Assembly: GCF_913775355.1 (NCBI RefSeq)
Contig: NZ_CAJYIU010000087.1
Coordinates: forward strand, 1 to 34,243
From: an uncultured Aureimonas sp.
GTDB taxonomy: Bacteria; Pseudomonadota; Alphaproteobacteria; Rhizobiales; Rhizobiaceae
Direction: 5' to 3'
Length of the DNA: 34,243 bases
In this document: in pieces, positions 1 through 34,243 of the stretch
Position numbering within the stretch: the first letter of the stretch is position 1
How the letters are laid out: the number at the start of each line of letters is the position of its first letter
Made by a program: the position numbers and the translations under genes
Notes under the pieces: generated by a model
Database searches by the model: none
What the model was told of the DNA's origin: nothing
The model's input: only the letters and a program-made list of their open reading frames with translations

Positions 1-718
1 CGCCCCAGGCGCCGGAGCCGGGGATCACGTCGAAGCCGCCCCGGCCGAAGGGGCGGTCCTGGAAGAAGGCGGCGGGGACGATCGGCGTCGACAGGGTGGC
101 GAGCGCCGTCGGCACCGTCTGGCGGCCGGAAAAGACGATCCGCACGGTGCGCTCGTCCTCGGCCGCGACCTCGCGCACCTCCAGAAGCTGGATCGCAAGA
201 CTCGGATGGCCCTCCCGCTTCAGTGTCTCGTAGGAGAACGCGACGTCGGCCGCCGTGACCGGCGCGCCGGTCGAGAAGCGCGCTTCGGGCCGCAGCTTGA
301 ACGTGAAGCGGTTGCCGTCGGCGGAGACCGAGACGCTTTCGGCGAGGAGGCCGTAGAGGCTGTCGGGCTCGTCGAGCGTCGAGAGCATCAGGCCCTCGTA
401 GAGCATTTCCATGCGCGGCGGGGCGTTGCCCTGCAGAACCAGCGTGTTGAACGTGTCGAACGTGTCGGGCGACTGGTTGAAGTACCAGGACGGCACGGTG
501 AAGGTGAACCGCCCGCCGTCGGGCGCCTCCGGGTTCGCGTAGTCGAAGCGCTGATAGCCGGCGGGATATTTCAGGTCGCCGAAGGCCGAGAGACCGTGGA
601 GCGGCGTGTCGGCCGGGTTGTCGGCGAAGGAGAGGCGCGGGAGGGCGACGCCCGCCGCCGCGCCGAGCGCCAGCTTGCCGAAATCGCGGCGGCTGATGCG
701 GATGAAGCTTTCGGTCAC
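1..718 (-). CDS. YejA-like peptide ABC transporter substrate-binding protein, Tat-type signal (partial, C-terminus outside window)
   Basis: This is the N-terminal 239 residues of a family 5 extracellular solute-binding protein (SBP_bac_5, microcin C/oligopeptide type), the periplasmic receptor of an ABC importer. The GTG start at 716-718 lies 10 bases after the stop of the upstream paralogue. The N-terminus reads MTESFIRISRRDFGKLALG. SRRDFGK fits the twin-arginine export motif and is followed by a short hydrophobic stretch and an Ala-containing cleavage region. Around residue 40 it has the YejA-like segment LKYPAGYQRFDYANPEAPDG, which also occurs in the neighbour in similar form. The gene runs off the left edge, so the permease and ATPase genes expected downstream (yejB, yejE, yejF) are not visible. 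Family assignment is firm; the actual substrate is inferred only. Confidence 0.88.
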   Translation of the reverse strand, partial: MTESFIRISRRDFGKLALGAAAGVALPRLSFADNPADTPLHGLSAFGDLKYPAGYQRFDYANPEAPDGGRFTFTVPSWYFNQSPDTFDTFNTLVLQGNAPPRMEMLYEGLMLSTLDEPDSLYGLLAESVSVSADGNRFTFKLRPEARFSTGAPVTAADVAFSYETLKREGHPSLAIQLLEVREVAAEDERTVRIVFSGRQTVPTALATLSTPIVPAAFFQDRPFGRGGFDVIPGSGAWG

Positions 719-728
719 GCGTGGCGCC

Positions 729-2714
729 TCACGGCCGCTGCGGCGGGATGGCGGGTGCCGTCGCCGGGTCGGGCGCGCCTGCCGCCGCCTGATCGGCCGG
801 CGTGTTCACCGCGACCTCGCCCTTCACCCACCACGAGAACGGGTCGATGCCGGCATAGGCCGGGCGCGTCGCGGGCATGCCGAACTTGTCCCACCACGCC
901 AGCCAGATCGACGGGTTGTGGTACTGGGGCACGACGTAGAAGTTCCACAGAAGCACGCGGTCGAGCGCGTGGGTGGCGGCGACGAGGCTGTCACGGTCGG
1001 GCGCGTAGATGATCTTCTCGATGATCGCGTCGACCGCCGGATTGCGGATGCCGGCCGCGTTGCGGCTGCCGGGCTGGCCGGCCGCCGCGCTCGACCAGAA
1101 GTCGCGCTGCTCGTTGCCGGGCGACAGCGACTGCGCCATCACGTCGGTGACGATGTCGTACTCGAAGTTGTTGGTCAGCGCCTGATACTGCGAGGCGTCG
1201 ACGATGCGGGTTGAGGTCTCGATGCCGAGCCGCTTCAGCTGGTTGGCGAAGGGATCGATGACGCGGCTCGACGAGGGGTCGGCCGCCAGGAACTCGATGC
1301 GGAACGGCTCGCCCTTGGCGTTCACGAGCTGCGAGCCCTGCCGCTTCCAGCCGGCCTGCGTCAGGAGTTCGAACGCCTGGCGGAGATACGTGCGCTCGGC
1401 CGCCGGGTCCGAATAGTCCGGCAGGGTGAAGGGCTTGGTGAAGACCTCGGGCGGGATCTCGCCGCGCAGCGGCTCGAGGATCTTCAGCTCCGCCTCGCTC
1501 GGCAGGCCCGACGAGGCGAGCTCGGTGCCCTGGAAATAGCTCGTGGTGCGCTTGTACTGGCCGTAAAACAGCGACCGGTTCATCTCCTCGAAATTGTAGG
1601 CGAGCGTCAGGGCCTGGCGCGTGCGCGGATCGGCGAACTTGTCGCGCCGCGTGTTCATCACGAAGCCCTGCATCGGCTCGCCGGTTTCGGAAGCGAACGC
1701 CTCCTTCTTCACGCGGCCGTCGCGGAAGGCGGGAAAGTCGTAGCCCTGCGCCCAGCGACCGGCGCTGTTCTCCGAGCGGTAGTCGGCGAAGCCGCCGCGC
1801 TTGAAGGCTTCCCAGCCCGCGCTCTGGTCGCGGAAATAGGTGTAGCGGATCTCGTCGTAATTGTAGCGGCCGACGCGCGGACCCTTGGACGCGGCCCAGT
1901 AGTCCGGCACCCGCTCCCAGGTGATCGTCGATCCCGGCTGGTAGGCCTTGACGCGATAGGGGCCGGAGCCGACGGGGATCTCCAGCGTCGGATTGTCGAT
2001 GTCGCGCTTGCGGCCCTGCGCGTCCGTGCTCTCCCAGAAGTGCATCGGCAGCACCACGAGATCGCCCATGATGTTGGGCAACTCGCGGTTGCCCGTCTGG
2101 TTGAAGCGGAACGTCACCTCGCGCTCGCCGGTGATCTCGGCGCCGGTCACGTTGTGGTAGTAGTTGGCATAGAGCGGCGACAGACGCGTCACGGTCTGGA
2201 ATGTCCAGACGACGTCCTCGGCGGTTATCGGCTGGCCGTCGTGGAACTTGGCCGCCGGATCGAGGCGGAAGGTCACGGACGAGAAGTCGGCGGGATAGCG
2301 CATCGCCTCGGCGATCAGCCCGTGGCTGACGCCCGGCTCGTCCAGCGCCTGATCCATCAGCGTGTCGTAGGCGATACCGCCGCCGAACGCGGCAAAACCG
2401 GCGGCCGGCGTGCCGCGCACCGGCAACGGATTGAAGCTGTCGAACGTGCCCGCCGCCTGGAGGTTGAGGCGGCCGCCTTTCGGCGCGTCCGGATTGACGA
2501 AGTCGTAGTGCCGGAAGTCGTCGCCGTATTTCGAGGGCCGGATCAGCGACGACCAGCTGCGCCATTCCCCCGCTTCTATCACGGCCGGTGCCGAGGCGCC
2601 GGCCGGGGCGGTATGGTCCTGCGCCATTGCGAACGGAATGCCGGAGACGGCCAGGAGAGCGGTCAGGGTCAGGGCGGACAAGGCGCGCGAGACTGGCGGC
2701 AAATCGATCTCCAT
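729..2714 (-). CDS. yejA: YejA-like peptide ABC transporter substrate-binding protein, Sec-type signal
   Basis: Periplasmic binding protein of about 661 residues from the SBP_bac_5 family, closest in type to YejA, the receptor for microcin C and oligopeptide uptake. The ATG at 2714 is preferred over upstream GTG codons because it places a hydrophobic Sec signal (ALTLTALLAVSGIPFAMAQ) near the N-terminus with cleavage after AMA. Recognisable pieces are the early YGDDFRHYDFVNPDAPKGG segment, a KFHDGQPITAEDVVWTF stretch typical of family 5 receptors, and a WTR-like C-terminal region with the YVVPQYHNPSIWLAWWDKFG segment common in YejA homologues. It precedes a second, Tat-type paralogue by 10 bases on the same strand, so the two are probably co-transcribed. 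No strong Shine-Dalgarno sequence is visible at this start. Substrate specificity is inferred. Confidence 0.9.
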   Translation of the reverse strand: MEIDLPPVSRALSALTLTALLAVSGIPFAMAQDHTAPAGASAPAVIEAGEWRSWSSLIRPSKYGDDFRHYDFVNPDAPKGGRLNLQAAGTFDSFNPLPVRGTPAAGFAAFGGGIAYDTLMDQALDEPGVSHGLIAEAMRYPADFSSVTFRLDPAAKFHDGQPITAEDVVWTFQTVTRLSPLYANYYHNVTGAEITGEREVTFRFNQTGNRELPNIMGDLVVLPMHFWESTDAQGRKRDIDNPTLEIPVGSGPYRVKAYQPGSTITWERVPDYWAASKGPRVGRYNYDEIRYTYFRDQSAGWEAFKRGGFADYRSENSAGRWAQGYDFPAFRDGRVKKEAFASETGEPMQGFVMNTRRDKFADPRTRQALTLAYNFEEMNRSLFYGQYKRTTSYFQGTELASSGLPSEAELKILEPLRGEIPPEVFTKPFTLPDYSDPAAERTYLRQAFELLTQAGWKRQGSQLVNAKGEPFRIEFLAADPSSSRVIDPFANQLKRLGIETSTRIVDASQYQALTNNFEYDIVTDVMAQSLSPGNEQRDFWSSAAAGQPGSRNAAGIRNPAVDAIIEKIIYAPDRDSLVAATHALDRVLLWNFYVVPQYHNPSIWLAWWDKFGMPATRPAYAGIDPFSWWVKGEVAVNTPADQAAAGAPDPATAPAIPPQRP

Positions 2715-2865
2715 CTGGCAGGGCCGGCGCGGCGCGCGCACCGGATGCCCGGACCCCGCCCGAGCTTTGTGGCCTTCCTCGGGCGAAAGGCCGTGGTGAC
2801 GAAAGTGTAAGCTTCGCCTCGCCCCTGTCCAGAGACGCGGCCGCGTTCGCCGGGCCCGGAACGAC

Positions 2866-2893
2866 GAAAGCCGGACCTTGCGGCCCGGCTTTC
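2866..2893 (-). terminator. Possible terminator hairpin after the cytochrome c gene
   Basis: A 9-bp perfect inverted repeat (GAAAGCCGG / CCGGCTTTC) with a 10-base loop lies just downstream of the minus-strand cytochrome c gene. The U tract is only three bases, so termination efficiency is uncertain. The remaining intergenic bases up to the yejA start show nothing else I recognise. Confidence 0.5.
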
Positions 2894-2919
2894 ACGAAGG
2901 GTTGCGGTCTCGGTCGGCC

Positions 2920-3912
2920 TTACTGGGCCGGTGCCGGCGCCGGAGCGGCATTCTCGGCCGGAGCGGGCGTCGCAGGTGCGGGCGCCGCCGGGGCCGGGGC
3001 TGCCGGCGCTGCGGGGGCCGGAGCCGCCGCGGGCGCAGCCGGTGCCGTGGCGGGAGGCGTCGAGGGCGCCGGGTTCTCCTGCGGGGCCTGCGTGCCGGGC
3101 TGCGAAGGCGCGGCTTGGCCGGGCTCGGTCGGCGGAACGGGCGCGCCGGCGGGTCGGTTCTCGGCGTTGGTGCCGGTGGCCGGAACCGTGCCGGACGCCG
3201 GTGCGGTCGGCGCGCCGCCGGTGGTCTGGTCGGTGGAGCCGGCGCCCTGGGGCTGCGTCACCGCGTCGTTCGGCAGAGCGTTGGCATTGGTCGTGGCGTT
3301 CGGCTGGGTCTCGGCGGGTGCTGCCGCCGCTTCGCCGCCGGCCGGCGCGCCGGCGTCCGGCGCGGGGGGCGCCGGCGGGTTGTCCGACAGCGTGCCGAGA
3401 TAGGCGAGGAGGTCGGCGCGCTCCTGATCCTTCGGGATGCCGGCGAAGCCCATCGCCGTGCCCTTGATGTACTGCTTGGGCCCATGCAGGAAGTGGTTCA
3501 GGTGATCCCAGTCCCAGACCACCGTCTTGCCCTGCGAGAACTCGGTAATGGCGGCCGAGTAGCTGAAGCCCTCGTGCGAGGCGATCGGACGGTTGACGAC
3601 GTCCCACAGATCGGGGCCGACCTTGTTGGGTCCGCCCTTTTCGCCGGAATGGCAGGCCTGGCAACGCTTGAAGATGGCGGCGCCCGCCTCGGCATTGGCG
3701 GTCTGCATCAGCTGGCCGACCGGCGTCACCTCGTTGGCGGCGGGTGCGGCCCCGCCACCACCGGCGGGGGCATCTGGCACGGCGATCGCGAAGCCGGGCT
3801 GTTCGGGCGCCTCGGCATGGAAGATGCCCTCGGCCAGAAGGCTGCCGCCGAACAGAACGAACACGGTGCCGAGCAGGGCACCGAAGATCTTGTTGGCCTC
3901 AAACGAATTCAT
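2920..3912 (-). CDS. Membrane-anchored c-type cytochrome with long Pro/Ala-rich C-terminal tail
   Basis: A 330-residue class I cytochrome c, probably an electron carrier tethered to the inner membrane facing the periplasm (CycM / cytochrome c-552 type). ATG 3912 is chosen because AGGGAG lies 12 bases upstream. Residues about 8-30 form an uncleaved hydrophobic anchor ([18 protein letters not shown]). The haem motif is C84-Q-A-C87-H88. KVGPDLW and M154 (KGTAMGF) are the usual class I core and likely sixth ligand. The cytochrome domain ends near residue 177. The last 153 residues are low complexity, dominated by Ala, Pro, Gly, Thr and Gln and ending in APxAP-type repeats. Family members are usually about 175-200 residues, so the tail nearly doubles the protein. 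It is transcribed divergently from kdsB-pheA, a neighbourhood I recall from other rhizobia. Confidence 0.9.
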
Positions 3913-4043
3913 GATAAAGGGCGGCTCCCTCTGCAGCCGGCGCAAGGGGCCGACGACACGCGCTTTCGATCGTCCACGGGCAGAGCGCGATCCGCCGGTT
4001 CCCGGCGACCTGGCTCGAGCCCGTCAATTGGAAGCGTTCTGAC

Positions 4044-4057
4044 ATTCCGATCGGAAT
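4044..4057. promoter_or_regulatory. 14-bp perfect palindrome between the cytochrome c and kdsB-pheA genes
   Basis: ATTCCGATCGGAAT is a perfect palindrome, about 65 bases upstream of the kdsB-pheA start and about 130 upstream of the cytochrome c start. Its place in a divergent intergenic region and its dyad symmetry are what an operator for a dimeric regulator would look like. No regulator is identified, and the function is inference. Confidence 0.35.
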
Positions 4058-4122
4058 CGATCAAGCGCCCTCCTGTCACAGCTTCGCCTAAATTTCCTGC
4101 GGCCGCACCAGAGTCTTCACCC

Positions 4123-5721
4123 ATGTCCACCCTGATCCTGATCCCGTCCCGGCTGGCCTCGACACGCCTTCCGATGAAGCCGCTGGCCGACATCGGCGGA
4201 CGTCCGATGATCGTGCGCGTCGCCGAGCGGGCGCGCGAGGCGGCGATCGGGCGCATCGTGGTGGCGACCGACGACGCCGCGATTCGCGATGCGGTCACGG
4301 CTGCGGGGTTCGAGGCGGTGATGACCGGCGCCCACCACCAGTCCGGCTCCGACCGTATCTTCGAGGCGCTGGAGATCATCGATCCCGCAGGCGAGATCGA
4401 CACGATCATCAACCTCCAGGGTGACCTGCCGACGATCGAGCCGGAGACGATCCGCGCCGTGCTGCGCCCCTTCGCCGATCCCGCCTGTGAGATCGCGACC
4501 GTCGCGGTCGAGATCGAGAACCCGGCCGACCGCATGGACCCCAGCGTCGTCAAGCTGATCGGCACGCCGGTCGCCGAGAGCCGGCTCAACGCGCTCTACT
4601 TCACGCGTGCGACCGCGCCGACGGGGGACGGGCCGCTCTATCACCATGTCGGCATCTACGCCTATCGCCGCGCGGCGCTCGCCCGCTTCGTGGCGCTCCA
4701 GCCCTCGCCGCTGGAGATGCGCGAGAAGCTCGAGCAGCTGCGTGCGCTCGAGGCCGGCATGCGGATCGACGCCGAGATCGTCGACGCGGCGCCGCTCGGC
4801 GTCGACATGCCCCACCAGCTGGAGGAGGCCCGGCGCTTCTACGAGCCGGCGACGCGCTCAAACCGCATCTCGTTCCAGGGCGAGCCGGGTGCCAACTCCG
4901 ACACCGCCTGCCGGACGATGTATCCCGGCCTCGAGCCGCTGCCGTGCCCGACCTTCGAGGACGCGCTGGCGGCCGTCACGCGCGGCGAGGCGGACCTTGC
5001 GATGATCCCGATCGAGAACACGATCGCCGGCCGCGTCGCCGACATCCACCACCTCCTGCCGGTGTCGGGCCTGCAGATCGTCGGCGAGTTCTTCCTGCCG
5101 ATCCGCTTCCAGCTGATGGCCAAGCCCGGCACGGGCCTTGGCGACATCCGCGAGGTGCACAGCCACATCCACGCGCTCGGCCAGTGCCGCGGCATTTTGC
5201 GGCGCAACGGCTGGAAGCCGGTCATTTCGGGCGACACGGCGGGCGCGGCGCGCATCATCTCGCAGATGGCCGAGCGCGACGTCGCGGCGCTCGCGCCCCG
5301 GCTCGCCGCCGAGCTCTACGGCCTCGACATCCTCGCCGAGAACGTCGAGGACGCCGAGCACAACACGACGCGTTTCGTGGTCCTGTCGCGGCCCGGTCGC
5401 GGCGAGGCGCTCTGGGCGCCGCGGTCCGGCGAGATGGTGGTCACCACCTTCGTCTTCGAGGTGCGAAACCTGCCGGCCGCGCTCTACAAGGCGCTCGGGG
5501 GCTTTGCCACCAACGGCATCAACATGACGAAGCTCGAGAGCTACCAGCTGGAGGGCAAATTCGTGGCGACGCAGTTCTTCGCCGATATCGAGGGGCATCC
5601 GAACGACCCCGGCGTCGCGCGCGCGCTCGACGAGTTGCGCTTCTTCTCCAAGCGCGTCTCGATCATGGGCGTCTATCCCGCGTCTCCCGACCGCCCTACG
5701 CACCCCGGCGCCGCGGAGTAG
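4123..5721 (+). CDS. kdsB-pheA: Fused KdsB-PheA: CMP-KDO synthetase joined to prephenate dehydratase
   Basis: One uninterrupted 532-residue frame. Residues 1-241 are 3-deoxy-manno-octulosonate cytidylyltransferase, which activates KDO with CTP for lipopolysaccharide: [20 protein letters not shown] at the N-terminus, INLQGDLP, and the C-terminal [12 protein letters not shown]. Residues 247-532 are monofunctional-type prephenate dehydratase, which makes phenylpyruvate for phenylalanine: [14 protein letters not shown], the catalytic TRF at 416-418 (HNTTRFVV), then an ACT domain with [20 protein letters not shown] for Phe feedback. Each half is about full family length (248 and about 285 residues) and only about five residues (PATRS) link them. 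No ATG, GTG or TTG lies in frame between codon 229, inside KdsB's conserved end, and the PheA core. Separate adjacent genes are usual in rhizobia. A true fusion or a sequence error that removed a stop and start would both explain this. Confidence 0.88.
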
Positions 5722-5733
5722 GGCGCCAACGAA

Positions 5734-5763
5734 AAAGGCCCCGCTAGAGCGGGGCCTTTTTCG
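5734..5763. terminator. Bidirectional rho-independent terminator between kdsB-pheA and the DUF1127 gene
   Basis: A GC stem GGCCCCGC / GCGGGGCC with a TAGA loop is flanked by AAAAA on the left and TTTTT on the right, so it can end transcription in both directions. It lies between two convergent gene ends (5721 and 5784). Confidence 0.93.
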
Positions 5764-5783
5764 TATTCGGCTTGGTGCGTGGT

Positions 5784-5930
5784 TCAGCGACCGATGCGAA
5801 CCATGCGCTCGATGTCGCCACGCAACACGCCGATGTCGCTCAGCATGCGGTCGTCCATGCTGTTGAGTTCGATGACGGTGCGGCGGTGCGAGCGGAAGGA
5901 CTGGAAGCGCTTGGCGATGGAGTTGAGCAT
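5784..5930 (-). CDS. Small DUF1127 (YjiS-like) protein, 48 aa
   Basis: A 48-residue basic protein with nine Arg and one Lys. It has the DUF1127 pattern: an N-terminal basic helix (MLNSIAKRFQSFRSHRRTV), then ELNSMDDRMLSDIGVLRGDI, where the 'L..L.D..L.DIG..R.DI' spacing is the family signature. GAGG lies about six bases before the ATG. DUF1127 proteins are common in alphaproteobacteria. In Agrobacterium they have been linked to phosphate and carbon metabolism, and a Rhodobacter member (CcaF1) binds RNA. The gene is downstream of nudC on the same strand, separated by about 140 bases, so it may have its own promoter. It ends at a strong terminator. Partner RNA or protein is unknown. Confidence 0.9.
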   Translation of the reverse strand: MLNSIAKRFQSFRSHRRTVIELNSMDDRMLSDIGVLRGDIERMVRIGR

Positions 5931-6005
5931 GGGAGCCTCGGAGAGCAACAGAATTCGTTGACCCCGATATACACTCCGCGGCTGCCTAAAAGGAGAGCAG
6001 GTTTA

Positions 6006-6029
6006 GCACGCCTGTTGTGCAGCGCGTGC
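6006..6029. repeat. Imperfect inverted repeat upstream of the DUF1127 gene
   Basis: GCACGC and GCGTGC arms, 12 bases apart, lie about 75-100 bases upstream of the DUF1127 start, between it and the end of nudC. It could be an operator or a weak RNA hairpin. No convincing -35/-10 pair was identified nearby. Confidence 0.25.
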
Positions 6030-6073
6030 ATAACTCAGCCAATTTGTCGTTCATGAAATCTTAATGCCTCCGT

Positions 6074-6994
6074 TCAAGGCAGCTCTTTGCCGCTTGCGAA
6101 GGCAGCCAGGAGGTGGTGGGCGATCGCAAAGCGGGCAGGGGCGACGAGGCCGTCGGGATGTCGGTGTTCCAGCATCGCCTGCACCTCGGTCCGGTCGAAC
6201 CAGCGGCAGGCTTCGAGCTCGGCCGCATCGAAGGTGATCGGCGCCTGGAGGGCCTCCGCCATGCAGCCGATCATCAGCGATCCCGGGAACGGCCAGGGCT
6301 GCGAGGAGTGGTAGCGCACCGCGCCGACCACGAGGCCGGCCTCCTCCAGTGTCTCGCGGCGCACGGCATCCTCCAGCGTCTCGCCGGCCTCGATGAAGCC
6401 GGCGAGGCAGGACCACATGCCCGGCGCGAAATGCGGCTGCCGGCCCAGCACGCAGCGCCCTTCGCCGTCGTGCACGAGCATGATCGACACCGGGTCGGTG
6501 CGGGGGAAGACGACGTGGCCGCACGCTGTGCAGCGGCGCCGGAAACCGGCGGCCTCGCAAACCGCCGGCGCGCCGCAGCGCCCGCAGAAGCGGGCCGAGG
6601 CATGCCAGTTCAGAAGATGGGCGCCCTGCGCGAGTTCACCCTCGAGGGCGGGCGACAGAAGCTCGCGCATGCCGAGCGTGCGCAGATCCCACAGCGCGAT
6701 CCCCTCCGGCGGCTCGAAGTCGTCGATGCCGGCGACGAGCCGCGGCACGCCGGCATCGTCGTGGCCGAGAAGGATCTCGATCGGCGAGGGTCCGAGCAGC
6801 GCATGCGCCTCCGCGACGCGGAAAGCGGGATCGGGCGCGTCGCCCCCGCGGCACAGCCACTGGCCCCTGGAGGCCAGATAGACGCGCGCCTGCGGGTGGC
6901 CGAGCGCCTCCTCGAGCGAGGCGTCGGTGCGCAACTCGCCGTCGCGGCGCAGCGCGTTGGCGGCAAACCCGAGGCGGATGGGGGCGTCGGACAT
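6074..6994 (-). CDS. nudC: NAD+ / deNADding diphosphatase NudC (Nudix hydrolase)
   Basis: A 306-residue NudC, which hydrolyses NAD(H) to NMN and AMP and can remove NAD caps from RNA 5' ends in the cytoplasm. Visible features in order are a variable N-terminal domain, a four-Cys zinc ribbon (C137, C140, C155, C158), the Nudix box beginning GFIEAGETLEDAVRRETLEE (residues 199 onward), and the NudC hallmark SQPWPFPGS at 231-239, which separates NudC from other Nudix enzymes. Length is slightly above E. coli NudC (257 residues), as is usual in rhizobia. Its ATG overlaps the stop of the upstream HIT gene (ATGA), indicating translational coupling. Both are nucleotide-cleaving enzymes, which fits a shared housekeeping role. 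Confidence 0.96.
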   Translation of the reverse strand: MSDAPIRLGFAANALRRDGELRTDASLEEALGHPQARVYLASRGQWLCRGGDAPDPAFRVAEAHALLGPSPIEILLGHDDAGVPRLVAGIDDFEPPEGIALWDLRTLGMRELLSPALEGELAQGAHLLNWHASARFCGRCGAPAVCEAAGFRRRCTACGHVVFPRTDPVSIMLVHDGEGRCVLGRQPHFAPGMWSCLAGFIEAGETLEDAVRRETLEEAGLVVGAVRYHSSQPWPFPGSLMIGCMAEALQAPITFDAAELEACRWFDRTEVQAMLEHRHPDGLVAPARFAIAHHLLAAFASGKELP

Positions 6995-7413
6995 CAGCGG
7001 AGGCCTTCCTGGACGGAACGGATCAGCGCCTCGTCGGCGCCGGAGCCATAGGGGAGGGCGCTCTCGAAGCCCCAGACCGGCTTCGGCCAGTTCGGATCGC
7101 CGGACGAGCGCGCGACGACATGCAGATGGAACTGCCGCACCACGTTGCCGAGGGCACCGATGTTGATTTTCTCCGGGTGCTTTGCGCCCTGAAGAGCCTT
7201 GGCCGCCGCGTTCGCCTCGTCGAGAAGCTGCCGGCGGTCAGCGTCGTCCAGATCGAAGAGTTCGACGAGCCCCGCGCGCCGCGGCACGAGGATCAGCCAC
7301 GGCCAGCGGGCGTCGCGCATCAGGAGGAGCCGGCAGAGCGGGAGATCGCAGATCGGCCTCGTGTCGGCCTCCAGGCGGGAATCGAGCACGAAGGCGGATG
7401 GGTCGGCTTGCAT
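6994..7413 (-). CDS. HIT family nucleotide-binding/hydrolase protein
   Basis: A 139-residue histidine-triad protein. The C-terminal catalytic motif is QFHLHVVAR (H-x-H-x, with the third triad position degenerate), and the N-terminal half has the ILVPRRAGLVELFDLDD segment seen in short rhizobial HIT proteins. HIT proteins act on nucleoside phosphoramidates, dinucleotides or related adducts; the exact substrate cannot be told. GGAGAA lies about 11 bases before the ATG. Its stop overlaps the nudC start. The 5' end lies only about 26 bases from the divergent ffs RNA gene, so its own promoter must overlap ffs, and the apparent ffs promoter covers its start codon. Confidence 0.88.
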   Translation of the reverse strand: MQADPSAFVLDSRLEADTRPICDLPLCRLLLMRDARWPWLILVPRRAGLVELFDLDDADRRQLLDEANAAAKALQGAKHPEKINIGALGNVVRQFHLHVVARSSGDPNWPKPVWGFESALPYGSGADEALIRSVQEGLR

Positions 7414-7436
7414 TTCGATGCGTTCTCCACGATATG
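7408..7436 (+). promoter_or_regulatory. Probable ffs promoter overlapping the HIT gene start codon
   Basis: CTTGCAT (-35 core TTGCAT at 7408-7413) and GATATG (7431-7436) are 17 bases apart, close to the rhizobial housekeeping pattern CTTGAC-N17-CTATAT. Transcription would begin about 7440-7445, matching the 5' strand of the SRP RNA stem. The CAT of the -35 element is the complement of the HIT gene's ATG. Confidence 0.6.
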
Positions 7437-7439
7437 AAC

Positions 7440-7541
7440 GGTGGGAGGTTGGTGGTGGACGAGCCGCTCGCCAACCGGGTCAGGTCCGGAAGGAAGCAGC
7501 CCCAACGAATCCGGCACGGGTCATCGTGCCAGCCTCCCACC
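7440..7541 (+). ncRNA. ffs: Signal recognition particle RNA, 4.5S type
   Basis: This contains the universally conserved SRP domain IV loop (GGTCAGGTCCGGAAGGAAGC, from 7478). The two ends pair: GGTGGGAGGTT at 7440-7450 with GCCTCCCACC at 7532-7541, giving a hairpin of about 100 nt, the usual bacterial 4.5S size. It partners with Ffh to deliver membrane proteins to the translocon. It lies just upstream of dnaX, a common arrangement. The exact ends are estimated from the pairing. No T-rich tail is obvious after the 3' end. Confidence 0.95.
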
Positions 7542-7739
7542 CTTTCGTCCCGCACCCGATGGTCTCATGCGATTCGCCTGTCATAGGCGATGCGGCGTCC
7601 GGCTGCGAGGTGCCGAGCCCCGCTTCGGCACGCTGCGACATCGGTCCTCCGGCCTCGTGCGCCGATTGCATTCAGCGAAAAGCCGCGTAGGGTCGCGCCG
7701 GCGCGCCCGGTGGCCCGGATCGCCGCGCCCCGCATTCGA
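7542..7739 (+). other. Intergenic region between ffs and dnaX
   Basis: About 200 bases with no gene I can support. A small hairpin with CGCCT / AGGCG arms (around 7575-7590) is the only structure seen. The dnaX reading frame stays open upstream of its chosen start, back to about 7590, but the upstream translation has no family resemblance. The dnaX promoter is presumably here but was not recognised. Confidence 0.4.
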
Positions 7740-9680
7740 ATGGAGCCGATGGCCGAGGACCCCCATCCCCAGACCGCCGCGACGCCCTACCGGGTCCTCG
7801 CGCGCAAGTACCGTCCCCGTTCCTTCGACGACCTGATCGGCCAGGAGCCGATGGTGCGCACGCTCACCAACGCCTTCGAGGCCGGCCGCATCGCGCAGGC
7901 CTGGATGCTGACGGGCGTGCGCGGCGTGGGCAAGACCACGACCGCGCGTATCCTGGCGCGGGCCTTGAACTACGAGACCGACACGATCCACCAGCCGACG
8001 ATCCACATGATCGAGCCCGGCGTCCACGATCAGGCGATCATGGAGGGGCGGCATGTCGACGTCGTCGAGATGGACGCCGCCTCGCACACCGGCATCGACG
8101 ACATCCGCGAGATTATCGCGCAGGTGCGCTACCGCCCGGTCTCGGCACGCTACAAGGTCTACATCATCGACGAGGTCCACATGCTCTCGACGCAGGCCTT
8201 CAACGGCCTGCTGAAGACGCTGGAGGAACCGCCCGAGCACGTGAAATTCGTGTTCGCGACCACCGAAATTCGGAAGGTTCCGATCACGGTCCTGTCGCGC
8301 TGCCAGCGCTTCGACCTGCGCCGCGTCGATCCCTCATTGATGATCGCGCATCTGCGCCGTGTGCTCGGTGCGGAGCATGTCGAGGCCGATGACGACGCGC
8401 TGCGCCTCCTCGCCCCCGCTTCCGAGGGCTCGGTGCGCGACGCGCTGTCGCTGACCGACCAGGCGATCGCCCACGGCGCGGGCCATGTCGACGCCGGCAC
8501 GGTGCGCGACATGCTGGGGCTCGCCGACCGGGCGCGCATCGTCACCCTGTTCGAGCTTCTGATGCGCGGCGACGGGGCGGGCGCGCTGCGCGAGTTCGCC
8601 GGGCAGTACGATTTCGGCGCCGATCCGCTGGTGGTGCTGACGGACCTCGCCGACTTCACCCACCTCGTGACCTCGCTGCGTTTCGTGCCGGAGACGGCGG
8701 GCGACGCGTCGCTCTCGCCAGTCGAGGTCGAGCGCGGGCGCGAGTTCGCCGAGCGCCTGTCGGTGAAGACGCTGTCGGAAGTCTGGCAGATGCTCCTGAA
8801 GGCGATCGAGGAAACGCGCGCCGCCGCCTCGCCCCGGCAGGCCGCCGAGATGGCGCTGATCCGCATCGCCTACGCCGCGACGATGCCCTCGCCGGAAGAC
8901 CTCGCGCGTCTCCTCGCCGGGGCGGGCGGGCTCCCCTCGGCGCCGCCGCCGAACGGATCGGCGATGTCCTCGCGCGGCGATGCGCCCTCCAGCGCGGCCC
9001 CTTCGCCGCCGCCGGTCATGGCGTCCGCCGTTCAGGCCGCCGGCGTTCCGCAGCTGCGCTCCTCCGGGCCGTCGCTCGCCGCCCGCATGGTGGCGTCCAG
9101 CCCCCAGCCGATGGCCGCGACCGTCGCGCCCGCGCCTGCGATCGAGGCGGACGCAATGCCCGCATCCTTGCGCGATCTCGAAAAGCTCGCGGGCGAGCGC
9201 CGCGATTCGCGCATGAAGGCCTGGATCCGCCGCTACCTCCGCCTCGTGCGCATGGAGCCGGGCCGCATCGAGATCGAGCTGGCCGGCGGCGCGCCGGTCA
9301 CGCTGTCAGGCGAACTCACCAAGAAGCTCTTCGAGTGGACCGGATTGCGCTGGGTGGTCACGGTCGCCGGCAAGGGCGGCGGTCAGACGCTGGAGGAGGT
9401 CGACGCCGCGCGCCGGGCGCAGCTCATCGCCGAGGCCGAGGCCGATCCCGAGGTCGCCGCGATCCTCGCCGCGCTGCCGGGCGCCAAGGTCCGCGAGGTG
9501 CGCCTGCGCGGCGAACCCGAGCCCGAGGCGGCGGACGACGACGGCCCGCCGCTCGCCGAGGACGACGGACTGCCGGAGCGTATCGACATCGACCCGTCCG
9601 ACCTTGGCTTTGGCGGCGAGGATGACGACATGGGGGAGGGCGTCGCCTTCGATGCCGACGCCGAACTCGACGACGATTGA
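7740..9680 (+). CDS. dnaX: DNA polymerase III subunit gamma/tau (clamp loader)
   Basis: A 646-residue clamp-loader ATPase. The start is ATG 7740 or the in-frame ATG 7749. Homology begins at YRVLARKYRPRSFDDLIGQE. Walker A is GVRGVGKTT (about residues 59-67), the DExx-type Walker B is IIDEVHML (about 142-149), and the Sensor/arginine-finger segment is LSRCQRFDLRR. Between Walker A and MDAASHTGIDDIREI the four zinc-binding cysteines of E. coli DnaX are absent: the region reads LNYETDTIHQPTIHMIEPG. From memory this is normal in Hyphomicrobiales. An Ala/Pro-rich linker (about 395-470) leads to the tau C-terminal region and a very acidic tail. I saw no A-AAA-AAG slippage site, so a short gamma product by frameshifting is not evident. 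It is followed by ybaB and recR in the same direction. Confidence 0.96.
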   Translation: MEPMAEDPHPQTAATPYRVLARKYRPRSFDDLIGQEPMVRTLTNAFEAGRIAQAWMLTGVRGVGKTTTARILARALNYETDTIHQPTIHMIEPGVHDQAIMEGRHVDVVEMDAASHTGIDDIREIIAQVRYRPVSARYKVYIIDEVHMLSTQAFNGLLKTLEEPPEHVKFVFATTEIRKVPITVLSRCQRFDLRRVDPSLMIAHLRRVLGAEHVEADDDALRLLAPASEGSVRDALSLTDQAIAHGAGHVDAGTVRDMLGLADRARIVTLFELLMRGDGAGALREFAGQYDFGADPLVVLTDLADFTHLVTSLRFVPETAGDASLSPVEVERGREFAERLSVKTLSEVWQMLLKAIEETRAAASPRQAAEMALIRIAYAATMPSPEDLARLLAGAGGLPSAPPPNGSAMSSRGDAPSSAAPSPPPVMASAVQAAGVPQLRSSGPSLAARMVASSPQPMAATVAPAPAIEADAMPASLRDLEKLAGERRDSRMKAWIRRYLRLVRMEPGRIEIELAGGAPVTLSGELTKKLFEWTGLRWVVTVAGKGGGQTLEEVDAARRAQLIAEAEADPEVAAILAALPGAKVREVRLRGEPEPEAADDDGPPLAEDDGLPERIDIDPSDLGFGGEDDDMGEGVAFDADAELDDD

Positions 9681-9705
9681 TCGCAACAGCTGAAGGACCG
9701 CGCGC

Positions 9706-10029
9706 ATGAAGGATCTCATGGGCATGATGAAGCAGGCCAAGGCCATGCAGGAGAAGATGCAGGGGCTGCAGGCCGAGATCGCCGAGACGACGGCGAGCGG
9801 CCAGGCGGGCGGCGGCGTCGTGTCCGTGACGCTGAAGGGCACGGGCGAGCTGGTCGCCGTGGAGCTCGATCCCTCGCTTCTGAAGGCCGACGAGAAGGAC
9901 ATTCTGGAAGACCTCCTCGTCGCCGCCCATGCCGATGCCAAGCGCAAGCTCGACGCGGTGATCCAGGACAAGACGCAGGCGCTCACCGCCGGCCTGCCGC
10001 TGCCTCCCGGCATGAAGCTGCCGTTCTAG
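9706..10029 (+). CDS. ybaB: YbaB/EbfC family nucleoid-associated protein
   Basis: A 107-residue small DNA-binding protein of the YbaB/EbfC family. It begins [20 protein letters not shown], the Met/Lys-rich helix typical of the family, and contains the [20 protein letters not shown] beta-sheet core and a C-terminal [12 protein letters not shown] ending common in rhizobial members. GAAGGA lies upstream of the ATG at good spacing. It sits 25 bases after dnaX and about 70 before recR. This dnaX-ybaB-recR order is conserved across many bacteria and links it to replication or recombination, though its precise role is unsettled. Confidence 0.95.
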
Positions 10030-10097
10030 ACCTTTCTGTCGTTCCGAACTGCCGGGCGCCCCGCGCCCGGTCCCGCTTGCCCCGAGGCCGCCCTCCC

Positions 10098-10703
10098 ATG
10101 TCCAAGACCATCGCCGGCCCCGAGATCGAGCGGCTGATCCAGCTCCTGTCGAAGCTACCGGGGCTTGGGCCCCGCTCGGCCCGTCGCGCGGCGCTGCATC
10201 TCGTGAAGCGGCGCGAGCAGATCCTGCGCCCCTTGGGCGATGCGATGGCGGAGGCCGCCGAGAAGGTGCGCATCTGCTCGAACTGCGGCAACATCGACAC
10301 CCGCGACCCCTGCACGATCTGCTGCGATCCGGCCCGTGACCAGACGACGGTGATCGTGGTGGAGGACGTGTCCGACCTCTGGGCGCTGGAGCGGGCGAAG
10401 GCGCTGAACGCCGCCTATCACGTCCTTGGCGGCGTCCTGTCGCCGCTGGAGGGCGTCGGTCCCGACGACCTCACGATCCGCCGCCTCGTCGAGCGCGTGG
10501 CGGAGGGCACGATCCGCGAACTCGTGATCGCCGTGAACGCGACGGTCGAGGGACAGACGACGGCCCATTACATCATCGACCAGCTCGCCGACTTCGACGT
10601 CTCGGTCACGCGCCTCGCCCACGGCGTGCCGGTCGGCGGCGAGCTCGACTATCTCGACGAGGGCACCTTGTCGGCCGCCATGCGCTCGCGCACGAAGATC
10701 TGA
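10098..10703 (+). CDS. recR: Recombination mediator protein RecR
   Basis: A 201-residue RecR, which with RecO (and RecF) loads RecA onto SSB-coated gapped DNA. ATG 10098 is chosen because homology begins right after it ([20 protein letters not shown]). In order: a helix-hairpin-helix with [16 protein letters not shown] (residues 20-35), a four-Cys zinc finger (C60, C63, C72, C75), a Toprim domain beginning [14 protein letters not shown], and the C-terminal Walker-B-like segment ending [19 protein letters not shown]. Length is the family norm. It is the last gene of the dnaX-ybaB-recR run. Confidence 0.96.
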
Positions 10704-10780
10704 CCGTCCCCGCCACGAGATCGGCGCAAGGTCGCCCTTATAGCCTTCCGGCAGGACGAGATCTGCCGGGGGTGCGGAAG

Positions 10781-12004
10781 ATGAAGACGATCGCGTGGGC
10801 GCTGGCGGCGCTCGTGGCAGGCAGCGGCTTGGCGCAGGCGCAGGATGTGCAGGCCGGCTTCCGCGCGTTTCTCCAGAACGACATCTGGCCGGAGGCACGC
10901 GCCGCCGGCGTCTCGCGCCAGACCTTCGATGCCGCCTTCGACGGCGTGAAGGCCAACACCAAGCTCCCCGACCTCCAGCTTCCCGGCGACAAGACCAAGG
11001 TCGAGGAGGTGAACCGGCAGGCCGAGTTCCAGAGCCCGACGAGCTATTTCGACGAGGCCAAGATGGCCGCGACCGCCGCCAAGGGCCGCGCGATGCTCCA
11101 GCAGTATGCCGGCCCCATCAAGCGGATCGAGGAGAGCTACGGCGTGCCGGGGCCGATCCTTGTCGCCGTCTGGGGACGCGAGTCGGGCTACGGGGCGGCC
11201 AAGATCCCCTACGATGCCTTCGAGGTGCTGGGCACCAAGGCCTATCTCGCGCGCCGCAAGGAAATGTTCCGCGCCGAGCTGATCGCGGCCCTTCGAATCG
11301 TCGAGGACGGGGACCTCACGCCACAGCAGATGAAGTCGTCCTGGGCCGGCGCGCTCGGGCAGCCCCAGTTCATGCCGACGAAGTTCCGAAAGCTTGCGGT
11401 CGACTTCGACGGCGATGGCCGCCGCGACATCTGGAACTCGGTGCCGGACACGCTGGCGTCGATCGCGAACTATCTCCGCCAGTCCGGCTGGCAGCCGGGC
11501 CGCGGCTGGGGCTTCGAGGCCAGCGTCCCCGCGTCCGTTTCCTGCACGCTGGAAGGGCCCGACCAGGGACGCCCGATCGCCGACTTCGCCAAGGCGGGCG
11601 TGACCCGCGCTTCCGGCCGCGCCTTTCCGGCTGGCGAGATGCGAGCCACCGGCCATCTCCTGATGCCCGCCGGCCGTTTCGGCCCGGCCTTCATCGCGAC
11701 GCCGAACTTCTACGTCATCAAGGAATACAACAACTCCGACCTCTACGCCCTGTTCATCGGCCATCTCGCCGACCGGATGGGCGGCGCGGGCCCGTTTTCG
11801 GGCGACTGGCGCAAGGTCTCCGGGCTGACGCGCGGCGACGTCGCCCGGCTGCAGGAACGGCTCGTCGCGCGCGGCTACGACGTCGGCCGGCCGGACGGGC
11901 TGGCCGGCTTCAAGACGCGTCGCTCGATCGGCGCGGTCCAGGAAAAGGCGGGCCAGCCCGCGACCTGCTGGCCGACCAAGGAGCTGGCAGCCAGCATCCG
12001 CTGA
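10781..12004 (+). CDS. Lytic murein transglycosylase, MltB-like, with peptidoglycan-binding domain
   Basis: A periplasmic enzyme of about 407 residues that cleaves peptidoglycan glycan strands to 1,6-anhydro products. The N-terminus MKTIAWALAALVAGSGLAQAQ is a Sec signal. An alternative GTG start at 10772, with AGGA 15 bases upstream, would add three residues. The SLT_2/MltB catalytic domain spans about residues 25-325. The catalytic Glu is in VWGRESGYGAAKIPYDAF, and SSWAGALGQPQFMPTKF and VDFDGDGRRDIWN are family hallmarks. The C-terminal 60 residues are a PG_binding_1 domain (LTRGDVARLQERLVARGYDV, then GLAGFKTRRSIGAVQ). No lipobox Cys is present, so this is a soluble type. It ends at a shared terminator with ppa. 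Confidence 0.93.
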   Translation: MKTIAWALAALVAGSGLAQAQDVQAGFRAFLQNDIWPEARAAGVSRQTFDAAFDGVKANTKLPDLQLPGDKTKVEEVNRQAEFQSPTSYFDEAKMAATAAKGRAMLQQYAGPIKRIEESYGVPGPILVAVWGRESGYGAAKIPYDAFEVLGTKAYLARRKEMFRAELIAALRIVEDGDLTPQQMKSSWAGALGQPQFMPTKFRKLAVDFDGDGRRDIWNSVPDTLASIANYLRQSGWQPGRGWGFEASVPASVSCTLEGPDQGRPIADFAKAGVTRASGRAFPAGEMRATGHLLMPAGRFGPAFIATPNFYVIKEYNNSDLYALFIGHLADRMGGAGPFSGDWRKVSGLTRGDVARLQERLVARGYDVGRPDGLAGFKTRRSIGAVQEKAGQPATCWPTKELAASIR

Positions 12005-12015
12005 AGGCGCAAACG

Positions 12016-12043
12016 AAAAAAGGGGCCGTGCGGCCCCCTTTCT
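12016..12043. terminator. Bidirectional terminator between the lytic transglycosylase and ppa
   Basis: AAAAAAGGGGCC, a GTGC loop and GGCCCCCTTTCT form a GC hairpin with A and T runs on its two sides. It sits between two convergent stop codons (12004 and 12069) and can serve both genes. One unpaired C interrupts the right arm. Confidence 0.85.
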
Positions 12044-12068
12044 CGTCATCCTTTTGGTGCGCGACGGC

Positions 12069-12644
12069 TCAGGCGTTTTCCTGGCCGACCGGCGTCGGGT
12101 TCTTCTCCGACTCCTTGGCGTTGTCGTAGCGCTCGACCGCCTCGCGGATCATCTGCTTGGCCTCGGCCGAACCCGCCCAGCCGCCGATTTTCACCCACTT
12201 GCCGGGTTCCAGATCCTTGTAGTGCTCGAAGAAGTGCTCGATCTGCTTCAGCGTGATCTCCGGCAGGTCGGTGTGCTCGAAGACCTTGGTGTAGCGCTGC
12301 GTCAGCTCGGGCGAGGGGACCGCAATCACCTTCTCGTCGAGGCCCTTGTTGTCCTCCATCTTGAGGACGCCGATCGGGCGGCAGTTGATCACGCAGCCGG
12401 GGAAGAGCGGGCGGGTCGAGCAGACGAGCACGTCGATCGGGTCGCCGTCGTCCGAGAGCGTGTGCGGCACGAAGCCGTAGTTCCCGGGATAGGTCATCGG
12501 CGTGTAGAGGAAGCGGTCGACGAAGAGCGCGCCCGAGTCCTTGTCCATCTCGTACTTGATCGGATGACCGCCGACCGGCACCTCGATGATGACGTTGATG
12601 TCCTCGGGCGGGTTCTTGCCGCGAGCGATGGCGTCGATGCGCAT
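12069..12644 (-). CDS. ppa: Inorganic pyrophosphatase (family I, soluble)
   Basis: A 191-residue cytoplasmic enzyme that hydrolyses pyrophosphate to phosphate and so drives biosynthetic reactions. ATG 12644 is chosen because GGAG lies about nine bases upstream and homology begins at once ([20 protein letters not shown]). Family I features are [38 protein letters not shown] and the metal-binding signature [10 protein letters not shown], followed by [20 protein letters not shown]. The C-terminus ([19 protein letters not shown]) is about 12-15 residues longer than typical E. coli-type enzymes. It is convergent with the transglycosylase gene. Confidence 0.97.
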
Positions 12645-12748
12645 GGGGATCTCCGAGTTGAACTCGGCGGTTCCTAGCCAATCGTCGCGCGAGAGGCAAT
12701 CGAGGTCGGATGGAAGGGTGAACGCCGCCGTCCAGCGTTCGGGGCGCC

Positions 12749-13255
12749 TTACATGAAGCAGTAGGCGACCTTGTGGAGGGCGACTCCTTCGAACGTCTCC
12801 GAACCCGTCGCCACGTCGACGCCGCCGGACGCCTCGTAGAAGCGCACCGCGTTCTCGTTGTCGGCGAGCGACCAGACCGCGACGCCCTTCAGACCGCGGG
12901 CGCGCAACAGCGTGCGGCAGGCGTCGAACAGGCGGCGGCCGAAACCGACCCCCTGGAACTCCGGCTTGAGGTAGATCTCGTACACCTCGCCGTCGACGCT
13001 GAGCCCGCGGGTGCGGTTGCGCCCGACCGTGGCATAGCCGACGATCTCGCCGCCGTATTCCATGACGAGGATCGTCGCCCGGTTGGCGATCGCCCGCGAC
13101 CACCAGTCCGGCCCCCGTCGTTCCACCATGGCGGACAGCGCCCGGTGCGGGATCAGCCCCCGGTAGGCCGCCGTCCAGGCGGCGGCGTGGACGACCGACA
13201 GCGCGCCGGCGTCGGCGGCCTCGGCAAGTCGGACATCTGCGGCGATCGTCTTCAT
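12749..13255 (-). CDS. GNAT family N-acetyltransferase
   Basis: A 168-residue acyltransferase of the Gcn5-related family. It shows an N-terminal strand-helix ([20 protein letters not shown]), a central beta-sheet ([18 protein letters not shown]), the acetyl-CoA binding motif A ([18 protein letters not shown], fitting Q-x-x-G-x-G/A), and motif B ([16 protein letters not shown]). The substrate cannot be deduced; the same pattern is used for proteins, amines and antibiotics. It lies about 105 bases upstream of ppa on the same strand, with no clear terminator in between. Confidence 0.92.
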
Positions 13256-13412
13256 ATCGCGTTAACTATGAACGCTGCGGGACGATCCATCGAACGCGAC
13301 GAAAATGTGGACCGGATGTGTCGAAGCCATGCCATGCGGCGCGTCGTAACCCGGCGAGGCGGACCCCCTCAATGCCCGCCCGCGATTTCGAGGGCGCCAT
13401 GCACAGGCGGGA
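13256..13412. other. Intergenic region upstream of the GNAT gene
   Basis: 157 bases between two minus-strand genes. It presumably contains the GNAT promoter. The only AT-rich spot is next to the GNAT start (around 13256-13270). I see no gene, repeat or clear terminator. Confidence 0.4.
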
Positions 13413-13796
13413 TCAGCCCCGCCCGAGGACGCCGAGCGCCAGCGCCTTCTGGATGCCGGCCAGATTGGTGCCGCGCGACAGGTTCTGCAGAAAGGGCTGC
13501 GGCTGGCCGGACACCCATATGCGCAGTTCGGCATCGGTGTCGAAGGAGCCGGCCGTCTCGACCGAGAACATCGTGATCGCGCGATAGGGGATGGAGTGAT
13601 AGGCGCGCTTGCGGCCCGTCATCCCCTGCTTGTCGACGAGGATGATGCGGCGGTCGGTGAAGACCATCTGGTCGCGCAGGATCTGGAAGGCGACCTCGAT
13701 CGTCTCGTCGGGCAGGAGCACGGGGTCGAGTTCGCGTGCCAGCGCCCCAACGTCGAGGTCGCTGGCAAGGCCGAGCAGTCCGGACAACAGTCCCAT
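13413..13796 (-). CDS. PH-domain (bPH) protein, YvbH-like
   Basis: A 127-residue bacterial pleckstrin-homology protein. The core FQILRDQMVFTDRRIILVDK followed by YHSIPYRAITMFSVETAGS and DAELRIWVSG is the typical bacterial PH pattern, in which a 'F T.RRII..D' strand and a 'I.Y..I..fsVETAG' strand are diagnostic. Function is unknown; such proteins assemble into rings in some bacteria. AAGGAG overlaps the stop of the upstream alcohol dehydrogenase gene (gap 12 bases), so the two are likely co-translated. No signal peptide or membrane span is present. Confidence 0.88.
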   Translation of the reverse strand: MGLLSGLLGLASDLDVGALARELDPVLLPDETIEVAFQILRDQMVFTDRRIILVDKQGMTGRKRAYHSIPYRAITMFSVETAGSFDTDAELRIWVSGQPQPFLQNLSRGTNLAGIQKALALGVLGRG

Positions 13797-13808
13797 CGTC
13801 GAGCTCCT

Positions 13809-14828
13809 TCAGGTGCCGGCCGGCCAGCCGGCGATCACGGTCTTGCCGAGCGTGCGCCCGGTCTCGACGAGGCGATGCGCCTCGCGAACCGTCTCCGCCG
13901 TGATCGGCCGCAGGGTGCGCGTGCGCGTCGTGCGGATGCGTCCGGCGTCGACGAGGCGCGAGACCTCGGCGAGAAGGCGGTGCTGCTCGATCATGTCGGC
14001 GGTCTGGAACACCGGCCGCGTGAACATGTATTCGAAATGCAGCGAAACGGATTTGGTGCGGATCGGCGCGAGGTCGATATCGGCGCTGTCGATCACGCAG
14101 AGATGGCCGAAGGGCCGGATCATCCGCCCGATGTCGGCCATGTGGTGGGGCGTCTGGGTGACGCCGAAGACGTAGTCGACCGGCCCGAGGCCGAGCGCCT
14201 CGACCTGCGGCGCCATCGGCTGCGCATGGTCGACGACGTGGTGGCAGCCGTGGTCGATCGCGAACGCCCGCGTCTCCTCGCGCGAGGCGGTGCCGACCAC
14301 CGTCAGGCCGGTCAACTCGCGGGCAAGCTGCGTGGCGATCGATCCGACGCCGCCCGCAGCACCGATGACCAGGAGCGTGCCCTTCTCGCTAAGGTCGGGC
14401 TGGATGCGGAAGCGGTCGAACAGCGTCTCCCAGGCCGTGATCGCGGTCAGCGGCAGGGCGGCGGCATCCGCGAAGTCGAGGCTCGCCGGCTTGCGCGCGA
14501 CCAGCCGCTCGTCGACCAGCTGGTACTCCTGGTTGGAGCCCGGACGATCTACGGCACCGGCATAGAACACCGCATCGCCCGGCCGGAACAGCGTGGCGTC
14601 CTCGCCCGCCGCCTCGACGGTCCCGGCCGCGTCGAAGCCGAGAATGCGCGGCAGGCGCGATGCGTCCGCCACCGGGCCGCGCTGCTTGGTGTCCACCGGA
14701 TTGATCGAGACCGCCTCGACCCGCACCAGCAGGTCACGCCCGGCGGGCTGGGGGCGGCGCAGGTCGAGGTCGACGAGATGATCGACCGATCTGTCGGGAG
14801 GCGACGCCGCGTATCCCACCGCTCTCAT
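13809..14828 (-). CDS. Zinc-type alcohol dehydrogenase / quinone oxidoreductase family protein
   Basis: A 339-residue medium-chain dehydrogenase/reductase, most like the adh_fam_1 quinone-oxidoreductase-like branch. The N-terminal GroES-like domain has LLVRVEAVSINPVDTKQR and ILGFDAAGTVEAAGEDATLF. The Rossmann NAD(P)H site is LLVIGAAGGVGSIATQLAR (G-x-G-x-x-G pattern). The Cys/His zinc ligands of true alcohol dehydrogenases are not conserved, so it is probably a zinc-free NADPH-dependent reductase of quinones or enones. The start is strongly supported by GGAGGTGATCC directly before the ATG, nearly a full anti-Shine-Dalgarno match. It is translationally close to the PH-domain gene. Confidence 0.92.
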   Translation of the reverse strand: MRAVGYAASPPDRSVDHLVDLDLRRPQPAGRDLLVRVEAVSINPVDTKQRGPVADASRLPRILGFDAAGTVEAAGEDATLFRPGDAVFYAGAVDRPGSNQEYQLVDERLVARKPASLDFADAAALPLTAITAWETLFDRFRIQPDLSEKGTLLVIGAAGGVGSIATQLARELTGLTVVGTASREETRAFAIDHGCHHVVDHAQPMAPQVEALGLGPVDYVFGVTQTPHHMADIGRMIRPFGHLCVIDSADIDLAPIRTKSVSLHFEYMFTRPVFQTADMIEQHRLLAEVSRLVDAGRIRTTRTRTLRPITAETVREAHRLVETGRTLGKTVIAGWPAGT

Positions 14829-14992
14829 GGATCACCTCCGCCCCGTTGTGCCCGCCTGACCTATGGCGCCGGCCGGCGGCATCAAGATCGCGAGAGACCG
14901 GCCTTCAGGGCGCCCGCGCCCTATCTCCTCTCGTGTTGACGGTGGGGACCGTCTGCCGCACAGGCTGCGGACGATCGTAAGCAGGAGGGACG

Positions 14993-16432
14993 ATGTCTGA
15001 TTTCACAAGGGAGGCGCGCGGTTCGGCCGCCGACCTCTTCCCGACCGGCGTGCTCGGCCGTCCCGAGGTGCGCGAGCTGCCGCCCGCACCCGCCAACACC
15101 GCCAAGCTCATCGGCCCCGGCATCGTGGCCGCCGGCGTCGGCCTGTCGTCGGGCGAGTTCATCCTCTATCCCTATATCGCCAGCCAGGTCGGCATGGCCT
15201 TCGTCTGGGCGGCACTCGTCGGCGTCATGACGCAGTTCTTTCTGAACATGGAGATCGAGCGCTACACGCTGGCGACAGGCGAGACGGTGCTGACCGGCTT
15301 CAGCCGTTTCTGGCGGCACTGGGGGCTCGTGTTCGCCCTGATGACGTGTTTCGCCAACCTCTGGCCGGGCTGGGCGACGAGTTCGGCGACCATGCTGTCC
15401 TACATCGTTGGCGGCGAGCCGCGCTGGATCGCGATCGGCATGCTCCTCGTGATCGGTCTCATCCTGACGCTCGCCCCGGTCGTCTACGTCATGCTGGAGC
15501 GGCTGCAGATGGTGAAGGTCGCCGCGGTCGGCATCCTGATCCTGATCGCCGCCTTCTTCGTCATCACCGCGGAGGACTGGGCGGCACTGCCTCAGATCGT
15601 GACCACCGCGAAGATCCCGACCGAACTCGGCTTCGCGCTTCTTCTGGGCGCGCTGGCCTTCGCGGGCGCCGGCGGCGGGCAGAACCTCTGCCAGTCCAAC
15701 TGGATCCGCGACAAGGGCTTCGGCATGGGCAAATACGTGCCGCGCATCATGAGCCCGGTCACCGGCGAGCCGGAGGCCGCGCCGTCCACCGGTTTCGTCT
15801 TCGAGCCGACGCCGGAGAACATGGCGCGCTGGCACCGCTGGTGGGGCTTTGCCAATGTCGAGCAGCTCGTCACCTTCGTGCTGATCACCTTCATCACGAT
15901 CACCTTCACCTCGCTTCTCGCCTACGCCACGGTCTACGGGCAGGACGGGCTCCCCAACTCGGTGGCCTTCGTGCAGAGCGAGGGTCTCGTGCTGGCCGAC
16001 AAGGTCGGCGGCTGGTTCGGCGCGCTGTTCTGGTTCATCGGCGCCTTCTCGCTGTTCGGCGCGGCGACCGGCATCGTCGACTACACGGCGCGCCTGTCCG
16101 CCGACGTGCTGCGCACGACCTACGTGCGGGGCGCGAACGAGAGCCGTCTCTATTTCTGGATCGTGTGGGGGCTCGTCGCGATCGGCATCGCGGTGCTGCT
16201 CTTCGGCCTGACGCAGCCGCTGGTGCTGCTCGTCATCTCGGCCTGCACGGGCGGTCTGATGATGTTCATCTACTCGGGCCTCCTCATCCTCCTCAACCGG
16301 AGGCTTCTGGTGCCCGAGCTTCGTCCCGGCGTCGGCCGCATCGCAGCGCTCGCCTGGGGCTTTCTCCTGTTCGGCTTCCTGTCGATCCTGACGCTCGGCC
16401 AGCAGATCCCCAAGCTCTGGGGCGCCGGCTGA
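14993..16432 (+). CDS. Nramp-related membrane transporter lacking canonical metal-binding motifs
   Basis: A 479-residue polytopic membrane protein with about 11 hydrophobic segments. The first, GPGIVAAGVGLSSGEFILYP, aligns with Nramp TM1, but the metal-binding DPGN is replaced by SSGE. The TM6 region GALAFAGAGGGQNLCQSNWI lacks the MPH motif. A long loop (about residues 240-290) contains GFGMGKYVPRIMSPVTGEPE. The protein therefore belongs to the divergent Nramp-related group; the transported ion is unknown and may not be Mn2+ or Fe2+. GGAGGG lies just before the ATG. It is divergent from the alcohol dehydrogenase gene across about 164 bases containing a small CCGCA / TGCGG hairpin. Later hydrophobic segments look typical of LeuT-fold carriers. 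Confidence 0.85.
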   Translation: MSDFTREARGSAADLFPTGVLGRPEVRELPPAPANTAKLIGPGIVAAGVGLSSGEFILYPYIASQVGMAFVWAALVGVMTQFFLNMEIERYTLATGETVLTGFSRFWRHWGLVFALMTCFANLWPGWATSSATMLSYIVGGEPRWIAIGMLLVIGLILTLAPVVYVMLERLQMVKVAAVGILILIAAFFVITAEDWAALPQIVTTAKIPTELGFALLLGALAFAGAGGGQNLCQSNWIRDKGFGMGKYVPRIMSPVTGEPEAAPSTGFVFEPTPENMARWHRWWGFANVEQLVTFVLITFITITFTSLLAYATVYGQDGLPNSVAFVQSEGLVLADKVGGWFGALFWFIGAFSLFGAATGIVDYTARLSADVLRTTYVRGANESRLYFWIVWGLVAIGIAVLLFGLTQPLVLLVISACTGGLMMFIYSGLLILLNRRLLVPELRPGVGRIAALAWGFLLFGFLSILTLGQQIPKLWGAG

Positions 16433-16438
16433 GACGAC

Positions 16439-16470
16439 AAAAGGGCGGCGCCGGTCTCGGCTCCGCCCTT
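16439..16470. terminator. Hairpin terminator between the Nramp-related gene and the small unknown gene
   Basis: AAGGGCGG and CCGCCCTT arms with a nested GCCG/CGGC inner stem form a strong hairpin just after the transporter stop. The T tract is better on the minus strand (TTTTG), so it may also end the convergent small gene. Confidence 0.75.
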
Positions 16471-16544
16471 CCAGCTGGCCGCTGGCGCCCGGGCGCCGCG
16501 GGTTCTTCGTCAGCTTTCCTTCGAACCGCCCGCAGGCCGTGAGA

Positions 16545-16736
16545 TCAAAGCTTGGCGTGCGGCTGGCGCAGGCGCGGCGGCTGGCGGAACAGCCAGGGCA
16601 TGCCCTGCGTCGGCTGGAGAGACGAATCGGACCCGTGCGTGTTGAGCATCGAGGTCCAGACGTCACGGTTCATGTCCGTGGGTTGGCGGTCGTTGCTGGC
16701 GGTGATCTCGCGGCCTTCGGGCGACAGATACGACAT
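16545..16736 (-). CDS. Uncharacterised 63-aa hydrophilic protein
   Basis: I do not recognise this protein. The ATG at 16736 is preceded by AAGGAGGAAGCGCC, one of the best Shine-Dalgarno sites in the window, which argues that it is translated. The product begins MSYLSPEGREITASNDRQPT and ends PWLFRQPPRLRQPHAKL. It is hydrophilic and Pro/Gln/Arg-rich near the C-terminus, with no membrane span, signal peptide or Cys. It lies downstream of typA on the same strand but behind the typA terminator hairpin, so it probably has its own promoter. That promoter region carries direct and inverted repeats. Function unknown; a small regulator or stress peptide is possible but unsupported. Confidence 0.7.
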   Translation of the reverse strand: MSYLSPEGREITASNDRQPTDMNRDVWTSMLNTHGSDSSLQPTQGMPWLFRQPPRLRQPHAKL

Positions 16737-16786
16737 GGCGCTTCCTCCTTGTCGCAAGAACGGGAGGCAGCAGTCGCCGTTCCTCG

Positions 16787-16837
16787 AAATGATGAAGGAA
16801 TCATCAAAATGATGAAGTCGTGAACAGCCTTCACGAC
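16787..16837 (-). promoter_or_regulatory. Repeat-rich probable control region of the 63-aa gene
   Basis: Two identical 11-bp copies of AAATGATGAAG (16787-16797 and 16807-16817) are exactly 20 bases apart. Overlapping them is an inverted repeat TGATGA-N5-TCATCA (16790-16806). Next to them is a perfect 8-bp inverted repeat GTCGTGAA-N5-TTCACGAC (16817-16837). The 20-base spacing (two helical turns) suits a dimeric or cooperative DNA-binding protein. All lie 50-100 bases upstream of the small gene's start. Confidence 0.45.
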
Positions 16838-16838
16838 A

Positions 16839-16866
16839 AAGGGGACGCGGTCGCCCGCGTCCCCTT
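16839..16866 (-). terminator. typA terminator hairpin
   Basis: A perfect 11-bp stem AAGGGGACGCG / CGCGTCCCCTT with a 6-base loop lies 30 bases after the typA stop. On the minus strand it is followed by TTTG, a short U tract. Confidence 0.75.
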
Positions 16867-16895
16867 CGAATTCGTCCGTCTCGTTCGTCCGCCGG

Positions 16896-18725
16896 TCAGG
16901 CGACCTTGCGGCTCTTCTCGAAGCGCTTGCGCTCGTTCGGGTCGAGATAGAGCTTGCGCAGGCGGATGTTCTTCGGCGTCACCTCGACCAGCTCGTCGTC
17001 CTGGATCCACGAGAGGGCGCGGTCGAGCGTCATGCGGATCGGGGTCGTCAGCTTCACCGCCTCGTCCTTGCCGGCGGCACGGATGTTGGTGAGCTGCTTG
17101 CCCTTGAGGACGTTCACCTCGAGGTCGTTGTCGCGGCTGTGGATGCCGATGATCATGCCCTCGTAGACCTTGACGCCCGGATCGATGATCATCGGGCCGC
17201 GGTCTTCGAGGTTGAACATGGCGTAGGCCACCGCTTCGCCGGACGCGTTGGCGATGAGAACGCCGTTGGTGCGGCCCGCCAGCGCGCCCTTGTAGGGGGC
17301 GTAGGAGTGGAACAGGCGGTTCATGATCGCCGTGCCGCGGGTGTCGGTCAGAAGCTCCGACTGGTAGCCGATGAGGCCGCGCGTCGGCGCGTGGAACACG
17401 AGACGCTGGCGACCGCCGCCCGACGGGCGCAGCTCCTTCATCTCGCCCTTGCGCTCGCTCATCTTCTGCACGACGACGCCCGAATGCTCCTCGTCGACGT
17501 CGATCACGACCTCTTCGATCGGCTCCAGCGTCTCGCCGGTCTCCTCGTTCTTCTGCATCACGACACGCGGACGCGAGACGCCGATCTCGAAACCCTCGCG
17601 GCGCATGGTCTCGATGAGGACGGCGAGCTGCAGTTCGCCGCGGCCCGACACGAAGAAGGAGTCCTTGTCCTCCGACTCTTCGATCTTGAGCGCGACGTTG
17701 CCCTCGGCCTCCTTGAGGAGACGGTCGCGGATCACGCGGCTCGTCACCTTGTCGCCCTCGGTGCCCGCGAGCGGGCTATCGTTGACGATGAAGCTCATGG
17801 TCACGGTCGGCGGGTCGATCGGCTGGGCCTTCAGCGCCTCCGTCACGGACGGATCGCAGAACGTGTCGGCGACGGTGCCCTTCTGCAGGCCCGCGATGGC
17901 GACGATGTCGCCGGCCTCGGCGTAGTCGATCGGCGTGCGCTCGAGACCGCGGAAGGCGAGGATCTTCGAGATGCGGCCGGTTTCCAGCTGCTGGCTCTCG
18001 CCGTTCAGGACCTTGATAGTCTGGTTCGGCTTGATCGAGCCGGACTGGATGCGGCCCGTGATGAGGCGGCCGAGGAACGGGTTGGCCTCGAGGATCGTGC
18101 CGATCATCTTGAACGGCTCGTCCTTGCCGGCGGTGTCCGGCTCGGGAACGTGCTTGACGATGAGGTCGAAGAGGGGCTCTAGGCCCTTGTCCTGCGGACC
18201 GTCCGGGGCTTCCGCCATCCAGCCGCCGCGGCCGGAGCCGTAGAGGACCGGGAAGTCGAGCTGCTCGTCGGTGGCGTCGAGGTTGACGAAGAGATCGAAG
18301 ATCTCGTTCAGCACTTCCTCGTGACGCTCGTCCGGGCGGTCGATCTTGTTGATCGCGACGATCGGCTTCAAGCCGACCTTGAGGGCCTTGCCGAGCACGA
18401 ACTTCGTCTGCGGCATTGGGCCTTCCGAGGCGTCGACGAGGATCACCGCGCCGTCCACCATGTTCAGGATGCGCTCCACCTCGCCGCCGAAGTCTGCGTG
18501 GCCCGGGGTGTCGACGATGTTGATCCGCGTGTCCTTCCACTCCACCGAGGTGGCCTTGGCGAGGATCGTGATCCCGCGCTCCTTTTCGAGGTCGTTGGAG
18601 TCCATCGCGCGCTCTTCGGTGCGCTGGTTCTCGCGGAACGAACCCGACTGGGCGAGGAGCTTGTCGACCAGGGTCGTCTTGCCATGGTCAACGTGCGCGA
18701 TGATCGCGATGTTGCGGAGCTTCAT
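16896..18725 (-). CDS. typA: Translational GTPase TypA/BipA
   Basis: A 609-residue ribosome-associated GTPase that aids ribosome assembly and stress adaptation, especially in the cold. G-motifs visible: G1 [15 protein letters not shown] (about residues 9-23), G3 [13 protein letters not shown]4 NKIDRPD. They are followed by EF-G-like domains II, III ([20 protein letters not shown]) and V ([11 protein letters not shown]), and the BipA-specific C-terminal domain with [15 protein letters not shown] and the basic [17 protein letters not shown] end. The start matches the family N-terminus [18 protein letters not shown]. It is on the same strand as the upstream M3 peptidase, separated by that gene's terminator and about 125 bases. 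Confidence 0.98.
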
Positions 18726-18771
18726 GTGTCAGGTCACCGAAAGGGGTTGAAACGCGTTTGGAGGCGCGTCT

Positions 18772-18810
18772 CGAAAGAAACGGCCCAAGGACGTCGCGGT
18801 CATTGGGCCG
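18772..18810 (-). terminator. Terminator after the M3 metallopeptidase gene
   Basis: CGGCCCAA / TTGGGCCG arms (18781-18788 and 18803-18810) with a short inner GAC/GTC stem, followed on the minus strand by TTTCTTT. It lies 40 bases past the peptidase stop. Confidence 0.8.
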
Positions 18811-18823
18811 TCCATAACGAATT

Positions 18824-18839
18824 TTTCGCGATTGCGAAA
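18824..18839. repeat. Small inverted repeat in the peptidase-typA gap
   Basis: TTTCGC-GATT-GCGAAA is a perfect 6-bp-arm hairpin with a 4-base loop, 12 bases after the peptidase stop and before its terminator. It may stabilise the 3' end of the mRNA. Confidence 0.35.
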
Positions 18840-18850
18840 GGTGCCCCTTG

Positions 18851-20911
18851 TCAGGCGGCGAAACCGCGCTTGCGCATCAGGGCGTCCGGGTCCGGCCCAC
18901 GGCCCCGGAAACGCTCGTAGAGCGCGGCCGGATCGTCCGAATTGCCGGCGGCGTATACATTTTCCCGCAGGCGACGCGCGGTTTCCCCGTGGAACGGATC
19001 GCCGGCCTCGCCGAACGCCTCGAACGCGTCGGCGTCGAGAACCTCCGACCACATGTAGGAGTAGTAGCCCGCCGAATATCCGTCGCCCGAGAAGATGTGG
19101 GCGAAGTGCGGCGAGCGGTGGCGCATGACGATCTGCCGGGGCATGCCGAGCCCGTCGAGGATTTCGGCCTCGCGCGCCATCGGGTCAGTGGGTGCTTCGC
19201 CCTCGCGGTGGAACAGCAGGTCGACCAAAGCGGAGGCCGTGAACTCCACCGTGTCGAACCCGGCATCGAAGGTGCGTGCGGCCTCGAGCTTCCTCACCTC
19301 GTCCGCCGGCAGCGGCTGGCCGGTCTCGGCATGCAGCGCGTGGCGCTCGAGGATCGCGGGCACCGTCAGCCAGTGCTCAAAGAGCTGCGAGGGCAACTCC
19401 ACGAAATCGCGCGCGACCGCCGTCCCGGCGAGCGAGGGGTAGGTGACATCCGACAGGAGCCCGTGCAGCGCGTGGCCGAACTCGTGGAACAGCGTGCGCG
19501 CGTCGTCCACCGACAGGAGCGCCGGCTGGCCCCGGGCGGGCTTGGCGAAGTTGCAGACGTTGTAGATCACGGGCGTCTGGCCGCCGTCGATCCTGTGCTG
19601 CGAACGAAGCGCGCTCATCCAGGCGCCCGAGCGCTTGGAGGTGCGGGCGAAATAGTCGCCGATGAAGAGGCCGCGCTCCGCGCCGTCCCGGTCGCGCACC
19701 AGCCAGACGCGCGCGTCCGGGTGCCAGGCGCGAACGTCCGGCAGCGCCTCGAAGGTGAGGCCGAAGATGCGTCCCGCGACGTCGAAGGCGGCATCGATCA
19801 TCCGGTCGAGCTGGAAGAAGCTCTTGAGCGCCCCCTCGTCGATCGCGAACTCGGCCTGCCGCCGCTTCTCGGCATAGTAGCGCCAGTCGGAGGCGGCGAG
19901 CGGCGCGTTGTCGCCCTCGCTGGCGGCAAGCGCCGCCAGCGTCTGCGCATCGCCCGTCGCGCGTTCGCGCGCCTTGTCCCACACACGCCGCAGCAGCGCT
20001 TCCACGGCGTCGGGGGTCTTGGCCATCGTGTCGTCGAGCTTGTAGTCCGCAAACGACGCGAACCCGAGGAGCTTCGCCTTCTCCGCCCGCAGCGCGAGGA
20101 TCTCGGCCAGCACCGGCCGGTTGTCGGTCGCGCCCTCGCGCTCGCCTCGCCGCGTCCAGGCCGAGAACACCTCCTCGCGCAGCGCGCGGTCCGGGCAGTA
20201 GGTCAGGAACGGCACGACGATCGAGCGCGACAGCGTGACGACATGTCCACCGAGCCCGCGCTCCTCGGCTGCGTCCGCCATCGCCGAGACCAGGAACGGC
20301 GGCAGGCCGGCGAGGTCGGTCTCCGCGACGGGTCGGGCATAGGCGCTCTCGTCGGCGAGGACGTTCTGCGAGAAGCGAGTGCCGAGTTCGGCGAGCCGGG
20401 CGTTGATGTCGGCGAACCGCTGGCGATCCTCGCCTTCGAGCCTCGCGCCCGAGCGAACGAAGCCCGAATGGGTGCGCTCCAGGAGGCGCAGGGCCTGCGC
20501 ATCGAGGCCGGCCTCGTGGCGGCGCTCGAAGAGCGCATCGATCCGCGCGAAGAGCTCGGCGTTCAGGGAGATGCGCGAGCCATGGCGGGAGAGCTTCGGC
20601 GAGACCTCGCGCTCGACGCGCTGGATGCCTTCGTTGGTGTTGGCGCCGGCCAGCGTGAAGAACAGCGCCGCCACGCGCGCGAGCGGGCGTCCGGCCCGCT
20701 CGAGCGCGAGGATCGTGTTCTCGAAATCGGGCTCCGACGGGTCCTCGGCGATTGCGTCGATTTCCGTCGCATGCGATTTCATCGCGCGATCGAAGGAGGT
20801 GGAGAAATCCTCGGGCGACAGGGCGGCGAAGTCCGGAAGTTTGTGGCCGCCCGGGAACGCAAAGCGGGAATCGAACGCTTCGATCTGTGATTCTGTCATT
20901 GTTGGAACCAT
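18851..20911 (-). CDS. M3 family zinc metallopeptidase (oligopeptidase A / peptidyl-dipeptidase Dcp type)
   Basis: About 686 residues. Cytoplasmic thimet-type oligopeptidase that degrades short peptides. The zinc motif HEFGH (residues about 476-480, encoded at 19472-19486) lies in TLFHEFGHALHGLLSD. The third ligand Glu and the conserved FVELPSQLFEHW follow, and later GYYSYMWSEVLDADAFEAFG, all characteristic of M3. No signal peptide is seen. Two starts are possible: ATG 20911 (MVPTMTESQ) or ATG 20899 (MTESQIEAF); neither has a clear Shine-Dalgarno sequence. It is divergent from the MarR gene across about 120 relatively AT-rich bases, so that regulator might control it, which is inference only. 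Confidence 0.94.
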   Translation of the reverse strand: MVPTMTESQIEAFDSRFAFPGGHKLPDFAALSPEDFSTSFDRAMKSHATEIDAIAEDPSEPDFENTILALERAGRPLARVAALFFTLAGANTNEGIQRVEREVSPKLSRHGSRISLNAELFARIDALFERRHEAGLDAQALRLLERTHSGFVRSGARLEGEDRQRFADINARLAELGTRFSQNVLADESAYARPVAETDLAGLPPFLVSAMADAAEERGLGGHVVTLSRSIVVPFLTYCPDRALREEVFSAWTRRGEREGATDNRPVLAEILALRAEKAKLLGFASFADYKLDDTMAKTPDAVEALLRRVWDKARERATGDAQTLAALAASEGDNAPLAASDWRYYAEKRRQAEFAIDEGALKSFFQLDRMIDAAFDVAGRIFGLTFEALPDVRAWHPDARVWLVRDRDGAERGLFIGDYFARTSKRSGAWMSALRSQHRIDGGQTPVIYNVCNFAKPARGQPALLSVDDARTLFHEFGHALHGLLSDVTYPSLAGTAVARDFVELPSQLFEHWLTVPAILERHALHAETGQPLPADEVRKLEAARTFDAGFDTVEFTASALVDLLFHREGEAPTDPMAREAEILDGLGMPRQIVMRHRSPHFAHIFSGDGYSAGYYSYMWSEVLDADAFEAFGEAGDPFHGETARRLRENVYAAGNSDDPAALYERFRGRGPDPDALMRKRGFAA

Positions 20912-21032
20912 TTTTAAAGAATCATCCCTTGCCCGTGGCCATCGAATGAAGGACACGGTTTCGCGAGATCAAGGACTTCCCGCCCCGGCAAAAGCAGGGC
21001 CGGACGTTGGGTTATGAAGAAGGCGGCGGTCA

Positions 21033-21536
21033 GTGCCAGACTTGACGATGGGAAATGCATTCGGGTTTCTTCTCGGCGACACGTCGCGACTCTTTCGACA
21101 ATATTTCGAAAAGACCATCGCGGAAAACGGCCTTGGTCTCACGCCCGGTGAAATCCGCGCCCTCGGCCATGTGATCCGCTTCCGCGGCTCGCGCCAGGCG
21201 ATCCTCGCCGAGCGCATGGGCGTCGAGCCGATGACGCTCTCGGCCTATCTCGACCGCCTCGAGGCGCGCCAGCTGATCCGCCGCGCCATGGACCCGAACG
21301 ACCGCCGGGCCAAGCTGATCGAGCCGACCGACGAGGCGTTCCGCATCATGCGCGAGCTCGACCCGCTGTTCGACCAGATCTACGGCTCCGCGATGCAGGG
21401 GCTGTCGCCGGACCAGATCCAGGTGGCCGGCGAGGTGCTGCGGGCGATCCGCGCCAACCTCAGCAACGACCCCCAGCTGGAAGAGCCGATCAACCTCCTG
21501 TGCACGACGGCGCCGAAGCCCGACGCCGCCGCCTGA
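21033..21536 (+). CDS. MarR family transcriptional regulator
   Basis: A 167-residue winged-helix repressor/activator. The winged helix is seen in LTPGEIRALGHVIRFRG, then RQAILAERMGVEPMTLSAYL (recognition helix) and LEARQLIRRAMDPNDRRAKL, the latter being the MarR wing with the D-x-x-D-R-R motif. GTG 21033 is preferred because GAAGG lies at good spacing; an ATG at 21048 (MGNAFGFLLGD) matches the family N-terminus but lacks a nearby Shine-Dalgarno site. It is divergent from the M3 peptidase gene and convergent with the LLM oxidoreductase gene, with only 4 bases between stops. The ligand is unknown; MarR proteins often respond to phenolics or oxidants and repress neighbouring genes. Confidence 0.92.
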   Translation: MPDLTMGNAFGFLLGDTSRLFRQYFEKTIAENGLGLTPGEIRALGHVIRFRGSRQAILAERMGVEPMTLSAYLDRLEARQLIRRAMDPNDRRAKLIEPTDEAFRIMRELDPLFDQIYGSAMQGLSPDQIQVAGEVLRAIRANLSNDPQLEEPINLLCTTAPKPDAAA

Positions 21537-21540
21537 TCCT

Positions 21541-22557
21541 TTACTCGGCGGCCGCGGCCAGCGGTCGGCTGCCGATCGCCTGCATCGCCTCGGCGGCCAG
21601 CGCGAAGGAGCGCACCCGCGACGCGTGGTCGTGGATCTGGCCGGTCAGGATCACCTCGTCCGGCCGATAGCGGTCGACCAGCCGTTCCAGCCCGTCGCGC
21701 ACGCGGTCCGGCCCGCCGACCACCGACACGCGCAGCGCCTCGTCGACCATCGCCCGCGCGCCGGGCTCCAAGACATCGTCGATATCGTCCACCGGCCGCG
21801 GCAGCGGACCCGGCTGGCCCGAGCGCAGCCGCGCGAAGGCCTGCTGCATCGAGGACTGGAGGCGTCGCCCTTCCGCGTCGGTGTCGGCCGCGAACACGTT
21901 GATCGCCAGCATGAAGTGCGGCCTGTCGAGTTCCTCGGACGGACGGAAGGTCTGCCGGTAGATCTCGGCCGCATCGTCGAGCGCCTGCGGGGCGAAATGC
22001 GAGGCGAAGGCATAAGGCAGGCCGAGATGGGCGGCGAGCTGCGCGCCGTAAAGGCTGGAGCCGAGGATCCAGACCGGCACATGGGTTCCCGCGCCCGGCA
22101 CCGCGCGCAGCCGCTGGTTCGGCTCGGCATCGGCGAAATAGGCCATCAGTTCCAAGACGTCCTGCGGGAAGTTGTCGGCGCTCTCGAGGTTCCGGCGCAG
22201 CGCGCGCGCCGTCATCATGTCGGTGCCGGGCGCGCGGCCGAGCCCGAGGTCGATCCGGCCGGGATAGAGCGTCGCCAGCGTGCCGAACTGCTCGGCGATC
22301 ACCAGCGGCGCATGGTTCGGCAGCATGATGCCGCCCGACCCGACGCGGATGGTCTTCGTGCCGGCCGCGACATGCCCGATGACCACCGCCGTCGCGGCGC
22401 TCGCGATGCCCGTCATGTTGTGGTGCTCAGCCAGCCAGTAGCGGTTGTAGCCGAGCCGTTCGGTCTGGCGCGCGAGATCCAGCGAGTTGGCCAGCGCGTC
22501 GGCTGCCGTGCCGCCTTCGGGAATGGGCGACAGGTCGAGAACGGAATAGGGGATCAT
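21541..22557 (-). CDS. LLM class flavin-dependent oxidoreductase (luciferase-like monooxygenase)
   Basis: A 338-residue FMN-dependent (TIM-barrel) oxidoreductase of the bacterial luciferase superfamily. ATG 22557 is chosen because GGAAGG lies about eight bases upstream and the family N-terminus follows ([16 protein letters not shown]). Diagnostic segments are [57 protein letters not shown] and, near the C-terminus, [19 protein letters not shown]. It matches the MsnO8/YhbW-like group whose substrates are mostly unknown. It lies downstream of argG on the same strand but beyond the argG terminator, so it is probably transcribed separately. The adjacent convergent MarR gene is a plausible but unproven regulator. 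Confidence 0.93.
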
Positions 22558-22618
22558 CGTTCGCCTTCCATATGATTTTCCCCAAGGTGGGGGTGCGGCG
22601 GGCCGATGGAAAGGGGCG

Positions 22619-22671
22619 GCGGCCGGAACCGGCCGCAACGAAAAAGGGCCGGCGGATCGCTCCGCCAGCCC
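22619..22671 (-). terminator. argG terminator with adjacent perfect inverted repeat
   Basis: On the minus strand, GGGC-TGGCGGA-GCGA-TCCGCC-GGCCC (one mismatch) followed by TTTTT is a rho-independent terminator (22646-22671) about 25 bases after the argG stop. Directly beyond it is a perfect 8-bp inverted repeat GCGGCCGG-AA-CCGGCCGC (22619-22636), a second possible hairpin. Confidence 0.88.
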
Positions 22672-22694
22672 TCGTCATCTCTGCTCGGCTCGGT

Positions 22695-23915
22695 TCAGAG
22701 GCCGTTGCGCTTGGCGAGCGTGCGTAGGCGCAGCGCGTTCAGCTTGATGAAGCCGGCGGCGTCCTTCTGGTCGTAGGCGCCCTGGTCGTCCTCGAAGGTG
22801 ACGAGCTTGTCGGAATAGAGCGACTTCGGGCTGGTGCGGCCGGTGACCATGACGTTGCCCTTGTAGAGCTTCAGCGTCACCTCGCCCTCGACGTGTTCCT
22901 GGCTCCGGTCGATGAGGGCCTGCAGCATCTCGCGCTCCGGCGAGAACCAGAAGCCGTAGTAGATGAGCTCCGCGTAGCGCGGCATCAGCTCGTCCTTGAG
23001 GTGCGCCGCGCCCCGGTCAAGCGTGATGCTCTCGATCGCACGGTGCGCGGCCAGCAGGATCGTGCCGCCCGGCGTCTCGTAGACGCCGCGCGACTTCATG
23101 CCGACGAACCGGTTCTCGACGAGGTCGAGGCGGCCGATGCCGTTGTCGCGGCCGTAGTCGTTGAGCTTGGCCAACAGCGAGGCGGGCGACAGGCGCTCGC
23201 CGTTGATCGACACGGCATCGCCGCGCTCGAAGCCGACGGTGATGACGGTCGCCTTGTCGGGCGCGGCCTCGGGCGAGATCGTGCGCATGTGCACGTATTC
23301 CGGCGCCTCGACGCTCGGGTCCTCCAGCACCTTGCCCTCCGAGGACGAGTGCAGGAGGTTGGCGTCGACGGAGAAGGGTGCCTCGCCCTTCTTGTCCTTG
23401 GCGACCGGGATCTGGTTCTTCTCGGCGAAGTCGAGAAGGTCGGTGCGCGACTTGAACGCCCAATCGCGCCACGGGGCGATGATCTTGATGTCGGGGTTCA
23501 GCGCATAGGCCGACAGCTCGAAGCGGACCTGATCGTTGCCCTTGCCAGTCGCGCCGTGGGCGATGGCGTCGGCGCCGGTCTTCTTTGCGATGTTGATCAG
23601 GTGCTTGGAGATCAGCGGCCGCGCGATCGAGGTGCCGAGGAGATAGACGCCCTCGTACACCGCGTTGGCGCGGAACATCGGGAAGACGAAGTCGCGCACG
23701 AACTCCTCGCGCACGTCCTCGATGAAGATCTCCTTGATGCCAAGCATCTCGGCCTTGCGGCGCGCCGGCTCCAGCTCCTCGCCCTGGCCGAGGTCGGCCG
23801 TGAAGGTCACGACCTCCGCGCCGAGCTCCGTCTGGAGCCACTTCAGGATGATGGAAGTGTCGAGGCCGCCGGAATAGGCGAGAACGACCTTCTTGACGTC
23901 GCGCGGAAGAGCCAT
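22695..23915 (-). CDS. argG: Argininosuccinate synthase
   Basis: A 406-residue enzyme that joins citrulline and aspartate using ATP to form argininosuccinate in arginine biosynthesis. The start [20 protein letters not shown] includes the N-type ATP pyrophosphatase P-loop SGGLDTS. Also seen are [15 protein letters not shown], the citrulline/aspartate-binding region with [20 protein letters not shown], and the conserved C-terminal [18 protein letters not shown]. Length equals the family norm. The start lies inside the 3' end of the upstream PAP2 gene (73-base overlap), and no strong Shine-Dalgarno sequence is visible, so translation may depend partly on coupling. Confidence 0.98.
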
Positions 23916-24874
23916 GCTTCGGAATGATCCCGGATAGTGGACGATCGCGCCCCCAGATGCGGACGCCGACGACGTCGCGCGGGATGCCAGGCCCCGAGAC
24001 GTCCGTCGGGCGCTCTTAACAAAGCGCCGGGAACGAAGGAAGAGCGCCCCGCGGCCTCAAGTGCTCCGAGGTGCTTGGCGAGCGCCCGCGCCCCGGCGTC
24101 CGCGCGAGCGTCGATCCCGGCCGCCCGGCGCGCCACCAGACGCTGCATCACCGCCGCGCCGATCGCGACGAAGAGCCACGAGACGAGGACATCCGAGAGG
24201 AAGTGACTGCCGAAGGCGATCCGGTTCACCGAGGCGGCGACCGCGAAGGGCACGAGGAGGACGAGCGCCGCCAGCCGCCACCGGCGGGGCAGGAGGAGCA
24301 TCAGGACCGGCAGCACGGCGGCCGATGCGGCCTCGCCCGAGGAGAAGGAGCAGTTGCGCGCGCAGGCCTGCGAGACCTGCCAGACGGCCGTGAACACGTG
24401 GTCGCCGCTGAAGGCGACGACGTCGTGCGGACGGGCGCGACCGAAGGTGTTCTTCAGGAGATGGACGACGCCGAGCGGCGCGAGGGCATAGGTCCCGAGA
24501 ACGACGAGGATGGCGGACGGCCGGGGCAGCCATGCGGCTCGTCCGGGCCGTGCGAGCCGGCGTGCGAGAAAGTCCAATCCGACGGCGAGGGCGATCCAGG
24601 CCGGCAGCGCCCGGTTCAGATCGCGCAGGGCCAGGAGGCCGGGCGAGTCCGCGAGCGGGAACCCGCCCGCCGCCGATGCGAAGACGCGCGATGCGGCAAG
24701 GTCGAGGCCGGGTGCCGCGTAGAAGAGGCCGCTCACCGCGACGAGCGCGGCCACGAGCGGCAACTCCGGCGATGCGCGGGTGCGGCCGGCGGCGTGCGGA
24801 CGGCGATGGAGGCCCTCGAGGCAGAAGGTCATCGCGCAGGGCATCGCCCGTTCGCGCCGCGTGGCTGCGATCAC
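23843..24874 (-). CDS. PAP2 family membrane phosphatase
   Basis: A 343-residue membrane enzyme of the phosphatidic acid phosphatase 2 superfamily with about six hydrophobic spans. The phosphatase motifs are visible: KNTFGRARP (K-x6-RP), [10 protein letters not shown] (a P-SGH-like variant with GEA, as in some lipid A phosphatases) and [19 protein letters not shown] (R-x5-H-x3-D). Likely substrates are lipid phosphates such as lipid A or undecaprenyl pyrophosphate. The GTG start at 24874 is decided by GGGAGGA six to eight bases upstream; ATGs at 24844 and 24832 are less well placed. The C-terminal 60 or so residues are Arg- and Ser-rich, unlike a membrane phosphatase tail, and overlap argG by 73 bases, so a natural or artificial frameshift near the end is possible. 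Confidence 0.82.
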
Positions 24875-25057
24875 GACAGTCCTCCCGATGCCCGGCCGGT
24901 CGCCGGCGATGGATCCGATCGATCTTTCCTAGGGGCAGGGGATGACGTAGGAGTGATCCCCGGATGAAGGCCCTGCGACAGCCGTGGCGATCGCACGCGT
25001 TCGACCCTGGAAATGCCGACCCGCACCACGCGTGCGGACCATGCTCTCGGAGGCCGC

Positions 25058-25696
25058 ATGACCTTCCTGCCGGATCTGTCCGCGCTTCTCGCCTTCACGG
25101 TGGCCGCGATCGTGCTGACGATCACGCCGGGGCCGGACATGACGCTGTTTCTCGGGCGCACGCTCGCGCAGGGGCGCGCCGCCGGCTTCGCGGCCTATTG
25201 CGGCGCCTGCACCGGCTCGCTCATCCATACGACGCTCGCCGCCGTCGGGCTGTCGGCGCTGATCGCCGCCTCGCCCGAGGCGTTCCTGGCGCTCAAGGTC
25301 GTCGGCGCGGCCTATCTCGTCTGGCTCGCGGTCCAGGCGATCCGTCACGGCTCCTCGCTCTCGGTGGAGCGCGCCAAGGCCCCGCCGCAGTCCTTCGCGG
25401 CCAACTGGGCGACGGGGATCGGCATCAATCTCCTCAACCCCAAGATCATCCTGTTCTTCGTGACCTTCCTGCCGCAGTTCGTCGCCGTCGGCGATCCGCA
25501 CGCGGGCTCGAAGCTCTTCTTCCTCGGCGTCTACTTCATCCTCGTCGCGACGCCGATCACGGTCGCGATGATCTTCGCGGCCGACCGGATCGCGGCGACC
25601 CTGAAGGGCAAGCCGGCGGTGATGCGCTTCATCGACTGGCTGTTCGCCTCGGTCTTCTCGGCCTTCGCGATCCACATCCTTCTCGCCCGCGCCTGA
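25058..25696 (+). CDS. LysE/RhtB family amino-acid exporter
   Basis: A 212-residue inner-membrane exporter of the LysE/RhtB family, with about six hydrophobic spans. ATG 25058 follows GGAGG at seven bases. The family hallmark ITPGPDMTLFLGRTLAQG is near residue 25. FAAYCGACTGSLIHTTLAAV, the GAAYLVWLAVQAIRHG segment and the GIGINLLNPKIILFFVTFLP stretch are also typical. It likely exports an amino acid or related small molecule, not identifiable here. Its TGA overlaps the ATG of the next transporter gene (TGATG), so the two are translationally coupled. It is divergent from the PAP2 gene across about 180 bases. Confidence 0.93.
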   Translation: MTFLPDLSALLAFTVAAIVLTITPGPDMTLFLGRTLAQGRAAGFAAYCGACTGSLIHTTLAAVGLSALIAASPEAFLALKVVGAAYLVWLAVQAIRHGSSLSVERAKAPPQSFAANWATGIGINLLNPKIILFFVTFLPQFVAVGDPHAGSKLFFLGVYFILVATPITVAMIFAADRIAATLKGKPAVMRFIDWLFASVFSAFAIHILLARA

Positions 25697-26109
25697 TGGG
25701 CTGGCTCGGCTGGGCGCTGGCCTCGGCGGCCTTCGCGGCTCTGACGGCGGTGTTCGGCAAGATCGGCGTCACCGGCGTCCAGTCGGACTACGCGACCTTC
25801 CTGCGCACGCTCGTCATCGTCGCGCTGATCGCGGCGGTGGTGACGGCTGGCGGTCACTGGCGCTCGCCCGCCGATCTTCCCGGCCGCTCGCTCGCGTTCA
25901 TCGGGCTGTCGGGGCTGGCGACCGGGGCGTCGTGGCTCTGCTACTACCGCGCGCTGCAGCTCGGCCAGGCGGCGCAGGTCGCGCCGATCGACAAGCTGTC
26001 GGTGGTGCTGGTCGCGGTCTTCGGCGTCAGCTTCCTTCAGGAACGCCTGAGCGCGGCCAATTGGGCCGGCATCGCCCTGATCGCGAGCGGGACCATCCTC
26101 GTCGCCTAG
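25696..26109 (+). CDS. Half-size EamA family transporter (single DMT repeat)
   Basis: A 137-residue membrane protein carrying one EamA repeat of the drug/metabolite transporter superfamily: ALASAAFAALTAVFGKIGV at the start, GLATGASWLCYYRALQLG, APIDKLSVVLVAVFGVSF, LQERLSAANWAGIALIASGT at the end. Usual EamA carriers have about 290 residues and two such repeats, so this one must act as a dimer or a partner, as small multidrug resistance-type proteins do. The sequence is complete (intact start and stop, no missing second repeat visible). It is coupled to lysE by TGATG overlap. Substrate unknown. Confidence 0.88.
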   Translation: MGWLGWALASAAFAALTAVFGKIGVTGVQSDYATFLRTLVIVALIAAVVTAGGHWRSPADLPGRSLAFIGLSGLATGASWLCYYRALQLGQAAQVAPIDKLSVVLVAVFGVSFLQERLSAANWAGIALIASGTILVA

Positions 26110-26121
26110 CGCTGAAACGCT

Positions 26122-26781
26122 TCAGGCGTAGGCGTAGGGCCCGCCGCGCTCCAGCGCCGCCCTGAAGGCAGGCCGCGCATGGATGCGCTCGACGAAGGCC
26201 CGCAGATGGCGGCGCTGCCCGAAGCCGACGCGCGCGCCGGCCGCCTCCAGCGGAAAGCTCATCATGACGTCTGCGAGCGTCGGCTCCGAGCCGGCGAACC
26301 AGCCGGTCCCGGAGAGGGACGCATCCCAGTAGTCGAGGAGGTCGGCGAGGCGCGGGGCGATGAAGTGGGTGTCGACGCCCTTCATCAGGGCTCTGGCCAC
26401 CGGCCGCACGACGAAGGGCGCCTCCGACGGAATCCGCGCGAAGACGAGCTTCATCAGAAGCGGCGGCATGGCCGAGCCCTCCGCGTGGTGCAGGAAGTGC
26501 TGCATCCGCCACCAGTCGGCCGAGTCCGACTCGGGCTGGAACCGGCCTCGGCCGTGGGTCTCGGCGATATAGGTGACGATCGCCCCGGTCTCGGCCAGCG
26601 TGAGGTCGCCCTCGGTGATCACCGGCGACTTGCCGAGCGGGTGGACCCTTCTCAACTCGGGCGGCGCGGCAAGGCTCTTCGAGCGCTCGTAGCGCCTGAC
26701 CTCGTAGGGCACGCCAAGCTCCTCGAGGAGCCAGAGGACGCGCTGCGAGCGCGAGTTGTTCAGGTGATGGACCGTGATCAT
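26122..26781 (-). CDS. Glutathione S-transferase family protein
   Basis: A 219-residue cytosolic-type glutathione transferase. The N-terminal thioredoxin-like domain is MITVHHLNNSRSQRVLWLLE, in which the Ser-x-Arg-Ser region holds the likely catalytic Ser. The cis-proline segment LGKSPVITEGDLTLAETGAI contains the glutathione-binding (E-T/S) signature. The C-terminal all-helical domain includes GSEPTLADVMMSFPLEA. The start ATG 26781 begins the homology directly; Shine-Dalgarno support is weak. It is convergent with the EamA gene, with only 12 bases between, and its stop lies inside a small CTGAA / TTCAG hairpin. Likely role: conjugation or reduction of electrophiles with glutathione; specific substrate unknown. 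Confidence 0.93.
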   Translation of the reverse strand: MITVHHLNNSRSQRVLWLLEELGVPYEVRRYERSKSLAAPPELRRVHPLGKSPVITEGDLTLAETGAIVTYIAETHGRGRFQPESDSADWWRMQHFLHHAEGSAMPPLLMKLVFARIPSEAPFVVRPVARALMKGVDTHFIAPRLADLLDYWDASLSGTGWFAGSEPTLADVMMSFPLEAAGARVGFGQRRHLRAFVERIHARPAFRAALERGGPYAYA

Positions 26782-26827
26782 GCCCGGCGAATTGGCACGA
26801 TCGCGCCCCTTGCCAAGGGCGGCGTGT

Positions 26828-27049
26828 CTATTTGCCGGCCGCTTTGCGCAGGGCGTCGGCCATGCGGTCCTGCCAGCCGGGGCCCTCCTCCTGGAACCAC
26901 TCCAGCACCTCGGAATCGACACGAAGCGTCACCTGCTCGCGCCGCCCGGGAATGGCGACGGGCTCGCGCACGCGCTCGGGCGCTTTGGTGGTCGCGGCCT
27001 TGAAGGCGGCCTCGGCGGCATCGCGGGGATTGGTGGGGCGTCGGGCCAT
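26828..27049 (-). CDS. Orphan BrnA-like antitoxin / ribbon-helix-helix protein
   Basis: A 73-residue basic protein. The C-terminal half VTLRVDSEVLEWFQEEGPGW followed by QDRMADALRKA is the BrnA pattern: a short DNA-binding beta strand (VTLRVD), then two helices with the WF..EG.GWQ.R motif. BrnA proteins are antitoxins that repress a brnT-brnA operon. No BrnT-like toxin gene is found upstream or downstream, so it is an orphan. Similar solitary copies occur in rhizobial genomes, where they may be plain DNA-binding regulators. It sits between the GST gene and a small membrane protein gene on the same strand. Confidence 0.82.
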   Translation of the reverse strand: MARRPTNPRDAAEAAFKAATTKAPERVREPVAIPGRREQVTLRVDSEVLEWFQEEGPGWQDRMADALRKAAGK

Positions 27050-27060
27050 GCGGCGAGCTC

Positions 27061-27498
27061 TCACGTCTGCGGGGGAAGGGAAGGGGTGTCGCGCCGACGC
27101 CAGCGGCCTGCGCCATGCCCGGCGACGATCCAGTAGACGAGGCCGAAGGCAAGGCCCGCGACGATCATCGCCGTCTCCAGCGCCGCGCTTCCCGCGCCCG
27201 GCGGAATGCGCGCGGCGGCAAAGCCGCCGGCGAGCCCCGCCGCCGCATGGAGGATCAGCGAGCGCTGCCCGAGCGCCTCGGTCAGCACCATGAAGAGGCC
27301 CCAGGGGACGAGCGCCAGCGTGCCAACTTGAGCGGCCTGCGCGAAGTAGCCGAAGACGAGTTCCGTCCAGACGAACGGATCGACGCTCGCGGACGCCGGC
27401 AGATCGATGAACGGCCAGAGAAGCGCGAAGCTCGCGGCAAAGCACGCCAGCACGAAGCCGGTCGGGATCAGGAAGAGGAAGCGCAGGACCTGGATCAC
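27061..27498 (-). CDS. Uncharacterised four-span membrane protein
   Basis: A 145-residue hydrophobic protein of unknown function with about four membrane spans: VLRFLFLIPTGFVLACFAA, FAQAAQVGTLALVPWGLFMV, LILHAAAGLAGGFAAARI and ALETAMIVAGLAFGLVYWI. No known domain is recognised. From memory, proteins of this type sit next to rlmN in other rhizobia, which argues for a conserved but unassigned role. The gene starts about 32 bases past the rlmN stop and ends 12 bases before the BrnA-like gene start, so rlmN, this gene and the BrnA-like gene may share a transcript. Confidence 0.78.
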   Translation of the reverse strand: MIQVLRFLFLIPTGFVLACFAASFALLWPFIDLPASASVDPFVWTELVFGYFAQAAQVGTLALVPWGLFMVLTEALGQRSLILHAAAGLAGGFAAARIPPGAGSAALETAMIVAGLAFGLVYWIVAGHGAGRWRRRDTPSLPPQT

Positions 27499-27529
27499 GG
27501 GAGGCGCGCCGAGCCGGCCGAGGGGGATC

Positions 27530-28750
27530 TCACCCGGCGACCGCCGCCTCCAGCGCCAGCCGGTCGCCGCGCTTCATGCGCTCCGATTCCGACTTCAGCT
27601 GGCCACAGGCGGCGAAGATGTCGCGGCCGCGCGGCGTGCGGATCGGCGAGGCGTAGCCGGCCTGGTTCACGAGATCGGCGAAGCGCTCGATCTGGTCCCA
27701 GTCCGAGCACTCGTAGGGGCTGCCCGGCCAGGGGTTGAAGGGGATCAGGTTGATCTTGGCCGGAATGCCCTTCAGCAGCCGCACGAGCTCGCGCGCGTCG
27801 GCTAGGCTGTCGTTGACGCCCTTCAGCATTACGTATTCGAAGGTGATGCGGCGCGCGTTGGAGAGGCCGGGATAGGCGCGGCAGGCGTCCATCAGCGCCT
27901 TGATCGGGTACTTCTTGTTGATCGGCACGAGCACGTCGCGCAGCTCGTCCGTCACCGCATGGAGCGAGATGGCGAGCATCACGCCCATCTCCTCGCCGGT
28001 CTTCTCGATCATCGGTACGACGCCGGAGGTCGACAGGGTGATGCGGCGCTTCGACAGCGCCAGACCGTCGCCATCCGACACGACCGCCAGCGCCGACTTC
28101 ACGTGGTCGTAATTGTAGAGCGGCTCGCCCATGCCCATCATCACGACGTTCGACACGAGGCGCCCCTCGGAGGGGACGATCGCGCCCTGCGGCGTCGAGG
28201 CGTCGGGGAAGTCGCCGAGCCGTTCGCGCGCGGTCAGCACCTGGCCGACGATCTCGGACGGCTCGAGGTTACGCACGAGGCGCTGCGTGCCGGTGTGGCA
28301 GAAGGTGCAGGTGAGGGTGCAGCCGACCTGGGACGAGACGCAGAGCGTGCCGCGGCCTTCCTCGGGGATGTAGACGGTCTCGATCTCGACCGGGCGCCCC
28401 GCACCGCGCGAGGGGAAGCGGAACAGCCACTTGCGCGTGCCGTCGACGGAAATCTGCTCCTCGACGATCTCCGGCCGCGCGATCTCGAAATGCTGGTCGA
28501 GCGTCGCGCGCAGGTCCTTCGAGACGTTGCGCATCTCGTCGAAGTCCTTGACCCCACGCACGTAGAGCCAGTGCCAGAGCTGCTGGACGCGCATCTTGGC
28601 CTGCTTGGCGGGAATGCCGGCTTCGACCAGCGCCGCGCCCATGTCCTCGCGCGACAGGCCGAGGAGGGAACGCTTGGCGGGGGCGGCGGCCGGCATCGCG
28701 CTCGGGCGCACGGCCTGCGCCGCAGTCGTGAGATCGATCGACACGCTCAT
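27530..28750 (-). CDS. rlmN: Dual-specificity rRNA/tRNA adenine-C2 methyltransferase RlmN
   Basis: A 406-residue radical SAM enzyme that methylates C2 of A2503 in 23S rRNA (and A37 in some tRNAs), tuning translation. The iron-sulphur motif is C-x3-C-x2-C in [17 protein letters not shown]. Also seen are the N-terminal [17 protein letters not shown] domain, [17 protein letters not shown] (SAM-binding), [20 protein letters not shown], and the C-terminal [15 protein letters not shown], where the Cys is the catalytic one that is transiently methylated. AAGGTG precedes the ATG at about eight bases. The 5' region is about 20 residues longer than the E. coli enzyme. Confidence 0.97.
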
Positions 28751-28898
28751 GGATGCACCTTGCCCGCGCGAGACTACGATCTGCCCCGCTTTTCGTTCTG
28801 CGTTTCGTCTGGATCGGTTTCAAATGATCCGAACCGCGCGCTTTCGCAAGAGCTTGGCCGCGATTGCCTGCCATGCAGCCATACGTGGACACGAAAAA

Positions 28899-28921
28899 AG
28901 GCGCCGGTCGGCTCGGCGCCT
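28899..28921 (-). terminator. Rho-independent terminator of the IalB-family gene
   Basis: Minus-strand hairpin AGGCGCCG / CGGCGCCT with a 7-base loop, then TTTTT. It begins about 30 bases past the gene's stop. The rest of the gap to rlmN holds only the presumed rlmN promoter. Confidence 0.9.
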
Positions 28922-28950
28922 CGTATCGTTCAAGCCTGTCGGTCGACGGC

Positions 28951-29451
28951 TTACTTGCAGTTCGCTAGCGAGTTGATTGCGGCCGTCACGCCCGACAGCG
29001 AATAGGTGTAGTTGGTCGCCGTGCCGCGCTGCGACACCGCATCGACCTTCATCGCCTTGCCGGACTTCAGCGCGGCGACCAGCTGCGGCTCCTCGGCGGC
29101 GTTCTCGACCCAGGCGCTCTCGCCGCGCGTGAACAGCGTGAACTTCTTGCCGTCGATGTCGACCGTCACCTTGGAGCCGTCCTTCATCGGATAGCCCATA
29201 ACGACCTGCGGTTCGTAGGCCTTCTTGTTGCTGGGCTTCTGCGAGACCAGGAAGAAGATGTCGCCGTGGTCGACGCTCGCCGGCTGCTTCGTCTTCGGCG
29301 TCGAGAGGATGTAGCAGACCTTGGAGCCGCTGGAGTCGTAGGAGTAGCTGCCCCAGTCGTTGAACTGGTTCACGCGGGTCGGGGTCTGGGCGGCAGACGC
29401 CACGCTGGAGAGCGCCACCATCGCCACCGCCGCCGTCAGAGCATGTTTCAT
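28951..29451 (-). CDS. Invasion-associated locus B (IalB) family secreted protein
   Basis: A 166-residue exported protein of the IalB family. The Sec signal MKHALTAAVAMVALSSVASA ends at an A-x-A cleavage site. The mature part has the IalB-type core FNDWGSYSYDSSGSKVCYIL, then DIFFLVSQKP, and a C-terminal Cys (C165) that likely pairs with C46. Family members were named from Bartonella, where IalB affects erythrocyte invasion, but they are widespread in non-pathogenic rhizobia with unknown periplasmic or envelope roles. ATG 29451 is chosen from the signal peptide; Shine-Dalgarno support is only GGGAAC. It precedes rlmN on the same strand but is insulated by a terminator. Confidence 0.92.
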   Translation of the reverse strand: MKHALTAAVAMVALSSVASAAQTPTRVNQFNDWGSYSYDSSGSKVCYILSTPKTKQPASVDHGDIFFLVSQKPSNKKAYEPQVVMGYPMKDGSKVTVDIDGKKFTLFTRGESAWVENAAEEPQLVAALKSGKAMKVDAVSQRGTATNYTYSLSGVTAAINSLANCK

Positions 29452-29722
29452 GGAGTTCGTGTTCCCCGCTTGGTCGCAATGCCATTGGACGCACGACCCT
29501 CGACGGGTCGAACGTGCTCGTGGCCGCAGGTTGGGCGATAAGCCTTTCCACAGGGTAAACGAACCGGAAAGTCCCGAACACGCATTCGACACTTCATCGC
29601 GTTCCGGCAAACGACCGGGCGCGGCTGCGGTCCGCCCACGAGCGACCTTGCGGACGAGGACGGAACGATTGGGGCGATAGTGGGACCGCCGGGGCGGCTC
29701 GGCCGAAGCGGTCGGTGCCGCC
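29452..29722. other. Intergenic region upstream of the IalB-family gene
   Basis: 271 bases between the DUF1232 gene stop and the ialB-like gene start, both minus strand. It should contain the ialB-like promoter. The segment around 29540-29580 is somewhat less GC-rich, but I could not assign -35 and -10 boxes. No further gene or hairpin is evident. Confidence 0.4.
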
Positions 29723-30184
29723 TCAGGCCGAGCGTGCCGCCTCGTCGCCCTCGTCGCGCAGCGTGTCGCGGGCGCGCTCGTAGTGCTCGGGCCGGATGTT
29801 CTTCTGGACCGCCGTGAAGGCGGCGAGGAGCACCGCGGCGTCGTCGGTGAAGCCGAGGCCGACGATGAAGTCCGGCACGACGTCGAAGGGCAGGACGAAA
29901 TAGGCGAGGGCCGCCAGAAGAATGCCGCGCGAGGCCGCCGGGGTCTGCGGGTCGAGTGCGCAGTGATAGGAGGCGACGACGTCCTCCATGAAGGGGATGT
30001 GCCGGGCAGCGCGCTTCAGCGTCGACAGGAAGCCCTTGCGCACGCGCCGCTCCTGCCGGGCCTGTTCGGCCTCGTCGCCGGGCAGGAGGATCTCGCCGAC
30101 CAGCACCTTGTCCGGGGCACCGAGGGTCGTGGTGCCGGTCTCGCCCACTGTGTTGCCGGCGATCGGCCCGCCTTCGCTCGTCAT
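29723..30184 (-). CDS. DUF1232 (YkvA-like) membrane-associated protein
   Basis: A 153-residue protein with a C-terminal DUF1232 domain, function unknown. The hallmark is the hydrophobic ALAYFVLPFDVVPDFIVGLG followed by FTDDAAVL, in which the P-x-D-x-x-P-D-F pattern is conserved. The N-terminal 60 residues are a low-complexity Gly/Thr/Glu-rich segment. A basic helix RKGFLSTLKRAARHIPFMED precedes the domain. ATG 30184 is set by GAGGAG just upstream. It follows thpR on the same strand, with a strong 10-bp inverted repeat between them. Confidence 0.88.
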   Translation of the reverse strand: MTSEGGPIAGNTVGETGTTTLGAPDKVLVGEILLPGDEAEQARQERRVRKGFLSTLKRAARHIPFMEDVVASYHCALDPQTPAASRGILLAALAYFVLPFDVVPDFIVGLGFTDDAAVLLAAFTAVQKNIRPEHYERARDTLRDEGDEAARSA

Positions 30185-30233
30185 GCCCGTCTCCTCGAAA
30201 TCGATGGCCCCCGCGCCCGCCGATATGGCGCGG

Positions 30234-30261
30234 CCCCGGCCGGGTTTCAAACCGGCCGGGG
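30234..30261. repeat. 10-bp perfect inverted repeat between thpR and the DUF1232 gene
   Basis: CCCCGGCCGG and CCGGCCGGGG arms with an 8-base loop (GTTTCAAA) lie between the stop of thpR and the start of the DUF1232 gene. The run of T lies only on the plus-strand side, where no gene ends, so as a thpR terminator it would need to work without a U tract. It could be a transcript-stabilising or attenuating hairpin. Confidence 0.6.
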
Positions 30262-30268
30262 TTTGCCG

Positions 30269-30850
30269 TCAGCGGGCGGCCATCGCCAAGGTGCCCGCGT
30301 CGCGCTGGCTGGGCAGGGCGTCGAGCGGGAAGGCCTCTTCCATCACGTAGGGACCGCCGCCGACCGAATCTTTCGACGAAAAGAGGACGAAGCGCGAGGC
30401 CTGGAACGTCGGCGCGCGAAAGCCGCCGCGCAGCGCGAGATAGTGCGCGACCTCCTCGCTCTTGCCGTTGCGAAGGCGCGCCAGCGTCACGTGGGGCGTG
30501 AAGCGGCGCGGGTCGGCGGGAACGCCGAGGCGCTGCAGGATGCGGTCGATCTCGCCTTGAAGGTGGTCGAGCGGCCGCGAGGGTTCGACGTCGGCATGGA
30601 CCGAATGCGGCTTCTTGCCGCCGAACGCGCCGAGGCCGCGCAGCGTCACCGGGAAGGGGGCACGCGAGACGCGGTCGAGCGCGCCGACGATCTCGTCGGC
30701 GAGGCGCGCTTCGATGTCGCCGATGAAGCGCAGCGTGAGGTGGTAGTTCTCAGGCTCGATCCAGCGGGCGGAAGGCAGGCCGCCGCGCAGGAAGGACAGG
30801 GACATCGCGGCGTCACGCGGAATTTCGAGGGCGGTGAACAGTCTCGGCAT
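30269..30850 (-). CDS. thpR: RNA 2',3'-cyclic phosphodiesterase ThpR
   Basis: A 193-residue 2H phosphoesterase that opens 2',3'-cyclic phosphates on RNA (the LigT/ThpR family, also able to join tRNA half molecules in vitro). The two H-x-T-x motifs are present: YHLTLRFIG early, and FTPHVTLARLRNG in the second half. ATG 30850 starts MPRLFTALEIPRDAAM, the normal family N-terminus (F-x-A-L-x-I/P). Also conserved is ARWIEPENYHLTLRF. A loop of KDSVGGGPYVMEEAFPL near the C-terminus fits the family. Upstream, about 187 bases separate it from the tesA-like gene on the same strand. Confidence 0.93.
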   Translation of the reverse strand: MPRLFTALEIPRDAAMSLSFLRGGLPSARWIEPENYHLTLRFIGDIEARLADEIVGALDRVSRAPFPVTLRGLGAFGGKKPHSVHADVEPSRPLDHLQGEIDRILQRLGVPADPRRFTPHVTLARLRNGKSEEVAHYLALRGGFRAPTFQASRFVLFSSKDSVGGGPYVMEEAFPLDALPSQRDAGTLAMAAR

Positions 30851-31037
30851 TGGACGATCCTTCCCGTTCGGGGCCACGCTCGAGACCAGGCGCCTGCCTG
30901 TCACGCAAACGCGACCAAGTGCCTTACCCCATCGAAACTTTCATCACGGATCGTGGACTTCAAGGCTTGGCCGAGGCTTCTGCACAGAAGCGGCCCCGGC
31001 GTTGCTGCGATGCACCGGGCGATGGCCGCGGGCCGTA
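30851..31037 (-). other. Intergenic region between the tesA-like gene and thpR
   Basis: 187 bases without a gene I can support. It should contain the thpR promoter and the 3' end of the tesA-like transcript. No convincing terminator hairpin is seen. Confidence 0.4.
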
Positions 31038-31691
31038 TCAGCCCTGCGCGCGGGCGCTCGCCTCCAGCGCCTCGATCACCTGCGGCAGAATGCCCTTGAC
31101 GATCACCGCCACGCCCTGCGCGTTCGGGTGCATGTAGTCGGCCTGGTTCAGGCTGCCGTTGCCGGCGACACCCTCGAGAAAGAACGGGTAGAGCGGCACG
31201 CCGTGCTTGGCGGCGAGCTCGCCGTAGATCGGGTTGAACTTCGCGGCGTAGTCCGCGCCCATGTTGGGCGGGCTGATCATGCCGGCGAGAAGCACCTGCG
31301 TGTTCGGCCGCGCCTTCAGCTTGGTCAGGATCGCATCGAGATTGGCACGCGTCACGTCGGGGCTGACGCCGCGCAGCGCGTCGTTGGCGCCGAGTTCGAC
31401 GATCACGACCTTGGCGCTCGTCGGCACCGACCAGTCGAGCCGGGCGAGGCCTCCGGTCGTGGTGTCGCCGGACACGCCGGCATTGACGACGCGCGCCGGA
31501 TGCCCGGCCGCGTTCAGGGCCGCCTGAAGCTGGTCGGGGAAGGACTCGCCGGGCCCGACGCCGTAGCCCGCCGACAGGCTGTCGCCGAAGGCCACGACCT
31601 GCGGAGCACCCTCCTGCGCCCGGGCCGGCGCGCCGAGCGCCAGACCGAGACCGATCGTCACGAAGGCGAGAAGCGATTGGAAGCGCTGCAT
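31038..31691 (-). CDS. tesA: Arylesterase / thioesterase I-like SGNH hydrolase
   Basis: A 217-residue secreted GDSL-type lipase/esterase of the TesA/arylesterase family, acting in the periplasm on acyl-thioesters, aryl esters or lysophospholipids. The signal peptide is SLLAFVTIGLGLALGAPARA. Block I is VVAFGDSLSAGYG with nucleophile Ser38, block II contains NAGVSGDTTTGG, block III is ELGANDALRG (Asn), and block V is ADYMHPN with the D-x-x-H pair. ATG 31691 is chosen because it puts the signal peptide at the N-terminus. It is divergent from ybbA, the same order as tesA-ybbA in E. coli, across about 95 bases. Confidence 0.93.
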   Translation of the reverse strand: MQRFQSLLAFVTIGLGLALGAPARAQEGAPQVVAFGDSLSAGYGVGPGESFPDQLQAALNAAGHPARVVNAGVSGDTTTGGLARLDWSVPTSAKVVIVELGANDALRGVSPDVTRANLDAILTKLKARPNTQVLLAGMISPPNMGADYAAKFNPIYGELAAKHGVPLYPFFLEGVAGNGSLNQADYMHPNAQGVAVIVKGILPQVIEALEASARAQG

Positions 31692-31786
31692 GGGCCACCC
31701 ATATTCCGCGTTGCGGCAGGACGCCCCGCTCGCCGGAATGCGGGCCCGAGGCGCTTGTCCGAGCACGATATAGGAAGGGCGTCGCC

Positions 31787-32500
31787 TTGGCTGAAGCAGC
31801 GGTCCGGTTACGAAATGTTCAACTGACGCTGGGAACGGGCCGCAGCGCGGTGCATGTTCTGAAGGGCATTGACCTAGACGTGGCGCGGGGCGAATCCGTG
31901 GGCATCGTCGGCCCCTCGGGTTCCGGCAAGTCGACGCTGCTGATGGTTCTCGCCGGTCTCGAGCGCGCCGATGACGGCCTCGTCGAGATCGCGGGTCAGG
32001 CGCTCGGCCCGATGAACGAGGACCAGCTCGCCGCTTTTCGCGGGCGTCATGTCGGCATCGTCTTCCAGTCCTTCCATCTCATTCCCAACATGACGGCGCT
32101 CGAGAACGTCGCCGTGCCGCTGGAACTTGCCGGCGTCTCCGACGCCTTCGCGCGCGCCGAGCGGGAGCTTGCCGCCGTCGGCCTTGGCCAGCGCGTGACG
32201 CACTATCCCGGCGAGCTGTCGGGCGGCGAGCAGCAGCGCGTGGCGCTCGCCCGGGCGCTGGCGCCCGAGCCCGACATCCTGATCGCCGACGAGCCGACCG
32301 GCAATCTCGACGGCGAGACCGGTGCGCAGGTCGCCGATCTCCTGTTCTCCGAGCAGGCCCGGCGCGGCATGACGCTGATTCTCGTCACCCACGACAAGAC
32401 GCTCGCCGCGCGCTGCGGGCGCGAGGTCGCCGTGCGATCCGGCGTCATCGAACGCGGGTCGGCCCCGTCGGCCACAGCCTTTGCGGAAGCCGCGCAGTGA
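31787..32500 (+). CDS. ybbA: ABC transporter ATP-binding protein YbbA
   Basis: A 237-residue ATPase of the LolD/MacB-like family that powers YbbP-type permeases. Walker A is GPSGSGKSTLLMVLAGLE, the Q-loop is FQSFHLIPNMTALENV, the ABC signature LSGGEQQRVALARALAPEPD runs into Walker B (DILIADEPTGNLDG), and the H-loop is VTHDKTL. The start is a TTG at 31787, supported by AGGAAGG eight to ten bases upstream; no ATG is available near it that keeps the N-terminus. It overlaps the next gene by four bases (GTGA), so permease translation is coupled. Substrate is unknown; E. coli YbbAP is poorly characterised. Confidence 0.95.
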   Translation: MAEAAVRLRNVQLTLGTGRSAVHVLKGIDLDVARGESVGIVGPSGSGKSTLLMVLAGLERADDGLVEIAGQALGPMNEDQLAAFRGRHVGIVFQSFHLIPNMTALENVAVPLELAGVSDAFARAERELAAVGLGQRVTHYPGELSGGEQQRVALARALAPEPDILIADEPTGNLDGETGAQVADLLFSEQARRGMTLILVTHDKTLAARCGREVAVRSGVIERGSAPSATAFAEAAQ

Positions 32501-34243
32501 CCGCAGCCGCGCCCCCCGCGCGCCCGTCGGCCGGTTTCGCGCTCGCGCTCCGCTTCGCCCTGCGCGAAATGCGCGGCGGCCTGCGCGGCTTCGTCATCTT
32601 CCTCGCCTGCCTGACGCTTGGCGTCGCCTCGATCGCCGCGGTGAATTCCGTGTCCGAGATGATGACGACCGGCATCCAGCGCGAGGGCCGAACGATCCTC
32701 GGCGGCGACATGCGCTTCGGCCTGAACCAGCGTCAGGCGAGCCCGGAGGAACGGGCCTGGATCGCCGGCTACGGCACCGTCGCCGAGATCGGTTCGCTGC
32801 GCTCGATGGCGCGCCTGCCCGACGGCTCCAACCAGACGCTGAGCGAGGTCAAGGCGGTTGACGGGCTCTACCCGCTCTACGGCGAGATCGGCTCGGAGCC
32901 GGCCACGCCGCTGCCCGATCTTCTGGCCGAGCGGAACGGCCGCTTCGGCGCGCTCGCCGCGCCCGAGTTCTTCGATCGCCTCGGCATCGTGCCCGGCGCG
33001 ACCATTCTCCTCGGCAATATCGAGATCGAACTGCGCGGCGTCCTGACCCGCGAGCCGGACGTTCTGTCCGACGGTTTCAACTTCGCCCCGCGCCTTCTGG
33101 TCTCGCTGGATGCGCTGGCCTCGTCCGGGCTCGTCCAGCCGGGCTCGCTCGTCGAATACGACTACAAGCTCCGTTTCGCCGACCCGGGGACCGACCCGAA
33201 CGCCGTGAAGGCCGAGGCCAACCAGCGCTTTCCGCAGGCCGGCTGGAGCATCCGCGACGCCAGCGAGGCCGCGCCCTCGCTCCAGCGCAACATCGAGCGC
33301 TTCTCGCAGTTCCTGACCCTCGTCGGCCTCACCGCGCTGGTGGTGGGCGGTGTGGGCATCGCCAACGCGGTCGCCGCCTATCTCGATTCCAAGCGCACGG
33401 TGATCTCGACCTTCAAGAGCCTGGGCGCCAGCGGCCGCTTCGTGGTCACGATCTATCTCGTGCAGATCCTGATCCTCTCGACGGTCGGCATCGTGCTCGG
33501 GCTTTTCCTCGGCGCGACGGCGCCGTTCTTCGCCGCGCGCTTTCTGGAAGCCCATATCCCAATCGCTGCCGAAGCTTCGATCTATCCCGGCGCGCTGCTG
33601 CTTGGTGCGTTGTTCGGCTATCTCACCGCGCTCGCTTTTGCGATCCTGCCGCTCGGGCGCACGCGCGACATCGCGGCGACGGCGCTGTTCCGTGCCAATG
33701 ACGGGCCGGGAAGTCTTCGCATGCGCTGGGCCTATGCCGCTGCGGCGCTAGGCCTTGCCGCCGCGATCGCCGCGCTGGCGTTCGTGATGTCGAGCGACAA
33801 GCGGGTGGCCGGTGTGTTCCTCGTGGCGACGGGCGTCGCGTTCGTGATCCTGCGCCTCGTGGCGATGGCGATCCGTTGGGGCGCGGCGCGCCTGCCGCGC
33901 GTGCGCTCGACGCCGCTGCGGCTCGCGATCGGCAACATCCATCGTCCCGGCGCGCTGACGGCCTCGGTGGTCCTGTCGCTCGGCCTCGGGCTGACGCTCC
34001 TCGTCACGCTCGCCTCGATCGATCGCAATCTTCGAAGCGAGATCGGCGGCACCCTGGCGGCGCGCGCGCCGAACTTCTTCTTCGTCGACATCCAGTCCGC
34101 CGAGGTCGAGCCGTTCCGCACGAGGGTCGCCGAACTCGCGCCGGGCTCGACCCTGACCGACGTGCCGATGCTGCGCGGGCGCATCACGCAGCTACGCGGC
34201 GAGGACGTGTCGAAGATCGAGGTGCCGCCGGAGGGCGCCTGGG
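32497..34243 (+). CDS. ybbP: FtsX-like ABC permease YbbP (partial, C-terminus outside window)
   Basis: The first 582 residues of a large (usually about 830-850 residue) MacB/FtsX-type permease. The GTG start at 32497 overlaps the ybbA stop (GTGA). The N-terminal membrane segment GFVIFLACLTLGVASIAAVN is followed by a large periplasmic domain (about residues 50-270), then FLTLVGLTALVVGGVGIANA with the FtsX-type core AYLDSKRTVISTFKSLGASG, several further spans, and a second FtsX half starting AIGNIHRPGALTASVVLSLG. The gene runs off the right edge in the second periplasmic loop. Function is export or lipid/lipoprotein handling by analogy only. Confidence 0.94.
   Translation, partial: MTAAAPPARPSAGFALALRFALREMRGGLRGFVIFLACLTLGVASIAAVNSVSEMMTTGIQREGRTILGGDMRFGLNQRQASPEERAWIAGYGTVAEIGSLRSMARLPDGSNQTLSEVKAVDGLYPLYGEIGSEPATPLPDLLAERNGRFGALAAPEFFDRLGIVPGATILLGNIEIELRGVLTREPDVLSDGFNFAPRLLVSLDALASSGLVQPGSLVEYDYKLRFADPGTDPNAVKAEANQRFPQAGWSIRDASEAAPSLQRNIERFSQFLTLVGLTALVVGGVGIANAVAAYLDSKRTVISTFKSLGASGRFVVTIYLVQILILSTVGIVLGLFLGATAPFFAARFLEAHIPIAAEASIYPGALLLGALFGYLTALAFAILPLGRTRDIAATALFRANDGPGSLRMRWAYAAAALGLAAAIAALAFVMSSDKRVAGVFLVATGVAFVILRLVAMAIRWGAARLPRVRSTPLRLAIGNIHRPGALTASVVLSLGLGLTLLVTLASIDRNLRSEIGGTLAARAPNFFFVDIQSAEVEPFRTRVAELAPGSTLTDVPMLRGRITQLRGEDVSKIEVPPEGAW

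Follow-up and report, generated by a model that had tools for sequence, protein, structure and literature searches.

The window, as we call the whole 34,243-nucleotide stretch of Aureimonas DNA analysed here, carries on its forward strand an open reading frame of 532 codons that runs from an ATG at 4123 to a TAG ending at 5721 with no internal stop, and that joins kdsB (CMP-Kdo synthetase) to pheA (prephenate dehydratase). The KdsB domain occupies residues 1-240 (4123-4842), with its final helix at residues 230-239, as delimited by NF003948, PF02348 and an AlphaFold model. It is followed by a linker of about seven residues (241-247; 4843-4863) with a proline at 242, placed by comparison of junctions and by the same model, and then by prephenate dehydratase with its ACT domain, residues 248-532 (4864-5718), recognised by NF008866 and PF00800. 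Upstream of ATG 4123 the frame stays open to 2878; the choice of this start agrees with where the KdsB models begin, and each of the 21 distinct fused genes compared carries an ATG at this point. Directly 3' of the stop lies a terminator-like hairpin on the same strand (5737-5761; 8-base arms and a 4-base loop, then five T), which was read from the sequence by eye. The divergent upstream neighbour on the minus strand (2920-3945) encodes a CxxCH motif, by which it is classed as cytochrome c-like. Its product ends in a Pro/Ala-rich tail of about 150 residues; among 15 relatives this tail measures 87-158 residues in the eight Aureimonas read fully, 14-63 in four other rhizobia and 234 in Fulvimarina.

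Both halves of the fused protein match the profile models of complete enzymes. The KdsB equivalog model NF003948 aligns to residues 1-242 (profile positions 4-245 of 248) with 380.4 bits against a cut-off of 281, and a second KdsB model, TIGR00466, scores 198.5 bits against 155.2. The PheA equivalog model NF008866 aligns to residues 245-525 (profile positions 4-280 of 283) with 461.3 bits against a cut-off of 359. Pfam places CTP_transf_3 at residues 5-215 and PDT at 249-424, and PF00800 scores 189.9 bits on the PheA half against a cut-off of 25.2. The original prediction, that a complete KdsB and a complete PheA share one frame, thus holds, as there is no stop between them and both equivalog models exceed their cut-offs. 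The frame would presumably be translated in full, and the protein would have both enzyme activities.

Among known systems, the E. coli P-protein (chorismate mutase-prephenate dehydratase, NF007910) is likewise bifunctional and has prephenate dehydratase and ACT domains, but its partner performs the preceding step of the same pathway, whereas the partner in Aureimonas is KdsB. NF007910 matches the fused protein at residues 242-521 only (profile positions 99-378), with 126.7 bits against a cut-off of 577, and the profile search found no N-terminal chorismate mutase domain, the N-terminal half being KdsB. The text of one study describes the chorismate mutase-prephenate dehydratase fusion as common in bacteria, along with a triple fusion that includes prephenate dehydrogenase (PMC11237513). 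Fusions such as cyclohexadienyl dehydratase/chorismate mutase are tabulated in another, in the main text of which the terms 'kdsB' and 'octulosonate' do not occur (PMC4921024), and in our searches of the open-access literature we found no earlier description of a KdsB-PheA fusion. The solved structures nearest to each half are unfused. For the PheA half, the closest is the Brucella prephenate dehydratase (PDB 6vh5; E=2.6e-130, 68% identity), and the second-nearest by sequence is GqqA (PDB 7alz/7am0; E=1.8e-89), whose molecule is named prephenate dehydratase and whose entry is titled quorum-quenching acylase; acylase activity is not implied for the Aureimonas PheA half. The KdsB half resembles the CMP-Kdo synthetase structures 3k8d, 1vh1 and 3oam in fold and sequence.

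The fusion is a property of the genus. The source assembly (4.2 Mb in 337 contigs, 98.7% complete) carries the fused gene on contig C87, with Aureimonas sp. Leaf324 (97%) as the nearest named relative, followed by A. phyllosphaerae (96%). In all 21 Aureimonas genomes the same frame is present as an uninterrupted in-frame fusion, with a single match covering nearly all 532 residues, and members farthest from the window's sequence still show 66-68% identity; three of the 21 matches carried a stop flag, and each flag proved to be the terminal stop when the junctions were read. Named isolates with the fusion include A. phyllosphaerae, A. ureilytica, A. altamirensis, A. frigidaquae and A. fodinaquatilis. 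In every one of the 21 the fused gene is the sole PF00800 member, and the PF00800 search found no second pheA elsewhere in any of these genomes. This search detected the family in 14 of 14 control genomes, and its result concerns the PF00800 family, the periplasmic cyclohexadienyl dehydratase belonging to another. One genus member (G156) has a second kdsB-like gene (L130) that is 56% identical.

At the junction, 20 of 21 distinct fused proteins have a spacing of 25 residues between the KdsB GVD motif and the PheA FQGE motif, and the remaining one has 26. The linker sequence is variable save for proline 242, which is found in 19 of the 21; a proline at the equivalent position occurs in 4 of 159 free-standing KdsB tails (drawn from 161 separate loci, two of which lack the motif used). 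By these comparisons, the junction behaves as evolving coding sequence with near-constant spacing. The original prediction had weighed a real gene fusion against an assembly error that erased a stop/start junction, and had proposed a comparison with close relatives; despite the 337-contig assembly such an error, or one of base-calling, in this single genome is practically untenable, since the relatives are fused too (all 21 genus genomes, and 11 named Aureimonas loci, L031-L041, many of which are the same genomes) and their junctions show both synonymous and amino-acid differences, with a whole-codon difference in one. The presence of the fusion in every genus genome examined indicates that it is inherited; it is a genuine, old, genus-wide gene fusion with an unusual choice of partner.

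Outside the genus the two genes are separate. Other Rhizobiaceae and Alphaproteobacteria have the same two genes but encode each protein separately, kdsB having its own stop and pheA its own start, and none of the 197 outside loci that hold both genes (191 and 6, in two sets; some genomes are present twice under different identifiers) is fused. The four secondary matches in genus genomes (L130-L133), each lacking one of the genes, were left out. In the 191 adjacent loci, kdsB and pheA lie in the same order on the same strand, with 6-141 nt from the kdsB stop to the PheA core, which confirms the earlier statement that they are neighbours in other rhizobia. Among the best ~150 matches listed in each search, no full-length stop-free fusion from outside the genus was found in sets of 151 and 394 family genomes (which include 2 and 8 genus genomes, the window's own among them), nor was any found in 386 class genomes or 150 phylum genomes; these sets overlap, and a very divergent fusion ranking below the best ~150 matches could escape. 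Stop flags in these searches also count terminal stops, and full-length flagged matches were therefore read individually: all 30 full-length stop-bearing matches from family and class genomes that had no prior locus proved to be separate genes. One record, titled Bacillus subtilis SK6B4 (L094), holds a kdsB-pheA locus whose spacing and identity resemble those of Pseudochrobactrum L091 and L095, so its title is probably wrong.

Some of these separate pairs overlap. In 11 of the 191 loci the pheA start lies inside the kdsB stop as a 4-nt ATGA overlap, and this count understates the frequency of ATGA, because nearly all loci were chosen for matches to kdsB and pheA in a single frame, an arrangement that rules out a 4-nt overlap; all 11 come from 20 loci chosen by eye, and in 17 of these 20 the frames of the two genes differ. 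ATGA is described as being, on average, by far the commonest arrangement of such prokaryotic gene pairs (PMC10666635). On a 77-row PheA tree, 12 separate loci fall into one group with the fused sequences (support 93); nine of these 12 have the ATGA overlap (L098, L188 and L191 are without it), while two further overlap loci, L190 and L198, are placed away from the fused clade. In one putative Fulvimarina group (g23), two of three loci have the overlap and the third has a 3-nt gap. Measured from the final conserved Leu codon in KdsB, PheA FQGE lies 62-122 nt away in 10 ATGA-overlap loci, always 2 mod 3; of seven fused loci, six have 54 nt here and the other 57 nt, always 0 mod 3.

These distances suggest how the fusion may have arisen. 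We consider it very probable that the protein is one polypeptide with two enzymes, that it originated once near the base of Aureimonas from an overlapping pair by a short deletion, and that it has since been tolerated. The starting state would have been an adjacent kdsB-pheA pair overlapping by ATGA, a state that the ATGA-overlap relatives plausibly display today. A short net deletion of 3n+2 nt would then have removed the stop and start and brought pheA into the kdsB frame, and a net loss of 8 nt would suffice from the shortest overlap locus (62 nt to 54 nt); the deletion is deduced from the Leu-to-FQGE spacing. This event would have occurred once, at or near the base of the genus, after which the only PF00800 prephenate dehydratase of the cell would be made as a tail on KdsB.

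Trees of each half bear on whether the fusion arose once. Before they were built, sequences that did not differ in their first 200 residues of KdsB and 150 of PheA were reduced to one, leaving 171 (21 of them fused), and 77 or 50 rows were taken from these. The 21 fused KdsB halves form one clade (99/98 with 50 rows; 96 in the 77-row tree). For the PheA half, 19 fused sequences form one clade (100/96), and the other two, from genomes G157 and G166 (L129 and L128), group with the unfused G102 and G577 (98/91), with which they share the place, and not the length, of a loop insert. A PheA tree constrained to hold all 21 fused sequences together is rejected (p-AU 0.019), and long branches are involved. 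These PheA results would be expected if fusion had occurred twice, in most Aureimonas and separately in the lineage of G157 and G166, an account that we regard as unlikely: the KdsB halves form a single clade, the G157 and G166 linkers have the same length and the same proline, and a tree of rpoB places both genomes among 13 from the genus that group together (83/96). That tree (28 rows, 19 of the 21 genus genomes, the fragmentary matches L257 and L258 left out) is weakly resolved, with low support, and fails to unite the genus in a single clade. The PheA tree is explained equally well if an already fused gene had its PheA half replaced, or by long-branch attraction. The trees thus suggest either that the PheA half of G157 and G166 was replaced at a later time or that a second fusion took place, and the single KdsB clade, together with the common linker length and proline, makes one fusion followed by replacement the simplest reading. 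In the rpoB tree the main copy from the source genome sits on a longer terminal branch than its close relatives do, and a second partial rpoB match lies on another contig of that assembly (G000:C150:103-1119); contamination or a repeated contig end is possible.

We also considered that one DNA frame yields two products, with PheA made also or mainly from internal initiation or by cleavage of the linker. A short and variable linker would allow this, some relatives have overlapping kdsB and pheA genes at the junction, and an ATG, GTG or TTG occurs between GVD and FQGE in the window's gene, as ATG229, a candidate internal start, and in 12 more of the distinct fused genes. These 13 starts are inconsistent in position, however, with 12 at codons 227-233, inside the last motif and helix of KdsB, and one at codon 241, and in the remaining 8 of the 21 no such codon is present. 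As had been claimed, the window's gene has no further ATG, GTG or TTG from codon 229 to the PheA core, the next being ATG 266, within the core. Past FQGE, the first ATG falls at codons 261-272 in 20 of the 21 and a GTG at 286 serves as the first candidate in the other, and initiation at any of these would delete the first PheA strand and the GANSD motif. The proposed former Shine-Dalgarno site, GGAGGAGG, lies at 4821-4828 on the forward strand, one position beyond the 4820-4827 first given for it, and consists of Leu-Glu-Glu codons in the last helix of KdsB. It is exact in just 4 of 21 distinct fused genes, the same codons reading, for example, GGAAGAAG, CGAGGAGG or TGAGGATG in others; we therefore reject it as a relic, and as a conserved ribosome-binding site. 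Given the scattered internal starts, a separate PheA product appears improbable, and a single polypeptide remains our preferred reading.

Conservation extends over both enzymes. Residues invariant in 17 fused proteins include, in the KdsB half, R10, S13, T14, R15, K19, N97, Q99, D101, G226, V227 and D228, which fall in what we take to be active-site segments (the N-terminal R..STR..K loop, NLQGD and GVD). In the PheA half they include T416, R417 and F418 and the stretch N467-Q475, which we take to be the TRF motif and the phenylalanine site of the ACT domain; the ACT region is retained across the fused proteins. Pooled dN/dS values from seven close sequences are 0.19 for KdsB residues 1-225, 0.09 for its last helix (226-240), 0.36 for the linker (241-248) and 0.07 for PheA residues 249-425, making the linker the least constrained of the segments tested and pointing to purifying selection on both halves. 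AlphaFold, run on 17 fused sequences, gave five models with mean pLDDT from 49.9 to 78.9; in the best, which we used (mean pLDDT 78.9, pTM 0.67), the KdsB helix spans residues 230-239, residues 240-247 are without regular structure and the first PheA strand begins at 248. The KdsB half superposes on solved KdsB structures with TM values (normalised by target) of up to 0.88. The PheA half superposes on 6vh5 with a TM of 0.67 and an rmsd above 7, so that domain placement within this half is unreliable. Each half presumably folds and works independently.

PheA is an oligomeric enzyme. KdsB dimers have in turn been reported for the E. coli, H. influenzae and A. aeolicus enzymes (PMC3149649). Joining a KdsB dimer to a PheA oligomer may build larger assemblies of the fused protein, and coordinated dosage of KdsB and PheA would follow if no separate PheA is made.

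We know of no metabolic link between CMP-Kdo and phenylalanine. It is nevertheless conceivable, if improbable, that the fusion ties the supply of Kdo and lipopolysaccharide to phenylalanine, through an effect of ACT-domain binding on KdsB or through a selected 1:1 dosage. Its retention in all 21 genus genomes, the near-constant linker length (25 residues in 20 of 21), the proline shared by 19 of 21 and the retained ACT region speak for such a role; the lack of a known link and the linker dN/dS of 0.36, the weakest constraint tested, argue against it. More doubtful still is a specific device in which phenylalanine binding at the ACT domain, or enforced 1:1 assembly of KdsB-PheA oligomers, would couple the supply of CMP-Kdo for the outer membrane to aromatic amino acid status. 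Our default reading is that the fusion was tolerated and went on to be fixed: joining two neighbouring genes that were already coupled would have been accepted and then hard to reverse, and its persistence would owe more to this than to a metabolic link.

If annotation pipelines name the fused protein by one of its halves, the genus may appear to lack kdsB or pheA. Gene fusions serve as evidence that two proteins work together. Partners without a known link, retained across a whole genus, make Aureimonas a clean case in which to ask whether a fixed fusion signifies function or a tolerated joining, and hence a test of the rule by which function is read from fusion.
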